Assembly (NCBI RefSeq): GCF_011039205.1
Contig: NZ_JAAKEL010000002.1
Location: 310,001-374,000 of the forward strand
Source of the DNA: Dysgonomonas sp. ZJ279
Lineage (GTDB): Bacteria > Bacteroidota > Bacteroidia > Bacteroidales > Dysgonomonadaceae
Reading direction: 5' to 3'
DNA: 64,000 nt
Shown here: one piece after another, positions 1-64,000 of the stretch
Numbering within the stretch: position 1 is the first letter of the stretch
How the letters are laid out: each line of letters starts with the position of its first letter
Program-made: the position numbers and the translations under genes
The notes under the pieces: model-generated
Seen by the model: the letters and a program-made list of their open reading frames with translations, nothing else
Told to the model about the DNA's origin: nothing
The model's database searches: none

Positions 1-100
1 TAAATATTCACCAAAAGTATTCATCTTGTCTTATTCGTTTGGACTAATTTGACAAAGATACAATTAATTTCGATTTTGCTATCCGAACGTTGAGGGAAAT

Positions 101-433
101 TCAAGTTCTTATGTTTTCTCTTTTAGTAAAAACGATAACCCCAACTACATAGCCACCAACAATAATTGCTCCATCGGCTTTTTTTAAATCTTTCTCGTTT
201 TTTCGCTCAGTAATAAGATTATAGTTGGGGGCTGGGTTTAATGTGTAACCCAAAATATTCACGAATAGTTCAAGTAAAAATCCCTCTTGAAACTGCTCTT
301 CATTGCTTTCAAGAATATTTTCTTGTATTGCCGTATTGTCAAAATAGGCAGCAAATAGCTTGTATGCAGCTTTGATTTTATCGCCTTGAGAAGTAATGTG
401 TTTTTTCGTGATAATGTTTTGAAACAGGCTCAT
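101..433 (-). pseudogene. N-terminal remnant of Eco57I-type restriction-modification enzyme
   Basis: This 110-residue frame resembles the extreme N-terminus of large Bacteroidetes type IIG (Eco57I-like) restriction-methylase proteins of about 1000 residues. The pattern runs through an AYxxFxAYF segment, NEEQFQEGFL, LGYTLNPAPNYNL and KKADGAI. Family similarity ends near residue 97, after GGYVVGVI, where homologues continue with an ELKGT-type stretch; here ten unrelated residues and a stop follow. Neither the methylase NPPY motif nor an endonuclease motif is present, so it cannot be active. It may be a gene cut by the element's insertion or by a deletion. The family match is from memory of the family and is moderately sure. 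Confidence 0.6.
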
Positions 434-547
434 ATGTTGGCTCTTAACAGATCTGTTAACAAAAGTAATAAAAACCTGTAGAATAATCTCGTAACAATCA
501 GATGATTTACAATATTTTCCAATCGAGATATTACGCCATCACTCTGC

Positions 548-1759
548 CTATCTTTTCCTGCCCTTTATTGGTTGTTGCTTAAGCGGGACAATTCTCCTGA
601 CGGAGTGTTCAAGCTTTTGGGCAAGATTTTTGAACCACTCGGCGATCGATATTCCGTTGATAGTGATGCGAAAGCGGTTTTTCCTTTCGGGGTCAGACTC
701 GATACGTGCGGAAACATCATCTGCTTTAAAACTTCGTTTGTGCTCCTCGGAGTAGAGTTCGCCTATGAATTGGACAGTCTTTCCCTGTGTCATTTCTCTT
801 GTTTGATCTTTAGAAAACCCGACTGAAATACACTCTTTCGACACCCGAATGGTCTCTTCCAGACTCGGAAATAGCTCGCAAGCCAGTTCATAATCGGTGC
901 GAACAGCGTTAGGGTCGAGGTCGTTTTTCACCTTTCTAAGTTGCGATTCCACTGCCAGAATCTCCGCTTTTTTGTGCTCCAAATAGCTGTCCATAGCAAG
1001 AAATTTCTCTCGTGCTTCGTCCTTTCGGTCGTACAAATCCCACGTTTTCTCTCGCACTTCTTCCTGTTCTTGCTTCAGGCACTCCACTTTTTCAGCAATG
1101 GAGTCTTTCTGTGTGAATAGCTCACGGTAATACTCTTGCGTTGTAGTGTGGCGAGCTTCTGAGCCGTCAATGCCACGTTGCAAGCCGTATTTCTGCATCG
1201 CAAGGGCGTAAGTATCCTGATACTCTTTGAGCTTGACACGTGTCATCACGTCGTCGGCGCATAGGCGGGCGGTATCGGTTGATTTTGTGCGATATTTCTT
1301 CTTACCCAACTGCTTTTCCGCACTGGCTTTTCTTCTTTCGCCAACGACAATTGGCACGAGTGTAGCGTGGATATGGGGTGTAGTTTCGTCCAAATGGAGC
1401 ACTGCCGAGACGATGTTTTCCTTGCCAAAAGTGTCGCCCAGCCACTTCATATTATCCTTGCACCACTCTTCCAACCTCCCTTCCGATTGGATAAACAGCA
1501 TATCTTCGGGGCTACCAGAGAGGTTGATATGTATCGCCCGCACCTGATTCTTGCCGATTTTGCGTTTCAGCCCTGCCGTCTCCAAACGGTGCTGGATCGC
1601 CTGTGTGCGGTTCATGCCCTCGGGTCTTTCAACAAGCTCTTTATTGAGGTGCAGGCGAGCGGGGTCGGCATTTGGTGGCACGATTGTCCGCTCGATGTGT
1701 GCCGAGGTAGCAGAATCTGTGCCGTGTGCTTTTTGGAGGTGGAGTACAACGAAACCCAT
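548..1759 (-). CDS. MobV/Pre-family relaxase (mobilization protein)
   Basis: This 403-residue protein has the Mob_Pre relaxase architecture. Residues about 1-200 form the relaxase domain: it opens with GFVVLHLQKAHG, has a SAHIERTIVPPNADP stretch near residue 19, and carries the metal-binding histidine motif HLDETTPHIHATLVP near residue 123. A charged, probably coiled-coil segment follows (about 215-290), then a basic C-terminus. Such proteins nick oriT and pilot the strand into a recipient through a secretion system supplied in trans. The upstream intergenic region (1760-1981) has strong dyads and is the natural place for oriT. Family assignment is confident; the exact Bacteroides Mob name is not. 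Confidence 0.88.
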   Translation of the reverse strand: MGFVVLHLQKAHGTDSATSAHIERTIVPPNADPARLHLNKELVERPEGMNRTQAIQHRLETAGLKRKIGKNQVRAIHINLSGSPEDMLFIQSEGRLEEWCKDNMKWLGDTFGKENIVSAVLHLDETTPHIHATLVPIVVGERRKASAEKQLGKKKYRTKSTDTARLCADDVMTRVKLKEYQDTYALAMQKYGLQRGIDGSEARHTTTQEYYRELFTQKDSIAEKVECLKQEQEEVREKTWDLYDRKDEAREKFLAMDSYLEHKKAEILAVESQLRKVKNDLDPNAVRTDYELACELFPSLEETIRVSKECISVGFSKDQTREMTQGKTVQFIGELYSEEHKRSFKADDVSARIESDPERKNRFRITINGISIAEWFKNLAQKLEHSVRRIVPLKQQPIKGRKR

Positions 1760-1786
1760 TGTCTTTAAATTTTAAGTTCTTAATGT

Positions 1787-1880
1787 CGCCTCAGCGACTG
1801 GGGTGTTCAGAGGGGCATGCCCCTTTGGCTCAGTGGGTATTTTTAGTGGAGTGCAACGAAGCGTTAAAAAAATACCCTAA
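1787..1880. promoter_or_regulatory. Candidate oriT / dyad region upstream of mobV
   Basis: Two inverted repeats lie between the relaxase start and the DUF3408 gene: a perfect 14-base palindrome at 1811-1824 (AGGGGCATGCCCCT), and a 10-bp repeat pairing GGGTATTTTT at 1835-1844 with AAAAATACCC at 1868-1877. Relaxase oriT sites often lie directly upstream of the mob gene and contain such dyads. No known nick-site consensus was recognised, so the oriT assignment is inference; the second dyad could equally be a terminator. Confidence 0.3.
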
Positions 1881-1981
1881 TAAGTTATGGTATTTCTGTC
1901 GAAATATCCGTTGGTCGCAGCCTGCCTGCCGTTTGGGTATCCACACCTTGAATAATCGGAACATTGAAAACGGTAGCAAGC

Positions 1982-2317
1982 TTAAAAGCTACTGGTGGGT
2001 TCCGATTCATTTTCCACATCGGGGGCATCGTCTTCGTATTCCTCTTGCTGCACTTCAGATTGCCACCATTCTTTAAACTCTTTCTCATCTTTTTGAGAAA
2101 GTTCTATAATCAACTCCTTGTACTGTTCGATGTGGTGCAGCAGGATAGCATCAACAAGCGACATAACGGTCACGTAGTCGTCTCGGAAAAGAAGGGCGAT
2201 GTGTCTGATTTTTCGGTGCGTCTCAGCATTTACATAAAGCACCTTACGGTCTCGGATTCGTTTCTCGGAGCAAAAGCGTTTAGCATATTCCTCCCGTGTA
2301 ATCTTTTTTGGTTTCAT
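1982..2317 (-). CDS. DUF3408 family conjugative-element protein
   Basis: This 111-residue protein resembles the DUF3408 proteins that accompany mobilization and conjugation genes in Bacteroidetes elements. It has a basic N-terminus (KPKKITREEYAKRF), a central helical part with YVNAETHRKIRHIA and LVDAILLHHIEQYKELI near residues 28-70, and an acidic tail from about residue 85. The central pattern resembles a ribbon-helix-helix-like DNA-binding fold, which would fit a relaxosome accessory role next to mobV. It is encoded 222 bases upstream of mobV on the same strand, with the candidate oriT in between. The specific function is not known. Confidence 0.7.
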   Translation of the reverse strand: MKPKKITREEYAKRFCSEKRIRDRKVLYVNAETHRKIRHIALLFRDDYVTVMSLVDAILLHHIEQYKELIIELSQKDEKEFKEWWQSEVQQEEYEDDAPDVENESEPTSSF

Positions 2318-2944
2318 AATTGAATTTCTATTTGATTGATTATTCTAAATCTTTGCCGTTTTCATATTCTATTTCAACCTTGAAAACTGCCGATTCAATA
2401 TGCAAATAAAAGTCTATTATTCTACATATCAACACACTGCGATTCGTTTGCGGTGCTCTGCTTTATCTTTCATCTTTGGAGTAAAAGGAACTATGATTTC
2501 AGGTGTGATTTTAGTATGGATTTCAGTTCTGATTTAAAAACTGAAACTTATAAAAAGGTAAATTTTTATATCGGTATTGATTTAAAAATTGAAGAGTTGG
2601 AAAGTTTAAAATCTTCACTATTATTTTCTAAAAGCCAATTTTTAGAATTTGGTAATTTTCAAACTTGAAAGCTTGTAAACAAGGTTACATCATTCCGACA
2701 ATTTTTAATGAAAAACTGAGGGGGATTTTGCGAATTGCTAAAACCGCACAAGATTTTGTCTTTCAAACCCCAGACAATCGCAGCCACAAGCTACCACCAC
2801 TTGATTACTTGCTCTTTAGCTGATTTTTTGTGTCTATATTTACATAATATTGGATGCGCATCGGCAATTTAAAGTAAACTTTATTGCTCTCGGCTTTCAC
2901 AATATTTGAGACAGAAATAATATTAACCGCAAAAAATATGTGAT
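2318..2944. other. Gene-free stretch inside the mobile element
   Basis: About 630 AT-rich bases lie between the DUF3408 gene (minus) and the first HTH gene (plus). A 71-codon frame at 2453-2668 has low-complexity composition, no recognisable domain and internal near-repeats such as GATTTCAG/GATTTTAG; I do not accept it as a gene. The divergent genes on either side must have promoters here, but I see no strong TAnnTTTG element; AATATTTG just upstream of the HTH gene is one base off. Confidence 0.4.
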
Positions 2945-3217
2945 ATGGAAATCGTAAATGTAGAAGCCCGAACATGGGAAGCGATGATGGCGAGGTTCGA
3001 AGCCTTTGCACAAAGAGTCGCAACCCTGTGCGAGGTGCAGGATAAGAGCCTGCAAAAATGGCTCGACAATCAGGAGGTGTGCCAGATTCTGAACATCAGC
3101 AAGAGAACTTTACAAACTTATCGGGACAACGGCACGCTGGCATACACCCAAATCAACCACAAGATTTATTATAAGCCCCAAGAAGTGAAGCAGTTCATTA
3201 ATAAACTTAAAAAATAG
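2945..3217 (+). CDS. Helix-turn-helix protein, excisionase-like
   Basis: This 90-residue protein has a MerR/excisionase-type HTH (HTH_17-like) in its C-terminal half: LDNQEVCQILNISKRTLQTY near residue 41, followed by RDNGTLAYTQINHKIYY, the recognition-helix-plus-wing pattern in which the wing reads the DNA. The N-terminal 35 residues are helical and amphipathic. Small proteins of this type in Bacteroides elements act as recombination directionality factors or transcription regulators of excision and transfer. It is encoded 5 bases upstream of a second, related HTH gene, so the two are surely co-transcribed. Confidence 0.75.
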   Translation: MEIVNVEARTWEAMMARFEAFAQRVATLCEVQDKSLQKWLDNQEVCQILNISKRTLQTYRDNGTLAYTQINHKIYYKPQEVKQFINKLKK

Positions 3218-3222
3218 AAGCC

Positions 3223-3516
3223 ATGAGCGAAATCATTACCAAAGACAATGAGAGGGTTAAGCGATTTTTTCACTCACTCGACCTAATGTTAGACAAAGTA
3301 GAGGTATTTACAGCATCCTATTGCCCGACCCTGAAAGGCGAGCGGTTTTTGACGGATGCCGAAGTGTCAGAGCGGCTCAAAGTGAGTCGTCGGACATTAC
3401 AAGATTATAGGACAACAGGCAAAATCCCCTATTTTCAGTTAGGAGGTAAAGTGTTGTATCAGGAATCCGATATACAAAAATTACTGGACACCAACTATAA
3501 TAAGGCTTTAGAATAG
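3223..3516 (+). CDS. Helix-turn-helix protein, excisionase-like (second copy)
   Basis: This 97-residue protein is a paralogue of the preceding one. LTDAEVSERLKVSRRTLQDY near residue 43 forms the HTH and RTTGKIPYFQLGGKVLY the wing. The N-terminal third again is helical with an aromatic stretch (FFHSLDLMLDKV). Paired HTH_17 proteins of this size are common in Bacteroidetes mobilizable and conjugative transposons (the Xis2c/Xis2d type of arrangement). It is the last gene of its short operon: a strong terminator follows 48 bases after the stop codon. A role in excision control is inferred from family and context. Confidence 0.75.
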   Translation: MSEIITKDNERVKRFFHSLDLMLDKVEVFTASYCPTLKGERFLTDAEVSERLKVSRRTLQDYRTTGKIPYFQLGGKVLYQESDIQKLLDTNYNKALE

Positions 3517-3564
3517 TTATGCGGATTTAGAGGCGAGGGAGTTGAGTTGCCAATTGACGCAAAT

Positions 3565-3608
3565 AAAAACCGAGCACACCAAAATTAATTGGTGTGCTCG
3601 GTTTTTTG
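3565..3608 (+). terminator. Rho-independent terminator after the HTH pair
   Basis: A perfect 16-bp stem pairs AAAAACCGAGCACACC (3565-3580) with GGTGTGCTCGGTTTTT (3591-3606) across a 10-base AT-rich loop. A run of T follows on the plus strand and a run of A precedes it, so it could work in both directions. Confidence 0.85.
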
Positions 3609-3629
3609 ATGTTATGCGTTCTTTGTCGT

Positions 3630-3813
3630 GTCGGTCGTTTTCGTTGCAGGGGCAGTGTTGAGGCGGGTTTAGGCTGTGCAAGGTTTGTCAAAATAATACT
3701 ACCCGAAGCGTAGTGGAGGCGTGGAGATTATTTTGAAAACCCGCAGGGCTCGACCTTGCTCAGCCGTCTCGAAACCCGAAGCTACCTTTGCCCCGAAAAC
3801 GATAATGACCGAC
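3630..3813. repeat. 184-nt imperfect inverted repeat (large hairpin)
   Basis: The two ends pair: GTCGGTC at 3630-3636 with GACCGAC at 3807-3813. The arms continue inward through ATCGTT/AACGAT-like, GGGGCA/TGCCCC, CGGGTTT/AAACCCG and GCAAGGT/ACCTTGC matches to AAAATAAT (3690-3697) pairing with ATTATTTT (3727-3734). The apical loop is 29 bases and rich in G and A. The right arm is about 19 bases longer, giving bulges. The stretch is markedly GC-richer than its surroundings and has no coding frame. It could be a structured RNA, a recombination or transfer site, or a regulator of the flanking genes. Function unknown. Confidence 0.6.
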
Positions 3814-3819
3814 TCAGCA

Positions 3820-4179
3820 TTAGTTTAAAATTTGCAAATCACTCACTTTCAAAACTATTACTGGGCTGGTGGTATTAGTGGTTGCATTTTTGACTATCCA
3901 TTTCCTAAAAATCTTAGCCTGTGCCGTCTGCACCCGAAACGACACCGCCACGACCATATCCAAACCGTAGTAGTCGGGGTATACCGTCAGTCCATCGACC
4001 GTGCATGTCATTGAGTAGTCGCCATCGGCAACACCCGACTTTTCAATGGCGCGGATAATTCGCTTTGCAGATTGGTAATAAACCCCAAATAGGCTGGCAA
4101 TTTCATTTATGGTCATTCTAACTTCGGACGGAACAGTGACCGACCCGTTATCATTAATTGATATTATCTCTCGTTTCAT
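3820..4179 (-). CDS. Small HTH / RhuM-like protein next to the integrase
   Basis: This 119-residue protein has an HTH-like segment (MTINEIASLFGVYYQSAKRI, residues about 22-41). It is followed by a segment close to the signature of the RhuM/Rha family (YYGLDMVVAVSFRVQTAQAK, then FRKWIV). Full RhuM proteins are about 300 residues; this one stops soon after the motif, so it is a short or truncated member. It is encoded 11 bases downstream of the integrase stop codon on the same strand, so the two are probably one transcript. The function of RhuM proteins is not established; a regulatory role near the integrase is a guess. Confidence 0.6.
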   Translation of the reverse strand: MKREIISINDNGSVTVPSEVRMTINEIASLFGVYYQSAKRIIRAIEKSGVADGDYSMTCTVDGLTVYPDYYGLDMVVAVSFRVQTAQAKIFRKWIVKNATTNTTSPVIVLKVSDLQILN

Positions 4180-4190
4180 AGTTTTAATTA

Positions 4191-5420
4191 TTAGACAATT
4201 ACCATATCCGCAAAACAGTTATCAATCCCTGCCATATCTCGTTTGATGCTCGAATCCATCACTTTAGCATAGTGCTGGGTCATGCGAATATCGGAGTGTC
4301 CGAGCATTTTGGCGACATTTTCCATCGAAACGCCATTCGCCAGACAGACTACCGAGGCGTATGTATAACGGGCTGAATGTGTGGTCAGTGTCTTTTTTAT
4401 GTTACACCTTGTGGCGATCTCTTTCAGGTAGCTATTCATCTTTTGGTTGCTCGTTACGGGTAGTAGTGCACCTGTTTTCTCACGAATAGGGTGATCTTTG
4501 TACTTTTCGAGAATCATCTGAGGAATTTTCAGCAATGGGATATTACACATATTCTCGGTCTTCTCCCGAGCCTTGCGAATCCAGACATCTCCGTTATTGT
4601 CGGTGGTGAGGTGTTCTGCACGGAGGTTGTTCACATCTGTATAAGCCAAGCCAGTGAAAATGCAGAACGTGAAAACGTCCCGAACGTATTCAAGGTGCTC
4701 CATCTCAAAATCCTTTATCATTATTCGTTCAATCTCCTCTTTGGTCAGAATCTCTTTGATGACCTCTTTCGCTTGAAACTTGATGCCAGCAAAAGGGTTA
4801 CGTGTCATCCACTCGTTGGCAATGGCGAGATTGATAATCTTTTTGAAACATTTCATGTATCGTATAACGGTGTTTTGCTGACAGCCTCTGTCAACTTTGA
4901 GGTACATCTCAAAATCACGTACAAATTCCGCATCAATCTCGTTGAGATTGATGTCCTCCTTGCCGAACTTTCGCTGAATTAGCACGCCAAGATATTTACA
5001 ACAGTTATCAAATCGGGTGATGGTGATTTTGACATAGTCGATGCCGATTAGCTTGCGGCAGTCGTCGTTGTGCTTGCGGAATACGCCCAGAAGAGTTCGC
5101 TTGTCATCATCTGCATTATACAGTGCATTCATAATGAGCCGAGCAGTAAATAGTTTTCCGCTCATCTCCAAGTCACGATGGATTGTCAACGCTTTGAGCT
5201 TCATCATACGGATATACTCGTTGAGCTCAGACGCTTTTCGATCTCTACCTTTTGATGATTCCGTTGCTTGATCCCACAGGTTTGGGGATATGCTCCGTTT
5301 GATTTGGGACTCTACGGCAACACCGTTTACTTTGATCCTCAGCCGAATAGGTGCTTCGCCATTGCTGAGTAGTTTAGTTTTCTTGATAAAGAAGAAAACG
5401 CTGAATGAATTTCGTTTCAT
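4191..5420 (-). CDS. Tyrosine-type site-specific integrase
   Basis: This 409-residue recombinase has the three-part Bacteroidetes design: an arm-binding domain (about 1-95), a SAM-like core-binding domain (about 105-205, with ITRFDNCCKYLGVLI) and a catalytic domain (about 215-395). Visible active-site elements are HSARYTYA (His-x-x-Arg), LGHSDIRMTQHYAKV (His plus the nucleophile Tyr) and a basic Lys-containing hairpin. The position of the first catalytic Arg, normally in a TGLR motif, is Ala here (FTGLAYTDV), as in several Bacteroides conjugative-transposon integrases. The gene start faces tRNA-Phe 239 bases away, pointing to that tRNA 3' end as the integration site. Confidence 0.92.
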   Translation of the reverse strand: MKRNSFSVFFFIKKTKLLSNGEAPIRLRIKVNGVAVESQIKRSISPNLWDQATESSKGRDRKASELNEYIRMMKLKALTIHRDLEMSGKLFTARLIMNALYNADDDKRTLLGVFRKHNDDCRKLIGIDYVKITITRFDNCCKYLGVLIQRKFGKEDINLNEIDAEFVRDFEMYLKVDRGCQQNTVIRYMKCFKKIINLAIANEWMTRNPFAGIKFQAKEVIKEILTKEEIERIMIKDFEMEHLEYVRDVFTFCIFTGLAYTDVNNLRAEHLTTDNNGDVWIRKAREKTENMCNIPLLKIPQMILEKYKDHPIREKTGALLPVTSNQKMNSYLKEIATRCNIKKTLTTHSARYTYASVVCLANGVSMENVAKMLGHSDIRMTQHYAKVMDSSIKRDMAGIDNCFADMVIV

Positions 5421-5507
5421 AATCGTAATTTTTGTTGGTGAAATTATGAAATCGAACCGAAAGTATTGCTACGCAAAATGCAGTGTATCAGTGAATAAGA
5501 ACAGTTT

Positions 5508-5545
5508 AGGTGGGACTTTTGCGGCAGGATCAAAAAGTCCCACCT
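5508..5545. repeat. 13-bp perfect inverted repeat between integrase and tRNA
   Basis: AGGTGGGACTTTT (5508-5520) pairs exactly with AAAAGTCCCACCT (5533-5545) across a 12-base spacer. It lies between the integrase start and the tRNA-Phe 3' end, where integrase arm-type sites or an integrase-gene operator would be expected. There is no T-run long enough to make it a convincing terminator for either strand. Confidence 0.5.
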
Positions 5546-5601
5546 ATTTCACTTTTTTAGTTGCCCAAAACCGCTGTTTTTTGCCTATCAGGGGGAATGA
5601 A

Positions 5602-5634
5602 AAATCCCTGAATCTCATTGAAATTCAGGGATTT
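5602..5634 (-). terminator. Terminator downstream of tRNA-Phe
   Basis: A 12-bp perfect stem (AAATCCCTGAAT at 5602-5613 with ATTCAGGGATTT at 5623-5634) has a 9-base loop. Read on the minus strand it follows the tRNA by about 25 bases and ends in a short T-run, so it probably terminates the tRNA-Phe transcript. If the element inserted at the tRNA end, this hairpin may be supplied by the element. Confidence 0.65.
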
Positions 5635-5658
5635 ACGCAAATTTGCTTCTTGTTAAAG

Positions 5659-5731
5659 TGGTGCCACCAGGAATCGAACCGGGGACACAAGGATTTTCAG
5701 TCCTTTGCTCTACCAACTGAGCTATGGCACC
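5659..5731 (-). tRNA. tRNA-Phe (GAA)
   Basis: This 73-nt cloverleaf on the minus strand begins GGTGCCATAGCTCAG. The acceptor stem GGTGCCA pairs with TGGCACC, the anticodon loop reads CTGAAAA (anticodon GAA), and the T-arm is CCCGG-TTCGATT-CCTGG. The discriminator base is A and CCA is not encoded. It lies 70 bases downstream of thiL on the same strand. The 3' end abuts the mobile element and is the presumed attachment site. Confidence 0.95.
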
Positions 5732-5801
5732 ATTGCTATTAGCGTGTGCAAAGATAGAACAATTTTCATTCACTCCAAATATCTGTGTAATAAATTTTGC
5801 T

Positions 5802-6836
5802 TCAAGCCTCTTTTTCTATCGAATCCCAGCCTTGAGCTTTCAACTCAATTTCTGTTCCATCACGGGTTTCGAGCATTAGTCCTAAGCTTTCTCTGGTGAT
5901 ATGCCCTACCACATGAACTCCTTTCATTTGAGATACTTTATCATGAAGATGTAAAGGTACGGTGAAAAGAAGCTCATAGTCCTCTCCCCCATTCAAAGCT
6001 ACGGTAGTCACATTCATATTAAATTGTTCAGCCATCATGGCTGTTTGATAATCAATAGGTAAACGCTCTTCAAAAACACAGCACCCTACCCCACTTTGCT
6101 TACAAACATGCTTCAACTCAGAAGACAAACCATCCGAAATATCAATCATAGAAGTAGGAACAATACCATCTTTCGCTAAAAGATCAATGATGTCTTTACG
6201 AGCCTCCGGTTTCAATTGCCGTTCCAAAAGATATTCTTTACCCGAGAAATCCGGTTGAAAATCTTTCTCGCCACCGTAAACAGCTTTTTCACGCTCTAGT
6301 AATTGAAGCCCCATAAAAGCAGCTCCTAGATCTCCAGAGACACAGATCAAATCTGTTTCTTTGGCTCCGTTACGATAAACAATTTTCCCTTCATCACCTT
6401 CTCCCAAACAAGTAATGCTTATAGTTAATCCGGTCAATGATGATGAAGTATCCCCTCCTACTATATCGACACCATGATGATCGCAAGCTAGTTGCAGCCC
6501 ATCATAGAATGCCTCCAGATCCTCAACCGAAAAACGCTTCGAGATACCTAAAGAAACCGTAATTTGCTTAGGTTGACCATTCATTGCATATATATCCGAG
6601 AAGTTGACAATAGCCGATTTATATCCCAAGTGTTTCATGGGTACGTAAGTCAGATCAAAGTGTATGCCTTCCAACAAAAGATCGGTCGTTACCAGAGTTT
6701 TTTTATCACCATACGATAAAACTGCAGCATCATCCCCTACCCCTTTTTGGCTACTACTATTTTTAAGTTCTATTGTTTTTGTCAAATGATCAATCAGACC
6801 AAATTCTCCTAAACTAGCTATTTCTGTTCGTTGCAT
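5802..6836 (-). CDS. thiL: Thiamine-monophosphate kinase
   Basis: ThiL phosphorylates thiamine monophosphate with ATP to give thiamine diphosphate, the last step of cofactor synthesis. The 344-residue length is normal. Visible family motifs are KGVGDDAAVL near residue 31 (metal/ATP site), TTDLLLEGIHFD near residue 50, SDIYAMNG near residue 80, GGDTSSS near residue 127 and MIDISDGLSSELKHVC near residue 215. The start MQRTEIASLGEFGLID matches the family's usual opening. No TPP riboswitch or other thi gene is nearby; the gene stands alone upstream of tRNA-Phe. Confidence 0.95.
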   Translation of the reverse strand: MQRTEIASLGEFGLIDHLTKTIELKNSSSQKGVGDDAAVLSYGDKKTLVTTDLLLEGIHFDLTYVPMKHLGYKSAIVNFSDIYAMNGQPKQITVSLGISKRFSVEDLEAFYDGLQLACDHHGVDIVGGDTSSSLTGLTISITCLGEGDEGKIVYRNGAKETDLICVSGDLGAAFMGLQLLEREKAVYGGEKDFQPDFSGKEYLLERQLKPEARKDIIDLLAKDGIVPTSMIDISDGLSSELKHVCKQSGVGCCVFEERLPIDYQTAMMAEQFNMNVTTVALNGGEDYELLFTVPLHLHDKVSQMKGVHVVGHITRESLGLMLETRDGTEIELKAQGWDSIEKEA

Positions 6837-6932
6837 TTGTATAAAGACTAAATTGTGAAATCCAAAGTTAATTATATTTTATCAGAATTGAGGAATGCTA
6901 TATAGAAACCCTTAAGCCATTTCCCGAAAAAT

Positions 6933-6964
6933 AAAAGGAGTGACTCTGCAGAGTCACTCCTTTT
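6933..6964 (-). terminator. Palindromic terminator after the polyprenyl synthase
   Basis: The 32 bases at 6933-6964 form a perfect palindrome beginning AAAAGGAGTGACTCTG and ending in TTTT, 20 bases past the stop codon of the minus-strand prenyl synthase gene. It is a likely Rho-independent terminator. Confidence 0.8.
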
Positions 6965-6984
6965 AAATATTTATAGCTATTGTA

Positions 6985-7956
6985 TCAATAGGCTCTCTCC
7001 ACTATATATTCCACTGCATGACCCAGAGCCTTACGAACATCCGGATTGGTTACTGTCGAGATTATATCTTCTGCTTTTTCTTTATATTCTTCAATCTTCT
7101 GATAAGCATATTCTATGCCACCATTTTCTTTGGCAAACGATATCAACCGTTCTATATTTTCTTCCGTATAATCATAAGATGAAATGATATCACGAAGTTC
7201 GCTTTTTTCATCTTCAGACGCTTTCTCAATTGCATACAATAAAGGAAGTGTTATTTTACCTTCTCGTATATCATTGCCAGTCGGTTTCCCTACATTTGTT
7301 TTAAAATAGTCGAATATGTCGTCTCTCAATTGAAAACAAACACCTAATATTTCTCCCAATAGAGTAAACTTATCAACTTCGCTTCGAGGGGCATTTACTG
7401 ATATCGCACCAATCTTCATACAAGTAGAAAGAAGTGATGCTGTCTTTTTCTTTATTACTTCAAAATATTCAGTCTCATCAATAATCAATTCTCTTACTAA
7501 AGACAATTGATTCAATTCTCCCTCTGCAAGACTGCGACCCAGATTAGAAACATCTGAAATTATTTCCATATTTCCGGTCAGAACACTTTTTATCAATGCT
7601 GTAGAAAGGAAATAATCGCCCGCAAGAACTGCCATTTTATTATCATACACAGCATTAAGGGATGCTTTCCCTCTGCGAATCTTTGATTCATCCACTACAT
7701 CGTCGTGAACAAGAGAAGCGGTATGAAGAAGCTCAACAGTAATCGCTGCATTATAGGTAGTATCATTAATCTCTCCACAAGCTCGGGCTGCAAGTAATAA
7801 TAAAATCGGGCGAATTTTTTTTCCATCCGATTTCAGTATATAATCTATAATTTCTTGTATCCGAGAATTATTACAAAAGATCGAATCTTTGTAATAGAGA
7901 TTAAATTTATCTAGTTCAGTGGCTACAGGTTGAGCTATTAAAAGCCTTTTATCCAT
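6985..7956 (-). CDS. All-trans polyprenyl diphosphate synthase
   Basis: This is a polyprenyl synthetase family enzyme that condenses isopentenyl diphosphate onto an allylic diphosphate to make the quinone side chain. The first Asp-rich motif is in LVHDDVVDESKIRRG (residues about 80-94 from the chosen start) and the second in QLRDDIFDYF; the substrate-binding GKKIRP motif lies near residue 46. I choose the ATG at 7956 (MDKRLLIAQPV); an ATG at 7980 would add eight residues unlike the family opening. At 323 residues it has family length. An octaprenyl- or heptaprenyl-type product (ispB) is probable, but chain length cannot be read from sequence alone. Confidence 0.9.
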   Translation of the reverse strand: MDKRLLIAQPVATELDKFNLYYKDSIFCNNSRIQEIIDYILKSDGKKIRPILLLLAARACGEINDTTYNAAITVELLHTASLVHDDVVDESKIRRGKASLNAVYDNKMAVLAGDYFLSTALIKSVLTGNMEIISDVSNLGRSLAEGELNQLSLVRELIIDETEYFEVIKKKTASLLSTCMKIGAISVNAPRSEVDKFTLLGEILGVCFQLRDDIFDYFKTNVGKPTGNDIREGKITLPLLYAIEKASEDEKSELRDIISSYDYTEENIERLISFAKENGGIEYAYQKIEEYKEKAEDIISTVTNPDVRKALGHAVEYIVERAY

Positions 7957-8206
7957 ATTTATGATTGAGTTGAAATGCAAATTTATAAATAATTCCGCTT
8001 TTAGCCTTATTTATTTATAACTTTGCATCTATGTCAAGAACATATTTAGCGTTGAAAAATAAAATTTCACATTTTTTATTTTTGTACGATGGTCTCTGCC
8101 TCAAAGATACGCAAACTTGTCATAATGCAGATAGTAATAATCAATTTTTAATTTCACTGATTTTTCTGTAATTTGGCAGCATATAACAACTCAAAATCAT
8201 ATTTAG

Positions 8207-10993
8207 ATGAAATTATTTCTCTTAGACGCATACGCACTCATATATCGTTCATATTATGCTTTTATAAAAAGTCCCAGAGTAAATTCGAAGGGGCTTAATA
8301 CATCAGCCATATTCGGATTTGTAAATACATTGGAAGAGTTATTAAGAAAGGAAAATCCAACGCATATAGCTGTTGCTTTCGACCCTCCCGGTGGAACATT
8401 CCGTCATGATGCCTACGAACTTTATAAAGCTCAACGACAAGAAACTCCTGAAGATATAAGACTTGCTGTACCAATCATCAAGCAAATAATAGAGGCATAT
8501 AATATTAAAATGCTTGAAGTGCCGCGTTACGAAGCCGATGATGTTATCGGAACAATAGCGAAAAAAGCCGAAAAAGAATCGTTTGACGTATATATGATGA
8601 CCCCTGATAAGGACTATGGTCAACTCACTAGCGATCATATATTCATGTATAAACCGAAATTTGCTGGAAATGGCTTCGATGTGCTCGATTCAAAAGCAAT
8701 CATGGCCAAATATGAGGTAAGCTCACCCGATCAAATGATCGATCTATTAGGATTGATGGGTGATTCTGCCGACAATATTCCGGGCTGTCCGGGAGTAGGT
8801 CCCAAAACTGCTCAGAAACTGCTAGAAGAGTATGGCACTATCGAAAATCTACTTGAGAATACGAAGCATATTAAAGGAACTTTAAAGATAAGATTAGAGG
8901 AAAATAAAGAACAAATTATATTTTCTAAATTCTTAGCCACAATAAAGACTGATGTACCAATCGATTTTAAAAGGGAAGAATTTAAACGTAAAGGAATAGA
9001 TGTAGAAAAACTGGAAACTCTGTTCGAAGAACTCGAGTTTAGAACCCTTATTAATCGTGTGTTGAAGAAAGAGAATGCCGCTGCACCTCCCAGCACCACA
9101 CATGAAGCTATTCAAGGAGATTTATTTGCAGAATTAATGCCTACTGCAGCTGTTAATAACGATACTACAAGTTACTCAGGCTTACAAGAACTAAAAGATA
9201 TCCCCCACTCTTATCACTTAATTGATACAGATGAAAAAATAGCCGATCTGATAACTAAAATCTGTGCTCATAACTTCTGTGCATTCGATACAGAAACAAC
9301 AGGCTTAGATCCAACATCAAGCGAACTTGTAGGAATGTCGTTCTCATTTAAAGAAGGTGAAGCATACTATGTACCTGTAGATGAAAATTTTGACAAAGCT
9401 CAAAAACTTGTAGAAAAATTCAGATGTTTTTTCGAGAATGATACAATTCTGAAAATAGGACAAAATATAAAATATGATATTATAGTACTTAAGAAATATG
9501 ATATCAATGTGAAAGGAAAGCTATTCGATACAATGATAGCTCACTACCTTATCAATCCCGAATTGAGACACAATATGGACTATATGGCAGAAACTTATCT
9601 GAAATACAGAACAATACATATTGAAGAACTGATCGGATCGAAAGGTAAAAACCAATTGAATATGCGCAGTCTTAAACCCGAACAGATTTGCGATTATGCA
9701 TGTGAAGATGCCGACATAACTCTGAAGTTGAAAATGATTTTAGAGAAAGCAATCGAAAAACAAGATGTCGAGAAACTGCTCTATGAAATCGAATTTCCTC
9801 TTATATATGTTCTGGCCGATATGGAATATGCAGGTGTCAGACTAGATATAGAAGCACTAGCTGAATATTCTAAAACATTGACTATTGAGCTTCAAAATAT
9901 TGAAAAAGAAATATTTGGACTTGCTGGTTCCGAATTCAATATAAATTCGGCAAAACAAGTTGGTGAAATCCTTTTCGAAAAACTTACAATTGTAGAAAAG
10001 CCTAAAAAAACAAAGACAGGTCAGTACGTAACCAGCGAAGAAGTGCTGGAGAGTCTGAAAGACTCCCACCCTATTGTCAATAAAATACTGGAATACAGAG
10101 GATTGAAAAAGTTATTAAGCACCTATATAGATGCTCTTCCACTACTTATCAATCCGAAGGATAACAAACTACACACATCATATAATCAGACAGTTACAGC
10201 TACGGGTCGCTTAAGTTCGAGCAATCCTAATCTGCAAAATATACCGATTCGCGATGCACAAGGCAAAGAAATAAGAAGAGCATTTATAGCTGACAAGGGA
10301 TGTACTTTCTTTTCTGCCGACTATTCACAAATAGAATTGCGCATTATGGCGCATCTGAGTAAAGATCCGAACATGATAGACGCCTTTAACAGTGGCGAAG
10401 ATATCCATGCCGCTACAGCTGCCAAAATATTCAAATTGCCGATCGATCAGGTAACAGGTGATATGCGCCGTAAAGCTAAAACAGCCAACTTCGGTATTAT
10501 ATATGGTATATCGGTATTTGGTCTTGCCGAGCGTTTATCTATTCCTCGCGGAGAAGCAAAAATACTGATTGATGGTTATTTCGAAACCTACCCTCAGGTA
10601 AAAGAATACATGGACAGATGTATTACCATTGCCCGTGAAAAAACATATGTCGAAACTATCTTCGGACGTAAACGTTATTTACCTGATATCAATTCACGCA
10701 ATACAACTGTACGTGGATATGCTGAGCGAAATGCAATAAATGCCCCGATACAAGGGAGTGCCGCCGATATTATTAAGGTGGCTATGAACAAAATTTTTGA
10801 GCGATTCACTGTAGAAAATATAAAATCGAAAATGATTTTACAAGTACATGACGAATTAAACTTTAATGTTTTTGATAATGAGTTGGACAAAGTTCAGCAG
10901 ATAGTTATTGAAGAAATGGAAAATGCGTATAAGTTAGTTGTGCCATTGAGAGCTGATTGCGGTAGTGGCGAAAATTGGTTACAAGCGCATTAA
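8207..10993 (+). CDS. polA: DNA polymerase I
   Basis: This 928-residue polymerase has all three domains. The 5'-3' exonuclease/flap domain (about 1-290) contains RYEADDVIGT and LLGLMGDSADNIPG. The 3'-5' proofreading domain (about 325-510) is intact, with FDTETTGLD, GQNIKYDI and DYACEDAD. The polymerase domain (about 540-928) has motif A SADYSQIELRIMAH, motif B RRKAKTANFGIIYG and motif C LQVHDELNF. It acts in Okazaki-fragment maturation and repair. The gene is divergent from the prenyl synthase. It is followed after 28 bases by a membrane-protein gene on the same strand, so the five-gene run to 14175 may be partly co-transcribed. Confidence 0.98.
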   Translation: MKLFLLDAYALIYRSYYAFIKSPRVNSKGLNTSAIFGFVNTLEELLRKENPTHIAVAFDPPGGTFRHDAYELYKAQRQETPEDIRLAVPIIKQIIEAYNIKMLEVPRYEADDVIGTIAKKAEKESFDVYMMTPDKDYGQLTSDHIFMYKPKFAGNGFDVLDSKAIMAKYEVSSPDQMIDLLGLMGDSADNIPGCPGVGPKTAQKLLEEYGTIENLLENTKHIKGTLKIRLEENKEQIIFSKFLATIKTDVPIDFKREEFKRKGIDVEKLETLFEELEFRTLINRVLKKENAAAPPSTTHEAIQGDLFAELMPTAAVNNDTTSYSGLQELKDIPHSYHLIDTDEKIADLITKICAHNFCAFDTETTGLDPTSSELVGMSFSFKEGEAYYVPVDENFDKAQKLVEKFRCFFENDTILKIGQNIKYDIIVLKKYDINVKGKLFDTMIAHYLINPELRHNMDYMAETYLKYRTIHIEELIGSKGKNQLNMRSLKPEQICDYACEDADITLKLKMILEKAIEKQDVEKLLYEIEFPLIYVLADMEYAGVRLDIEALAEYSKTLTIELQNIEKEIFGLAGSEFNINSAKQVGEILFEKLTIVEKPKKTKTGQYVTSEEVLESLKDSHPIVNKILEYRGLKKLLSTYIDALPLLINPKDNKLHTSYNQTVTATGRLSSSNPNLQNIPIRDAQGKEIRRAFIADKGCTFFSADYSQIELRIMAHLSKDPNMIDAFNSGEDIHAATAAKIFKLPIDQVTGDMRRKAKTANFGIIYGISVFGLAERLSIPRGEAKILIDGYFETYPQVKEYMDRCITIAREKTYVETIFGRKRYLPDINSRNTTVRGYAERNAINAPIQGSAADIIKVAMNKIFERFTVENIKSKMILQVHDELNFNVFDNELDKVQQIVIEEMENAYKLVVPLRADCGSGENWLQAH

Positions 10994-11021
10994 ATATATA
11001 GTTAGTAACATACAATAATAT

Positions 11022-12740
11022 ATGAATTCTTTCAATAGAATATTAAATAAAATATCAGATAATAAGAAATCACATTTCTGGTTATTTCTTATGATTTTGA
11101 CTTTATTGACCATATATATGATGTTGGCTAACAAACCTTTATTGCTTGGTCACGATATGCTTGTTCATTATGCCCGCATAGAGGGTCTGAAAAATGCTAT
11201 TGAAGACGGAAGATTCCCTTGGTATATCAACTATAATGGATTAGATGGATATGGCTATTTTATAAAAGCGTTCTATTGTGATTTACTACTCGTTCCTTTT
11301 GCTGTAATTGCTATTTTTACAGATAATGTTACAGCTTATGAGTGCATGATTTTCATCATTACTCTTTTATGTGGCATATCTACTTATCTCGTGATTAAGC
11401 GAATCTATAATAGCTCAGTAGCTGCCATTCTGGGCGCATTACTCTATACCTTTTGCTGCTATCGCCTACTGGATTTATTCATTAGGGCAGCCATCGGAGA
11501 GTCATTCGCTTTCATTTTTTTACCAATAGTCTTATTAGGAGCATATGAAATTATAAGAGGAGACTATAAAAAATGGTATATACTAACTATTGGCTATAGC
11601 CTCCTTATTTTTTCTCATCTTATCTCTTCTGCACTTACCTTTATTACCCTAATAATATTTTTTGTAATCTATTATAAGTGTTTAATAAGAGAACCCAAAC
11701 GTATTACTTATTTGTTTATAGCAGCTCTTGTAACATTGATTATTACCGCGTACTATCTATTTCCAATGATAGAGCAGATGATGTCCAACACATTTTATTA
11801 TGAAGTTAAAGGCTCAATCCCCGATAATATGAATTCTGTGGCAGTTCGGATAACTCCAATCATAGAAGGAATGATACAAGGAGTTACTTCGCATTTGCAA
11901 ACATTCCATGTAAAAATAGGCCTATTGCTCACCGCTTCGATATGTACGCGAGTATTTGTTTCAGGCAAATCGAAACTAGTGAGAAGTGCCGACATACTTG
12001 TAATTGTCGGTCTATTTTATGTTTTTATGTCTTCTACTATATTTCCATGGGCAATATTTCCTTTCAACAAACTAAGTTTTATGCAATTCCCATGGAGATT
12101 GTATCAATTCTCCAGTTTATTTTTTGCAATTGCAGGAGGATTTTATTTATCTGAGGCTACAAAGACAAATAAGAGAAAACTCATTGTTCTAATTGGCTTT
12201 ATAATAGGAACCTGCATTGTTATTAACTCCGAAGGTAAAAATTTCACATACCAAATAGCTGAAATTCATGGAAATAATACTTTAAGGGAGATAGATGAAA
12301 CAAAACGATCGAACTATAGTGGACTTGAATACATGCCAATAAAAGTACCTTCAAGTTCCTATATTTATGATAGAGGTAATAGAATAAGTACAAAATCCGA
12401 AGAGCCCAATATTACAGATTATAAAAAAGAAAAAGGTATCACAAGCTTCAATGTTAATACGAACAAAAAAGATATTCTCGAACTACCTTTGATATATTAC
12501 AAAGGATATAGCGCAACCCTTAATGGAAAAGAAATAACGGCAGAACAAAGCCCGAACGGATTAATAGAAATACCAGTCGAACAGTCGGGAGAGGTAATTG
12601 TTTATTATAAAGGTACATTGATACAGAAAATTAGTTTCTATATTACAATCATCAGTATATTAGGTCTTTGTATCTACATATTCTCGCAAAAAAGAAAAAA
12701 ATCTCATTTAAAATATAAGTACGATGACACAACTGTCTGA
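11022..12740 (+). CDS. Polytopic membrane protein, PTPS-related / GT-C-like
   Basis: This 572-residue protein has about ten hydrophobic helices from residue 20 to 400, then a soluble C-terminal part of about 120 residues and a last helix near residue 540. The early loop GHDMLVHYARIEGLKNAIED followed by GRFPWYINYNGLDGYGYF is typical of the membrane domain called 6-pyruvoyl-tetrahydropterin-synthase-related and of GT-C glycosyltransferases that use lipid-linked donors. The C-terminal part (near residue 485, LIYYKGYSATLNGKEITAEQ) resembles the end of YfhO-type proteins. A role in cell-surface glycan or lipid modification is likely; no substrate can be named. Confidence 0.65.
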   Translation: MNSFNRILNKISDNKKSHFWLFLMILTLLTIYMMLANKPLLLGHDMLVHYARIEGLKNAIEDGRFPWYINYNGLDGYGYFIKAFYCDLLLVPFAVIAIFTDNVTAYECMIFIITLLCGISTYLVIKRIYNSSVAAILGALLYTFCCYRLLDLFIRAAIGESFAFIFLPIVLLGAYEIIRGDYKKWYILTIGYSLLIFSHLISSALTFITLIIFFVIYYKCLIREPKRITYLFIAALVTLIITAYYLFPMIEQMMSNTFYYEVKGSIPDNMNSVAVRITPIIEGMIQGVTSHLQTFHVKIGLLLTASICTRVFVSGKSKLVRSADILVIVGLFYVFMSSTIFPWAIFPFNKLSFMQFPWRLYQFSSLFFAIAGGFYLSEATKTNKRKLIVLIGFIIGTCIVINSEGKNFTYQIAEIHGNNTLREIDETKRSNYSGLEYMPIKVPSSSYIYDRGNRISTKSEEPNITDYKKEKGITSFNVNTNKKDILELPLIYYKGYSATLNGKEITAEQSPNGLIEIPVEQSGEVIVYYKGTLIQKISFYITIISILGLCIYIFSQKRKKSHLKYKYDDTTV

Positions 12741-12927
12741 TATTGATTACATATACGCTGCAATAGGGGTGATTGTAGGTATCATAATGATATTCAGTCC
12801 TCGTACATTTATGCGAGGGGCAAAATATGATGAAGATAGTTTGAAAACAGAATCTTTTCTTAAAAAAATCGGAATAGCTGTAATCATACTTGGTATTGTA
12901 TTTGCTATAATTATCTATACCCGATAA
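12724..12927 (+). CDS. Small two-helix membrane protein
   Basis: This 67-residue protein has two predicted membrane helices (about residues 10-24, YAAIGVIVGIIMIF, and 47-64, GIAVIILGIVFAIII) joined by a charged loop (RGAKYDEDSLKTESFLKK). Its start overlaps the end of the preceding gene by 17 bases and its stop is 2 bases before the yqaA-like gene, so translation is probably coupled in this operon. I do not recognise a family; it looks like a conserved small membrane protein rather than a chance frame because of the tight packing and clean helices. Confidence 0.7.
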   Translation: MTQLSDIDYIYAAIGVIVGIIMIFSPRTFMRGAKYDEDSLKTESFLKKIGIAVIILGIVFAIIIYTR

Positions 12928-12929
12928 CG

Positions 12930-13373
12930 ATGCTTGACGGATTTATCGAATATGGATATATAGGATTATTCCTTGCTTCATTTCTAGCTGCCACTATACT
13001 ACCTTTCGGATCTGAATTTGTATTCGTCGGATTACTTGCTGCCGGTCTTAATGGATGGGGTTGTGTAGCAGTAGCATCTGTTGGAAATTGGATGGGAGGT
13101 ATGACCAACTACTATCTGGGAAGCATGGGCAAAATAGAGTGGATAGAAAAATATCTGAAAGTAAAGAAAGAGAAAATAGAAAAAATGCAACATTGGCTCG
13201 AAGGAAAAGGTGCCATAATGGGTTTTTTTAGCTTCATGCCTGTAGTAGGAGATCTTATCGCATTGGCTCTGGGTTACATGCGTGCCAACGTTTATATTGT
13301 AAGTGGCAGTATGTTTGCAGGCAAACTTATTCGTTATATACTAATTATGTATGGTGTAAGTTGGATTATTTAA
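12930..13373 (+). CDS. YqaA/DedA-related (VTT-domain) membrane protein
   Basis: This 147-residue inner-membrane protein has the SNARE-associated/VTT domain in its short YqaA form. Features are the opening YGYIGLFLASFLAATILPFG, the Glu-containing SEFVFVGLL segment, and the GNWMGGMTNYYLGSMG motif near residue 52, followed by a basic helix and FSFMPVVGDLIALALGYMR. DedA-type proteins are implicated in lipid transport (undecaprenyl phosphate or phospholipid flipping) and need acidic and Arg residues seen here. It is co-directional and nearly contiguous with the small membrane protein upstream. Family is sure, substrate is not. Confidence 0.85.
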   Translation: MLDGFIEYGYIGLFLASFLAATILPFGSEFVFVGLLAAGLNGWGCVAVASVGNWMGGMTNYYLGSMGKIEWIEKYLKVKKEKIEKMQHWLEGKGAIMGFFSFMPVVGDLIALALGYMRANVYIVSGSMFAGKLIRYILIMYGVSWII

Positions 13374-13395
13374 ATATTAAGATTTACTTATAATT

Positions 13396-14175
13396 ATGTC
13401 AACTATATTATTTCACGAAATAGTTTTCGGACCTATTCACAGTCGTAGATTAGGCACCTCATTGGGTATGAATTTACTGCCTTATGACGGCAAATTATGT
13501 TCTTTCGACTGCATTTATTGCGAATGCGGGTATAATAAGGATTTCAAAACAAAAACAAAACTTCCTTCACGCGAAAATGTAAAGGCTGCTCTTGAGGATA
13601 AACTTATTCGATTGAAAGAAGAGAATATAATTCCCGATGTTATCACTTTTGCTGGAAATGGCGAACCTACAATGCACCCACAATTCTCGGAGATAATAGA
13701 TGATACAATCGAACTTCGCGACAAGTACATCCCACAGACCAAAATAAGCGTATTGTCGAACGCCATGCATATCTCTAATCAAAAAGTATTCGAAGCATTA
13801 AAAAAAGTTGATAACAATATACTCAAGCTAGATTCGGCCATACTGGAAACAGCAAAATTTATAGATCGTCCTAATGCACCTTCGTATAGTATAGAAAAGC
13901 AAATAGAACTTTTTAAGCGATTTGAAGGGAATTTTATCATGCAAACTATGTTTTTAAGGGGTAGCCACGAGGGTAGGGTGGTTGACAACACTACGGAAGA
14001 AGAGGTTTCAGCATGGATAGAAGCCATCAAGGCCACTAAGCCGCGCGAAGTGATGATCTACACCATAGACAGAGAAACACCTTCTAAGATGCTTGAAAAA
14101 GTACCTGCCGAAGACTTAAGAAAAATAGGGAAGAAAGTTGAAGATTTGGGAATAAAAGTTAACATAGCGGGATAA
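13396..14175 (+). CDS. Radical SAM protein
   Basis: This 259-residue protein carries the radical SAM iron-sulfur motif CSFDCIYCECG (Cys-x3-Cys-x2-Cys) near residue 36 and the SAM-binding FAGNGEPTMHPQF stretch near residue 88. It opens with FGPIHSRRLGTSLGMNLLP, characteristic of a compact radical SAM subgroup common in Bacteroidales and related to the wyosine/YgiQ-like superfamily (Radical_SAM domain plus short C-terminus). The substrate is unknown. It starts 22 bases after the yqaA-like gene and is the last gene of the polA-side run. Confidence 0.85.
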   Translation: MSTILFHEIVFGPIHSRRLGTSLGMNLLPYDGKLCSFDCIYCECGYNKDFKTKTKLPSRENVKAALEDKLIRLKEENIIPDVITFAGNGEPTMHPQFSEIIDDTIELRDKYIPQTKISVLSNAMHISNQKVFEALKKVDNNILKLDSAILETAKFIDRPNAPSYSIEKQIELFKRFEGNFIMQTMFLRGSHEGRVVDNTTEEEVSAWIEAIKATKPREVMIYTIDRETPSKMLEKVPAEDLRKIGKKVEDLGIKVNIAG

Positions 14176-14190
14176 TATACAAAATATAAG

Positions 14191-14198
14191 TAATTTTG
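14191..14198 (+). promoter_or_regulatory. Candidate -7 promoter element (TAATTTTG)
   Basis: TAATTTTG matches the Bacteroidetes -7 consensus TAnnTTTG exactly and lies 31 bases before the ATG of the NAD(P)H oxidoreductase gene, giving a short leader. No clear -33 TTTG was seen. Confidence 0.55.
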
Positions 14199-14229
14199 CA
14201 GCCTTAATTTATTATACTAATCACATATT

Positions 14230-14781
14230 ATGGTAACAATAGTACTTGCCCATCCATGGCACGGAAGCTTCAATAAAGCAATATTAGATACAGTAACTGC
14301 CAAGTTCGATAAAGAGAATAAGGCATATCAGGTAATAGATCTTCACAAAGATAATTTCGACCCTGCATTTACAGAAAAAGAACTAGCTGTTTTCAATCAG
14401 GGAAAAGCCCTTGACCCATTGGTTATTCAATATCAGGCAGTACTAAAAAATGCCGATGAAATAATTTTTATATTTCCTATCTGGTGGGGTACAATGCCGG
14501 CTATACTAAAAGGCTTCTTTGATAAAGTATTGCTTGTCAATTTTGCTTATTCTTACGAAGGGGGATGGACTCCACTCTTGAAGATAAATAAGGGCACTGT
14601 AATCACAACATCGCAAAGTCCGACAGAAAATTTCAGAAGCTCTATTGAAGATAATTTTATACCATCTATGCTAAATTCTATTGGAATTAATAATGCGACA
14701 TGGCTCAACAATGAAGAAACATCTAGCGGAACAGATGAACAACGTAAAGATTTCTTGAAAAAAGTAGAGAATCAAATTTAA
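14230..14781 (+). CDS. NAD(P)H-dependent oxidoreductase, NQO/KefF-like
   Basis: This 183-residue flavodoxin-fold quinone reductase starts with IVLAHPWHGSFNKAIL (FMN/FAD phosphate-binding loop). It continues with the IIFIFPIWWGTMPAILKGFFDKV core motif around residue 77 and a GTVITTSQSP strand. Such enzymes reduce quinones or other electrophiles with NAD(P)H and a bound flavin in the cytoplasm. It has its own candidate promoter and a strong terminator, so it is monocistronic. The specific acceptor is unknown; it has no adjacent potassium-efflux gene, so a KefF role is unsupported. Confidence 0.88.
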   Translation: MVTIVLAHPWHGSFNKAILDTVTAKFDKENKAYQVIDLHKDNFDPAFTEKELAVFNQGKALDPLVIQYQAVLKNADEIIFIFPIWWGTMPAILKGFFDKVLLVNFAYSYEGGWTPLLKINKGTVITTSQSPTENFRSSIEDNFIPSMLNSIGINNATWLNNEETSSGTDEQRKDFLKKVENQI

Positions 14782-14810
14782 ACTGATCCTCTATTCACTT
14801 AAATAGGTCA

Positions 14811-14848
14811 AACAGCCGATGATTATAAACTCATCGGCTGTTCTTTTT
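14811..14848 (+). terminator. Terminator after the oxidoreductase
   Basis: AACAGCCGATGA (14811-14822) pairs with TCATCGGCTGTT (14831-14842) across an 8-base loop and is followed by CTTTTT. Confidence 0.85.
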
Positions 14849-15036
14849 AGCATTTTATTCTCATACCTCATAAATATAGAAACAATTGTCAAAAAATATT
14901 TGAGAGTAGATCATTTATATATCTCAAAATAATCAAAATGAAAGTATTTAAACGACATATATATTCCTTTGCAATAGTTACACATAGAGCACTTTTTTTT
15001 AACGCGGATTAACTACCATTTTTTTCAAACTAGCTA

Positions 15037-15044
15037 TACATTTG
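15037..15044 (+). promoter_or_regulatory. Candidate -7 promoter element (TACATTTG)
   Basis: TACATTTG fits TAnnTTTG and lies 48 bases before the start of the small exported Lys/Ala-rich protein, in a 280-base gene-free leader region that otherwise shows only AT-rich sequence. Confidence 0.5.
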
Positions 15045-15092
15045 GTATGTAATTAATGACATGTTTAACCCTTTTACAATAAGGAAAATTTT

Positions 15093-15311
15093 ATGAAAAA
15101 ATTTATTATTTCAGGTGTTATGACCATCGCTCTTATTGCTTCTGCTAATGTAATGGCTCAGGATGTACATAAAAAAACAGTATCAGAAAAAGCTAAGACA
15201 GAAGTTAAATCGGAAGTTAAAGCAGGTAAAGCTGAAGCAAAGAAAGATGCTCAGGCAGTGAAAACAGATGCGAAAAAAGTAGAAAAGGCAACAAAAGACA
15301 AACTAAAGTAA
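15093..15311 (+). CDS. Small exported Lys/Ala-rich protein
   Basis: The 72-residue product has a clear Sec signal peptide (KKFIISGVMTIALIASANVMAQ, cleavage expected after about residue 22). The mature part of about 50 residues is made almost entirely of Lys, Ala, Glu, Val, Thr and Asp in a repeating heptad-like helix (EVKAGKAEAKKDAQAVKTDA). It is probably a periplasmic, very basic coiled-coil or intrinsically disordered peptide. I know no function. It is flanked by a candidate promoter and a bidirectional terminator, so it is its own transcript. Confidence 0.75.
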   Translation: MKKFIISGVMTIALIASANVMAQDVHKKTVSEKAKTEVKSEVKAGKAEAKKDAQAVKTDAKKVEKATKDKLK

Positions 15312-15351
15312 AACAATAAAAAGATAATAGTAAATTAAGTTTTGAAAAGAA

Positions 15352-15385
15352 AAGATCGATACGTCTAACGTACCGACCTTTTTTG
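15352..15385. terminator. Bidirectional terminator
   Basis: AAGATCGATACGT (15352-15364) pairs, with wobbles, with ACGTACCGACCTT (15368-15380), and T4 follows. It lies between the convergent small exported protein and the AraC/GyrI gene. Confidence 0.75.
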
Positions 15386-15386
15386 T

Positions 15387-16247
15387 TTATTGAATAGGCA
15401 GATAAATCTCTGTCTTCAGTTTCTCAGGAGCTACTTTTGACGAATCATTCACGTATTTTTCAAACCCGCATTCCATACGAAGTTCGTATCCACTTTCAGG
15501 CAGCCATTTCCCGTAAATAGTATCAAATACATTGATTAGTTTATCATAAGGTCCGATGTAAGTAAACACAGCAAATTTACCTCCGGGAATATCTCTTATT
15601 CCTATTTCACCTTTAGGCAATACTTCCTTGTGAACAGCTAAGCAGACATCTGTACGAAGCTTATCTGTATCTGTAACCTTAGGATCGTCATGGCTTATTG
15701 TAATCGCTTCGATACCTGCTGTAAACAGTTTATTTTCTTTTATAAAAGCCCATAATTTATTATATGCTCCACAGTAATCCATAGTCCTGTAATCGCCTTG
15801 TAGCCGTACATAAATCGCTTTTCGAGGCGATAACTCAACTATTTTAGGATCTTTCAATTTTACATCTTCACTTATTTGTAATGGTCTCATAATTGTGTGA
15901 TTTTTATTGTTACGATAATCTATTGGCGAAATAGCATAGAACTGCTTAAAAACCTTTGTCAACGAAGAGGGAACATTATAACCGACACTATAAGCAATAT
16001 CCTGAACTGGTACTGCTGTATATCTCAGCAATCGAGCTGCAGTCTCGATACGCATCCTCACTATAAATGCCCCTAATGATTCACCTACAATAGCTTTGAA
16101 TATACGATGAAAATGAAATGGAGAGAAACCTGATACTCCGGCAAGTTTTTGCAAATCTATCTCCCCATCCAGATTATTAGCTATATAATCTATGATGATA
16201 TTTATTCGTTTCGCATATTCTTCTCTTGTAATTACTTTTCGTTGCAT
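15387..16247 (-). CDS. AraC-family regulator with GyrI-like effector domain
   Basis: This 286-residue protein has an N-terminal AraC DNA-binding domain (about residues 8-112, two HTHs: DLQKLAGVSGFSPFHFHRIF and VQDIAYSVGYNVPSSLTKVF). A GyrI/SOUL-like effector-binding domain follows (about 130-285; PRKAIYVRLQGDY, GGKFAVFTYIGPYDKL, ELRMECGFEKYV). The order is that of Rob/SoxS-plus-GyrI regulators, which sense small molecules and control stress or efflux genes. It is monocistronic, facing away from the HAD gene. No adjacent efflux operon suggests its target. Confidence 0.92.
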   Translation of the reverse strand: MQRKVITREEYAKRINIIIDYIANNLDGEIDLQKLAGVSGFSPFHFHRIFKAIVGESLGAFIVRMRIETAARLLRYTAVPVQDIAYSVGYNVPSSLTKVFKQFYAISPIDYRNNKNHTIMRPLQISEDVKLKDPKIVELSPRKAIYVRLQGDYRTMDYCGAYNKLWAFIKENKLFTAGIEAITISHDDPKVTDTDKLRTDVCLAVHKEVLPKGEIGIRDIPGGKFAVFTYIGPYDKLINVFDTIYGKWLPESGYELRMECGFEKYVNDSSKVAPEKLKTEIYLPIQ

Positions 16248-16319
16248 ATTCTATAATATTTCATCACAAAATTAGAGATCTCATGGCACAAGTACTTTTC
16301 CGAACTTGCTAACTTAATA

Positions 16320-16350
16320 AAAAAAGAGCACCGATAAACGGTACTCTTTC
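16320..16350 (-). terminator. Terminator after the HAD-family gene
   Basis: AAAGAGCACCG (16323-16333) pairs with CGGTACTCTTT (16339-16349) with one mismatch. On the minus strand a T-run follows, 26 bases after the HAD stop codon. Confidence 0.7.
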
Positions 16351-16375
16351 ACGATGTATATGATAGTATCAGATT

Positions 16376-17029
16376 TTATACTAAAAGTGCTTTCACTTTT
16401 TCCAAATCTTTGAAGTCTTCTATAACTCCATAAGAATAATCCTTCAAAAAGTCTGCCGATAGGGTAGTGGATATACCTATTACACGCATAAAAGCATATG
16501 TAGCAGCTTTAATTCCTGTAAATGAATCTTCGAAAACAGCACATTCGCTAGGATGAACTCCCAAATTTGTGCTAGCCAATACATAACCCATAGGATCAGG
16601 TTTACCTCTTTTTATAGAATCGGAAGTGATAATGGTATCGAATACACCACCGTTCAACGATAGTTCATTCAATACAGCACCTACTTTACTTGTGGGTGAG
16701 CTTGTAACTAGGCCAAGCTTATAATTTGATTTTTTGATATATTTAATAAAATCGATAAGACCCGGAGTCATTATGTCTTTGTATGGGATAGATTGCTCCA
16801 TTTCGGAAGATGCTTTTCTGATAGCTTGCTTTTCTTCGGGTGTAGAAATAGCGAAATAAAGTTCTATAATAGAATTTATTGTCATCCCCTTTATTACAGC
16901 AGAGAAATTATCTATTTTTAATCCGTTGTCAAGTGCAATCTGATTCCAAAATTTATCGTAGTAGCTTTCTGTATCTACAACAACACCATCCAAACCAAGC
17001 AATATGGTTGTAATTTTACTTTCCGCCAT
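16376..17029 (-). CDS. HAD-family protein (beta-phosphoglucomutase-like) lacking the nucleophile Asp
   Basis: This 217-residue protein has the fold of HAD subfamily IA phosphatases/phosphomutases with a four-helix cap (about 15-85). Motif II is in LGLVTSSPTSK, motif III Lys in KRGKPDP, and motif IV in FEDSFTGIKAA. Motif I, normally DxDGVxxDTE, reads GLDGVVVDTE: the first Asp, which forms the phospho-aspartate intermediate, is Gly (codon GGT, one base from GAT). All other motifs are kept. By family knowledge this should remove phosphatase or mutase activity, so it may be a recent loss, a binding-only protein, or a sequencing error. A sugar-phosphate substrate is only inferred. Confidence 0.85.
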   Translation of the reverse strand: MAESKITTILLGLDGVVVDTESYYDKFWNQIALDNGLKIDNFSAVIKGMTINSIIELYFAISTPEEKQAIRKASSEMEQSIPYKDIMTPGLIDFIKYIKKSNYKLGLVTSSPTSKVGAVLNELSLNGGVFDTIITSDSIKRGKPDPMGYVLASTNLGVHPSECAVFEDSFTGIKAATYAFMRVIGISTTLSADFLKDYSYGVIEDFKDLEKVKALLV

Positions 17030-17106
17030 TATATTTATTTTAGTTATTTATGTTCCCCGGTATAATTTCTATGCAAAGTAATACATTTTTATTTTACAAG
17101 AACAAA

Positions 17107-17134
17107 AAAGAGAGACTTTTGTTAGTCTCTCTTT
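17107..17134 (-). terminator. Terminator after the M48 peptidase gene
   Basis: AAAGAGAGACT (17107-17117) pairs with AGTCTCTCTTT (17124-17134) across a 6-base loop. It lies 20 bases past the stop codon on the minus strand, with a T-run following. Confidence 0.8.
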
Positions 17135-17154
17135 CCAAAAATAAGACAATTACC

Positions 17155-17955
17155 TTATTTTTTCTCTTTTCCGTATTTTTGATCTAATTTCTCAGCTCTC
17201 TTCGCACTGTCCGGATGGCTGGAAAATAATTGATTCACTTTACTTTTGTCCGCACCTGCATCATCTTGCAATTTTTGGATCACACGCAAAGCCGAAGCCA
17301 TACTTTGAGGATCTTTTCCCGATCTTTTCAAAAACTCATACCCATAATCATCAGCTGCATATTCTTGCTTTTGAGAATAGGTAGCCCCTGCTAATGATTC
17401 TCCTAATGCACCTAATTGAGAGTCGGTAAGAGCCGCCGCTGTTCCACTTGTAGAACCTACTGCATCTTTAAGAGCCGAAGTAAGCAGGGCGTTTTTAAAT
17501 GCGTCTTTAGAGTCTTTATTTACGATATGTCCTACTTCATGACCGATAATACCTAATATCTCATCGTCTGTCATTAGTTCCATTAGTCCTGCAAAGACAC
17601 GGATACTACCATTTGCACAAGCAAAAGCATTTTGATCTACTACATAAAATGCCTGTATATCAAGATTTAATTCTTTCACATCAGGGGCAGTCGATATTAT
17701 TTTTTCAAGACGTTCGGCACATGCCTTTTTACCGGGATCAGTATCAGTTACTTTACATAAAGGATTATGAGCATCTACCCAGTCGATATATTCTTGGCAG
17801 TATGCTGCCATTTCTGCATCTGTAAGTGTAAGTGCCTTAGCCGTTTTGGTAGCTGCTTCAATCTGTTTGCTGTTAATTTTCACTTTGCCGAATTGAGCAT
17901 TCGCAACAAAACAACACGACATAACAAGTGTTAGGGTAAGAAGAATCTTTTTCAT
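17155..17955 (-). CDS. Exported M48-family metalloprotease
   Basis: This 266-residue protein has a Sec signal peptide (about 1-20, ending FVANA-Q) and an M48 peptidase domain. The zinc motif GHEVGHIVNK lies near residue 138, with the third ligand Glu in YAADDYGYEFLKRSG near residue 200, and the SSHPDSAKRAEKLDQ stretch near residue 245 is typical of the BepA/LoiP/YggG group. These enzymes act in the periplasm on misfolded outer-membrane or envelope proteins. Length fits the single-domain type without TPR repeats. It is probably a single-gene transcript with its own terminator. Confidence 0.92.
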   Translation of the reverse strand: MKKILLTLTLVMSCCFVANAQFGKVKINSKQIEAATKTAKALTLTDAEMAAYCQEYIDWVDAHNPLCKVTDTDPGKKACAERLEKIISTAPDVKELNLDIQAFYVVDQNAFACANGSIRVFAGLMELMTDDEILGIIGHEVGHIVNKDSKDAFKNALLTSALKDAVGSTSGTAAALTDSQLGALGESLAGATYSQKQEYAADDYGYEFLKRSGKDPQSMASALRVIQKLQDDAGADKSKVNQLFSSHPDSAKRAEKLDQKYGKEKK

Positions 17956-17985
17956 AAGTTTTATTTGTTTAGTATCAAAGTATAA

Positions 17986-18411
17986 TTATAATATTAAGTG
18001 TATCAAGGGATAATTTTTACCTTCAGAATCGTGTGCCGATCTATTTATTTGTTTAAAACCAAAATAAGTATAGAATTCTAAAGCTTGTTTATTTTCTTCA
18101 TTTACATCTACTTTACGCAGATTCAAATTTTCAGTTGCAAAAGTAAGTAATTTTTTTCCTATTCCCAATCCTCTGAAGCAGTTATGAACAAAAAGCATTT
18201 CTATATTATCGTCCGATACGCCTAGAAATCCCTTTATATCTGAATTTTCATCTCTGAAAACAAATAAAGATACCTGTGTGAAATAAAAAGGCAGGCGCGA
18301 TTTGTAATACTCAAAATCTTCTTTACTCAGAAAATCGTGAGTTGCCGAAACTGCACTTGCCCAAATATCTATAAGTATGGGATAATCTTTTTCAGAAGCC
18401 GAAAAAATCAT
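17986..18411 (-). CDS. GNAT-family N-acetyltransferase
   Basis: This 141-residue GNAT enzyme transfers an acetyl group from acetyl-CoA. The acetyl-CoA pyrophosphate loop is NCFRGLGIGKKLLTFA (residues about 82-97; Q/RxxGxG/A pattern), preceded by the IEMLFV strand. It ends with NKQALEFYTYFGFKQINRS, the conserved Asn-x-x-Ala and Tyr region of the C-terminal half. The size and sequence recall the YjaB/YafP-type group; the acceptor is unknown. Its ATG directly follows the ychF stop codon (TAAATG), so it is translated from the ychF transcript. Confidence 0.88.
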   Translation of the reverse strand: MIFSASEKDYPILIDIWASAVSATHDFLSKEDFEYYKSRLPFYFTQVSLFVFRDENSDIKGFLGVSDDNIEMLFVHNCFRGLGIGKKLLTFATENLNLRKVDVNEENKQALEFYTYFGFKQINRSAHDSEGKNYPLIHLIL

Positions 18412-19515
18412 TTATACATTAAATCTGAAATGCATTATATCACCATCCTGAGCTACATATTCCTTACCTTCTACATTCATTTTACCGGCTTCTTTTACAG
18501 CAGCCTCCGAACCTAATGTAATAAAGTCTTCGTATTTAATAACCTCGGCACGGATAAATCCTTTTTCGAAATCGGTATGTATTACAGCAGCACATTGAGG
18601 AGCTTTCGATCCGCGAAGGAATGTCCATGCACGCACTTCCTGCACACCACATGTAAAGTAAGTCTGTAAATCAAGTAATTTATAAGCGGATTTGATAAGT
18701 CGAGCTACACCCGACTCTTGAAGTCCTATTTCAGATAGGAACATTTCGCGCTCTTCGTAAGTTTCAAATTCGGCTATTTCCGATTCTATCTTAGCAGCTA
18801 CTATTATTATTTCAGCATTTTCGTCTTTTATAGCTTCGCGTACCTCTTCTACATATTTATTACCTGTAACAGCATTTGATTCGTCTACGTTACAAACGTA
18901 TAGCACAGGCTTGTAAGTAAGCAAATAAAGCTCCTTAGCTGCCTTCTCGTCTTCTTTATTATCGAATGTCACAGTACGTGCCGATTTACCTTGTAACAAT
19001 ACTTCTTTGAATTGTAGAAGTATGTCATACATGCGTTTAGCATCCTTGTCGCCACCTGTTTTAGCTTGCTTCTCTACTTTCTGAATGCGTGCTTGTACTG
19101 TTTCAAGGTCTTTAAGTTGAAGTTCGGTATCAATAATTTCTTTGTCACGAACCGGGTTTATACTACCATCTACGTGTGTAATATTATCGTCGTCGAAACA
19201 ACGTAATACATGCAGAATCGCATCCGTTTCACGTATGTTGGCAAGAAATTTATTCCCAAGTCCTTCACCTTTGCTGGCACCTTTTACAAGTCCGGCTATA
19301 TCTACTATTTCTACTGTGGTAGGTACAATACGGTTTGGTTTTACTATTTCCGCCAATTTGTTCAAACGCTCGTCGGGAACAGTAATCACACCAACATTGG
19401 GTTCTATTGTGCAGAAAGGGAAGTTTGCCGATTGTGCTTTAGCGTTCGATAAACAGTTGAAAAGTGTAGATTTTCCTACATTTGGAAGCCCTACTATACC
19501 ACATTGTAATGCCAT
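18412..19515 (-). CDS. ychF: Ribosome-associated ATPase YchF (Obg-like)
   Basis: This 367-residue member of the Obg/YchF P-loop family has a Walker A motif GLPNVGKST at residue 8, switch II DIAGLVKGASKGEGLGN, and an NVDE tetrad in place of the NKxD that gives GTP preference, consistent with ATP use. A C-terminal TGS domain carries FLRGSKAPQCAAVIHTDFEK and the closing GDIMHFRFNV. YchF binds the ribosome and is implicated in stress and redox responses. Length and ends match the family exactly. A GNAT gene follows it without a gap. Confidence 0.97.
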   Translation of the reverse strand: MALQCGIVGLPNVGKSTLFNCLSNAKAQSANFPFCTIEPNVGVITVPDERLNKLAEIVKPNRIVPTTVEIVDIAGLVKGASKGEGLGNKFLANIRETDAILHVLRCFDDDNITHVDGSINPVRDKEIIDTELQLKDLETVQARIQKVEKQAKTGGDKDAKRMYDILLQFKEVLLQGKSARTVTFDNKEDEKAAKELYLLTYKPVLYVCNVDESNAVTGNKYVEEVREAIKDENAEIIIVAAKIESEIAEFETYEEREMFLSEIGLQESGVARLIKSAYKLLDLQTYFTCGVQEVRAWTFLRGSKAPQCAAVIHTDFEKGFIRAEVIKYEDFITLGSEAAVKEAGKMNVEGKEYVAQDGDIMHFRFNV

Positions 19516-19722
19516 TATATTATTCTAGTTATTTATTTTGAGGTGCAAAGATAGGACTTTTTTAGTTATGTGGTATAACTAATAAGTGGTCAATCATTTA
19601 TTATTTGTACTTCCCAGTCTGCAAAAATATGTTAAAAGGTAACAAAAGTAACACTTTTTACCCTATTTATGAATGTAACTTTTCTACTAAGAATTAATAC
19701 TGATTCGCATAACTAATAAATT

Positions 19723-21048
19723 TTATTCTACTTCAACAAACATCTCATCAAAACTGATGGTCACCTTGTCAAAAGCGTTAATAAATGCCATACCCAGCGC
19801 ACCAAATCCAAACTGCTGACTAGTTGCCTCAGGGTTACTGCCTACAATCATATGTTTAATTTCAAATTGTTTATTTCCTATTTTTAGAGAAAAAGAAGGA
19901 AGACTGTAAAATTCTGTTTGTTTAGTTCCTTCGAATCCTCCGCTTATTTTGCTTTCCTTCAATCCATTGATATTTACATATTCTTTGTGCACATTGTAAT
20001 ATTTTTCGTTGAAGTGAGAATAAACATCGCCTGTATCGAATAGCATAGTTAATCTTTCATCACCGGAATAGGCTTTCAAAAAGAAGGCATCCCCGCCAAG
20101 CATCCGCATCATATTTTTTCCTGTAGCCGGCAGGGAAGTTTTATTTATGGGAAAGACTATCTTCTTTTCGTTTGGAAATATCTGTACTTCGCCTGCATAA
20201 TCCATAATATCAACACCCAGTACCGCATCTACTTTATACAAAGTATCCACTTGAAGATTAGGCATCATAATAGTTGCTGTCACGTTTTTGAATATCATAT
20301 TACCCACTTGTATACTGTCGATAATTGCCATTTGTCCGGAGCTATGCCCTCCTGAACCCGATATTGATAACGAATCCATCTTAATTCTGGCTCCTAAACG
20401 GTTCGCGTACTCCTGAGATAAAAAAATACCTCCGCCACATCCCGTATCGAAAATAAAACGTTCTTGTTGACCGTTAACAACGACCGGCACAAACATGAGT
20501 GTAGAATACCTGAGTGTATCATCTTCATTTCCCTTTATTCTTATAGTATCTATCTCCATCGGGATCACACAATCCACGTTAGGACGATCAAGCCGAGGCT
20601 TGCTTTCATCTAAGAATGCTTTATATAGCCTTAGATTTGCTTTAGAACCGGCAAGAAATTCAACCGGCATATGAGGCTCAAGTTGTTCGATAAAACTTTT
20701 CAGACGATTATATCCATCCTGATATTCACCTTTACGAAAAAGCATCCAACATTGGTTAATAAGCATATTTCTTACATTTTCGAGCCCTATTTCTCCCTGA
20801 TACTTAGCTATCAGAGAGTCTATAGCCGACACTGCTTGTTCAGGGTTATTGAACGCAGCATAAAGCAGAGACTCTGCAAAAGTATTCAGTACTGGAATCT
20901 GTACATCATTTTTAATTGTCGGATAAATTTCTTCCAAAAGAAAAAAATCTGACGTGTTCAGACAATTGCCAATCTGCTCGTCCGGAGACTGAGCAAATCC
21001 AAATGTGCTAAAAAATGCAACCAAAAACGTAAGTGCTATTTTGTTCAT
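19723..21048 (-). CDS. Exported retropepsin-like aspartyl protease, two DTG sites
   Basis: The chosen ATG at 21048 (MNKIALTFLVAFFSTFGFAQ) gives 441 residues with a clean signal peptide; an upstream ATG adds MCTN. Residues about 20-155 are helical, repeat-like (possibly TPR-like: YNRLKSFIEQL). Two aspartic-protease lobes follow, each with an active-site motif: FIFDTGCGGG near residue 200 and MLFDTGDVYSHF near residue 333, with a GALGMAFINAFDKVTISFD end. This is the periplasmic clan AA, retropepsin/gag-asp-like family common in Bacteroidetes. Substrate unknown. It stands alone, with gene-free gaps on both sides. Confidence 0.85.
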   Translation of the reverse strand: MNKIALTFLVAFFSTFGFAQSPDEQIGNCLNTSDFFLLEEIYPTIKNDVQIPVLNTFAESLLYAAFNNPEQAVSAIDSLIAKYQGEIGLENVRNMLINQCWMLFRKGEYQDGYNRLKSFIEQLEPHMPVEFLAGSKANLRLYKAFLDESKPRLDRPNVDCVIPMEIDTIRIKGNEDDTLRYSTLMFVPVVVNGQQERFIFDTGCGGGIFLSQEYANRLGARIKMDSLSISGSGGHSSGQMAIIDSIQVGNMIFKNVTATIMMPNLQVDTLYKVDAVLGVDIMDYAGEVQIFPNEKKIVFPINKTSLPATGKNMMRMLGGDAFFLKAYSGDERLTMLFDTGDVYSHFNEKYYNVHKEYVNINGLKESKISGGFEGTKQTEFYSLPSFSLKIGNKQFEIKHMIVGSNPEATSQQFGFGALGMAFINAFDKVTISFDEMFVEVE

Positions 21049-21167
21049 ATTTGTACACATATTATTTTATTCTTTAAAGATAAAATAAATTACTTAATTC
21101 AGTAAATGTGTAGTGTCTGATATAACGTGAATTAATTATCCATATATTATTTTCATTACATATACAT

Positions 21168-21234
21168 AAAACAGAGAGGAGCAAGAGAATAATTCATTGT
21201 CATCAATTTCAAGAAGAAGTGCCCTCTCTGTTTT
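21168..21234 (-). terminator. Long-loop stem downstream of the DUF418 gene
   Basis: AAAACAGAGAGG (21168-21179) pairs perfectly with CCTCTCTGTTTT (21223-21234), with a 43-base loop that contains a small inner hairpin. On the minus strand it follows the DUF418 stop codon by 26 bases. It may be the terminator, or a structured RNA end. Confidence 0.5.
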
Positions 21235-21260
21235 AGTTTGTTTCTGCCTTGTTTTACAAA

Positions 21261-22499
21261 CTATGCTTTACGCAATGGTTGCCACTTAAGATAAGTACCG
21301 GATCGCCACAACCACTCCAATGGTCCATAACGAAACTTTTTCAACCAATAATGGCTTATTATAATTTGTATAGCGTATACTACCAATCCCAGTGCAAATA
21401 CTTCTGTTGTACCCCAAGTACCAAAGATTGCACCAAATCCCCACGCCGAAAATATAAAAGCACCCAATATACCTTGCATCTCATAGTTTGTCAGCCCCAT
21501 ACGTCCATAAGGAGTTAGCACATTCAAATATTTTCCAATGCTTTTGATCTGATAAAGGACAATAAATCCAAGGGCTAAGGCTCCTGAAAATATCACAATC
21601 TGAATATCGTTTAGAGCTGTAACTGCAAGCAGCGCAAAAGATATATCAAAGCCAGGCGTCATAAGCATTCTGAAATTAAGTGGCTCCTGCGGAATTAAAT
21701 TGAGTATCAAACTAATTACTGCGGATGAAAGCGCAAATCCGAAAAAGAGGATTATATTTCTTTTCTGCTTGGTCTGAACATCTTCGAAGAAGCGCAAACG
21801 ACCTATAACTAAACCCAGTATAAAAAGTGCCAATGTGATATATCCACGTCCATACATCCCGAACTGGTAGTTTAGCTTTCCTTGTAGTTTGAAAGTTAAG
21901 TTTTCTTTAGCCGAATTAATAAACGAAGGCTTTGCTGTGTTAGACATTGCAGGTCGTCGTGCAGGTTGGCTCGTTTCCGATACTTGTTCTGTTTTTACAA
22001 TACGGTCGTAACCTGTCATTAATGCTCGGGGAGCACCCAATAGTAGTAAACTGGCAATAAGTATCAATATCCAATTTTTTAATGGGAAAAGGAAGACCAT
22101 TATAATTCCGAATACTGCATATATAGATAAAATATCAGCAGTAAAAAAACAGTTTCCAATCACACCTATAACAAAAAGTATAGCCATCCGCCATAAGAAG
22201 CGTTTACGAAAATCAATTCCTTTTTTTGCAGCGCTATCCATCTGTATAAAGAAGCTCAATCCAAACAGACAGGCGAAAATATTAATAAACCTCCCCATTA
22301 TAACGTTTTGTGAAAGCCATTGAATAGCTTCGTCCAACATAGGAAACAAAGACTCGTCAGGTCTCACACCAGAAAATATACCGAAGCGCTGCAACATGTG
22401 CATAAGTATAACACCAAGCAGAGCGAATCCCCTTAGTGCATCTATTACTGTAATCCTTCTAGTTTTAGTTGCCTCGTTACTCAAGTTTATTGTTTGCAT
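21261..22499 (-). CDS. DUF418 family membrane protein (YeiB-like)
   Basis: This 412-residue protein opens with RRITVIDALRGFALLGVILMHM, the acyltransferase-3/YeiB-type first helix. About nine more membrane helices follow, and the DUF418 domain is in the C-terminal third (RMGLTNYEMQGILGAFIFS, ending with YGPLEWLWRSGTYLKW). Family members are probable transporters or acyl-transferring membrane proteins of unknown substrate. The gene follows the LytS/LytTR pair on the same strand; its upstream region has a pair of TTAACACGAAAA repeats with 21-bp spacing (22579-22611) that also occurs, in variant form, upstream of the kinase, so it is a likely regulatory target of that pair. Confidence 0.88.
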   Translation of the reverse strand: MQTINLSNEATKTRRITVIDALRGFALLGVILMHMLQRFGIFSGVRPDESLFPMLDEAIQWLSQNVIMGRFINIFACLFGLSFFIQMDSAAKKGIDFRKRFLWRMAILFVIGVIGNCFFTADILSIYAVFGIIMVFLFPLKNWILILIASLLLLGAPRALMTGYDRIVKTEQVSETSQPARRPAMSNTAKPSFINSAKENLTFKLQGKLNYQFGMYGRGYITLALFILGLVIGRLRFFEDVQTKQKRNIILFFGFALSSAVISLILNLIPQEPLNFRMLMTPGFDISFALLAVTALNDIQIVIFSGALALGFIVLYQIKSIGKYLNVLTPYGRMGLTNYEMQGILGAFIFSAWGFGAIFGTWGTTEVFALGLVVYAIQIIISHYWLKKFRYGPLEWLWRSGTYLKWQPLRKA

Positions 22500-22578
22500 A
22501 AAGAATATACTTAATATTTATAATTCTTGATTTTCACAAAGATTTAATAAATATCTAGTATTTGTATTAAAGGGCAGA

Positions 22579-22611
22579 TTAACACGAAAAGATTAATACT
22601 TAACACGAAAA
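22579..22611. promoter_or_regulatory. Direct-repeat operator upstream of DUF418 gene
   Basis: TTAACACGAAAA occurs at 22579-22590 and again at 22600-22611, start-to-start distance 21 bp, two helical turns. LytTR regulators bind direct repeats with about this spacing. The left edge is 80 bases upstream of the DUF418 ATG. A matching pair lies upstream of the kinase reading frame. Regulator assignment is inference. Confidence 0.6.
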
Positions 22612-22646
22612 AGGACTCTTATTTTATGAGGATGTGACACACTTAT

Positions 22647-23351
22647 TTATTCATTTACTATCCATACTTTAAAATCTGCAGCTTTATTTTTACTGACATA
22701 AATGCGTTCCGGAACATCAATATCGAGTGTAACAAGCAAGCGATTGTCAAACCAAATAGTTATATCCTTAATACTCTCACGAGCTATGATATACTGTTTG
22801 TTGGCACGATAAAAATCTGCAGGATTCAACGATAAAAATATTTGTTCCAATGTTTTAGCGTAAGGATAGGATTGACCGTTTTTTAGGTAAATATGGGTAC
22901 TCTTATCTGTTGTATAAAAATAGGAAACCTCCCGTAAATTTATTGGGAGCAACTTATCTTTTATTGGAATCAAAAACTTGTCTTTATATCGTGATGTTGG
23001 CGCTAGTTGTGTTAATCTGGATAAATATTCAACGACTTCGGATTGAGTCCATTTCTTAAATTTATTAAGAGCACGCTCCAGTTCTTCCGACTTGATAGGC
23101 TTTAGCAAATAATCTACACTATTAAGTTTAAAGGCTTCAATTGCGTATTCATCATAAGCCGTTGTGAAAATAATGGGGGTTTCTACTTCTATAACATCAA
23201 ATATGAGAAACGAAGAACCGTCTGACAAATGAATAGTTTGACTAACACTTTCTGTATTGCCTATGACTTCTATAGAAGAATCAATATCCTTTAGTATTTC
23301 CACTAAGCTTTCGTAAGCAGCTGTTTCATCTTCTACTATCAATACTTTCAT
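22647..23351 (-). CDS. LytTR response regulator with internal receiver deletion
   Basis: This 234-residue protein has an N-terminal receiver domain (starts KVLIVEDETAAYESL) and a C-terminal LytTR DNA-binding domain (about 130-232; IKDKLLPINLREVSYFY, FYRANKQYIIARESI). Typical relatives of about 250 residues have, before the HLxDG turn, a stretch of about 16 residues ending in the phospho-acceptor LIFMD. Here ESVSQT is followed directly by IHLSDGSS, so that strand and its Asp are absent; the frame stays open. The later TTAYDEYA and LLKPI motifs remain. It may act without phosphorylation or be decaying. It starts 7 bases after the kinase stop. Confidence 0.88.
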   Translation of the reverse strand: MKVLIVEDETAAYESLVEILKDIDSSIEVIGNTESVSQTIHLSDGSSFLIFDVIEVETPIIFTTAYDEYAIEAFKLNSVDYLLKPIKSEELERALNKFKKWTQSEVVEYLSRLTQLAPTSRYKDKFLIPIKDKLLPINLREVSYFYTTDKSTHIYLKNGQSYPYAKTLEQIFLSLNPADFYRANKQYIIARESIKDITIWFDNRLLVTLDIDVPERIYVSKNKAADFKVWIVNE

Positions 23352-23358
23352 AATACTG

Positions 23359-24240
23359 CTATTTTAGTGGTAAATATACACTGAAAATCATACTATCATT
23401 TTCAACTCTTATTCGTTTATCCATCAGCAATGAAAATCGCTTTTCCAAATTCTTTAGTCCTGTACCGTTAGTTATGGGCGATGACAGTTTAGAATATATA
23501 GGATTAGATATAACCAGCTCTTGTTCTTCATTCAGACGTATAGTAACTTCCATCTTATGATCGCTATCAATCATATTATGAACAACTATATTGTCAAGAA
23601 GAGGAAGAATGGATAGAACAGGTATTTTATACGACAATTTTTCCTTATCTATCTCTATATGATATACCAGTTTATTTGCAAAACGAACTTCCATCATATA
23701 GCGAAACGCATCTACAAATTCCAGTTCTTCGCCCAAGGTCACAAGTCCTTTTTTATCACTTTGCAAAATATAGCGGAAAACGTCTGAGAGCTTATTCACA
23801 TAGGTAAGTGTTACTTCATTGTCCTTTTTGCGGATCAGTGAAGTCAAGCCATTTAATGAATTAAAGAAAAAATGCGGATTTATTTGATTTGTAAGTGCAT
23901 CATAGCGGCTTTGCAAATTTTCAATTTTAAGTTGTTCTATTTCTTGTTCTTTGTTCCTTTGTTCTTTATATAACAAAAAAATGTGTCCTATAAAAGTACC
24001 TAAAAGGCACATTATAAAAAATTGAAATAATATTAAACTACCAAAATGCCTAACCATCGAATAGATTAAGAATGACGTCACGCCGTAAATAGCATAAGCA
24101 GCAATACTAATCAGGGCATTATACCCAAAACGCACCTTAAAAGAAGAAGTCTTTATTTTTTGTAAATTGATTTTTATCAATAAGAAGATCAAGGCTGTGT
24201 AAAAAGCATAGCGAAAAACAAAAAAAGCTATATAACTCAC
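23359..24240 (-). CDS. LytS-type sensor histidine kinase, 5'-truncated frame
   Basis: This His_kinase-family (LytS/YpdA-like) protein has 293 residues from a GTG start. Three membrane helices are seen (about 2-24, 36-60, 66-90). A linker with EQEIEQLKIENLQSRYDALT follows, then the phospho-acceptor motif NQINPHFFFNSLNGL, the N-box PLLDNIVVHN and the G-box NGTGLKNLEKRF. The codon just before the GTG is a TGA in the same frame, and 43 further open codons lie upstream of it, encoding what looks like the missing first helix. So the gene is probably an interrupted longer kinase; residual kinase activity without the first helix is possible. Confidence 0.85.
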   Translation of the reverse strand: MSYIAFFVFRYAFYTALIFLLIKINLQKIKTSSFKVRFGYNALISIAAYAIYGVTSFLIYSMVRHFGSLILFQFFIMCLLGTFIGHIFLLYKEQRNKEQEIEQLKIENLQSRYDALTNQINPHFFFNSLNGLTSLIRKKDNEVTLTYVNKLSDVFRYILQSDKKGLVTLGEELEFVDAFRYMMEVRFANKLVYHIEIDKEKLSYKIPVLSILPLLDNIVVHNMIDSDHKMEVTIRLNEEQELVISNPIYSKLSSPITNGTGLKNLEKRFSLLMDKRIRVENDSMIFSVYLPLK

Positions 24241-24372
24241 TCATCTAGCCTCTTCCAGTTTACTCAACTCCCAAGGTATCCAGGTTATTTCGGGATATAT
24301 GACAAATAATGCACATATCATACTTATAAGAACAAACTTATAAGGACTATATATATTTGATAAATTTTTCAT
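24241..24372 (-). pseudogene. Severed N-terminus of the LytS-type kinase
   Basis: A 43-codon frame begins with ATG at 24372 (MKNLSNIYSPYKFVLISMIC), forms one membrane helix and ends ELSKLEEAR followed by TGA at 24243-24241. The next codon, in the same frame, is the GTG taken as the kinase start. The residues read naturally as the first helix and loop of a LytS-type sensor. The 12-base repeats upstream lie 84 bases before this ATG, about the same distance as the pair before DUF418, supporting this as the original start. A single base change would explain the TGA. Confidence 0.7.
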
Positions 24373-24455
24373 TCTTGATTTAGAGGATTAATAATTATTT
24401 CTTCCTCAATGTACGAAAATAGATATTTTCATTCTCAAATGAATAACTAATCCTG

Positions 24456-24488
24456 CTAAAACGAAAAAAGAAAACATTAAGACGAAAA
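24456..24488. promoter_or_regulatory. Direct-repeat operator upstream of the kinase operon
   Basis: CTAAAACGAAAA (24456-24467) and TTAAGACGAAAA (24477-24488) are variants of the repeats at 22579-22611 with the same 21-bp periodicity. They lie 84 bases upstream of the 24372 ATG. A further half-site-like ACGAAAA lies near 24413. This suggests autoregulation of the two-component operon by its LytTR regulator; that is inference. Confidence 0.55.
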
Positions 24489-24496
24489 TATTCTCG

Positions 24497-24733
24497 TTAA
24501 TGATTACATACTTTACTTATATCCACAGTAAACCCTTCTTCCTCTGTTGATTTAAATTTACCTTTATTTTTTAAGAATATAATGAGTTGATCCACATCCA
24601 TATCTTTGGCCGAACAAGCATAAAAATGCTGCTCTTTTCCAAACTTTTTAATAATAGCTTCTTTTAATGAAGACTCTGTATAGCTGTTTCCTTCCATCAT
24701 ATGAAGTACTTCGTGTGCGTGTAACTGTTCCAT
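24497..24733 (-). CDS. YecH-family (DUF2492) metal-binding protein
   Basis: From the ATG at 24733 this is a 78-residue protein matching the YecH family. It opens EQLHAHEVLHMMEG, with clustered His residues. FYACSAKDMDVDQLIIFLKN near residue 40 carries the Cys and GFTVDISKVCNH closes with Cys and His. The conserved His/Cys set suggests zinc or iron binding; the biological role is unknown. A longer frame from 24811 exists, but its 26 extra residues are hydrophobic and unlike the family, so I reject that start. Confidence 0.8.
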   Translation of the reverse strand: MEQLHAHEVLHMMEGNSYTESSLKEAIIKKFGKEQHFYACSAKDMDVDQLIIFLKNKGKFKSTEEEGFTVDISKVCNH

Positions 24734-24835
24734 AAGAATTTGTATTTGTAAATTATTAAGTACAAAAATACAAATTAGGGTAAGATAAAATCTGTAACAA
24801 TTGTTACTCAAAAAGAGATAGTTGAAAGAAAAATA

Positions 24836-25834
24836 CTATTTGAATAGTTTTACAAGAAAAGAAAAAATAATAACAGTGGGTTTCAAATGGAATAGGGTAG
24901 ATAAATTCTCTTTTTTGTATAGATAATTTATACATTTCATCATCAGTTCACTTTCCCTTATACATCGTATTTCAGCAATCGCTTTTTGTAATGGAAACAA
25001 GAGTAGAGCTTGCCTCGAAGCACTATATAAGGAACATACAATATTTTTAGACAAATAGTATTGACATTTATCTTCACTAATTCCATTTTGATTCAGAAAT
25101 AAATATAATTCTGTAAAATATGAAATTCTATTCTTTACCGATCGGTAGTCATATATTTTCCCCGTATTATTTGAATGAAAAACATGATGGTACAAATAAT
25201 CTGAAACTATGCCTAAATTATTAAGTTTACGATAAACTTCAATAAAAAATATCCCATCTTCGGAGCATATCTTTCTCGAATCTAAGAATTGTATATTATT
25301 CTCTGTCAGAAAATCTGCTTTATAGATATGATTCCATATAACACACGAAATATTACCGTTACTAACATTCTCATATATCCATTCTTTGTTTGAAGCATCT
25401 GTCGAAATATCGGGATATTTGTATTGTTCGTCGATATTTTCAGATCCCGAAGCCTTCACATAAACACAAGTGAAATTACATCTAACAACATCAAGTTCTT
25501 CTTGTTCAGCCTTTTTATACAATAATTCGTACATCGTAGGTTCACTATAATCATCATGATCATGAAAACCTATGTACTTTCCCCGAGCCATTTTCATTCC
25601 TTTATTTCGGCTCAATCCTGTATGTAAATTTTCCTCGTTATATATTAGCTTTATGCGATTATCCTTTGCAGCAAACGTTTCAGCAACTTTATCGCTACCG
25701 TCTGAAGGACAATCGAGAACAAGAATAATTTCAATTTCTTCGATTGTCTGATTAACCAAAGAAGCCAAACATTTTTCAAAATAATGCCCGGCATTATGAA
25801 CAGGAACAATAATACTTACTTTAGGTTGATTCAT
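24836..25834 (-). CDS. Family 2 glycosyltransferase
   Basis: This 332-residue GT-A enzyme opens with the nucleotide-binding fold PKVSIIVPVHNAGHYFEKCL. It has the SDGS motif (LVLDCPSDGSDKVAE near residue 39), GLSRNKGMKMARGKYIGFHD with the DHDD metal-binding motif near residue 91, and a C-terminal variable acceptor domain. It transfers a sugar from a nucleotide donor, probably to a cell-surface glycan. It is an isolated gene, not inside a polysaccharide cluster. The motif FHDHDD in place of the more usual LDSDD is still acidic. Donor and acceptor are unknown. Confidence 0.9.
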   Translation of the reverse strand: MNQPKVSIIVPVHNAGHYFEKCLASLVNQTIEEIEIILVLDCPSDGSDKVAETFAAKDNRIKLIYNEENLHTGLSRNKGMKMARGKYIGFHDHDDYSEPTMYELLYKKAEQEELDVVRCNFTCVYVKASGSENIDEQYKYPDISTDASNKEWIYENVSNGNISCVIWNHIYKADFLTENNIQFLDSRKICSEDGIFFIEVYRKLNNLGIVSDYLYHHVFHSNNTGKIYDYRSVKNRISYFTELYLFLNQNGISEDKCQYYLSKNIVCSLYSASRQALLLFPLQKAIAEIRCIRESELMMKCINYLYKKENLSTLFHLKPTVIIFSFLVKLFK

Positions 25835-25942
25835 TATTTGTTATAAATTACAAAACTGATCAGTCAAATAAAATTAATATCTTATTTCACACAATTTACA
25901 TATCAGAAAACAGGAGCATATAAATATATGGGTTAGTATCAA

Positions 25943-26632
25943 TCATTCAATTACCTTATCTATTACTTTCTTAGCTATCACTTCCATTACTTCATATCCT
26001 CGTATTGTAGGATGTACACCATCCGAACCGTAACCTTCTATCATAGCCCCATTAGCATCACGCATCTCTATGTTATAATCTATATAATCGAAACCATTAG
26101 CTTCGGCATATGCCTTAATATTAGCATTCAGTGCATCTATTGTTTGAGGTACATTTTTAATCTCGGTTCTCCATGGGTATTCTCCTACAGGAAGAACAGA
26201 CGATAAAATTACTTTTATACCATTAGCTTTAGCAATTTCAGCCATTGACTTAATATTGTCGAAAGTATATACAGGATTATATTTACCTGTATTTTCAGCT
26301 ATATCGTTTGTTCCTATGTTAATAATAACTGCTGTAGGCTGAAGATCTACTACATCCTGACGAAAACGAAGCAATAATTGAGGACTAGTCTGTCCACCGA
26401 TCCCTCTTCCTATATAGTTATTAGCGGTAAAGAAATCAGGTCGCATATTTACCCAACCTTCAGTAATAGAATTACCTATAAACACAACTCTTTTCTCACC
26501 CTGTTGAGGCGAAGCTAATTCACTGTTAGCCTTGGCATATTTATCAAAATTAGGTGCTTCACTAAGACTTTGGGCATTAAGATAGATATTCATAGCAAAT
26601 AAGAAAGACAAAATAAATACTGATTTTTTCAT
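25943..26632 (-). CDS. Exported SGNH/GDSL-family hydrolase
   Basis: The chosen ATG at 26632 gives 229 residues starting KKSVFILSFLFAMNIYLNAQ, a Sec signal peptide; the longer frame adds ten residues with no such signal. All four SGNH blocks are seen: FIGNSITEGW (Ser) near residue 51, GRGIGGQTSPQ (Gly), NIGTNDIAENTG (Asn) and DGVHPTIRGYEVM (Asp/His). The family includes esterases of sugars, phospholipids and acetylated glycans; a periplasmic or surface acyl-sugar esterase is the likeliest role. It lies at the left edge of the gene-free candidate origin and is transcribed away from it. Confidence 0.9.
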   Translation of the reverse strand: MKKSVFILSFLFAMNIYLNAQSLSEAPNFDKYAKANSELASPQQGEKRVVFIGNSITEGWVNMRPDFFTANNYIGRGIGGQTSPQLLLRFRQDVVDLQPTAVIINIGTNDIAENTGKYNPVYTFDNIKSMAEIAKANGIKVILSSVLPVGEYPWRTEIKNVPQTIDALNANIKAYAEANGFDYIDYNIEMRDANGAMIEGYGSDGVHPTIRGYEVMEVIAKKVIDKVIE

Positions 26633-26662
26633 GTGTATTGAATTTAAATATTTGATAATCAA

Positions 26663-27340
26663 CAGCTATATAGTTTACATATAACCACTTTTATAAGAGA
26701 GAATAAAAATAACACTTTTCTATTTGAATTTTATGACAAAGTGAATTAATTCTGAAACTTAAATCTGATTTCAAATCAATGTTATTAAAACATATATATA
26801 ATAAGGTTTTTATTTAATTCCTTTTCAAAAAAATCATACTTGTATTTATAGGCTGTTAATTGTGTTTATCCTTTTTTTGTATATTACTTGTATATATCGT
26901 TCTTAAATGTCTGTTTACATACAAATCTTAGTTATTAACAATGATAAAAGCAGCCAATTTATTTATATAAAGGAGATTGTGAACTTTATTAAAATACTGT
27001 TAATAACTATTTTTGTTAATAACTATTTTTTGTAATTATTCACTATTGATGTTAATAACCCTTTCAAATACGAATGATAAATAGCTGTGATTTTTTAGTT
27101 ATCATCTGCGACTAATTTCATATATGTTCTTTAGTTTGGAAAAGCAATGGTTATTGTTTGAAAAATATATCAACACTTATTAACAGGTTATCAACACTGT
27201 TTTGTTGATTGTGAAAAGTAGAGTTTAAAGGGGCTTATAACCTAAAGATACAAACTTTATCAGCTATTTTGTAAAAAACTGTTATATATAGGTAACCAAT
27301 GTGATTATGTACTCTATTAAATAGCATATTGTTAGATAAA
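26663..27340. other. Candidate chromosomal replication origin (oriC)
   Basis: This AT-rich gene-free gap lies between divergent genes. The 9-mer TTATTAACA occurs exactly at 26932-26940 and 27177-27185 (plus) and 26998-27006, 27014-27022 and 27050-27058 (minus); TTATCAACA is at 27188-27196, and near-matches occur at 27167-27175 and 27203-27211. These resemble DnaA boxes (TTATNCACA) with A for C at position six. In small line counts the plus strand tends to C over G on the left and G over C on the right. Two parS sites and mnmG lie about 9 kb away. Origin function is inferred. Confidence 0.6.
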
Positions 27341-27344
27341 TATA

Positions 27345-27352
27345 TATTTTTG
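27345..27352 (+). promoter_or_regulatory. Candidate -7 promoter element of sppA (TATTTTTG)
   Basis: TATTTTTG fits TAnnTTTG and lies 24 bases before the ATG at 27377. It lies inside the frame that an upstream ATG at 27329 would use, supporting the later start. Confidence 0.55.
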
Positions 27353-27376
27353 TTAAATATAATTGAAAATCGAATT

Positions 27377-29131
27377 ATGAAAGGATTTTTTAAAAATGTG
27401 TTAGCATCTATGTTGGGATGCTTTGTAGTCTTAGGACTTTTCTTTTTTATGCTTTTTGCAGGACTTGCTGCTATGATACTCAGTTCGGATCAGCAGTATA
27501 ATTTGAAAGATAATACAGTCTTAACTATTAGACTTGAGGGAACTTTATCCGATAGATCGAATCCGAATCCTCTTTATGAGTTGTTTGGTATAAGTCAAAA
27601 CGATCAGATGGGACTTGATGATATTCTTTCGTCTATTAAAAAAGCAAAGGAGAACGATAAAATTAAAGGTATTTATATCAATGCCGGAGCTTTTGCAGCA
27701 TCGGGTGCTTCGCTTAAGGAAATAAGAGATCAGTTGGTCGATTATAAAGAAAGCGGAAAATTCCTAGTTGCTTATGCTGATGTGTATACACAAGGTTGTT
27801 ACTATCTATCTACAGCAGCCGATAAAGTAATCCTCAATCCTCAGGGAAATCTGGATTTACATGGTTATTCTTCTTCACCTATGTTCTACAAAGGACTATT
27901 GGAAAAATTAGGTATAGAAATGCAGATTTTCAAAGTAGGTACTTTCAAATCGGCAGTAGAACCGTTTATTCTTGACAAGATGAGTGATGCTAACAGAGAA
28001 CAAGTATCTTCTTTTATGGGTGATTCATGGTCGACCATTCTTTCTGAAATATCCGTATCAAGAAATATATCGGTAGATAAATTGAATATTCTTACTGATT
28101 CGATGCCATTATTTCGCGATCCTGTGGTTAATGTACAAGATCGTTTGATAGATACTTTAATGTATGAAACTGAGGCAAGACAATATATTCAAACACTTGC
28201 CGGTGTAGAAAAGAAAGAAGATTTACGATTGGCTTCTGTTAAGAATATGTCGTCTGTATCGTTTCTTAAGAAAGATAAATCGGATGATATAATTGCTGTA
28301 TTATATGCAGAAGGTACTATCAATGTAGGCACGTCGAGAGATGGTATTACCGATAGAAGATATGTAAGAGAAATAGAAAAATTAAAAGATAACGATAAAG
28401 TAAAAGCCGTTGTTTTACGTGTCAACTCTCCGGGAGGTAGTGCTTACGCATCGGAACAAATATGGAAAGCTATTACCGATCTTAAAGCAAAGAAACCGGT
28501 AGTAGTTTCTATGGGAGATCTTGCTGCATCGGGCGGATACTATATCTCTTGTAATGCTTCTAAAATTATAGCTCAACCAAATACATTAACAGGGTCGATA
28601 GGTATATTCGGTATGTTTCCGAATGCAGAAGGGCTGACAAAGAAAGTAGGTCTTACATTTGATAATGTGAAAACAAATAAATTCTCGGATTTTGGTGATA
28701 TCACTCGCCCAATGAGAGACGATGAAAAGGTAATGCTTCAAAATTTCGTAGAAAAAGGGTATGATTTATTTCTTACTCGTTGTTCTGAAGGTCGTGGTAT
28801 TCCGAAAGATTCTTTAGATAATATAGCTCAGGGGCGTGTATGGACAGGAAATCAAGCTCTTAAAATTGGACTTGTGGATGCTCTTGGTGGAATAGATGTT
28901 GCTATAAAAGAAGCTGCAAAATTGGCTGAATTAGAAGATTATGCGCTGTCAGGTTTCCCTGTAAAAGTAGATTTCTTTGAGGCTTTATTTTCCGATCAGA
29001 AAGAAGAAATGACCACTCGTGCCATGAAGGAATATTTAGGTGTCGATTACGAGCTATTTAAACTAATGAAAGAAATTAAAGAACAGGATTTTATACAAGC
29101 CCGTTTACCTTACGACTTTCAAATAAAATAA
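27377..29131 (+). CDS. sppA: Signal peptide peptidase SppA, 67K type
   Basis: From the ATG at 27377 (MKGFFKNVLASMLGC) this is a 584-residue SppA with an N-terminal membrane anchor (about 8-35) and two tandem S49 domains. The catalytic Lys is expected in the first domain at IFKVGTFKSAVEPF and the nucleophile Ser in the second at MGDLAASGGYYISC. The length is that of the long E. coli-like form in which both halves fold together. The enzyme degrades cleaved signal peptides in the inner membrane. The sppA stop is 7 bases before lpxK, so sppA-lpxK-punA form an operon transcribed away from the candidate origin. Confidence 0.95.
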   Translation: MKGFFKNVLASMLGCFVVLGLFFFMLFAGLAAMILSSDQQYNLKDNTVLTIRLEGTLSDRSNPNPLYELFGISQNDQMGLDDILSSIKKAKENDKIKGIYINAGAFAASGASLKEIRDQLVDYKESGKFLVAYADVYTQGCYYLSTAADKVILNPQGNLDLHGYSSSPMFYKGLLEKLGIEMQIFKVGTFKSAVEPFILDKMSDANREQVSSFMGDSWSTILSEISVSRNISVDKLNILTDSMPLFRDPVVNVQDRLIDTLMYETEARQYIQTLAGVEKKEDLRLASVKNMSSVSFLKKDKSDDIIAVLYAEGTINVGTSRDGITDRRYVREIEKLKDNDKVKAVVLRVNSPGGSAYASEQIWKAITDLKAKKPVVVSMGDLAASGGYYISCNASKIIAQPNTLTGSIGIFGMFPNAEGLTKKVGLTFDNVKTNKFSDFGDITRPMRDDEKVMLQNFVEKGYDLFLTRCSEGRGIPKDSLDNIAQGRVWTGNQALKIGLVDALGGIDVAIKEAAKLAELEDYALSGFPVKVDFFEALFSDQKEEMTTRAMKEYLGVDYELFKLMKEIKEQDFIQARLPYDFQIK

Positions 29132-29138
29132 ATATATA

Positions 29139-30245
29139 ATGATTACAAATCCACCCGTACGCATTAATAAATGGTTATTGCCGTTTTCATGGTTGTACGG
29201 GCTTATTGTGTTTTTTCGGAATAAGTTATTCGATTGGAAAATACTGAAGTACGAAGAATTTGATATTCCTGTTATTTGTATAGGAAATATTACGGCGGGT
29301 GGTACAGGAAAAACGCCACACACCGAATATTTGATAGAAATACTTCAGGATAAATATCGTGTAGCAGTATTGAGTCGTGGTTATAAGCGAAAAACAAAGG
29401 GATTTGTATTAGCTACAAGTGAGTCTACCAGTTTGGAAATAGGTGATGAGTCTTTCCAGATCAAACAGAAATATCCGAATGCTATTATAGCTGTGGATGG
29501 AAATAGGAGAAGGGGTATTAATGAATTGCTTGCACTAGAAAAACCTCCGCAGGTTATCTTGTTAGACGATGCTTTTCAACATCGTTATGTGAAGCCGTCT
29601 TACACTATTATCCTTTCCGATTATAACAGACCCATTTATGAAGATAAATTGCTTCCTGCCGGCAGATTACGGGAATCAGCAATGCATGTTCGTAAGGCCA
29701 GTATGGTGATTGTAACAAAATGCCCTCAGAAATTGCAACCCATAGAATACCGCATTATATCGCATAATATAAATACATTCCCTTATCAGAGCCTTTTCTT
29801 TACCAGCTTTAATTATCAGAACCTTAAGCCGGTATTTAGTGAGAACGAACAGGAGATTGATTTGGATTATCTGGATGATAAAGATATATTATTGGTTACA
29901 GGAATAGCCTCGCCTAAAATGATAATTGAAAAACTATCGGAGTATACCAATAAAGTAGAAGCAATGATCTATCCCGATCATCATGCTTTCAAGGCAAGAG
30001 ATATTAAGGATATAGCAAATAAATTCGAGGCTATACAATCGGTAAATAAGATTATATTAGTAACAGAAAAAGATGCTGCTCGACTAGTATTGCGAGATGA
30101 TATTGACGAGCAATTAAAATCTTCGTTTTACTATCTTCCTATCGAAGTTGTTTTTTCGGATGAGGAGAGTAAACAACAATTTAAAGACAAAATATATAAG
30201 CATGTTAAAGAAAATACAGGAAACCGCGCATTTTATAAAAGATAA
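29139..30245 (+). CDS. lpxK: Tetraacyldisaccharide 4'-kinase
   Basis: LpxK phosphorylates the lipid A precursor disaccharide at the 4' position using ATP at the inner membrane. The 368-residue protein starts with a hydrophobic anchor (NKWLLPFSWLYGLIVFFRNK), has the P-loop GNITAGGTGKTPH near residue 48, LSRGYKRKTKGF near residue 81 and the conserved LLDDAFQHRYV stretch near residue 145. This confirms a Gram-negative envelope with lipid A. Its 3' end overlaps the start of punA by 44 bases. Confidence 0.95.
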   Translation: MITNPPVRINKWLLPFSWLYGLIVFFRNKLFDWKILKYEEFDIPVICIGNITAGGTGKTPHTEYLIEILQDKYRVAVLSRGYKRKTKGFVLATSESTSLEIGDESFQIKQKYPNAIIAVDGNRRRGINELLALEKPPQVILLDDAFQHRYVKPSYTIILSDYNRPIYEDKLLPAGRLRESAMHVRKASMVIVTKCPQKLQPIEYRIISHNINTFPYQSLFFTSFNYQNLKPVFSENEQEIDLDYLDDKDILLVTGIASPKMIIEKLSEYTNKVEAMIYPDHHAFKARDIKDIANKFEAIQSVNKIILVTEKDAARLVLRDDIDEQLKSSFYYLPIEVVFSDEESKQQFKDKIYKHVKENTGNRAFYKR

Positions 30246-31014
30246 AGTAGAAGTTATTCCTAATATAGCTATCATTTTAGGCACCGGATTGGGTGAGCTT
30301 GCACATGAAATAAGTGATAAAAAAGAAATCCCATACGAACAGATACCAAACTTTCCTCTATCGACAGTAGAGGGGCATAGTGGTAAGTTGATTTTCGGAA
30401 AACTGGGTGGTAAAGACGTTATTGCAATGCAAGGACGCTTTCATTTTTACGAAGGTTATAATATGAAAGAAGTTACTTTTCCTATCCGCGTATTTCAGGC
30501 ATTGGGTATAGAATATCTATTTGTTTCGAATGCAGCTGGTGGAATGAATGGTAGTTTCGATATAGGTGATATTATGCTTATCGACGATCATATAAATCTG
30601 TTTCCGGAACACCCGCTCCATGGCAAAAATTATAAAGAATTAGGAGTCCGCTTTCCCGATATGAGTGAGGCTTACAATAAAGAACTTCGTTTGATGGCAA
30701 TGCAAGTTGCCAAGGATAATAATATAAAATTGCAGCATGGAGTTTATATAGGTACGCAAGGTCCTACATTCGAAACACCTTCCGAATACAATTATTTCCG
30801 TATAATAGGAGGGGATGCAGTCGGTATGTCTACAGTACCGGAAGTTATCGTAGCTAATCATGCTAAAATGAAGGTGCTGGCATTCTCTATAATCACCGAT
30901 TTGGGTGTAATAGGTAAGATAGTCGAATGTACACACGAAGATGTCCAGGAGGCAGCTAAAATAGCTCAGCCGAAGATGGCATTTATTATGCAGGAGATCA
31001 TAAAGAAGATCTAA
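30202..31014 (+). CDS. punA: Purine nucleoside phosphorylase
   Basis: The ATG at 30202 (MLKKIQETAHFIKDKV) gives 270 residues, the usual size of trimeric PNP; a longer frame from 30148 is less likely. Motifs are IILGTGLGELAHEI (phosphate loop), the VEGHSGKLIFGKLGG and AMQGRFHFYEGY strands, FVSNAAGGMN near residue 112 and YIGTQGPTFETPSEY with MSTVPEV in the substrate region. The enzyme cleaves purine nucleosides with phosphate to base and ribose-1-phosphate, which links to deoC, encoded convergently. The 44-base overlap with lpxK implies translational coupling. Confidence 0.95.
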   Translation: MLKKIQETAHFIKDKVEVIPNIAIILGTGLGELAHEISDKKEIPYEQIPNFPLSTVEGHSGKLIFGKLGGKDVIAMQGRFHFYEGYNMKEVTFPIRVFQALGIEYLFVSNAAGGMNGSFDIGDIMLIDDHINLFPEHPLHGKNYKELGVRFPDMSEAYNKELRLMAMQVAKDNNIKLQHGVYIGTQGPTFETPSEYNYFRIIGGDAVGMSTVPEVIVANHAKMKVLAFSIITDLGVIGKIVECTHEDVQEAAKIAQPKMAFIMQEIIKKI

Positions 31015-31025
31015 ATTTGAAAATA

Positions 31026-31062
31026 AAAATGGAGAACAGATAGCTGTTCTCCATTTTCTTTA
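31026..31062. terminator. Bidirectional terminator between punA and deoC
   Basis: AAAATGGAGAACAG (31026-31039) pairs perfectly with CTGTTCTCCATTTT (31044-31057) across a 4-base loop, with A and T runs at both sides. Confidence 0.85.
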
Positions 31063-31082
31063 TTAATAATAGTTGGTGATAA

Positions 31083-31946
31083 TTATTTTATACTATTGAT
31101 CAGGTTACCGGCCAAACGGCTTGCACCGATACGGAAATATTCATTAGACAAATACTCGTCGCCTAGCACCTCTTTTACTATTGTATAATACTTTACGGCC
31201 TCTTCTGTCGTAGAAATACCACCGGAAGCTTTAAAACCCGATTTTATGCCTGTTTTAGTTTCGTATTCTTTAATAGCTGTACACATTACATAAGCTGCTT
31301 CTAGTGAAGCTCCTTCATATCCTTTGCCTGTAGAAGTCTTTATAAAATCTGCTCCCGAATAAAGCGATAGGATAGAGGCTTTCATTATATTCGAGGCCGA
31401 TTTGAGAGCTCCTGTTTCGAGGATTACTTTCAGTTTAGCATCGCGGCATGTATCTTTTATTTCACTTATTTCCTCCGAAAGTTCTTCGTAATTTTCCTCA
31501 AGAAAGTATCCTAAATTAAGCACTATATCTATTTCGTCGGCTCCTGCTGCTACTGCAAGAGCAGCTTCGGCTACCTTTATTTCGGTAAAGGTCTGAGATG
31601 AAGGGAAGCCTCCAGCAACAGCAGCGATTTTCACATCGGCTATCAATGCTTCTTTTACCACTTCGGCAAAGTTAGGGTATACGCATATTGCTGCTACATT
31701 CGGTGTATCGGATGAACCATCGAAATCGTTTACTTTTTCGGTAAAGTTCCATATATCTTCACGTGTATCGGTAGCATTCAGCGATGTGAGATCAATGCAT
31801 GAATAGATACGTTTATATGCTTCTTTTGTATTATTAGCTGCAAATTTTTTGCTGATTATCTCGTTCACAGTAGCTGTTATGTCTTCATCTTTGATGTCAG
31901 TTTTATACTTATTCAGCGCGTCGAGATATTTATTTGTTTCGGCCAT
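31083..31946 (-). CDS. deoC: Deoxyribose-phosphate aldolase
   Basis: DeoC splits 2-deoxyribose-5-phosphate into glyceraldehyde-3-phosphate and acetaldehyde. The 287-residue protein has the longer Bacteroidetes N-terminus. IDLTSLNATDTRED near residue 49 corresponds to the DxTxL opening. DEIDIVLNLGYF, KVILETGAL and FIKTSTGKGYEGASLE (with the Schiff-base Lys) are followed by GFKASGGIST (the second Lys). It is the last gene of a dtd-mazG-deoC operon and works in nucleoside salvage with the nearby punA. Confidence 0.95.
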   Translation of the reverse strand: MAETNKYLDALNKYKTDIKDEDITATVNEIISKKFAANNTKEAYKRIYSCIDLTSLNATDTREDIWNFTEKVNDFDGSSDTPNVAAICVYPNFAEVVKEALIADVKIAAVAGGFPSSQTFTEIKVAEAALAVAAGADEIDIVLNLGYFLEENYEELSEEISEIKDTCRDAKLKVILETGALKSASNIMKASILSLYSGADFIKTSTGKGYEGASLEAAYVMCTAIKEYETKTGIKSGFKASGGISTTEEAVKYYTIVKEVLGDEYLSNEYFRIGASRLAGNLINSIK

Positions 31947-31947
31947 T

Positions 31948-32274
31948 TTATTTTAGTTTTTCGTTATTTATATGTCTGTCTTTATCCCTGTTTGTTTTTT
32001 TCTCCATATTCTTTTTGAAGGCTTCTGTGAGGTTTATTCCTGTCTGATTGGCTATGCAGATCAGTACCCAGAGTACATCGGCCATCTCGTCCCCTAAATC
32101 TTTTGCCAAGTCTGATTTTTTGAATGACTGGTCACCATAAGTTCGGGCCATTATGCGAGCTAGTTCTCCTACTTCTTCGGTAAGGATAGCCATATTGGTC
32201 AATTCATTAAAGTAGCGGACACCAATAGTTTGTATCCAGTTGTCTACTTCTTGTTGAGCTTCTTCTATTGTCAT
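31948..32274 (-). CDS. MazG-like nucleotide pyrophosphohydrolase
   Basis: This 108-residue protein has the all-alpha MazG fold: the EEVGELARIMAR helix near residue 31 and the second metal-binding ELGDEMADVLWVLICIANQT-like segment (LGDEMADVLW near residue 61) supply the Glu/Asp metal ligands. Such enzymes hydrolyse (deoxy)nucleoside triphosphates to the monophosphate, cleaning the nucleotide pool. It sits in a tight operon: its ATG directly follows the dtd stop codon and its own stop is one base from the deoC ATG. The substrate spectrum is not predictable. Confidence 0.88.
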   Translation of the reverse strand: MTIEEAQQEVDNWIQTIGVRYFNELTNMAILTEEVGELARIMARTYGDQSFKKSDLAKDLGDEMADVLWVLICIANQTGINLTEAFKKNMEKKTNRDKDRHINNEKLK

Positions 32275-32727
32275 TTATTCTTTGTTTTTAGAATCGATCC
32301 AGATAGTTACCGGACCATCGTTTATTAACTCCACTTGCATGTCTGCACCGAAAATACCTGTCTGTACCTGTTTGTTCAATAGCTTTTGGAGGTTGTCGCA
32401 AAACTCGTTGTAAAGAGGAATCGCAATATCAGGTTTAGATGCACGAATATAAGATGGGCGGTTGCCCTTCTTGGTCGAAGCATGCAGTGTAAATTGCGAT
32501 ATGACCAATATTTCGCCATCTATATCAGTTATTGGCAAATTCATAATTCCCTTTTCATCATCAAAGATACGAAGATTAATTGCTTTGTTGCAAAGCCATT
32601 CTATATCTTCCTGATTATCACTATCTTCTATTCCAACAAAGATTAATAATCCTTTTCCTATCTCTCCTTTTATCGTATTATCTATTGTTACCGATGCTTT
32701 TTTAACCCGTTGTATAAGTATTCTCAT
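32275..32727 (-). CDS. dtd: D-aminoacyl-tRNA deacylase
   Basis: DTD removes D-amino acids (and glycine from tRNA-Ala) wrongly attached to tRNA. The 150-residue size is typical. Two signature motifs are clear: SQFTLHAST near residue 79 (Ser-Gln-x-x-Thr) and NDGPVTIWID near residue 136 (the Gly-cisPro gate). The protein starts MRILIQRVKKASVTID, the family opening. It is the first gene of the dtd-mazG-deoC operon; upstream is the terminator of the hdeD-like gene. Confidence 0.97.
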   Translation of the reverse strand: MRILIQRVKKASVTIDNTIKGEIGKGLLIFVGIEDSDNQEDIEWLCNKAINLRIFDDEKGIMNLPITDIDGEILVISQFTLHASTKKGNRPSYIRASKPDIAIPLYNEFCDNLQKLLNKQVQTGIFGADMQVELINDGPVTIWIDSKNKE

Positions 32728-32746
32728 TACGTATATCTTAAAAATA

Positions 32747-32778
32747 AAGGTCGCATATCAAAGTTGATATGCGACCTT
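32747..32778 (-). terminator. Terminator of the hdeD-like gene
   Basis: AAGGTCGCATATCAA (32747-32761) pairs perfectly with TTGATATGCGACCTT (32764-32778) around two bases, so the real loop must open the last pairs. On the minus strand it follows the hdeD-like gene by about 54 bases and precedes dtd. Confidence 0.75.
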
Positions 32779-32831
32779 AAAATTAGGTATTTATTTGTAA
32801 ACAATTTCCTCCTAACTTTTAATTATGGAGT

Positions 32832-33428
32832 TTATTTATCTTCTAATATTTTTTCTACTTCCTCTATTTCTCCTCCCAATGCTTTTAATTTGAATGCATA
32901 GAATATTCTGAGGAGTCCGTAGCATATAAAGGTTATAGCTGTTAAGCCAACTATAAATCCGCTTGCAAATATGGGATTTACAATCAATACGAATGATAGC
33001 AACAGCCCTATTATTGCTAATACAAGCGCCCATCCCCAATTTTTAGCTCCGTGGCGTTGTAGTTCTATAGCGGCGCCGATTCCCCATACGGATTGGAACA
33101 TTATCCAGAATCCGATAAAGAATATCAGAACGGCAATACTTTGTACGGGAAGTGCAATTAGTAAAAACCCGAAGAGCAGGTCTATAAATCCGCTTGCCAG
33201 TGTCCAACCCCATCCATTCAGGCTGTTTCTGTTTGATATTGCAAAAGAAATTTCAAATATACCACTGACGATGAAGCCGGCAACAAATACTGCGGATAAA
33301 GCAATAAGAGTTGTGTTAGGTGCTGCTATACACCATATACCTAGTATTACAGCTAATGCGCCTATTAGGAGTGATACCCACCAGTATTTAACTGCTTGTT
33401 TTACTGAACTTAATAAGCCATTTTTCAT
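32832..33428 (-). CDS. HdeD/DUF308 family membrane protein
   Basis: This 198-residue protein has six predicted membrane helices in three pairs, with two DUF308 repeats. The first spans about 15-75 (WWVSLLIGALAVILGIWCIA) and the second about 120-175 (WGWALVLAIIGLLLSFVLIV). A charged cytoplasmic tail ends EIEEVEKILEDK. HdeD-type proteins are linked to acid stress in enterobacteria, but the biochemical role is unknown here. The gene is a single transcript with its own terminator. Confidence 0.88.
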   Translation of the reverse strand: MKNGLLSSVKQAVKYWWVSLLIGALAVILGIWCIAAPNTTLIALSAVFVAGFIVSGIFEISFAISNRNSLNGWGWTLASGFIDLLFGFLLIALPVQSIAVLIFFIGFWIMFQSVWGIGAAIELQRHGAKNWGWALVLAIIGLLLSFVLIVNPIFASGFIVGLTAITFICYGLLRIFYAFKLKALGGEIEEVEKILEDK

Positions 33429-33526
33429 AATTTGAACAATTTAATTAGTGTTTTAGTCTTTTATATTTTAGGAAAGCACACTAAATAGTATGTGTACTTA
33501 CTATCTATTATATAACAGACTATAGC

Positions 33527-35323
33527 TTATTTTTGTTCAAAATAATCTTTTAAAAGTTTGGCTCTGAAAACGCCCACAATTGCTTCTACTTCTGCCTGTG
33601 GAGCCATTTTTATTCGTTTTACACTTTTGAAATGTTTTAGGAGTATCCGTTTGGTTTCGTCACCGATACCTTTAATATTGTCTAGTTCCGATTTTACCTG
33701 AGCTTTACTTCTTTTGTTTCTATGGAAGGTAATTCCGAACCTATGTGCTTCATCCCTAAGGTATTGAATTACCTTTAGAGATTCTGAATTTTTGTCGAGA
33801 TACAAAGGAACAGAGTCTTCGGGATAATATATTTCTTCGAGTCGTTTAGCAATACCCACAATCGCAACTTTTCCATATATACCAAGAGCTTTGAGAGATT
33901 CGCATGCTGCACTTAGTTGCCCCTTTCCTCCATCTATTACAATGAGTTGGGGTAGGGGAGTTTTCTCTTCTAGTAGCCTGTGATAGCGTCTGTATATAAC
34001 TTCGCGCATTGTCGAAAAATCGTCAGGACCTTCTACTGTCTTTACATTAAAATGGCGGTAATCTCTCTTGGACGGTTTTCCCATTTTGAAAACAACACAT
34101 GCCGATACTGGATTTGTTCCCTGTATATTCGAGTTATCGAAACATTCTATATGTGTCGGTAATTCTTTTAGGTTGAGATCTTTTTGTATATTTTTGAGAA
34201 TGCGTGTATTTCGCTGTTCAGGATTTAGTGTTTCTGCTTTCTTTAGTTTATCAAGTTTATATTGTTTCACATTTTTAATTGAGAGGCCGAGTAGCTTGGC
34301 TTTATCACCTCGTTGAGGAATCGTAAATTCCACACCGCTAAGAATGAGATCGGGATAGAAGGGTACTACAATTTCTTTTGCTTTTGCACCGAATCGATTT
34401 TGCATTTCAAGAATACCCAATCCGAGCAATTCTTCTTTAGCTTCTTCCATTCTTTTTCTGTATTCGAACGTATATGCCTGTATGATAGCACCGTTATGTA
34501 CACTTAAGTAGTTGATATATGCAGAGTTATCATCTTCGTCGTAGCTGTAAACATCTATATTATATTTAATGCTGCTAACTACGGTCGATTTACTTTTGAA
34601 GCTCTCTATGAGCATGTATTTTTCCTTTAGCTTGTGTGCCTCTTCAAAGTTTTGATTATCAGATAGTTTGATCATTTCATTGTAGATACCTTCGCTAACA
34701 GAATTGGTATCTCCACGCAAGATGCCTTTTATTGCTTCTATACTTTTATGATAATCCTCTAAAGATTGTAGTCCTTCACAAGGGCCCATACATCTTTTTA
34801 TATGATACTCAAGACAAACTTTATATTTTCCGGAGGCTATATTTTCGGGTGTCAGACTTAGCGAGCATGTACGGATCGGATATATTTTGTGAATTGTTTC
34901 GAGTAATACTTTTATTGCATTTCCACTAGGGTAGGGGCCAAAATATAATGAATTGTCTTTTACAAGATTTCTTGTTTGTTCTACTCTTGGAAAATATTCG
35001 TTTCGGATAACAATAGATGCATACGTTTTGTCATCCTTCAGTAAGACATTATACCTTGGTTGTAATTCTTTTATTAAATTATTCTCGAGAAGAAAAGTAT
35101 CTTCTTCAGTATCTACAATGATGTATTTTATATCCCTGATCTTACTTACTAAGACTCTGGTCTTTGTGCTATTATCGTGACTCTTAGTGAAATAGGATGA
35201 TACTCTCTTCTTGAGATTTTTTGCTTTACCTACATATATAATAGTCCCTTTGTCATCAAAATATTGATAGCAACCAGGCTTTTCGGGAATATTTTGTATT
35301 ATATTTTTTAGGTATTCTTTCAT
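33527..35323 (-). CDS. uvrC: Excinuclease ABC subunit C
   Basis: UvrC makes both incisions in nucleotide excision repair with UvrAB. The 598-residue protein has all parts: an N-terminal GIY-YIG nuclease (GCYQYFDDKGTIIYVGKAKN near residue 17), the UVR motif (LSDNQNFEEAHKLKEKY near residue 220), the Cys-rich linker, the RNase H-like second nuclease (CFDNSNIQGTNPVSACVVF near residue 396 and VIDGGKGQLSAA near residue 455) and C-terminal helix-hairpin-helix motifs (LDNIKGIGDETKRILLKHF). It lies 71 bases downstream of apt on the same strand. Confidence 0.97.
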   Translation of the reverse strand: MKEYLKNIIQNIPEKPGCYQYFDDKGTIIYVGKAKNLKKRVSSYFTKSHDNSTKTRVLVSKIRDIKYIIVDTEEDTFLLENNLIKELQPRYNVLLKDDKTYASIVIRNEYFPRVEQTRNLVKDNSLYFGPYPSGNAIKVLLETIHKIYPIRTCSLSLTPENIASGKYKVCLEYHIKRCMGPCEGLQSLEDYHKSIEAIKGILRGDTNSVSEGIYNEMIKLSDNQNFEEAHKLKEKYMLIESFKSKSTVVSSIKYNIDVYSYDEDDNSAYINYLSVHNGAIIQAYTFEYRKRMEEAKEELLGLGILEMQNRFGAKAKEIVVPFYPDLILSGVEFTIPQRGDKAKLLGLSIKNVKQYKLDKLKKAETLNPEQRNTRILKNIQKDLNLKELPTHIECFDNSNIQGTNPVSACVVFKMGKPSKRDYRHFNVKTVEGPDDFSTMREVIYRRYHRLLEEKTPLPQLIVIDGGKGQLSAACESLKALGIYGKVAIVGIAKRLEEIYYPEDSVPLYLDKNSESLKVIQYLRDEAHRFGITFHRNKRSKAQVKSELDNIKGIGDETKRILLKHFKSVKRIKMAPQAEVEAIVGVFRAKLLKDYFEQK

Positions 35324-35394
35324 CCGAAATAATTTTATGCTAAGAAATTTCTATTAAATAAATATACTATTTTGATTTAAATAACCAAAATTAT

Positions 35395-35946
35395 TTAAAT
35401 AGAATATTTTAGCAATGCTTTTACTTCTATCTCTTCGGGAAATACTTCTCTGCCTGCTAATTCCTCGAGCTCTATAATAAAATTAACATATATCTTTTTT
35501 ACGCCCATTCTTTTTACAAGCCTATATGCTGCAAGCATTGTTCCGCCGGTAGCAAGGAGATCATCGTGAAGAAGTATTACATCTTCACTGGTCAATGCAT
35601 CTTTGTGAATTTGTATGCTATCCTCACCATATTCTTTTTCGTACAGTTCTTCGAAGACTTCAGCAGGTAATTTTCCGGGTTTGCGAATTGGTACAAATCC
35701 GGCTCCTAATTCGAGTGCCATAATGGGACCCATTATAAAACCTCTGGATTCTATCCCGACTACTTTAGTTATTCCTTTGTTTCTATATTCATCAAGTAAT
35801 ACCTCTGTAAGATCGAATAAAGATTCTTTGGTTTTAAATAGGGGAGTCACATCTTTAAATTGAATTCCTTCGATTGGAAAGTCTGGAATGTTTCTTACTG
35901 TTCTTCTCAGTTTTTCAATTTTAGACTCTTTTTCTTCTACTGTCAT
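35395..35946 (-). CDS. apt: Adenine phosphoribosyltransferase
   Basis: Apt converts adenine and PRPP to AMP. The 183-residue protein shows the PRPP-binding motif VILLHDDLLATGGTMLAAYR near residue 120 (the first acidic position is preceded by His, common in Bacteroidetes), IESRGFIMGPIMA near residue 64 and FVPIRKPGKLPAEV near residue 82. The N-terminal LRRTVRNIPDFPIEGIQFKD is the family hood. Two parS-type sites separate it from mnmG upstream. Confidence 0.95.
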   Translation of the reverse strand: MTVEEKESKIEKLRRTVRNIPDFPIEGIQFKDVTPLFKTKESLFDLTEVLLDEYRNKGITKVVGIESRGFIMGPIMALELGAGFVPIRKPGKLPAEVFEELYEKEYGEDSIQIHKDALTSEDVILLHDDLLATGGTMLAAYRLVKRMGVKKIYVNFIIELEELAGREVFPEEIEVKALLKYSI

Positions 35947-35963
35947 TTCTGCTTTTTAGTTTA

Positions 35964-35979
35964 TGTTCCACGTGAAACA
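35964..35979. promoter_or_regulatory. parS-type ParB binding site 1
   Basis: TGTTCCACGTGAAACA matches the bacterial parS consensus TGTTNCACGTGAAACA at all 16 positions. It lies 17 bases upstream of the apt start, in the apt-mnmG gap. No parAB genes are in the window. Confidence 0.88.
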
Positions 35980-36040
35980 TCATTTTTATTTTGTGCGTTT
36001 TCGATTCTTTTTCTGAATTTTTATTTTCTTTGTTTCACGC

Positions 36041-36056
36041 TGTTTCACGTGGAACA
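36041..36056. promoter_or_regulatory. parS-type ParB binding site 2
   Basis: TGTTTCACGTGGAACA is the exact reverse complement of site 1, again a full parS match. It is directly preceded by a half-site TGTTTCACG (36031-36039) and lies 6 bases beyond the mnmG stop codon. Confidence 0.88.
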
Positions 36057-36062
36057 TTTATT

Positions 36063-37937
36063 TTATCGCCCTAAAAGAATAAGTAAAATAGAGATATCAT
36101 TTGGCGAAACTCCGGGTATTCTGCTTGCTTGTGCAATAGTTTCCGGATCTATATTTTTGAGCTTTTGTCTAGCCTCCGTAGATAAAGATAATATGTTTTC
36201 GTAATTTAATTTGCCTTTTATTTTTATGTTTTCAAGGCGGCTTATCTTATCTGCTATTATTTGCTCTCTCTTTATATAACCGTCATACTTTATAATAATC
36301 TCCGTAGCTTCTATTATCTCTTCTTTTCTATTCGGAATTTTATCAAGCTCTTCTTTGAAAGCCGGCACATATTCTGCTATATTGTTAATGGATATTTGTG
36401 GTCTTGTTATTACATCTTTTAGTTTAAGCCCATGTTTGAGAGGGGAGGTTCCTAATGCAATTAAGCCTTCATTTATATATCCGGGTTTCAAAGAATAGTT
36501 AGTAGCAAATTCTACAAGTCTGTTTATCTCTCCTTTTTTCTCTTTGAGCAGATCCATACGTTCTCTTTTTGCCAGACCTATATTGTAGGCTTTCTCAGTT
36601 AGGCGTGCATCTGCATCATCTTGCCTAAGTAGTATTCTATATTCAGCCCTAGAGGTAAACATACGATATGGTTCATCAACTCCTTTTGTAACAAGATCGT
36701 CAATTAATACACCTATATAAGCTTCGTCTCTTTGTAATGTATACTCGTTTCCACCGTGTGTGTTGATGTGTGCATTTATACCTGCGATTAGTCCTTGCCC
36801 TCCGGCTTCCTCATATCCTGTAGTTCCATTTATTTGTCCTGCGAAAAATAGATTTTTTACAAGCTTAGTTTCCAATGTATGTTTCAATTGTCTTGGATCG
36901 AAGAAATCATATTCGATTGCATACCCTGGTCTATATATGTGTATGTTTCTAAATGCAGGTACTTTTTGCAGAGCTTCGATTTGTATGTGGAGTGGGAGAG
37001 AGGATGAAAACCCATTTAAATAATATTCTTGAGTGTTTTCACCTTCTGGTTCCAGAAACAATTGGTGTGCTGTTTTTTCGGCAAAAGTTACAATCTTAGT
37101 TTCTATACTAGGGCAGTATCTTGGTCCGATACTTTTTATCTGTCCGTTATATAAAGGAGACTCATCTAAACCATTGCGTAATTCTGCATGCGTTTCTTCA
37201 TTAGTGTAGGTAATCCAGCAACTTAATTGTTTTAATGTGCGGGGAGCAAAATCAAGATAAGAGAACTTATGAAAATCTTCTTCTCCTTTTTGTTCTTCCA
37301 TTAAACTAAAATCGACGCTTCTACCGTCTATTCTGGCAGGTGTTCCGGTTTTCATTCTGTCGGTGGTAAAGCCTAATTCTTTCAGTTGTTCTGTGATACC
37401 GAATGATGCTGGTTCGGAAACCCGACCGCCTCCAAGTTGTACACTACCTATATGTATCAATCCATTCAGGAATGTCCCATTCGTGAGAACGACCGATTTG
37501 GCCGTGAAAGTAACTCCCATTGCAGTCTTTACTCCTTTTACTTCATTGTCTTCTATGACTAACGAATTCACCGTGTCTTGCCAGATAAATAGGTTATCCG
37601 TATTTTCAACTATTTCCCTCCATTTCAGTATGAATTGTGCACGGTCGCTTTGTGCTCGTGGACTCCACATGGCTGGTCCTTTCGATCGGTTAAGCATTCT
37701 GAATTGGATAGCTGTCTTATCGGTAACTATCCCCATTTGACCTCCAATAGCATCTATTTCTCTTACTATTTGTCCTTTGGCAATTCCACCGACTGCCGGA
37801 TTGCAACTCATTTGTGCAATCTTATTCATATCCATAGTTATAAGGAGAGTTCTTGATCCCATGTTGGCGGCGGCTGTTGCTGCCTCACATCCGGCATGAC
37901 CTGCTCCAACTACAATAACATCGTATTTAAAGTTCAT
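36063..37937 (-). CDS. mnmG: tRNA 5-carboxymethylaminomethyl-uridine synthase subunit MnmG (GidA)
   Basis: With MnmE this FAD enzyme installs the cmnm5 group on the wobble uridine of several tRNAs. The 624-residue length is typical. Visible are the N-terminal dinucleotide-binding motif VVGAGHAGCEAATAAANMGS, MSCNPAVGGIAKGQIVREID near residue 43, TGTPARIDGRSVDFS near residue 198, FFAGQINGTTGYEEAGGQGL near residue 362 and the C-terminal helical MnmE-contact domain ending ASRIPGVSPNDISILLILLG. In many bacteria this gene lies next to oriC; here the candidate origin is about 9 kb away. Confidence 0.97.
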   Translation of the reverse strand: MNFKYDVIVVGAGHAGCEAATAAANMGSRTLLITMDMNKIAQMSCNPAVGGIAKGQIVREIDAIGGQMGIVTDKTAIQFRMLNRSKGPAMWSPRAQSDRAQFILKWREIVENTDNLFIWQDTVNSLVIEDNEVKGVKTAMGVTFTAKSVVLTNGTFLNGLIHIGSVQLGGGRVSEPASFGITEQLKELGFTTDRMKTGTPARIDGRSVDFSLMEEQKGEEDFHKFSYLDFAPRTLKQLSCWITYTNEETHAELRNGLDESPLYNGQIKSIGPRYCPSIETKIVTFAEKTAHQLFLEPEGENTQEYYLNGFSSSLPLHIQIEALQKVPAFRNIHIYRPGYAIEYDFFDPRQLKHTLETKLVKNLFFAGQINGTTGYEEAGGQGLIAGINAHINTHGGNEYTLQRDEAYIGVLIDDLVTKGVDEPYRMFTSRAEYRILLRQDDADARLTEKAYNIGLAKRERMDLLKEKKGEINRLVEFATNYSLKPGYINEGLIALGTSPLKHGLKLKDVITRPQISINNIAEYVPAFKEELDKIPNRKEEIIEATEIIIKYDGYIKREQIIADKISRLENIKIKGKLNYENILSLSTEARQKLKNIDPETIAQASRIPGVSPNDISILLILLGR

Positions 37938-38059
37938 CTTTTTATTCTATATCTTTGGTTTATTGGAGGTGCAAAGTTACTATTTTATATATTTTTACTT
38001 GTAGTATTTTAATTAATAAATATGTTGACCGAGAGGCTTTAAGTTAATTTATTTATTTT

Positions 38060-38800
38060 TCAAATATCTCTATTTGCATTTTCAATAGCTTGTTCTACTT
38101 TTTTGTAATCAGTAAGTAAGATAGAATACTCTTCATCTGGTGTCCCTAAACCTTCAGTTACGAATTCCATTCCTCCTTTATACTTGCTTCTGAACGAGCC
38201 ATGAAATTCGGTTAAGCCTGTGGCCTCTACCAATTCTGAAATATTATTTTCTGTAATACCTGAACCCGGCATAATTATAATGCGATCACCGGCTTTTTCT
38301 ATGAGTTGCTTAATTATTTCTTTCCCTTCTAAAGCCGTCTTTTTACCGCCGGAAGTGAGGATTCTGTCGCAGCCTAAATCGATGATATCTTCGAGCGATT
38401 GGAATAAATCGGCACATCGGTCGAATGCCCGATGAAAGGTAACACTCATCCTGTACTTTCTTGCGATTTGTATTAATTCCGCATTTCTGTTTTTGTCGAT
38501 GGAACCGTCAGCATTTAACATACCGATAACTACTCCGTCACATTTTGATAAACCACAATGATGTACATCTCTTTTCATTATTTCGAACTCAAGATCATTG
38601 TACAGAAAGTCTCCACCACGTGGTCTTATTATCACATTTAACTGTATATCAATGTATTGTCTTGATAATTCTATTTGAGATAGGGCAGGTGTTGTACCTC
38701 CTTCAGCCAAATTATCGCATAATTCGACTCTTACGGCTCCTCCTCGTTGGGCTTCTATCGATGACTGCACCGAATTTGAACAAATTTCTAATGTTACCAT
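38060..38800 (-). CDS. cutC: CutC family protein (copper homeostasis)
   Basis: This 246-residue TIM-barrel protein matches CutC. It opens VTLEICSNSVQSSIEAQRGG, followed by RVELCDNLAEGGTTPALSQI near residue 24, IRPRGGDFLYNDLEF near residue 58, VTFHRAFDRCADLFQSLEDI near residue 117 and IIMPGSGITENNI near residue 172. CutC was linked to copper tolerance in E. coli, but that role is uncertain for most relatives. The gene is monocistronic or transcribed ahead of mnmG (122-base gap). Confidence 0.93.
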   Translation of the reverse strand: MVTLEICSNSVQSSIEAQRGGAVRVELCDNLAEGGTTPALSQIELSRQYIDIQLNVIIRPRGGDFLYNDLEFEIMKRDVHHCGLSKCDGVVIGMLNADGSIDKNRNAELIQIARKYRMSVTFHRAFDRCADLFQSLEDIIDLGCDRILTSGGKKTALEGKEIIKQLIEKAGDRIIIMPGSGITENNISELVEATGLTEFHGSFRSKYKGGMEFVTEGLGTPDEEYSILLTDYKKVEQAIENANRDI

Positions 38801-38943
38801 GTGATTTTATTTTATAAGTGGACGACAAATATAGTGAATACAAAGTTATTACTTTATCTAATCGGATAGTACTGCTCTCATTACATTAATTATTTTTATG
38901 CGTAGAGAGGTACTATCTATTCTAAAAAAGATAAGTTTTTATG

Positions 38944-38951
38944 TATATTTG
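38944..38951 (+). promoter_or_regulatory. Candidate -7 promoter element of dapB (TATATTTG)
   Basis: TATATTTG matches TAnnTTTG and lies 31 bases before the dapB ATG. No clear -33 element is present. Confidence 0.6.
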
Positions 38952-38982
38952 CACTGTTTAGAAATATAAATTTTATGTCAAG

Positions 38983-39699
38983 ATGAAAATAGCACTTATT
39001 GGGTACGGAAAGATGGGTCACGAGATTGAAAAAATTGCAATCGAAAGAGGTCATACAATTGTTTCGATAATAGATATGGGTAATGTAGCGGACTTCGATT
39101 CTCCTGCTTTCAAAAGTGCGGATGTAGCGATCGAATTTTCTACGCCTGATACAGCTGTAGATAATTATAGAAAATGTTTTGCGGCTAATGTTCCTGTAGT
39201 AGCAGGTACGACCGGCTGGCTCGAGCATCTTGAGGAAATGAAAAAAGCTTGTGCAGAAGATGGTAAAACATTTTTCTACGCATCGAATTATAGTTTGGGT
39301 GTAAATATATTTTTTGCTGTGAATAAATATCTGGCTAAAATAATGAACCGATATCCTGATTATGATGTTAGAATGGAGGAAACGCATCACATTCATAAAC
39401 TGGATGCACCTAGTGGTACTGCTATTACTTTGGCTGAAGGAATAATCGAAAACTTCGATAGAAAAGACAGATGGAATCTTGAGGTGGAAGAAAAACCAAC
39501 GGATATATCTATTCATTGTATGAGAGAGGGTGAAGTTCCTGGTATACATACCGTTATATATGAATCGGAGGCTGATGTAATAACTATTGAGCACGATTCT
39601 AAAAACCGTAAGGGGCTTGCTTTGGGAGCAGTTTTAGCAGCCGAATTTACAAATGGTAAGAAAGGATTTCTTGGTATGAAAGATATGTTTAATTTCTAA
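38983..39699 (+). CDS. dapB: 4-hydroxy-tetrahydrodipicolinate reductase
   Basis: DapB makes tetrahydrodipicolinate for lysine and diaminopimelate synthesis. The 238-residue protein has the NAD(P)-binding IALIGYGKMGHEIEKIA, the AGTTGWLEHLEEM loop near residue 68, the ASNYSLGVNIFFAVNKYLAK strand, and the substrate motif EETHHIHKLDAPSGTAITLA near residue 132. Short family members of this length are usual in Bacteroidetes. It has its own promoter and precedes two signal peptidase genes by 73 bases. Confidence 0.96.
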   Translation: MKIALIGYGKMGHEIEKIAIERGHTIVSIIDMGNVADFDSPAFKSADVAIEFSTPDTAVDNYRKCFAANVPVVAGTTGWLEHLEEMKKACAEDGKTFFYASNYSLGVNIFFAVNKYLAKIMNRYPDYDVRMEETHHIHKLDAPSGTAITLAEGIIENFDRKDRWNLEVEEKPTDISIHCMREGEVPGIHTVIYESEADVITIEHDSKNRKGLALGAVLAAEFTNGKKGFLGMKDMFNF

Positions 39700-39772
39700 A
39701 ATATTAGATATCTTAATATTATATTGTTAATCAGATGTATAGTGTTAATATATTCTTTACTTAATATAAAAT

Positions 39773-41263
39773 ATGGAAAATAAACTGCCTAATAAAGACG
39801 AAAAAAGAGATAAACAGAAACCGGGTATGCGACAATGGGTATATGGTATTCTGGCAAGTGTACTTTGTATACTATTTGTTATCTGGACGGGCTATTATAT
39901 TGTACTACTTCTGATACCGGTTTTTATCGATATTTACATTACTAAATTTATCCCTTGGGCTAGTTGGAAGAATGTGAAGAATCCGAGGTTACGAAGCATA
40001 CTTGAGTGGGTAGATGCTATTGTGTTCGCTTTGGTAGGTGTTTATTTTATCAATACGTTCTTTTTTCAAAACTATCAGATTCCCTCTTCATCACTGGAGA
40101 AATCGTTGTTAGTTGGAGATTTTCTTTGTGTAAGTAAACTTAGCTACGGATCGCGTTCTCCGATGACTCCGTTCTCTTTACCTTTGATGCAGCATACAAT
40201 CCCTTTCTTCGATGTTAAATCTTACTTGGAAAAACCTCAGGTCGATTATCAACGTTTTTCGGGAGGTAGGGCTATAGAGCATGACGATATTGTAGTATTC
40301 AACTACCCGTCGGGTGATACTGTTGCTTTGAACAGGCAGAACGAAGATTATTATACGATCTGTAAGGAAGAAGGACGTGCTAATATTTGGGCTAATAAAG
40401 CAAAGAATGGAAATATTGTTTATCGTCCTATAGACAGACGCGAAAACTATGTGAAACGCGCTATTGGTCTACCGGGAGAAACATTCGAATTGCGTAATGA
40501 TACAGTATTTATTGATGGCAAAGTACAAAAAGAGCCTGAAAATATGCAGTTATTGTATTGTGTGCAAACTGATGGGACAATGATTGCACCTGCTATTTTT
40601 GACGAATTAGGTATTAGCAATGAAGATCGGGCAATGATAATTCCCGAAAATATAGCTACGCTTGATAGTACATATGCTGTTAAATTAGGATTGAAAAGAG
40701 AGAACGGTAATTCAGGGCTTCTTTATCCGAATGTACCTTTGACTAAAGAAATGATTGATAAACTGAAAACTCGTTCTTTTATCTGGTCTGTAGTTAAACG
40801 TAACGAATATCTTAAGCGTAGAGGTGCTATCGAAGGACATATATATACTCAGCCGCCATTATATCCTGTATCGTACGATCGGGATATCGAATATGGAGAC
40901 TACCCTTCGACATGGATTCCTAAACGCGGCGAAACTATCAAGTTCGACAAAGATGTAGATTACAAAGTTGCGCTTTATGAGCGTTGTATCAAAAATTACG
41001 AGCTTAATGATTTTGACTATCGCGATGGAAAAGTATATATCAATGGCAAGCAAGCCGATTCTTATACTTTCAAGTTCGATTATTATTTCATGATGGGCGA
41101 TAATCGTGATAAATCGGCAGATTCACGTATGTGGGGATTTGTTCCTGAAGATCATATTGTGGGTAAACCTTTGTTTATATGGCTTTCATTAGATAAAGAT
41201 AAAGGTTGGTTTAGTGGTAAGATACGTTGGAGCAGGCTATTCACATCGGGAAATAAGAAATAA
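39773..41263 (+). CDS. lepB: Signal peptidase I (active type, large insertion)
   Basis: This 496-residue inner-membrane protease removes signal peptides. Two N-terminal membrane segments (about 20-65 and 80-100) precede the catalytic domain. Box B has the nucleophile Ser in YQIPSSSLEKSLLVGDF near residue 105, box D the general-base Lys in NYVKRAIGLPGETFEL near residue 224, and box E is MMGDNRDKSADSRMWGFVPE near residue 440. A stretch of about 190 residues between boxes D and E makes it far longer than E. coli LepB, as in other Bacteroidetes. Its stop codon overlaps the ATG of the next, inactive-looking paralogue by one base. Confidence 0.95.
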   Translation: MENKLPNKDEKRDKQKPGMRQWVYGILASVLCILFVIWTGYYIVLLLIPVFIDIYITKFIPWASWKNVKNPRLRSILEWVDAIVFALVGVYFINTFFFQNYQIPSSSLEKSLLVGDFLCVSKLSYGSRSPMTPFSLPLMQHTIPFFDVKSYLEKPQVDYQRFSGGRAIEHDDIVVFNYPSGDTVALNRQNEDYYTICKEEGRANIWANKAKNGNIVYRPIDRRENYVKRAIGLPGETFELRNDTVFIDGKVQKEPENMQLLYCVQTDGTMIAPAIFDELGISNEDRAMIIPENIATLDSTYAVKLGLKRENGNSGLLYPNVPLTKEMIDKLKTRSFIWSVVKRNEYLKRRGAIEGHIYTQPPLYPVSYDRDIEYGDYPSTWIPKRGETIKFDKDVDYKVALYERCIKNYELNDFDYRDGKVYINGKQADSYTFKFDYYFMMGDNRDKSADSRMWGFVPEDHIVGKPLFIWLSLDKDKGWFSGKIRWSRLFTSGNKK

Positions 41264-42255
41264 TGTCTTCTAATAAGAAAAAGAACATACTCATCTATTT
41301 GAGCAAAGCAATATTGATTGCTTTGCTCATTGTTTTTGTGGTACGTTCTTTTTTTGTTGAGTCATACACTATCTCATCGACTCAAATGGAGACTGCCCTA
41401 TTGAAAGGAGACGAAGTTCTGGTCAATAAAACTGCTTATGGCATACGCCTTCCCATGACCATTTTTAGCGTTCCTTTTACGTTCGACAGCCTGTTTGGTC
41501 TAAAATCTTATTCAACGGCGCTAGAGGCTCCGTACTACCGAATTTTCGATGCTTATCTTAAGCCCAATGATATCATTCTATTTAATAATCCGTTGGAATC
41601 GGATAAACCGATCGATAAGCGAGCATTATTAGTTAGTCGTTGTGTGGCTCTGCCGGGCGATACGTTGGAAATGAAAAATGGAGTATTGTTTATTAATAAC
41701 ATGAGCTATATTCTTTCGCCCGATGTCGTGAATGAGTATATATTCAATATTTCGATTCAGAAAGATATAGAAGAGGTCTTACAAGAGCAGAATATTTCTA
41801 TCCGTAATTATAAATTGTCGGGTGATACTGCCTCGATTGAATTAAATAAGTACGAAGCATTCATTGTCAATCAGAATTTACGTGACTCTCTCAATATAGC
41901 TGTTTCGGGTGTTCATTACAACGAGAGCTATAAAATGGCTGTTCCGGCTAAGGGCATGGAAATAGATTTAACAGCATTCAATCTGTCCGCATATAAACAA
42001 ACTATATTGCAGGAGCAGGGTAGCAAGGCCCGTTTCAACAATGATAAACTGATTATTGATGGTAAAGAACAGGCGCGCTACATATTCGAGGATGATTATT
42101 ATTGGATGTTATCTGACAATAGCTCACATTCAATAGATTCCCGTTCACTCGGGTTTATTCCTTTTAGTCATGTAATAGGCGAAGTAACTTATGTATGGTA
42201 TCATTCCGATAATGCGAATATATCGGAAGACCGCCGTTTTTCGGCAGTTAAATAA
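41263..42255 (+). CDS. Signal peptidase I homologue lacking catalytic Ser and Lys
   Basis: This 330-residue S26-family protein has one N-terminal membrane helix (about 8-28) and recognisable signal-peptidase boxes, but both catalytic residues are replaced. The box B Ser position is Gln (YTISSTQMETALLKGDEVLV) and the box D Lys position is Ser (LVSRCVALPGDTLEM, where active enzymes have VKR). Box E reads LSDNSSHSIDSRSLGFIP. The rest of the fold seems kept and the frame is intact, so it is more likely a retained pseudo-enzyme partner or regulator of the preceding lepB than debris. It is co-translated with lepB (one-base overlap) and followed 10 bases later by the WbqC-like gene. Confidence 0.88.
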   Translation: MSSNKKKNILIYLSKAILIALLIVFVVRSFFVESYTISSTQMETALLKGDEVLVNKTAYGIRLPMTIFSVPFTFDSLFGLKSYSTALEAPYYRIFDAYLKPNDIILFNNPLESDKPIDKRALLVSRCVALPGDTLEMKNGVLFINNMSYILSPDVVNEYIFNISIQKDIEEVLQEQNISIRNYKLSGDTASIELNKYEAFIVNQNLRDSLNIAVSGVHYNESYKMAVPAKGMEIDLTAFNLSAYKQTILQEQGSKARFNNDKLIIDGKEQARYIFEDDYYWMLSDNSSHSIDSRSLGFIPFSHVIGEVTYVWYHSDNANISEDRRFSAVK

Positions 42256-42265
42256 TGAATCGATA

Positions 42266-42913
42266 ATGGACATTTACTTATCATCAGCCTATCTGGCTCC
42301 GGTGCAATATTATGCTAAGTTTGTAAATAGCAACCGCATTTTTATCGAGCAAAACGATAATTATGTAAAACAAACTTATCGTAATCGCTGCATCATTATG
42401 GCAGCAAACGGACCTATGCCATTGTCTGTACCTGTGGTACATTCCTCTCTCGATAAGATAGCAATGAAAGATATTCGAATCGCCGAGCATGGGAATTGGC
42501 AGCATATACATTGGAATGCAATAATCTCGGCATATAATTCGACTCCATTCTTCGAATATTATCAGGATGATTTCTATCCGTTTTATCATAAAAAATATTC
42601 ATTTCTATTCGATTTTAACGAAGAATTGCGAATAATGATTCTTAAATTACTGAATATAGATTCTCCTATAGTAGCTTATACAAGTGAGTATAAAATGGAT
42701 TTTGCTGCAAGTGAGATAGACTTGCGTGAAGTAATTCACCCTAAGAAAGATTGGAAGATTGTAGATTCGGCTTTCAAGCCAGAGCCTTATTATCAGGTAT
42801 TTGATCAGAAGTTTGGCTTTAAGGACAATATGAGTATTATTGACTTGTTGTTTAATATGGGCAATGATAGTTTAATTGTATTGAATAAATCAGGCAGATG
42901 TACAGAGAGTTAA
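42266..42913 (+). CDS. WbqC-like family protein
   Basis: From the ATG at 42266 (MDIYLSSAYLAPVQYYAKFV) this is a 215-residue member of the WbqC-like family. Typical are the opening that recalls an x-x-A-Y-x-P-Q helix start, FIEQNDNYVKQTYRNRCIIM near residue 25, and SLDKIAMKDIRIAEHGNWQH followed by HWNAIISAYNSTPFFEYY near residue 82. Family members occur in O-antigen or glycan gene clusters, with unknown activity. A longer frame begins inside lepB2 and is rejected because it adds 25 residues unlike the family. Confidence 0.85.
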   Translation: MDIYLSSAYLAPVQYYAKFVNSNRIFIEQNDNYVKQTYRNRCIIMAANGPMPLSVPVVHSSLDKIAMKDIRIAEHGNWQHIHWNAIISAYNSTPFFEYYQDDFYPFYHKKYSFLFDFNEELRIMILKLLNIDSPIVAYTSEYKMDFAASEIDLREVIHPKKDWKIVDSAFKPEPYYQVFDQKFGFKDNMSIIDLLFNMGNDSLIVLNKSGRCTES

Positions 42914-42956
42914 CCTATTTTATAGGCTATACAGTTTATTTGTATATAAAACATTG

Positions 42957-42964
42957 TATTTTTG
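42957..42964 (+). promoter_or_regulatory. Candidate -7 promoter element (TATTTTTG)
   Basis: TATTTTTG fits TAnnTTTG, 19 bases before the ATG of the Ig-like lipoprotein gene, with a TTTA about 18 bases upstream that could serve as a weak -33 element. Confidence 0.5.
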
Positions 42965-42983
42965 CGTAAATTAAAATCAGCGA

Positions 42984-44942
42984 ATGAAACATTCTGTGAA
43001 AAAATATGCAAGTTTATTGATCGTGTCGGGCCTATTAGCCGGATTAGTAACTGCATGTGCCAATATGGCTTCACCATCAGGTGGTGCATACGATTTCGAT
43101 CCACCCAAAGTGGTAAGAACATCACCGGCTATCAATGCTATTAATGTAAAAGATGGGAAAGTTGTTATTGAGTTTGACGAGAATGTCGTTTTAGTAAAAC
43201 CATCAGAGAAAATTATTATAACTCCTCCGCAAAAAGCATTTCCTATTATTCAGGCAGTGAACAGGAGAGTCAGTGTAACCCTGAAGGATACATTGACGGA
43301 GAATACAACTTATACAATTGATTTTACAGATGCCATCACGGATAATAATGAAGGCAATGCATTCGAGAATTTTTCATTTTCATTCTCGACGGGCGATTAT
43401 GTAGATACACTGGCTGTTTCGGGTAAGGTACTTACCGCTGATAATCTAGAACCGGTGAAAGGTATGTATGTAGGTCTGCACTCTAATTTGTCAGATACAG
43501 CATTTACTCATACAAAGTTTTTACGTATATCGCGTACCAATGATTTTGGATTATTCACTATACGGGGTGTTGCTCCCGGTACTTATAATATATATGCTTT
43601 AGATGATGCCAATAGAGATTATATGTATGATAATCCGGGCGAAGCTATTGCATTTATGGATGCTACTTTAGAGCCTTCTGTCACTCGTGCTACCCGTACA
43701 GATACGACTTCGTTTGTAATCGGAGATCATGAGATCGATTCCATAAAAACAATAGAATACACGCGTTTTTTACCGGATGATATTGTTTTAAGATCATTTA
43801 ATTCGGGTTTTAAACGTCAGTATTTGCAAAAATATGAGCGCACAGCAAAGCACATAGCTCTTTATTTTGGTGCCCCGACTCCTATGCCGAAGATAGAATT
43901 CTTGAATTTTGATGCGGATAACGATTGGGCAATCCTTGAAAAAACGGCAGCTAACGATACACTGATTTATTGGCTGAAAGATCCTAAAATGACGGTTATT
44001 GATACACTTTCGGCTAAAATTTCCTATATGAAGACCGATTCATTAAATCAGTCTGTTCCGACAACCGATACGTTGAAACTTATAGATAGAACTCGTCCTA
44101 AGGAGAAGAAAAAAGATAATAAGAAAAAAGAAGAGGAGGAAGAAATTCCTATCACATTTATCGATTTGAAGAGTGATGCTGCATCTTCGTGGGATGTTTA
44201 TAAGAATATAACATTCGAATTTAACGAACCGATTATTGGTAAATTGGAAGATAAAATAAAATTTGAGCATCTTATAGATACTACATTCGTTGTTTCGGAT
44301 TTCCAAATATTGGAAGATTCCCTCAATCCGCGGAAATTCACATTAAAACGCAAATGGGAATATGGCCACGAGTATCGGATTTCGATCGATTCAGCCTCTA
44401 TTTACAGTATATACGGAATATGGAACAATAAGTATGAGCAGAAACTTAAAATAAAAGACGCCGACCAATATGGCAGTCTAGCCGTAACTCTTCATGGATT
44501 ACAGGATAGTGTACCAGCTTTTGTTCAACTCCTCGACAAATCGGATAAACCTTTACGTCAGGCTCGTGTTATAGACAATATAGCTGTGTTTAAGAATCTC
44601 AATCCGGATAAGTATTATGCGCGTGTCGTGGTTGATACAAATGGTAACGGTAAATGGGATACAGGTGATTATTTCAAAAACTTACAGCCTGAGATGGTTT
44701 ATTATTTTGATAAATATTGGGATGTGAAGGCTAACTGGGAAGTAGAAGAAGACTGGACGATAAATGATCTTCCGTTGGATAAACAAAAACCGTTAGAAAT
44801 AACGAAGAATAAGCCTCAGGAGAAAGCTTCGAAACAAAAAGAAATGGAGCAAAAAGATCAAAAAGCTCAGCAGCAGCGTCAAAGGGTGAATAGCACGAAT
44901 AATACACAGAATACGCAAACGGGAGTGAATAGGAACAGGTAG
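42984..44942 (+). CDS. Ig-like domain lipoprotein (Big_5 type)
   Basis: This 652-residue exported lipoprotein has a signal peptide ending in the lipobox LVTAC (Cys at about residue 25), followed by ANMASPSGGAYD. Residues about 35-135 form a Big_5-type Ig fold (PPKVVRTSPAINAINV, ending FSFSFSTGDY). A carboxypeptidase-regulatory-like beta segment follows (GVAPGTYNIYALDDANRDYM near residue 198) and further beta domains. A second ALDD-like motif, ARVVVDTNGNGKWDTGDY, lies near residue 547. The tail is Lys/Gln-rich and low in complexity. It is widespread in Bacteroidales, with unknown function. The DUF3108 gene follows after 29 bases. Confidence 0.85.
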   Translation: MKHSVKKYASLLIVSGLLAGLVTACANMASPSGGAYDFDPPKVVRTSPAINAINVKDGKVVIEFDENVVLVKPSEKIIITPPQKAFPIIQAVNRRVSVTLKDTLTENTTYTIDFTDAITDNNEGNAFENFSFSFSTGDYVDTLAVSGKVLTADNLEPVKGMYVGLHSNLSDTAFTHTKFLRISRTNDFGLFTIRGVAPGTYNIYALDDANRDYMYDNPGEAIAFMDATLEPSVTRATRTDTTSFVIGDHEIDSIKTIEYTRFLPDDIVLRSFNSGFKRQYLQKYERTAKHIALYFGAPTPMPKIEFLNFDADNDWAILEKTAANDTLIYWLKDPKMTVIDTLSAKISYMKTDSLNQSVPTTDTLKLIDRTRPKEKKKDNKKKEEEEEIPITFIDLKSDAASSWDVYKNITFEFNEPIIGKLEDKIKFEHLIDTTFVVSDFQILEDSLNPRKFTLKRKWEYGHEYRISIDSASIYSIYGIWNNKYEQKLKIKDADQYGSLAVTLHGLQDSVPAFVQLLDKSDKPLRQARVIDNIAVFKNLNPDKYYARVVVDTNGNGKWDTGDYFKNLQPEMVYYFDKYWDVKANWEVEEDWTINDLPLDKQKPLEITKNKPQEKASKQKEMEQKDQKAQQQRQRVNSTNNTQNTQTGVNRNR

Positions 44943-44971
44943 ATTTTATTTACTATAAATGTTGACTAATT

Positions 44972-45799
44972 ATGATAAAAAAAACGATAAAAGTAATATT
45001 TACGCTATTTATACTCTTTAGTAGTATACAAGCAAATGGACAATGTAAGATCGAAAATAAATACTTCCAGGCAGGGGAAGATCTGAATTATGATCTTTAT
45101 TTCAAGTATGGGATTATTTATACGAAAGCAGGGAAATCTTCTTTGAGGACTGTCTCCGAAAAGTATAATGGCAAGGATGCATATAAAATGTCTTTATTGG
45201 CCGAATCTACTGGTGCAGCGAAATCTGTTTTCACTCTGAATGATACGTTATCATCCTACATGACGAAAGATCTGATTCCTCTGGCTTTCACCAAAGATGC
45301 GCATGAAGGTAAGGAATACACAAAAGAAAACATTACTTATACGTATGGCAAGGGAGGTAATGTAACGATCCGTACCAAGCGTGTGAAAAATGGAGAGCCA
45401 CGTTTTGACGAAACTCTATCTAGTCCCAACTGTGTGTACGATATGATTAGTGTAGTCTTTTATGCACGTACGCTTGACTATTCGAAGATGAAACAAGGGG
45501 ACGAGGCTGCTGTTGAATTTATGGCAGGGAAAAAGAAGGTTTATATGGTTATTGAGCATCAGGGAACAGAAATAATAAAGGGAAATGATGATAAGAAGTA
45601 TGATTGCATCAAGTTGGTGCTGAGCATGAGTAATGGTAACAAGCTGGCTTTCGAGGATAAGGAAGAGGCAATGAGGGTATACATTACGAACGATAATAAC
45701 AGAATGCCTGTAAGATTGGATTCGAAATTGAAAGTCGGTTCTACCCGGGCAATATTAAAAAGCTATTCGGGAAACAGGCATGCAGTAAATACGAAGTAA
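44972..45799 (+). CDS. DUF3108 exported protein
   Basis: This 275-residue protein has a Sec signal peptide (KKTIKVIFTLFILFSSIQANG) and the DUF3108 beta-rich fold: YFQAGEDLNYDLYFKYGIIY near residue 28, SLRTVSEKYNGKDAYKMSLL near residue 53, and PNCVYDMISVVFYARTLDYS near residue 150. Related LolA-like or lipid-binding folds suggest a periplasmic hydrophobic-ligand carrier, but no function is established. It is co-directional with the Ig-like lipoprotein upstream and ends at a strong bidirectional terminator. Confidence 0.88.
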   Translation: MIKKTIKVIFTLFILFSSIQANGQCKIENKYFQAGEDLNYDLYFKYGIIYTKAGKSSLRTVSEKYNGKDAYKMSLLAESTGAAKSVFTLNDTLSSYMTKDLIPLAFTKDAHEGKEYTKENITYTYGKGGNVTIRTKRVKNGEPRFDETLSSPNCVYDMISVVFYARTLDYSKMKQGDEAAVEFMAGKKKVYMVIEHQGTEIIKGNDDKKYDCIKLVLSMSNGNKLAFEDKEEAMRVYITNDNNRMPVRLDSKLKVGSTRAILKSYSGNRHAVNTK

Positions 45800-45824
45800 G
45801 TAAGGTTACAGAATACACGCATAA

Positions 45825-45860
45825 TAAAAAAGAGCAGGGTGAAAATCCTGCTCTTTTTTA
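45825..45860. terminator. Bidirectional terminator
   Basis: TAAAAAAGAGCAGG (45825-45838) pairs perfectly with CCTGCTCTTTTTTA (45847-45860) across an 8-base loop, between the convergent DUF3108 and EEP genes. Confidence 0.9.
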
Positions 45861-46994
45861 TTATTTAAACTTCAAATATGTCCAGATAGGGTAGTGGTCG
45901 GAGTATCCGACTTTGCCTACCGCAGAATTGTATGACTCTATACCCATAGAATGCATTATATAGTCTATTCTAAACCAGAACTTGTTCTCATTGTAGGTTA
46001 TCCCCTGTCCTAATCCGGTATGGGCAAAAGAGTCGATTAAATCGCCTTTAATCGTGTGGTAGGCATAAGATATAGGAGTGTCATTGAAGTCTCCGCAAAC
46101 AATGGTTGCGTCGGTTTCCTGCTTATCCATATAAGTACGTATAATATTTGCCTGCTTTTCTCTGATAAGATAGGCTACACCTAGTCTATTCTTAATATTT
46201 CGGGTTATTTCGTCAAGCATATCTTTATCTTTCGATCTGAAAAATTTACTGTATAGCTTCTTATCCTCGGCTGTTATTCGATTAGATTCCAGATGATTAT
46301 TGACAAGGGTAACCATTCTTCCCTTTATCTTTATCTCGTGTATGGCCGACCCGTTATATGTGCTTTCGATAGGAAGTTGTGCCGATTTTTCTATTGGGAA
46401 TTTCGAATAGCAAGCAATTCCATATTTATAAGAACTATGTGCATTGCCGAGTCTTATGATAGAATGATATGGATAGTCTTTCATTATTTTGTTGAATTCA
46501 GCCTCCGATATAATCCCATTTTTTGTTTTCTTCTGTGCTACCACAAATTCTTGTAAACAAATAATGTCGGCATTACTGTTTGTAATATAATCGAATATAG
46601 GGTTATTTCGTGCACTGTCGCCAGTTATCCAATTGAAGCCTCGAACATTGTATGAAAGAACTTTAAAACTGCTTTCGGGTATTTCTTTTGTTTTAGAATT
46701 AACAGGGAAGTAGGTTGATATGGAATCCCAGCAAAATAATAAAGCAATGAGTTGTACCAATGCCAGCTTCCAACGAAGTAGCACGCTCCATAAAATAAGG
46801 TAAGAAACATTGAGTGCTAAAATAAAAGGAAATCCGAGTCCGAGATATGCTATAAAGGTAACCTTAGAGGGTAGCACTGTCCAAGCAAGAGTGGACAGAA
46901 TTAATAAGAGTATGGCTAAAATATTAGTCGTGAATATTATATATCTCAGATACTTCCTTATTACTTCTTTATTAAATTTATTTTTTGCTGGCAT
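45861..46994 (-). CDS. Membrane-anchored endonuclease/exonuclease/phosphatase-family protein
   Basis: This 377-residue protein has three N-terminal membrane helices (about 14-35, 44-62, 70-92). An EEP domain follows: VLSYNVRGFNW near residue 110, ICLQEFVVAQ (metal-binding Glu), GDFNDTPISYAYH near residue 296 and the closing YSDHYPIWTYLKF (catalytic Asp-His). Such proteins are phosphodiesterases or phosphatases, possibly of phospholipids or nucleic acids; the substrate is unknown. It is the last gene of a rhomboid-rhomboid-EEP operon, overlapping the upstream rhomboid gene by 17 bases. Confidence 0.9.
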   Translation of the reverse strand: MPAKNKFNKEVIRKYLRYIIFTTNILAILLLILSTLAWTVLPSKVTFIAYLGLGFPFILALNVSYLILWSVLLRWKLALVQLIALLFCWDSISTYFPVNSKTKEIPESSFKVLSYNVRGFNWITGDSARNNPIFDYITNSNADIICLQEFVVAQKKTKNGIISEAEFNKIMKDYPYHSIIRLGNAHSSYKYGIACYSKFPIEKSAQLPIESTYNGSAIHEIKIKGRMVTLVNNHLESNRITAEDKKLYSKFFRSKDKDMLDEITRNIKNRLGVAYLIREKQANIIRTYMDKQETDATIVCGDFNDTPISYAYHTIKGDLIDSFAHTGLGQGITYNENKFWFRIDYIMHSMGIESYNSAVGKVGYSDHYPIWTYLKFK

Positions 46995-47862
46995 CGAATA
47001 ATCGTTTTTTCTCGTCTTTATTTAAACTGCTATATCCTGACGACTTTATTTTGTCCAAAATATGATCTATTTCTTCCGATTGACTCTTGCGGCGTTGATT
47101 GTAATTGTAGTCTTCTTCACGAGCTTTGAACTTTACTTTCATTTTTTTAGGAGAGCGTTTTTTGAATAGATTGGCAATCGAATCTATAATACGGCTTATC
47201 CAACGGGTAATATCTTTTCCTTTCAGATACTGTTTAGCAAATATATAGCCTAAAATGGCTCCTCCGATATGCGCAACGTGCCCTCCCGGATTCGATTCGT
47301 CGCCAAGCAATACGAAATCTATAATCAATATAAAGATAGCGATATATACTATTTTTATTCGCCCAAACAGAAGTAAGCCTACTTCTAGGTTTGGCTTATA
47401 GAAAGCTGCTGCGAATATAATGGCTGTAACCGAAGCCGATGCACCTATCATAAATGGATGATTCATCCCTATATAATAAGGGATTGTATTGAATGCTATC
47501 ATATAAAGTGCAGCTCCTGCTAATCCGCCTAGTATGTAAAGACTTCCCAGGTTCTTGGCATTGAAATAAGTCAGAAATATCTGTCCGAAAGAGAATAGTA
47601 ATAACATATTAAACAGAATATGCCAAAGTCCTTCGTGTACAAACATATAGGTCAATATAGTCCACGGATGACTTAGAAGCATTCCAGTATCAGACGATAC
47701 TGCTATGTATTCGAATAATGAGATACTATCGATCTGAAATAGTTTAGTAATCAGATTAACACATGTAAGCACGAGGAATATGAATATATTGATAACTATC
47801 AATTGTATCAATATATCTTTTTGCTTGAATCTCAATTTTATGCTATCAATAAAAACGCCCAT
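46978..47862 (-). CDS. Rhomboid-family intramembrane serine protease (with basic C-terminal tail)
   Basis: This 294-residue membrane protein has six helices. The catalytic Ser lies in MIGASASVTAIIFAA near residue 142 (GASA where GxSG is usual), the His in GGHVAHIGGAILGY near residue 193, and a helix-2 His/Asn stretch in EGLWHILFNMLLLFSFGQIF near residue 78. A basic cytoplasmic tail of about 80 residues (RSPKKMKVKFKAREEDYNYN) extends beyond the usual core. It overlaps the genes on both sides by 17 bases, so it is translationally coupled with the second rhomboid and the EEP protein. Substrates are unknown. Confidence 0.9.
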   Translation of the reverse strand: MGVFIDSIKLRFKQKDILIQLIVINIFIFLVLTCVNLITKLFQIDSISLFEYIAVSSDTGMLLSHPWTILTYMFVHEGLWHILFNMLLLFSFGQIFLTYFNAKNLGSLYILGGLAGAALYMIAFNTIPYYIGMNHPFMIGASASVTAIIFAAAFYKPNLEVGLLLFGRIKIVYIAIFILIIDFVLLGDESNPGGHVAHIGGAILGYIFAKQYLKGKDITRWISRIIDSIANLFKKRSPKKMKVKFKAREEDYNYNQRRKSQSEEIDHILDKIKSSGYSSLNKDEKKRLFDASKK

Positions 47863-48607
47863 CTACTTTTGCTTTTTTTCTCCAATACAATAATATAAGA
47901 AGTCCCGCTATCAACCCACCTAAGTGGGCAAAGTGTGCCACATTATCTCCCGATCTGTTCGCTACACCAAGTCCCAGTTCTATGAGTCCGTATCCTATTA
48001 CAAAATATTTTGCTTTGATAGGGAAAGGGAATGGGATAATAAATAATTCGGCATTGGGGAATAACATTCCAAAGGCTAATAGTATTCCAAATACTGCACC
48101 GGATGCACCAACTGTCGAGGTATTGATGAGCTTATTTAGACTGGCCATTGCTGGATCTGTATAGTTTTTGCCTATTTCCAAAGCACTTGCACCATTAGCA
48201 TAAACTTCTGCAATCATTTCGCTCGAAAGTCCCGATTCGATAAAATGAGCTCTCAGGTAGATAACAAATAATTGCGAAAGTCCGGCAAAAATACCTGTCA
48301 GCATGTAATAGGTGAAAAACTTTTTAGGCCCCCAAACTGTTTCTAATGTACGACCGAACATAAAGACAGCAAACATATTAAACAGGACATGCGAAAAGTC
48401 TGTAGGACTGTGCATGAACATGTAAGTAATAATTTGGTGGGGCATGAAATGGTCGGATGTGACATAATGCAATCCGAGGTATTCAGTTATATCAATACTA
48501 TTCTTTAATAGTAAGAATTGTGCTAGCCACAAAAGTGCATTAATGATAATGAGATTTCGAGTAACAACGGGTATCGAACTCAAGAATCCGGAGCTGTTTT
48601 GATTCAT
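47846..48607 (-). CDS. Rhomboid-family intramembrane serine protease
   Basis: This 253-residue core rhomboid protease has a clear catalytic dyad: Ser in TVGASGAVFGILLAFGMLFP near residue 149 and His in NVAHFAHLGGLIAGLLILLY near residue 223. HSPTDFSHVLFNMFAVFMFG near residue 67 provides the conserved helix-2 His and Asn, and WGPKKFFTYYMLTG the loop-1 region. It is the first gene of the three-gene operon and the most canonical of the two rhomboids. The two adjacent copies suggest an ancient duplication with later divergence of the second. Confidence 0.93.
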   Translation of the reverse strand: MNQNSSGFLSSIPVVTRNLIIINALLWLAQFLLLKNSIDITEYLGLHYVTSDHFMPHQIITYMFMHSPTDFSHVLFNMFAVFMFGRTLETVWGPKKFFTYYMLTGIFAGLSQLFVIYLRAHFIESGLSSEMIAEVYANGASALEIGKNYTDPAMASLNKLINTSTVGASGAVFGILLAFGMLFPNAELFIIPFPFPIKAKYFVIGYGLIELGLGVANRSGDNVAHFAHLGGLIAGLLILLYWRKKAKVDGRFY

Positions 48608-48747
48608 ATATTTCTTTGAATTGCTTTGAATGCTACAAAATTAGGTATATTTTTCGTTTTCTTACGCAATAAAGAGTTTGTTTTACATATTTTCTGATTT
48701 TCAGTTAGTTTTTCTATTTTTTTTTTATGATTATTAAATAAAACACT

Positions 48748-48755
48748 TATATTTG
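48748..48755 (+). promoter_or_regulatory. Candidate -7 promoter element of the HU gene (TATATTTG)
   Basis: TATATTTG matches TAnnTTTG 85 bases before the ATG, giving a long AT-rich leader. Confidence 0.5.
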
Positions 48756-48840
48756 AATCCTAGAACTAGATCTAGTTTAGATAAGAACAAAAAAGTATTT
48801 AGTTATATATAATGTTTAATTAATTTCATTCCGTTTAATT

Positions 48841-49107
48841 ATGAACAAGACAGAACTTATAAATGCGATCGCTGACAAATCAGGATTAAGCAAAGTAGAT
48901 TCTAAGAAAGCTCTAGAAGCTTTTATTGAATCAGTAACAGAAGAAGTAAAAAAAGGTGGTAAAATCGCGCTAGTTGGATTTGGTACATTCTCTGTAACAG
49001 AAAAAGCTGCAAGAAAAGGTATCAACCCAAGAACTAAGGAAGTTATTAACATTCCTGCAAAGAAAACAGTTAAGTTTAAAGCTGGCTCTGATTTGGCTGC
49101 GCTATAA
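48841..49107 (+). CDS. HU-family DNA-binding protein
   Basis: This 88-residue histone-like protein matches bacterial HU over its whole length. The N-terminal helices NKTELINAIADKSGLSKVDS are followed by the GKIALVGFGTFSVTEKAARK beta region. The DNA-minor-groove arm GINPRTKEVINIPAKKTVKF keeps the Pro that intercalates in DNA. HU bends and compacts the nucleoid and assists origin opening. It is monocistronic, with a long leader and a terminator hairpin. Confidence 0.96.
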   Translation: MNKTELINAIADKSGLSKVDSKKALEAFIESVTEEVKKGGKIALVGFGTFSVTEKAARKGINPRTKEVINIPAKKTVKFKAGSDLAAL

Positions 49108-49130
49108 TTTAGCATATAAGACTCAAAAGA

Positions 49131-49172
49131 GGCAGGAAAGATTTTTATCTTTTCTGCTTTTCTTTTTTATTC
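49131..49172 (+). terminator. Terminator after the HU gene
   Basis: GGCAGGAAAGAT (49131-49142) pairs with ATCTTTTCTGCT (from 49147) across a 4-base T loop, with one mismatch, followed by a T-rich tail. Confidence 0.7.
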
Positions 49173-49219
49173 CGATCTATTTTTATTTTAAGTATGAAGA
49201 ACTTATAGGTTCTTTTTTA

Positions 49220-49227
49220 TAATTTTG
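49220..49227 (+). promoter_or_regulatory. Candidate -7 promoter element of argS (TAATTTTG)
   Basis: TAATTTTG matches TAnnTTTG, 41 bases before the argS ATG. Confidence 0.55.
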
Positions 49228-49268
49228 CGGACTCAAAATATAACTATCAAATAATCTACTAACGAGAT

Positions 49269-51062
49269 ATGAAGATTGAAAACAATTTGCAGGCGGTAGT
49301 CATCAAGGCTATAGACACGCTTTATGGGCAAACCGTTTCGGCAGACCAAGTACAATTACAGAAAACGAAGAAAGAATTTGAAGGGCATCTTACTCTTGTT
49401 GTTTTTCCTTTTTTGAAAATGTCAAAAAAAGGACCTGAACAAACTGCACAGGAAATAGGAGAGTGGCTTGTTGCCAATGCAAGCGAGATTGCATCTTTCA
49501 ATGTAATAAAAGGTTTCCTTAACCTGACTGTTACAACTGCTTGTTGGATCGACTTGCTTAATGATATAAATTCTACTGTTAATTATGGTATTAAGGCTGT
49601 TACTGCCGATGCACCGTTGGTAATGATAGAATATTCTTCACCAAATACGAATAAGCCTTTGCATTTGGGGCATGTGCGTAATAACCTCTTAGGATTTTCA
49701 TTAGCTGAGGTTCTGACTGCAAATGGTTTCAATGTAGTGAAAACTAATATTGTGAACGATAGGGGTATTCATATCTGTAAATCGATGCTTGCCTGGAAGA
49801 AGTGGGGAAATGGGGAAACTCCAGAATCTACCGGTAAAAAGGGCGATCATTTGGTGGGCGATTATTACGTATTATTCGATAAACACTATAAGGCAGAACT
49901 TGCAGAGCTGAAAGCTAAAGGCTTATCAGAAAAAGAAGCTGAAGCCAAATCTACGTTGATGGAAGAAGCTCGCGAAATGCTTCGCTCGTGGGAGGCTGGA
50001 GATATTGATACCGTTGGTTTATGGGAAACGATGAACTCGTGGGTATATGCAGGTTTTGACGAAACATATAAAAAACTAGGAGTCGATTTTGATAAGATAT
50101 ATTACGAATCACAAACCTATCTTGAAGGTAAAGATACTGTATTGGATGGCTTGAAAAAAGGTGTCTTTTATCAAAAAGAAGACGGATCGGTTTGGGCTGA
50201 TCTTACTTCCGATGGACTGGATCAAAAACTGCTATTACGTGGTGATGGGACATCCGTTTATATGACTCAGGATATTGGGACAGCTAAACTGCGTTTCGAT
50301 GATTATCCTATCAAGAAGATGGTATATGTAGTAGGAAATGAGCAGAATTATCACTTCCAGGTTCTATCTATTTTACTTGATAAGTTGGGATTTGAGTTTG
50401 GAAAAGGTCTTATTCATTTCTCTTATGGGATGGTTGAATTACCCGAAGGTAAAATGAAATCGCGTGAAGGTACGGTTGTTGATGCAGACGATTTAGTTGA
50501 TGAAATGGTTAGTACTGCTAAAGAAACCTCAAAAGAACTCGGTAAACTGGACGGATGTACCGAAGAAGAAGCGGACAATATATCTCGTATAGTGGGTCTA
50601 GGAGCTTTGAAATATTTTATATTGAAAGTTGATCCTAAGAAAAATATGACGTTCAATCCGAAAGAATCAATCGATTTCAACGGAAATACAGGGCCATTTA
50701 TCCAATATACACATGCACGTATTAAATCAGTATTACGTAAGGCGGAAGAGCAAGGTATAACTATTCCTCAAGCGCTGCCTATGGATATTGCACTTACAAC
50801 CAAAGAAGAAAGCTTAGTTCAATTGCTTGCTGATTTTGCTGTTGTTGTAAAACAGGCAGGCGATGAGCATAATCCTGCTTTGATCGCTAATTACATATAC
50901 GATCTGGTAAAAGAATATAACCAGTTTTATCATGATTACTCTATATTGAAAGAAGAGAATACAGATTTAAAAGCTTTCAGATTGATACTTTCTGATAATG
51001 TATCGAGAATCATTAAAAAAGGTATGTCTCTACTTGGCATAGAAGTGCCGGATAGAATGTAA
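49269..51062 (+). CDS. argS: Arginyl-tRNA synthetase
   Basis: This class I synthetase charges tRNA-Arg. The 597-residue protein has the N-terminal additional domain (about 1-110), the HIGH-type motif in SSPNTNKPLHLGHVRNNLLG near residue 121, NIVNDRGIHICKSMLAW near residue 158, the KMSK-equivalent region MKSREGTVVDADDLVDEM near residue 396, and the C-terminal DALR anticodon-binding domain (IQYTHARIKSVLRKAEEQG onward). Length and start fit the family. Confidence 0.98.
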   Translation: MKIENNLQAVVIKAIDTLYGQTVSADQVQLQKTKKEFEGHLTLVVFPFLKMSKKGPEQTAQEIGEWLVANASEIASFNVIKGFLNLTVTTACWIDLLNDINSTVNYGIKAVTADAPLVMIEYSSPNTNKPLHLGHVRNNLLGFSLAEVLTANGFNVVKTNIVNDRGIHICKSMLAWKKWGNGETPESTGKKGDHLVGDYYVLFDKHYKAELAELKAKGLSEKEAEAKSTLMEEAREMLRSWEAGDIDTVGLWETMNSWVYAGFDETYKKLGVDFDKIYYESQTYLEGKDTVLDGLKKGVFYQKEDGSVWADLTSDGLDQKLLLRGDGTSVYMTQDIGTAKLRFDDYPIKKMVYVVGNEQNYHFQVLSILLDKLGFEFGKGLIHFSYGMVELPEGKMKSREGTVVDADDLVDEMVSTAKETSKELGKLDGCTEEEADNISRIVGLGALKYFILKVDPKKNMTFNPKESIDFNGNTGPFIQYTHARIKSVLRKAEEQGITIPQALPMDIALTTKEESLVQLLADFAVVVKQAGDEHNPALIANYIYDLVKEYNQFYHDYSILKEENTDLKAFRLILSDNVSRIIKKGMSLLGIEVPDRM

Positions 51063-51085
51063 ATTCTTATACAATTATAATTTAG

Positions 51086-51119
51086 AACAGCCATTGAGAC
51101 AATCAGTGGCTGTTTTTGT
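51086..51119 (+). terminator. Terminator after argS
   Basis: AACAGCCA (51086-51093) pairs with TGGCTGTT (51107-51114) across a 13-base loop, followed by TTTG. Confidence 0.75.
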
Positions 51120-51224
51120 TTGTGCTAAGTAAATCACTACATATAGTGATTGTTCAGATTTTCAGAAAAGAGTTCCTTTACAGATGTAATTAAAAAACAT
51201 CAATAAATCCTATTATTCTGAAAA

Positions 51225-53486
51225 ATGAAGAAATCTATACTTACCTTATTAATTCTTTTCTCTTTTACTGTAGCTCATGCGAATGACCACTTGAGAAAAG
51301 ATACATTATACACAGAATTAAAAAACGATATTGTAATTCTGTCATCAGCTAAAGAAACTAATAGTCTAAAATCATTACCGGCAGCGGTATCCGTTTTTTC
51401 TCCGAAAAATCTGGAAGCTTTGCAAGTTCATTCATTGAAAGACTTAAGCTCATTTGTTCCTAACTATTTTGTTGCCGATTATGGTTCTCGGATGACTGCC
51501 CCCGTTTATATCAGAGGAATCGGCGCACGTTCGGGTGCTCAGACTGTGAGTATGTATGTCGATAATATTGCATATTTCAATACTACGTCTTTCGATATTG
51601 AATTATTTGATATCCAACGTATCGAAGTGTTGAGGGGTACGCAAGGCACACTTTATGGGCGTAATGCTATGGGTGGTATACTAAACGTGTATACACTATC
51701 TCCCCTTAGTTATGAGGGTACAATGCTTAGAGTAGGTGGCGGTAGTTATGGACAACTATCTGCTCATGTATCTAATTACAAGCGTTTGAATAATGATATG
51801 GGTATTTCTGTATCAGGTTACTATAAGCAAGACAACGGCTTCTTCAAGAATCTTTATACCGGAAATAAAGTAGATGATATAAAGAATGGCGGAGGTCGTG
51901 CCAAATTTGTATGGAATATAACCCCAAGATTATTAGCAAATTATTCACTAAGCCTCGACTTTGTTGATCAAGGAGCTTTCCCTTATGAAGATGTAGACAC
52001 TCGTGAAATAAATTATAATTCGGAAGGATATTATAAAAGAAATCTAATAACCAATGGTTTGTCGCTAAAATACTCAGGGATTGGCTATGAAGTTAACTCA
52101 ACAACAGGTTATCAATTTCTGAAAGATGAGATGAATATGGATCAGGATTATACTCCTCTGTCTATATTCCAGATCAATCAACGTCAGAATCAAAATTCAT
52201 GGAGTCAGGAAATAACGATAAAATCGAATAATCAGTCAAAATATCAGTGGTCGAATGGGGTTTACGGTTTCCATGATAATCTGCGCACGACACCACCTGT
52301 ATATATGATGGAAGACGGAATACAAATGATATTGCAGTCGCAAATGGATGCTTTGAAAATTCAATTTCCTAATATGCCGGCTATTACATTTACAGACTCT
52401 CAAATTGATTTAAAGGGTGTTTACAAGAGTCCGACCTATGGTGCGGCCGTTTTCCATCAATCTACATTTAATGATTTAGGTGTGAAGGGTCTTTCGATGA
52501 CTTTGGGGCTTCGTCTCGATTATGAAAAAACGAAACTTGATTACAATGCAAGTACTAAAGCTAATTTTACTGTAGGAAACTATCCGGGTTCATTTCTAGC
52601 GGATACAGCGATTATTGGTAATGTATCCGACGATTTTCTTGAATTATTACCAAAAGCTCTCTTGAAATATCAGATTAACCCGCAATCGTTTATATATGCA
52701 TCGGCTTCTCGTGGTTACAAAACAGGAGGACATAATATCCAGATATTCGCAGACTTGCTGCAAGAAGCTTTAGAGGCAAAAATGATGAGCTATATACCCG
52801 GTATGGGTGGAAGACCTAATGATGGACCGTCATTAGAAGATCGTATTTCTTTTAAACCCGAATATAGCTGGAATTATGAATTGGGCGGACAAATAGACAT
52901 TATAGATAATACCCTTTCTACCAATTTTGCCGCTTACTATATTGATGTACAGAATGTGCAAATCACCAAATTCATAAGAAGTGGTGGCGGTCGTATGGTT
53001 GCCAACGCAGGAGAGGCAACAAGCAAAGGTTTTGAGTTGGGATTGAAGGCCCGCCCTTGCGATGGTTTCTATTTATATGCTAATTATGGCTTCTCGGATG
53101 CTCGTTTCAAAGATTATGAAAATGGAGCGGGGGAAGACTTTTCTAATAATTATATTCCATTTGCCCCACGTTCTACATTTAGTGTAGGAGGGACTATTAC
53201 TCGAAATGTAAAAAATAGTTCATTGCTAGACAGAGTAACGCTTGATTCTAACTTCGCCGGTATCGGTCGTATTTATTGGAATGAGGCGAACGATATGTCG
53301 CAAGGTTTTTATGGAACATTGGATGCACGTGTTGCCTTTGAGAAAAATATCTTGACTCTTGAATTCTGGGGAAAGAACCTTTTGGATCGCGATTATCACA
53401 CATTTTTGTTTGAGTCGATGAATAATTTTTTCGGACAAAGAGGTAAACCGATGCGATGGGGAGCATCTTTGAAAATAAAGTTGTAA
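51225..53486 (+). CDS. TonB-dependent outer-membrane receptor
   Basis: This 753-residue receptor has a signal peptide (KKSILTLLILFSFTVAHA), a plug domain (about 45-165; LPAAVSVFSPKNLEALQVHS, RIEVLRGTQGTLYGRNAMGG) and a 22-strand barrel ending in WGASLKIKL with its terminal aromatic-poor strand. No carboxypeptidase-like N-terminal extension and no SusD neighbour are present, so it is of the siderophore/haem/vitamin class rather than SusC. It uses TonB energy to import a chelate or small nutrient; the ligand is unknown. It is monocistronic between argS and the methyltransferase. Confidence 0.93.
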   Translation: MKKSILTLLILFSFTVAHANDHLRKDTLYTELKNDIVILSSAKETNSLKSLPAAVSVFSPKNLEALQVHSLKDLSSFVPNYFVADYGSRMTAPVYIRGIGARSGAQTVSMYVDNIAYFNTTSFDIELFDIQRIEVLRGTQGTLYGRNAMGGILNVYTLSPLSYEGTMLRVGGGSYGQLSAHVSNYKRLNNDMGISVSGYYKQDNGFFKNLYTGNKVDDIKNGGGRAKFVWNITPRLLANYSLSLDFVDQGAFPYEDVDTREINYNSEGYYKRNLITNGLSLKYSGIGYEVNSTTGYQFLKDEMNMDQDYTPLSIFQINQRQNQNSWSQEITIKSNNQSKYQWSNGVYGFHDNLRTTPPVYMMEDGIQMILQSQMDALKIQFPNMPAITFTDSQIDLKGVYKSPTYGAAVFHQSTFNDLGVKGLSMTLGLRLDYEKTKLDYNASTKANFTVGNYPGSFLADTAIIGNVSDDFLELLPKALLKYQINPQSFIYASASRGYKTGGHNIQIFADLLQEALEAKMMSYIPGMGGRPNDGPSLEDRISFKPEYSWNYELGGQIDIIDNTLSTNFAAYYIDVQNVQITKFIRSGGGRMVANAGEATSKGFELGLKARPCDGFYLYANYGFSDARFKDYENGAGEDFSNNYIPFAPRSTFSVGGTITRNVKNSSLLDRVTLDSNFAGIGRIYWNEANDMSQGFYGTLDARVAFEKNILTLEFWGKNLLDRDYHTFLFESMNNFFGQRGKPMRWGASLKIKL

Positions 53487-53519
53487 TTTTGTTGCTTAAA
53501 GTCAATACCTTTTAGGCAA

Positions 53520-54707
53520 ATGAATTATAAGAAAATAATACTTAAACCGAAGAAAGAAGAATCCTTGTTACGTTTTCATCCATGGATCTTCTCGGGTGCG
53601 GTACAACGAAAAGACGATAATCTGACCGAAGGTGAGGTTGTCGCTGTATATACGAATAGCAATGAATTCATTGCAGTAGGTCATTATCAGATAGGAAGTA
53701 TCGAGGTACGTATTCTGTCTTTCGAAGAAGAGGAGATAGATTCCAGATTCTGGCAAAAACGTTTATCCGCTGCCCTTGAGTTGCGTAAATCTATCGGTTT
53801 GATTTCACCAACAAACAACTCGTATCGTCTTATTCATGGTGAAGGGGATAGTCTTCCGGGATTAATTGTCGATGTATATGCCGGAACGGCTGTTATTCAG
53901 TCACATTCGGTAGGTATGCACGAATCACGTATGGCTATTTGCGATGCTATGCGGGAGGTGATGGGCGATAGTCTGCAAAATATATATTATAAGTCGGAAA
54001 CTACATTGCCGTTTAAAGCTGATTTAGGAGCCGAAAATGGCTATTTATTCGGTGGAACTAATGTAGAGGAGGTCGCAGAAGAAAATGGTCTTAAATTCTA
54101 TCCTGATTGGGTGAAAGGGCAAAAGACCGGATTTTTTGTCGATCAACGCGACAATCGTTCATTGTTAGAGAAATATGCGACTGGTCGTTCGGTTCTCAAT
54201 ATGTTTTGCTATACCGGTGGGTTTTCATTCTATGCCTTGCGAGGTGATGCAAAGCTTGTACACTCAGTGGATAGTTCGTCGAAAGCGATTATGCTGACTG
54301 ATAAAAATGTAGAACTTAATTTCCCCGGAGATAAACGCCATGAGGCGTTTGCTGAAGATGCATTCAAGTATCTGGCAAATATAAATAAGGGCGATTATGA
54401 TCTGATTATACTTGATCCTCCTGCTTTTGCAAAACACCGTGGAGCGATAAGAAACGCACTGCAAGGTTATAAGCGACTGAATGCCGTGGCTTTTGATAAG
54501 GTTGCAAAAGGTGGAATCGTATTTACTTTCTCTTGTTCGCAGGTGATAAGCAAGGATGCTTTCCGTTTAGCAGTATTTAGTGCAGCAGCGCAATCGGGTA
54601 GGAGTGTACGTATTCTTCACCAGTTGACTCAGCCGGCAGATCATCCTATTAATATATATCATCCCGAAGGAGAGTATCTGAAAGGATTGGTATTATATGT
54701 GGAGTAA
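53520..54707 (+). CDS. RlmI-like class I rRNA cytosine methyltransferase
   Basis: This 395-residue protein has an N-terminal PUA domain (about 1-75; KKIILKPKKEESLLRFHPWI and FSGAVQRKDDN), an EEHAD-like linker, and a Rossmann methyltransferase domain from about residue 185. The SAM motif is LNMFCYTGGFSFYAL near residue 229 and the target motif LDPPAFAKHRGA near residue 298, with FTFSCSQVISKDAF near residue 338 holding the catalytic Cys region. It resembles RlmI, which makes m5C1962 in 23S rRNA, and its Bacteroidetes homologues; exact target unproved. Confidence 0.93.
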   Translation: MNYKKIILKPKKEESLLRFHPWIFSGAVQRKDDNLTEGEVVAVYTNSNEFIAVGHYQIGSIEVRILSFEEEEIDSRFWQKRLSAALELRKSIGLISPTNNSYRLIHGEGDSLPGLIVDVYAGTAVIQSHSVGMHESRMAICDAMREVMGDSLQNIYYKSETTLPFKADLGAENGYLFGGTNVEEVAEENGLKFYPDWVKGQKTGFFVDQRDNRSLLEKYATGRSVLNMFCYTGGFSFYALRGDAKLVHSVDSSSKAIMLTDKNVELNFPGDKRHEAFAEDAFKYLANINKGDYDLIILDPPAFAKHRGAIRNALQGYKRLNAVAFDKVAKGGIVFTFSCSQVISKDAFRLAVFSAAAQSGRSVRILHQLTQPADHPINIYHPEGEYLKGLVLYVE

Positions 54708-54741
54708 GGGTTAGGAATATAATATTCGCCGATAAAATATA

Positions 54742-54780
54742 AAATCTCGTAACAAGGTTATTTGTTGCGAGATTTGTTTT
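54742..54780 (+). terminator. Terminator after the RlmI-like gene
   Basis: AAATCTCGTAACAA (54742-54755) pairs with TTGTTGCGAGATTT (54762-54775) with one G-T wobble, followed by GTTTT. Confidence 0.8.
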
Positions 54781-54792
54781 TCTATACTCTAT

Positions 54793-54912
54793 TTAGTTTA
54801 GCAGATAATATGTGGATTTACCCATAATATAGCTAAGGCAAATAAGCGTAATGCACGCCCATGATATAACGTTCAATAATGCGTAATCTTTTTTTGTAAA
54901 TGATAAATTCAT
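54793..54912 (-). CDS. Possible 39-residue single-helix membrane peptide
   Basis: A 40-codon frame from ATG 54912 encodes MNLSFTKKDYALLNVISWAC followed by ITLICLSYIMGKSTYYLLN: a charged N-terminus and one membrane helix of about 20 residues. No family is recognised. It could be a small membrane protein like those often missed by gene callers, or chance; no strong promoter is seen. Confidence 0.35.
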   Translation of the reverse strand: MNLSFTKKDYALLNVISWACITLICLSYIMGKSTYYLLN

Positions 54913-55058
54913 AAGGTTTTAATTATTTAATATTTTCTACTATTTTTCTGTTTTTGTGGCATCTCTATCTATGAAATTGCTGATTACAACTACTATTTTA
55001 TTAAATTCTCAATAGATGCTGATGAGCGAGCATATTCTCTACCTAATTTAAAAGACCA

Positions 55059-55154
55059 TCAGAATAATAATAAAGAAAAGAAAATTCCGATTAGAAGGAA
55101 ATAGGATATTTTATTACTATAAGACACCTTAATCTGTCTGTTTTGTTGTTTCAT
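55059..55154 (-). CDS. Possible 31-residue single-helix membrane peptide
   Basis: A 32-codon frame from ATG 55154 encodes MKQQNRQIKVSYSNKISYFL followed by LIGIFFSLLLF: a basic N-terminus and a C-terminal hydrophobic helix. It lies upstream of the 39-residue frame on the same strand (about 146 bases apart). Its helix is short, and it could be chance or a decayed gene. Confidence 0.28.
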   Translation of the reverse strand: MKQQNRQIKVSYSNKISYFLLIGIFFSLLLF

Positions 55155-55332
55155 AATTTTGAGGATTTTGATTTATTGCACCTAAACTAATACAATCATT
55201 TAAAACATACAATTATTTATTGTGCGAAATTCTATATATAAGTAAAAAAATGGCTATCCACAAAATAAAATTAAGTCTATGATAATTAAATTATTTGAAG
55301 ATGTGTTTAAATGTAGATATAAGGAAAGTAAT

Positions 55333-55371
55333 AAAAAGGAGCTGCCCAAAAAGTTTGGACAGCTCCTTTTT
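55333..55371 (-). terminator. Terminator after the fasciclin/SusD-like gene
   Basis: AAAAAGGAGCTG (55333-55344) pairs with CAGCTCCTTTTT (55360-55371) across a 15-base loop with internal pairing. It follows the minus-strand stop codon by 21 bases, with a T-run. Confidence 0.85.
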
Positions 55372-55392
55372 ACTTGTATATCTTCTATTAAT

Positions 55393-57180
55393 TTACCATC
55401 CTGGATTCTGTACCATGTTAAAATTTAGCATTATTTCTTGACTAGGAATCGGAAGTAATTTATAATGAGACCAAGATGATGTTTCATCCCAGCGTACCTT
55501 ATTCAAGAACTTCATTCCTTTATTGTTATTTGAATAAAGACTTTTTATATGATCCAGAATTTGTGATTTAGTTGCTTGTCCTGAAAGGTCATTTTTACCG
55601 TAAATTTTATTTATGGCTTGAATAGCTTCTGACACTTTTCCATTATTTACTAGGGCTTCAGCATAAAGCAAATGATTTTCAATCGTATAAGTTTGGCTCT
55701 TTACAACCTTCTCAATTATGCTTAAAGCTTTTGCATATTGCCCTTTTTGGAGATAGAATTTTGCTAGACCCGTTTGGAAATATATTTTTCTGTCAGCCGT
55801 AGTATTCTCTATTGCAGCGATTAAATCAGACTCTATGACCTTGTCTATATCAGATATCTTTGTACGCGATGGATAAAAATTATCATCTGAAATACTTGTT
55901 ATGGATTCTAGCATTAACGGTACATCACCAAATAGAGTTATTAATTGGAAATAAGTTAATGCTCTATATCCTTTTACTTGATTTACTTTGCTCGCACCCG
56001 ATATAGACGGTGTTTGATCAACAGTATTTATGAGATAATTGTTCACCCTCATAGACTTATAGGCTAAATTCCAGTGATTTAATATCCTAGGTTCTGATGA
56101 ATTAATATTTTTTCGTTTATCAAGATCAGACAAGTTTGTGTCAATATAAACAAATTCATTATATACTTCTTCGTATTTTTTCGCTGAGGCGTTGATATCC
56201 TCATCTGTGATTTGTTTAGGTTCCGGATTAAGTATACTCACTTCTTCTGGTACTAAGTATATGTCTATTATACTACTTTCGCTTGATAGTGGACAATAGT
56301 CTATTTCATCATCATTGTTAATAATTCCATCACCATTAATATCTGCAAATTTCCATCCGCCAAGTGCCTTTTTTTCTTTGAATAATTTATATTCGGGCGC
56401 ATTATCCAATTCGGTCTGAGTTGTAAATAAACCTAATACAAGCAAGCCATTATATATATTATTCAGTGTGTCATTTTTTGCTTTAAAAGATAATTGTTTG
56501 CCTTTTTCCCAACTAAAACTAGCTAGACCATCTTTATCGGTAGTCAACGTTTGAATTACTGTTCCGTTGTCAAAGATACGGATAGATACACCTTTTATTA
56601 AAGTTCCTTGTGCAGAATTCTCCGTAGACCATTTTCTGTTGGTTTCGAATACCCTAAAGGTAACAATCTCTTTTGTCGGGTCAATTGCTACGGCAGGAAT
56701 TAATTTATCAATGGTAAATAGAATACTTTTAGACACGTTTTTTGAATCTTTAAGAGGAATCCCATTAATATAGACTGTTTCTTCATAGACAATTACGGTT
56801 AAAGTTTCGCCACCTAATGTTGTCAGCGTTTTGGTCTCTTTTAGCTTATCCAGCGTGTAAATCCCTTTCACTATATGTCTTTTCAGAACCTCTTGTGTAA
56901 TGTCTAAACTAGCTTTTAGCTGACTTTTCAGAGCTTCATTTTTGAATGCAAAAATTGTAACTTGATCTGTACCGATTGCATCACTATCGATTGTTTTTAA
57001 TGCGGTCGTAAAGTCGCTAAGGCTTTTATCGGATTCAAGTGCAGATACAATCTGTTCAACTTCTTTTTTCGGCTCGCTGCCTCCTTTATCCTCAGAGTCG
57101 TCATCCGAACAGGATACTAAGAATAGTGAGCACACAAAAAGGGTATAAAATAAACTTCTTAATTTTCTCATAGTTTTCAA
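55393..57180 (-). CDS. Lipoprotein with fasciclin-like N-terminus and SusD-like C-terminus
   Basis: This 595-residue surface lipoprotein has the lipobox FLVSC (Cys at about residue 24), then acidic residues (SDDDSEDKGG) typical of surface export. Residues about 40-165 form a FAS1/fasciclin-like domain (VTIFAFKNEALKSQL, EVLKRHIVKGIYTLDKLKET, ILFTIDKLIPA). A beta domain with a Ca-loop-like motif (FADINGDGIINNDDEID near residue 280) follows. From about 330 the rest is a RagB/SusD-like helical domain (GYRALTYFQLITLFGDVPLM, closing MLNFNMVQNPGW). No SusC gene is adjacent. Adhesion plus glycan or peptide binding is inferred. Confidence 0.8.
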   Translation of the reverse strand: MKTMRKLRSLFYTLFVCSLFLVSCSDDDSEDKGGSEPKKEVEQIVSALESDKSLSDFTTALKTIDSDAIGTDQVTIFAFKNEALKSQLKASLDITQEVLKRHIVKGIYTLDKLKETKTLTTLGGETLTVIVYEETVYINGIPLKDSKNVSKSILFTIDKLIPAVAIDPTKEIVTFRVFETNRKWSTENSAQGTLIKGVSIRIFDNGTVIQTLTTDKDGLASFSWEKGKQLSFKAKNDTLNNIYNGLLVLGLFTTQTELDNAPEYKLFKEKKALGGWKFADINGDGIINNDDEIDYCPLSSESSIIDIYLVPEEVSILNPEPKQITDEDINASAKKYEEVYNEFVYIDTNLSDLDKRKNINSSEPRILNHWNLAYKSMRVNNYLINTVDQTPSISGASKVNQVKGYRALTYFQLITLFGDVPLMLESITSISDDNFYPSRTKISDIDKVIESDLIAAIENTTADRKIYFQTGLAKFYLQKGQYAKALSIIEKVVKSQTYTIENHLLYAEALVNNGKVSEAIQAINKIYGKNDLSGQATKSQILDHIKSLYSNNNKGMKFLNKVRWDETSSWSHYKLLPIPSQEIMLNFNMVQNPGW

Positions 57181-57508
57181 TATTTGTTTTCAGGTGTTTA
57201 TATTAGAATTGTTGTAGTTTATAAAATAACGATAAAGTATTTTTTAGTATAAAAATAAGGATTAATAAAAAAGGTTTTTTTTTGTAAAACAAGCGACAAA
57301 TATATTATAAAAAAGTATACCTTGTTGTATTTAATAGTTACATTAACTATATTTTATCCAATAGTTTAACCCTTACTTGTAACGCAAGTAAAAATAAAAA
57401 TTGCTAGTTGATAAAGAAAATATGATTGAAGTGAAAAAAAGAGTACACTTTTCTTAGGGTTTTTACTATTTAAATGATCATACTTATTAACGATAAACTA
57501 TTAATCTT
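57181..57508. other. Divergent intergenic region upstream of the exported dehydrogenase
   Basis: This gap of about 330 AT-rich bases lies between divergent genes. The one clear structure is a 7-bp dyad, TTACTTG (57373-57379) with CAAGTAA (57385-57391), loop 5 bases, 118 bases before the dehydrogenase ATG; it could be an operator. No TAnnTTTG element is convincing on either strand. Confidence 0.4.
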
Positions 57509-58645
57509 ATGAAAAAAACAATTTTAAATTCTTTCATGTTCCTGATGCTTGTACTTGCATCCGTATATGCACAAGGGCAAACCACGCTATCGCATGAAGG
57601 TCATATTCACACTAAGGCTTATGCTGTAAAAGAAGAAAAAGGAAAACTTGTACCTTATAATTTCGACCGTCGTGCAGTCGGTGATGATGATATTCTTATT
57701 GATATTTTATATTCGGGTATTTGTCATTCAGATATCCACACCGTAAAGGGTGATTGGGGATCTATATCATATCCATGTGTTCCGGGACATGAAATTGTAG
57801 GGCGGGTGAGCAAAATAGGAAAAAATGTAAGTAAATTTAAAATTGGCGATATAGCAGGAGTTGGATGTATGGTTAATTCATGTGGTAAATGCCATTATTG
57901 TGAATCAGGAGAGGAGCAATACTGTACCGGCGGTGCTACATATACTTACAACAGTCGTGAGGGAGACGGATATACTCAAGGTGGGTATTCGACAAATATT
58001 GTTGTTAAAGAAACGTTTGCTCTTAAGGTTCCCCAAAATGTGCCATTAGCAAAAGTTGCACCGCTTCTTTGTGCGGGAATTACTACTTACTCTCCTCTTC
58101 GTTACAACCATGTAAAGAAAGGAGATAAAGTAGCTGTTGCCGGTTTTGGAGGTTTGGGGCATATGGCTTTAAAATATGCCTTAGCGATGGGAGCTGAGGT
58201 AACCGTTTTCGATATTACCGAAGACAAACGCCAAGCCGCATTGGATATGGGAGCTCGTAAGTATGTAAATACTACTAACCCGAAAGAGATGGAAGGTTTT
58301 AACAGTTCGTTCAATTTGATTTTGAGCACTATTCCTTTTAATTTTCAGGTAGAATCTTATCTGAGTATGCTCGAAGTAGATGGCACGATGGTACTGATCG
58401 GTGTGCAACCAATGGATCAAATTCCATCGGTGAATACAATGGCGTTGTGGGGCAGGAGAAAAATATACCACTCGCTCATTGGAGGAATAAACGAAACACA
58501 GGAAATGCTTGATTACTCGATCAAAAATAATATTTATCCTCAAATAGAAATAATCCCTATGCAGCAGGTAAATGAAGCATACGAAAACGTACTTGGCGGC
58601 AAGGTACAGTTTAGGTACGTGATAGATATGCAGTCCATCAAATAA
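57509..58645 (+). CDS. Zinc-dependent alcohol dehydrogenase with signal peptide
   Basis: The 378-residue protein is a cinnamyl-alcohol-dehydrogenase-type (YahK-like) medium-chain dehydrogenase. The catalytic Zn Cys lies in SGICHSDIH near residue 71, the GHE motif in CVPGHEIVGRV near residue 90, structural Zn Cys residues in CGKCHYCESGEEQYC near residue 126, and the Rossmann loop in VAGFGGLGHMALKYAL near residue 212. Unusually, it begins with a Sec signal peptide (KKTILNSFMFLMLVLASVYA, ending AQGQ), so it is probably periplasmic. NAD(P)H is scarce there, so its cofactor supply is unclear; it may use bound cofactor or the signal may be atypical. Confidence 0.9.
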   Translation: MKKTILNSFMFLMLVLASVYAQGQTTLSHEGHIHTKAYAVKEEKGKLVPYNFDRRAVGDDDILIDILYSGICHSDIHTVKGDWGSISYPCVPGHEIVGRVSKIGKNVSKFKIGDIAGVGCMVNSCGKCHYCESGEEQYCTGGATYTYNSREGDGYTQGGYSTNIVVKETFALKVPQNVPLAKVAPLLCAGITTYSPLRYNHVKKGDKVAVAGFGGLGHMALKYALAMGAEVTVFDITEDKRQAALDMGARKYVNTTNPKEMEGFNSSFNLILSTIPFNFQVESYLSMLEVDGTMVLIGVQPMDQIPSVNTMALWGRRKIYHSLIGGINETQEMLDYSIKNNIYPQIEIIPMQQVNEAYENVLGGKVQFRYVIDMQSIK

Positions 58646-58685
58646 TTGTTTTAGCCAAGTGTGTTCCTAATATATAAATTATACA

Positions 58686-60671
58686 TTAGAAATGTATACT
58701 GCTTGAAGATGCAGAATGTGTTCTTGTCAGTTTATTTTTAAACATGTAACTGGCTGTTTGGAACATTGCGGCAGAGTATATCTTCATATTATCAGCCTCT
58801 ACCCGATGCTGTTCTATGAGATTTTCGGGGCTGTTGGTTCGATAGTCATATAATCCTTCTATTTTGGCTTTGAAGTTGTAAGTATAAAACTTTTCATCAC
58901 TCACACATCCCAATGCATCATCGGACGAGAAAAACATATATGGTCGTGTAGTTTTAAACAAGTCTACACCGAACGTATTATTCTCGTAAGAATGGTTTAA
59001 GAGACCCATTATGGTAGGGAAAGCATCTACTTGTCCACCCAGCTGCATAAAACGCTGAGGTGCGTCTTTAAATGCCGGAGAATACATTATAAAGGGTACA
59101 TGATTGTATGATAATGGCATCTCATAAGTCGGAGACCCTACAATTTTACCGTGATCGCCTAAAAGTACAAAGATTGTATTTTTGTACCAGTCTTGCTTTT
59201 CGGCTTCTGTCATAAACTGGCGTATAGCATCGTCAGCAAAGGCTACAATCTGATATTGTGGGTCATTGCTTACCGATTTAAATCTATCGGGCACAACATA
59301 GGGTGGATGATTACTAACAGTAAGCAAAGTTGCAAAGAATGGCCTGTTATCCTTTGACTCCTCATTGAATTTATCAAGAGCATATTCCAATAGAAAGTCA
59401 TCTTGCACACCAAAACTATTTACACGCTTTGCTTTGGGATAATTTTCTTCTGAATAAACTTCTTCAATGCCATTTTCTAAGAGGAAAGCATTCATATTAT
59501 CATATTGCGCTTCGTGGGTCATAAAGAACATTGTTCTATATCCCTGTTGATGTAATATATACGGAATTCCCTGACAAAGAGGAATATCGACGTTTTTCAT
59601 CATATTGCGATCGAACAAGGCTGGTAATCCATATAGACTAGCAAGTATGCCATGATTTGTATGTGTACCTGCCGAATAGAAATTCTCGAAATAATATGAC
59701 TTGTTAATTAACTCATTTAAGAAAGGAGTAATCTCTTTTCCATTTTCTTTAACTGTCAGTAAGTCAGCTGACATTGATTCCATGAGAATGAATATTACAT
59801 TCATATTTTTTGCTTCCCCTTCAGCTATAACTTCACGTGCAATAGGGGATAAGGAGAGTTCCATAGAATCTTTATCTATTCCCAATGCTTTTTGGACAAC
59901 TACAATAGCCTCTTCTTCTGAGATGATATTATCCACATTGTGATGTGATTTAGAAGATTCAATGACATCACGCATGAAATAGAACGAAGGGTTTATTCCT
60001 AATTGATTTAAAAACGAATTATCACAGAAATAGGCTTGACTAGTTTTAATCGGATTATATCCTAATCGCCCTCTTATACCCAGTAAACTAAGGCCTATTA
60101 ATAAAATACAGATGGGAATATAGATGAGGTATTCTTTGGAAACTAGATTTTCTTGGTATTTGGATAAAAGTTTCTTTACTAATCTTGATAATGAGAAAGA
60201 GAATAGAATAATTACAATTATAAAAAACAGGAAATAAATATAATATGATGTTTCTTGTAATATCATTCCTGCTGTGGTTGCTCCTTCTTCATTCCAATTG
60301 AAAATAGAAGCATTGAGGTGTTTGAAAAAATAGTTGAAGTACGGTATGTCTGCCATTCCAATGGCAAAAACGATAGAGTAGATAGCAATATAGAATATAT
60401 TGAACGTTTTGAGAATCGTTTTATTTATCTTATTACATAATCCTAAAATCGATATAATAACCAGTGGTAGGATGGTGATGTAAGAGGCGATAACATTATC
60501 GAACCAAATACCACGCAGTAATGCTGAAGATACCCAGCTTAGCTTCGTTTCTACTTCACTTATATTTTGCAGATTGGTAAGTAGAAGGGCAATACGTTGC
60601 AGGGTCATTACGCTGAGAGCCAAAATATGTACAGAAAGTATGTAGTATAAGGCAGTTTTTATTTTTTTCAT
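58686..60671 (-). CDS. LTA-synthase-like membrane sulfatase-fold transferase (copy 1)
   Basis: This 661-residue protein has five N-terminal membrane helices (about 8-195) and an extracytoplasmic alkaline-phosphatase/sulfatase domain. The metal site begins VIFILMESMSADLLTV near residue 292; the nucleophile Thr lies in FYSAGTHTNHGILASLYGLP near residue 335, TVSNHPPYVVPDRF near residue 448 and VLLGDHGKIVGSP near residue 502. The family includes LtaS and phosphoglycerol/phosphoethanolamine transferases. A Gram-negative with lpxK has no lipoteichoic acid, so a headgroup transferase acting on lipid or glycan is more likely. It lies 9 bases after a paralogue. Confidence 0.9.
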   Translation of the reverse strand: MKKIKTALYYILSVHILALSVMTLQRIALLLTNLQNISEVETKLSWVSSALLRGIWFDNVIASYITILPLVIISILGLCNKINKTILKTFNIFYIAIYSIVFAIGMADIPYFNYFFKHLNASIFNWNEEGATTAGMILQETSYYIYFLFFIIVIILFSFSLSRLVKKLLSKYQENLVSKEYLIYIPICILLIGLSLLGIRGRLGYNPIKTSQAYFCDNSFLNQLGINPSFYFMRDVIESSKSHHNVDNIISEEEAIVVVQKALGIDKDSMELSLSPIAREVIAEGEAKNMNVIFILMESMSADLLTVKENGKEITPFLNELINKSYYFENFYSAGTHTNHGILASLYGLPALFDRNMMKNVDIPLCQGIPYILHQQGYRTMFFMTHEAQYDNMNAFLLENGIEEVYSEENYPKAKRVNSFGVQDDFLLEYALDKFNEESKDNRPFFATLLTVSNHPPYVVPDRFKSVSNDPQYQIVAFADDAIRQFMTEAEKQDWYKNTIFVLLGDHGKIVGSPTYEMPLSYNHVPFIMYSPAFKDAPQRFMQLGGQVDAFPTIMGLLNHSYENNTFGVDLFKTTRPYMFFSSDDALGCVSDEKFYTYNFKAKIEGLYDYRTNSPENLIEQHRVEADNMKIYSAAMFQTASYMFKNKLTRTHSASSSSIHF

Positions 60672-60680
60672 CCTGATATT

Positions 60681-62639
60681 TTATTGCTTGGAATTTGGAC
60701 CTGTTAGTTTGTTTTTAACCAGATAGTCGGCGGTTAGTATCATCGATATAGAATAATTTTTCATGCTATTTGCCACATTCGGATATTGTTGAATGAGATT
60801 TTCTTCTTCTATATTTCTATATTTATGCAATGCATCTGTTTTATTTGCAGGATTATAAATATAGAAAAAATTATTATCAACGCAACCTAGATGACTGTCA
60901 GATACAAAATACATATATGGGCGTTCTGTTTTAAATAAGTCGACCCCTAAGGAATTGTTTATGTAAGAGCGATTTAGTAGGCCCATAACTGTTGGGAAAA
61001 TATCTATCTGACCTCCCAATTGTTGGAATCGCTTCGGCATATCATCGAATAGAGGAGAATATATAATCAATGGCACATGATTATATCCCATACACATTTC
61101 GTAAGGTTGCTTATCTGATGGTTTACCATGATCGCCTAATATTACAAATATTGTATTATCGTACCACTCTTGTTTTGCTGCATTTTTCATGAAATCCTGC
61201 AAACTATGGTCTGCAAATCTAAGAATACTTTCAGCATCGTTTTTTCCTGCATCCACAAACTGCTTGGGGATTACGTATGGAGGATGGTTACTTACGGTCA
61301 TAAATGTAGCCAAAAAAGGTTTTTTCTGTTCAGCTATATTGCTTAATTTATTCAATCCATATTCGAACAAATAATCATCCTGCACTCCAAAATTATTAAC
61401 TACTTTTTCTTTAGGATAGTCATACTGAGAAAAAATCCGGTCAAATCCATTTTCCAATAAAAAAGAATTCATATTATCGTATTGAGGATTACTTGTCAGA
61501 AAGAAAAGTGTTTGATAGCCTTGCTCCTTGAGATTGATAGGCAAACCTGTATAAAAGTCGACATCGGCACTCATCATTGTTTGATCAAATATAGGTGGAA
61601 AACCGTATAGGGTGGATGCGATCCCATTGTTTGTATGTATGCCCGAAGAATAGAAATTCTCGAAATAATATGATTTGTCTATCAAGTCGTTGAGGTAAGG
61701 CATGAGTTTATTCCCTTGGTATTCGGTGTCTAAATTTTCACTAGACATAGATTCCATTAAAATAATTATGATATTAGCATCTTTTGGTGCCCCTTCAGTC
61801 TTCACTAATCGGCTAATGGGGTTAGAATCTATTTTAGTATCTATATTAAACTCTTTTTGTACAAATAGTATAGCATCTTTCTGGTCTATTGTTCCTGCCA
61901 ATTTATTATTTTTTTTGAAAAAGGCACTGCTGCTTTTCACAAAATAAAATGCAGGATTTACTCCCAGTTGATTGAAAAATGAATTGTTGCAAAAATATGC
62001 ATCACCTACTCTGAGGGGGTATCGTTCGAAAGTCCCTCGTATACCAAGAAAGCAGAGTCCCCAGACTAATATCACTACGGGAATATAAAACTTGTAGTCT
62101 TTTTTAGTCAGATTGGCTGCCTGTTTTTTTAGTAGTCTTTTCCCTATGGACATTACCATAGCAGAGAACAAAAAGGTTAGAATAATAAAAACTGCAAAAT
62201 AAATATAGTAAGATGACTCCTGAAATATCATTCCTGCTGTTCCTTCAAATCCTATCCAATTGAAGATGGATGCACCCATGTGCATGAAGTAATATTTAAA
62301 GTAGGGAATATCTGCAGCCGAGAACGCAAACACAATAGTATAGAGGATAATAAAATAAATATTGAAACCTTTAACAGCAGTAGCGGGTACTTTATTAAAG
62401 AGGGACATTATTGTTAGCACAGCCAGAGGTAGCGCAACTATATAGCATGCCATAACATTGTCGAACTGTACTCCTTTTAGTATAGCTCCCCCAAAGAGTG
62501 ATAATTTATCATCTACATCATTTACATAATGCATATTTGCTATATATAAAATACAGCGGAAAACCGTTAAAATGATAAGGGCTGAAATATGTACAGATAG
62601 TAGGTATTGTAGTGTCAGTAAGGGTTTCTTCATTTTCAT
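60681..62639 (-). CDS. LTA-synthase-like membrane sulfatase-fold transferase (copy 2)
   Basis: This 652-residue paralogue of the next gene has the same layout: five membrane helices, then the sulfatase domain with IIIILMESMSSENLDTEY near residue 291, nucleophile Thr in FYSSGIHTNNGIASTLYGFP near residue 333, MTVSNHPPYVIPKQF near residue 447 and VILGDHGKPSDKQP near residue 504. Similarity extends over the entire length, including the membrane part (ADIPYFKYYFMHMGASIFNW), so the pair came from tandem duplication. They form one transcript; this copy is first. Headgroup and acceptor are unknown. Confidence 0.9.
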   Translation of the reverse strand: MKMKKPLLTLQYLLSVHISALIILTVFRCILYIANMHYVNDVDDKLSLFGGAILKGVQFDNVMACYIVALPLAVLTIMSLFNKVPATAVKGFNIYFIILYTIVFAFSAADIPYFKYYFMHMGASIFNWIGFEGTAGMIFQESSYYIYFAVFIILTFLFSAMVMSIGKRLLKKQAANLTKKDYKFYIPVVILVWGLCFLGIRGTFERYPLRVGDAYFCNNSFFNQLGVNPAFYFVKSSSAFFKKNNKLAGTIDQKDAILFVQKEFNIDTKIDSNPISRLVKTEGAPKDANIIIILMESMSSENLDTEYQGNKLMPYLNDLIDKSYYFENFYSSGIHTNNGIASTLYGFPPIFDQTMMSADVDFYTGLPINLKEQGYQTLFFLTSNPQYDNMNSFLLENGFDRIFSQYDYPKEKVVNNFGVQDDYLFEYGLNKLSNIAEQKKPFLATFMTVSNHPPYVIPKQFVDAGKNDAESILRFADHSLQDFMKNAAKQEWYDNTIFVILGDHGKPSDKQPYEMCMGYNHVPLIIYSPLFDDMPKRFQQLGGQIDIFPTVMGLLNRSYINNSLGVDLFKTERPYMYFVSDSHLGCVDNNFFYIYNPANKTDALHKYRNIEEENLIQQYPNVANSMKNYSISMILTADYLVKNKLTGPNSKQ

Positions 62640-62700
62640 TCATTTGCGAAGCTGCAAAGATACGATTTTTTTGCTTCTAAAGTATTGAGGACAAATAAAA

Positions 62701-62726
62701 AAGGGTTGTATTACCAACCCTTTTTA
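62701..62726 (-). terminator. Terminator after glyA
   Basis: AAGGGTTG (62701-62708) pairs with CAACCCTT (62715-62722) across a 6-base loop, with A and T runs on both sides, 20 bases past the minus-strand glyA stop codon. Confidence 0.8.
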
Positions 62727-62746
62727 TTAATCTTACTATCTTATTT

Positions 62747-64000
62747 TCACCATGCAAAAAGTGGATAATCTTTCATTGTGCTATTTACTTTTTCGCGAAC
62801 GGCTTTAATAATTTGTTCACTCTCAGGATTAGAAAGTACTGTATCTATCAGCTCTACAATCTCTCCCATAAGTGGTTCTTTAGCACCGCGGGTCGTAATA
62901 GCAGGTGTTCCGAAACGAAGCCCTGATGTCTGGAACGGACTACGGCTATCGAATGGAACCATATTTTTATTTGTTGTAATATCGGCTTCTACCAGTATCT
63001 TTTCTGCCACTTTACCTGTAAGTTCAGGGAATTTGGTGCGAAGATCAACCAGAATACAGTGATTATCTGTTCCGCCTGATACAACTTTATAACCTTTGTC
63101 CATAAATGCTTTAGCCATAGCTTGTGCATTATCTTTCACCTGAGTTTGATATACTTTATATGATGGATCGAGCACCTCTGCGAAAGAAACCGCTTTAGCT
63201 GCGATTACATGTTCTAGCGGACCACCTTGAATTCCCGGAAATACAGCAGAGTCGAGCAATGCAGACATCATGCGTGTTTCACCTTTAGGTGTTTTTTTAC
63301 TCCAAGGGTTTTCGAAGTCTTTGCCTAGCAAAATAGCTCCTCCACGAGGACCACGTAATGTCTTGTGAGTTGTTGTAGTAACAATATGTGCGTGAGGAAG
63401 CGGGTTTTCCAACAATCCTGCTGCAATAAGTCCTGCCGGATGTGCCATATCTACCATAAAGATTGCTCCTACTTCATCCGCAATTTTACGGATACGTGCA
63501 TAATCCCATTCGCGAGAATAGGCCGATGCTCCGGCAATTATTACTTTGGGTTTTTCCTGACGGGCAACTTGTTCCATTTGCTCGTAATCTACTTGCTCAG
63601 TATCTTGTTTTACGTTGTATTCTAATGCGTGGAACATTAATCCCGAAAAATTAACGGGTGAACCATGTGAAAGGTGACCACCATGCGAAAGATTCAGTCC
63701 TAAAAACTTATCTCCGGCTTGCATACATGCAAGGAATACAGCAGCATTAGCCTGTGCTCCCGAATGCGGTTGTACATTAGCCCATTCAGCACCGAAGATT
63801 TCTTTCAAACGGTCTATTGCCAATTGTTCGCTTAGATCTACTATTTCGCAGCCGCCATAATATCTTTTACCGGGATAACCTTCAGCGTACTTGTTAGTAA
63901 GGCATGAGCCCATTGCTTCCATTACTTGCCCGCTCACAAAGTTCTCGGAAGCAATAAGTTCGATTCCTTTGAGTTGGCGTTGATGCTCTCTTTCAATAAT
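62747..64000 (-). CDS. glyA: Serine hydroxymethyltransferase (5' end beyond the window)
   Basis: GlyA interconverts serine and glycine with tetrahydrofolate, supplying one-carbon units. The frame is open to the right edge (the last codons read [21 protein letters not shown]), so about the first 10 residues are missing and 417 are visible. Motifs are [47 protein letters not shown] and the PLP-Lys motif [15 protein letters not shown] near residue 235 of the visible part. An internal ATG at 63937 is not the start because it would remove the conserved ELIASENF stretch. Confidence 0.97.

Follow-up and report, generated by a model that had tools for sequence, protein, structure and literature searches.

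A conserved cluster of DnaA-type boxes at a GC-skew switch, proposed as the chromosomal oriC of a Dysgonomonas-type bacterium

DnaA boxes of the Mollicutes have been printed as TTWTC(C/A)ACA, and those of Acholeplasma laidlawii as TTWT(C/T)(C/A)ACA (PMC3322544). For the origin of the linear chromosome of Cyanothece 51142, gel shifts and footprints showed binding of the purified domain IV of DnaA (PMC4674748). Within Bacteroidota, the oriC of Prevotella intermedia OMA14 was predicted with E. coli boxes, one mismatch being allowed. Origins in this phylum seem little studied, and the described example is such a prediction (PMC4755523).

The window analysed here is a stretch of 64,000 nucleotides (G000:C23:310001-374000) on a 387-kb contig, taken from a draft genome of 58 contigs and 4.10 Mb. 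Its sppA is closest, among named isolates, to that of Dysgonomonas (D. mossii, 75%), a group that is gut- and termite-associated. The gap upstream of this gene holds a cluster of DnaA-type boxes that is nearly unique in the genome, conserved in register among relatives and placed at the GC-skew switch. The preliminary description took it for a candidate origin. Because of the box cluster and its density, the skew minimum of the contig, the conservation of the element in register and the origins fitted in two complete relatives, we consider it very probable that this Dysgonomonas-type bacterium has its chromosomal oriC in the gap.

The gap and its place on the chromosome

The features of the locus, in window coordinates, are as follows.
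26663-27376, no strand: gene-free, AT-rich gap of 714 bp (22% GC), proposed oriC (sequence and GC count)
26827-26873, plus: left conserved block, ATAGGCTGTTAATT-TGTTTATTCTTTTT type (alignment of nine loci; also present in a second genus)
26932-26940, plus: box 1, TTATTAACA (exact match; final letters degraded in many relatives)
26998-27006, minus: box 2, TTATTAACA (A at position 6 in 25/25 loci)
27014-27022, minus: box 3, TTATTAACA, 16 bp from box 2 (A at position 6 in 25/25 loci)
27050-27058, minus: box 4, TTATTAACA (A at position 6 in 23 of 24 scored)
27086-27196, plus: right conserved block with TGCGACTTATTTCATATATG-type core and boxes 5 and 6, source of model R1 (alignment)
27177-27185, plus: box 5, TTATTAACA (A at position 6 in 25/25)
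27188-27196, plus: box 6, TTATCAACA, 11 bp from box 5 (position 6: A 19, G 4, C 2; n=25)
25943-26662, minus: left neighbour, GDSL-type lipase/acylhydrolase (Pfam PF13472)
27377-29131, plus: right neighbour sppA, SppA-type S49 peptidase (Pfam PF01343; ATG at 27377)
35964-35979, no strand: parS-like site TGTTCCACGTGAAACA (exact match; one of only two on the contig)
36041-36056, no strand: parS-like site TGTTTCACGTGGAACA (exact match; the other of only two on the contig)
36063-37937: mnmG

The preliminary description had placed six sites in an AT-rich, gene-free gap between diverging genes, with parS sites and mnmG nearby. All six were confirmed, spread over 265 bp, and its account of the surroundings was borne out by the measured GC content, by the lipase gene on the minus and sppA on the plus strand, and by the two exact parS-like sites beside mnmG. 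Despite the low GC content of the gap, the window contains 60-mers less stable as duplexes than the least stable ones of the gap, and the duplex stability analysis singled out no unwinding element there. The left conserved block might have a role in unwinding or offer weak DnaA sites, which is a guess. Elsewhere in the window, positions 1-5731 have a GC content of 0.40-0.44 against about 0.35; this stretch ends near a tRNA-Phe gene (5658-5731) and is perhaps an integrated element.

The cumulative GC skew of the 387-kb contig descends from about 45 kb to 336501 (window position 26501), 162 bp short of the left edge of the gap, and stays flat over the gap. On this contig the minimum therefore falls where the preliminary description had expected it if its reading was right. 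Within the window alone the cumulative skew was lowest at 25-27 kb, with a second low near 37-39 kb. Raw GC skew ran opposite to the trend in the first 45 kb and the last 17 kb of the contig, and the T-A skew had its minimum at 252106, away from the gap, which counts against this location. Third-position skew was taken from open frames of at least 100 codons, chosen greedily and not equivalent to gene predictions, with the strands kept separate, which reduces the effect of gene direction. Left of the gap (50-337 kb, three stretches) it was -0.05 to -0.12 on both gene strands; to the right it was +0.20 and +0.06 on the two strands, over only 50 kb to the contig end. The skew evidence had been graded as weak in the preliminary description, a grade we would raise, since the GC-skew minimum of the contig and the change in third-position skew both support the gap.

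Third-position skew was fitted in two complete relatives by a model in which coding and replication each had a term and two breakpoints were left free. In G028, which belongs to the same genus and is outside the training set of R1 (60 stretches, 966 open frames), the fitted origin at 2519862 was 1.4 kb from the element at 2518418; the raw cumulative skew of this genome has a broad minimum. In G039, which belongs to a second genus and was covered by 20 stretches with 310 frames, the fit was best at grid point 1646024 and nearly as good at 1651361 (worse by 0.5); the element at 1652478 is thus 1-6.5 kb from the fitted origin. The grid point nearest the element (1653593) fitted worse by 16.3 units, which counts against the assignment. 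The grid was finer near the elements because sampling was denser there, while the choice of breakpoints was still free round the circle. The parS-like pair is 9 kb from the gap here and 32 kb from the element in G028, and parS-like sites were absent from the sampled stretches of G039.

Boxes of this kind are concentrated in the gap. TTATYAACA occurs 24 times on the 387-kb contig, six of them inside the gap, and no second cluster was found on the contig, with at most one copy per 300-bp stretch outside the gap. Genome-wide, every other 300-bp stretch had at most two copies of TTATTAACA; equal density elsewhere, which the preliminary description had named as grounds for abandoning the origin reading, was not seen. 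No TTATNCACA was found within the gap. Canonical boxes were rejected as a mark of the origin, since TTATYCACA is present 147 times in the genome, with at most two per 300-bp stretch among the matches listed. On another contig (G000:C47:239009-239033), two copies of TTATTAACA on the same strand are spaced 16 bp apart, as are boxes 2 and 3 in the gap.

Arrays of such boxes off skew switches do exist in the family. G053 and G058, complete genomes from two other genera, each carry four tandem A-type boxes with 11-bp spacing (G058:C1:1982890-1982931 and G053:C1:1407886-1407927; L249/L250 and L269/L270). As origins these arrays were rejected because they are off the skew switch, so the presence of such boxes is not by itself the mark of an origin. 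The array of G058 sits between converging open frames, and both arrays are possibly DnaA control sites. The origin of these two genera was not found by skew or, for G053, among the plus-strand sites in the matches listed. Skew resolves an origin only to some kilobases, and the gap could likewise be a DnaA-binding control locus for titration or reactivation, like E. coli datA or DARS, with the true origin a few kilobases away. We regard this as quite improbable. Loci of the datA/DARS type are clusters away from the origin, whereas the gap is at the GC-skew switch; the contig has no second cluster to take the role of origin, and in two genera, with different genes beside it, the element coincides with the fitted switch or is close to it.

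Conservation of the element

The preliminary description had proposed conservation of the gap in related genomes as a check, and at 25 loci the gap is indeed kept in register. An alignment over about 400 bp was obtained for nine loci upstream of sppA, comprising the left block, the boxes and the right block with its TGCGACTTATTTCATATATG-type core. R1, which models the right block from sequence alone and was built from nine training sequences, was scanned against 101 genomes of the family, and 32 of these had a match with E of at most 0.01. Strong matches (E 1.5e-12 or better) were found in 19 of the 25 genomes of the genus, one in each; nine of these were training genomes and ten were not. Two further genomes, G017 and G015, had weak matches, and R1 matches were absent from the remaining four (G019, G023, G024 and G033).

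In a second genus, g3, five of six genomes had a weak R1 match (E 1.8e-5 to 1e-3), located at the box end. The register of the boxes is the same there as in the Dysgonomonas genus, and the left block is retained. Near these five elements sppA was not found; in G039 the neighbours of the element are a tyrosine-phosphatase gene and a gene with no match in Pfam, and ychF lies 2.5 kb further on. Genera g9 and g11 also gave weak matches (E 4e-4 to 0.009), which were not accepted as origins. Among five of these loci checked for box patterns, L153 and L157 had A-type pairs 11 bp apart, so that a few of these matches may be worth attention.

When R1 was run on 80 named loci, the element was found in nine, eight of them training loci and the ninth L004, where it is 0.8 kb from sppA as against 0.1-0.2 kb elsewhere. 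Six further matches were at chance level (E 0.12-0.41). Upstream of sppA, the element was missing from 4 of the 13 Dysgonomonas-group named loci with >1.3 kb (L011, L012, L016 and L017); by eye, what lies upstream in L012 and L016 is largely coding-like. The element and sppA can thus become separated. In L038 a C-type cluster was rejected, being located downstream of sppA in what looks by eye like coding sequence. The 22 Proteiniphilum-type loci among L018-L039 and L046 had other 9-mers strongly conserved upstream of sppA, GTAAGAAAC in 22/22 and AAGAAACAG in 21/22, and no box cluster was found in these 22.

The sites might instead be operators or promoter elements of sppA or of the lipase gene, as sppA adjoins the element in all 20 genus loci examined (the 19 strong ones and G017). 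This is highly improbable: the element persists in the five second-genus loci where sppA was not found, sppA persists in the four Dysgonomonas-group loci without the element, the distance in L004 is that of neither the window nor its other relatives, and a promoter would leave the skew switch unexplained.

Clustering above chance was measured with 5000 dinucleotide-preserving shuffles of the gap. These had on average 0.11 copies of TTATTAACA, with a maximum of 3, against five observed, in line with the estimate of less than one copy in the preliminary description. For TTATYAACA the mean was 0.14 and the maximum again 3, with six observed. The whole window holds nine copies of TTATTAACA against a mean of 2.10 in 100 shuffles. 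That an AT-rich 9-mer, which is not over-represented in the 4.10-Mb genome (90 copies of TTATTAACA, whereas its reversed control has 146), clustered by chance in an AT-rich gap can be dismissed as a negligible prospect, refuted by the shuffles, the nine-locus alignment and the R1 scan, with the register conserved at 25 loci.

For the gap as oriC, the following course of events can be proposed. DnaA, encoded on another contig, would bind the six TTWTNAACA boxes in their fixed register, in which three boxes on one strand are followed by two on the other, 11 bp apart, with a poorer outlying box in addition. The bound DnaA would then form a filament that opens the AT-rich DNA and so allows loading of helicase in both directions. 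Binding of DnaA, melting and initiation at the gap are inferred.

DnaA and the letter at position 6

Boxes were tallied at 25 loci (the 19 strong ones, G017 and five from g3), with six boxes taken at each by register and scored at positions 1-4 and 7-9. The tally was formed by the 142 of 150 possible boxes that scored 6 or 7 of 7. Position 3 was A in 100 and T in 40 of these, and position 5 was C in 71, T in 49, A in 12 and G in 10. Position 6 was A in 134, as the preliminary description had read it, G in five and C, the letter of the canonical TTATNCACA, in three. Four of the five cases of G fall on box 6, all in g3 loci. The resulting consensus is TTWTNAACA.

The preliminary description had further presented the box as a deviation from the usual one. 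This stands in so far as A replaces C at position 6. As a novelty the A-type box was rejected, such boxes having been printed already for Mollicutes (PMC3322544) and in one instance for Cyanothece (PMC4674748). All six boxes of the window fit the Mollicutes-type TTWT(C/T)(C/A)ACA, position 5 being wider among the relatives. The unusual feature is thus the near-fixation of A at position 6 and not A itself. In a literature search of partial coverage, no A-type box described for Bacteroidota was found.

The dnaA gene of this genome is on contig C12, separate from the gap, and its product matches the DnaA equivalog. Within 300 bp upstream of dnaA, TTATCAACA was found at 9 of the 30 family loci with this region (L099, L100, L105, L114, L118, L119, L123, L124 and L127; 10 copies), which would fit autoregulation. 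At the four loci of the genus it was absent from these 300 bp, and the genome of the window has TTATTCACA there.

The recognition helix of DnaA reads the TnCACA half of the box (PMC5742627), and the residue equivalent to Asp433 of E. coli is described as highly conserved and, together with Leu438, as important for position 7 (PMC8235120). Aligned with domain IV of E. coli (1j1v), from which the residue numbers are derived, the DnaA of the window's genome keeps Arg399 and His434; in place of the other two residues of the canonical recognition helix (Asp433, His434 and Thr435 of E. coli) it has Asn at 433 and Ala at 435. Among 31 DnaA proteins of the family (the 30 best-scoring matches and that of the window's genome), residue 433 was Asn in 31/31 and residue 435 was Ala in 27 and Ser in four.

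Outside the family the Asp form prevails. In a pattern search of 61 genomes of the phylum, with motif positions compared by eye to the DnaA match, the Asp form was inside the match in 56 of the 60 other genomes and the Asn form only in the window's genome; G107, G117, G142 and G144 had neither form. Of 149 genomes of the order, 126 matched, 116 with an Asp-type motif and 10 with the Asn type only, three of the latter in the Dysgonomonas family. These were counted by eye and are DnaA-like motif matches in whole genomes, not tied to a located DnaA. Many Asp-type relatives in the order already carry Ala435. Asn-type DnaA-like motifs were also seen in Bacteroidales of other families (G180, G214, G238, G272, G277 and G285), possibly as independent changes. 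G270 was omitted from this list, since the same motif turns up in G187 as an additional match and may belong to another gene. Family f27 has both motif types.

Pairing of asparagine with adenine is a known type of contact. Initiator specificity may conceivably have switched in the Dysgonomonas family, the change of Asp433 to Asn being coupled with the near-fixed A at position 6 and Asn reading the adenine, although we consider this rather unlikely. We advance it tentatively because the link between Asn433 and the A rests on co-occurrence in one family, the printed contact of this residue is with position 7 (PMC8235120) and Ala435 is found in Asp-type relatives; the occurrence of A-type boxes in Mollicutes (PMC3322544) lowers the odds further. 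If the coupling is real, Bacteroidales lineages outside the family that have the Asn motif should also have A-type origins. A changed residue in the reader and a nearly fixed changed letter in its sites would make testable a shift of an essential recognition code, in which all origin sites followed.

Comparison with known origins

An origin with a fixed register at 25 loci would be a basis for replicating plasmids, for growth rates derived from coverage and for studies of the cell cycle. The locus resembles the bacterial oriC of E. coli and B. subtilis in its cluster of 9-bp boxes, its AT-rich gap at a GC-skew minimum, its conservation and the parS-like sites near it. It differs from these in the box, which is TTWTNAACA here and TTATNCACA there (PMC4588119), and in having dnaA on another contig. 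P. intermedia OMA14, also of Bacteroidota, likewise has its predicted origin at a skew transition and far from dnaA, an arrangement that the authors call common in the phylum (PMC4755523). The available text of that paper defines no lineage-specific box; TTATCAACA and TTATCCACA differ at a single position.

One predicted box of the Cyanothece 51142 origin is identical to TTATCAACA. Unlike the cluster described here, that origin has a single A-type box, in a pair whose affinity was, according to the authors, below that of the TTTTCCACA pair (PMC4674748). The boxes of the Mollicutes are alike in permitting A at position 6, and TTATCAACA and TTTTCAACA are among the printed forms. For those bacteria, which belong to another phylum, C and A are both given at this position (PMC3322544), whereas in the loci examined here A is nearly fixed (134/142).
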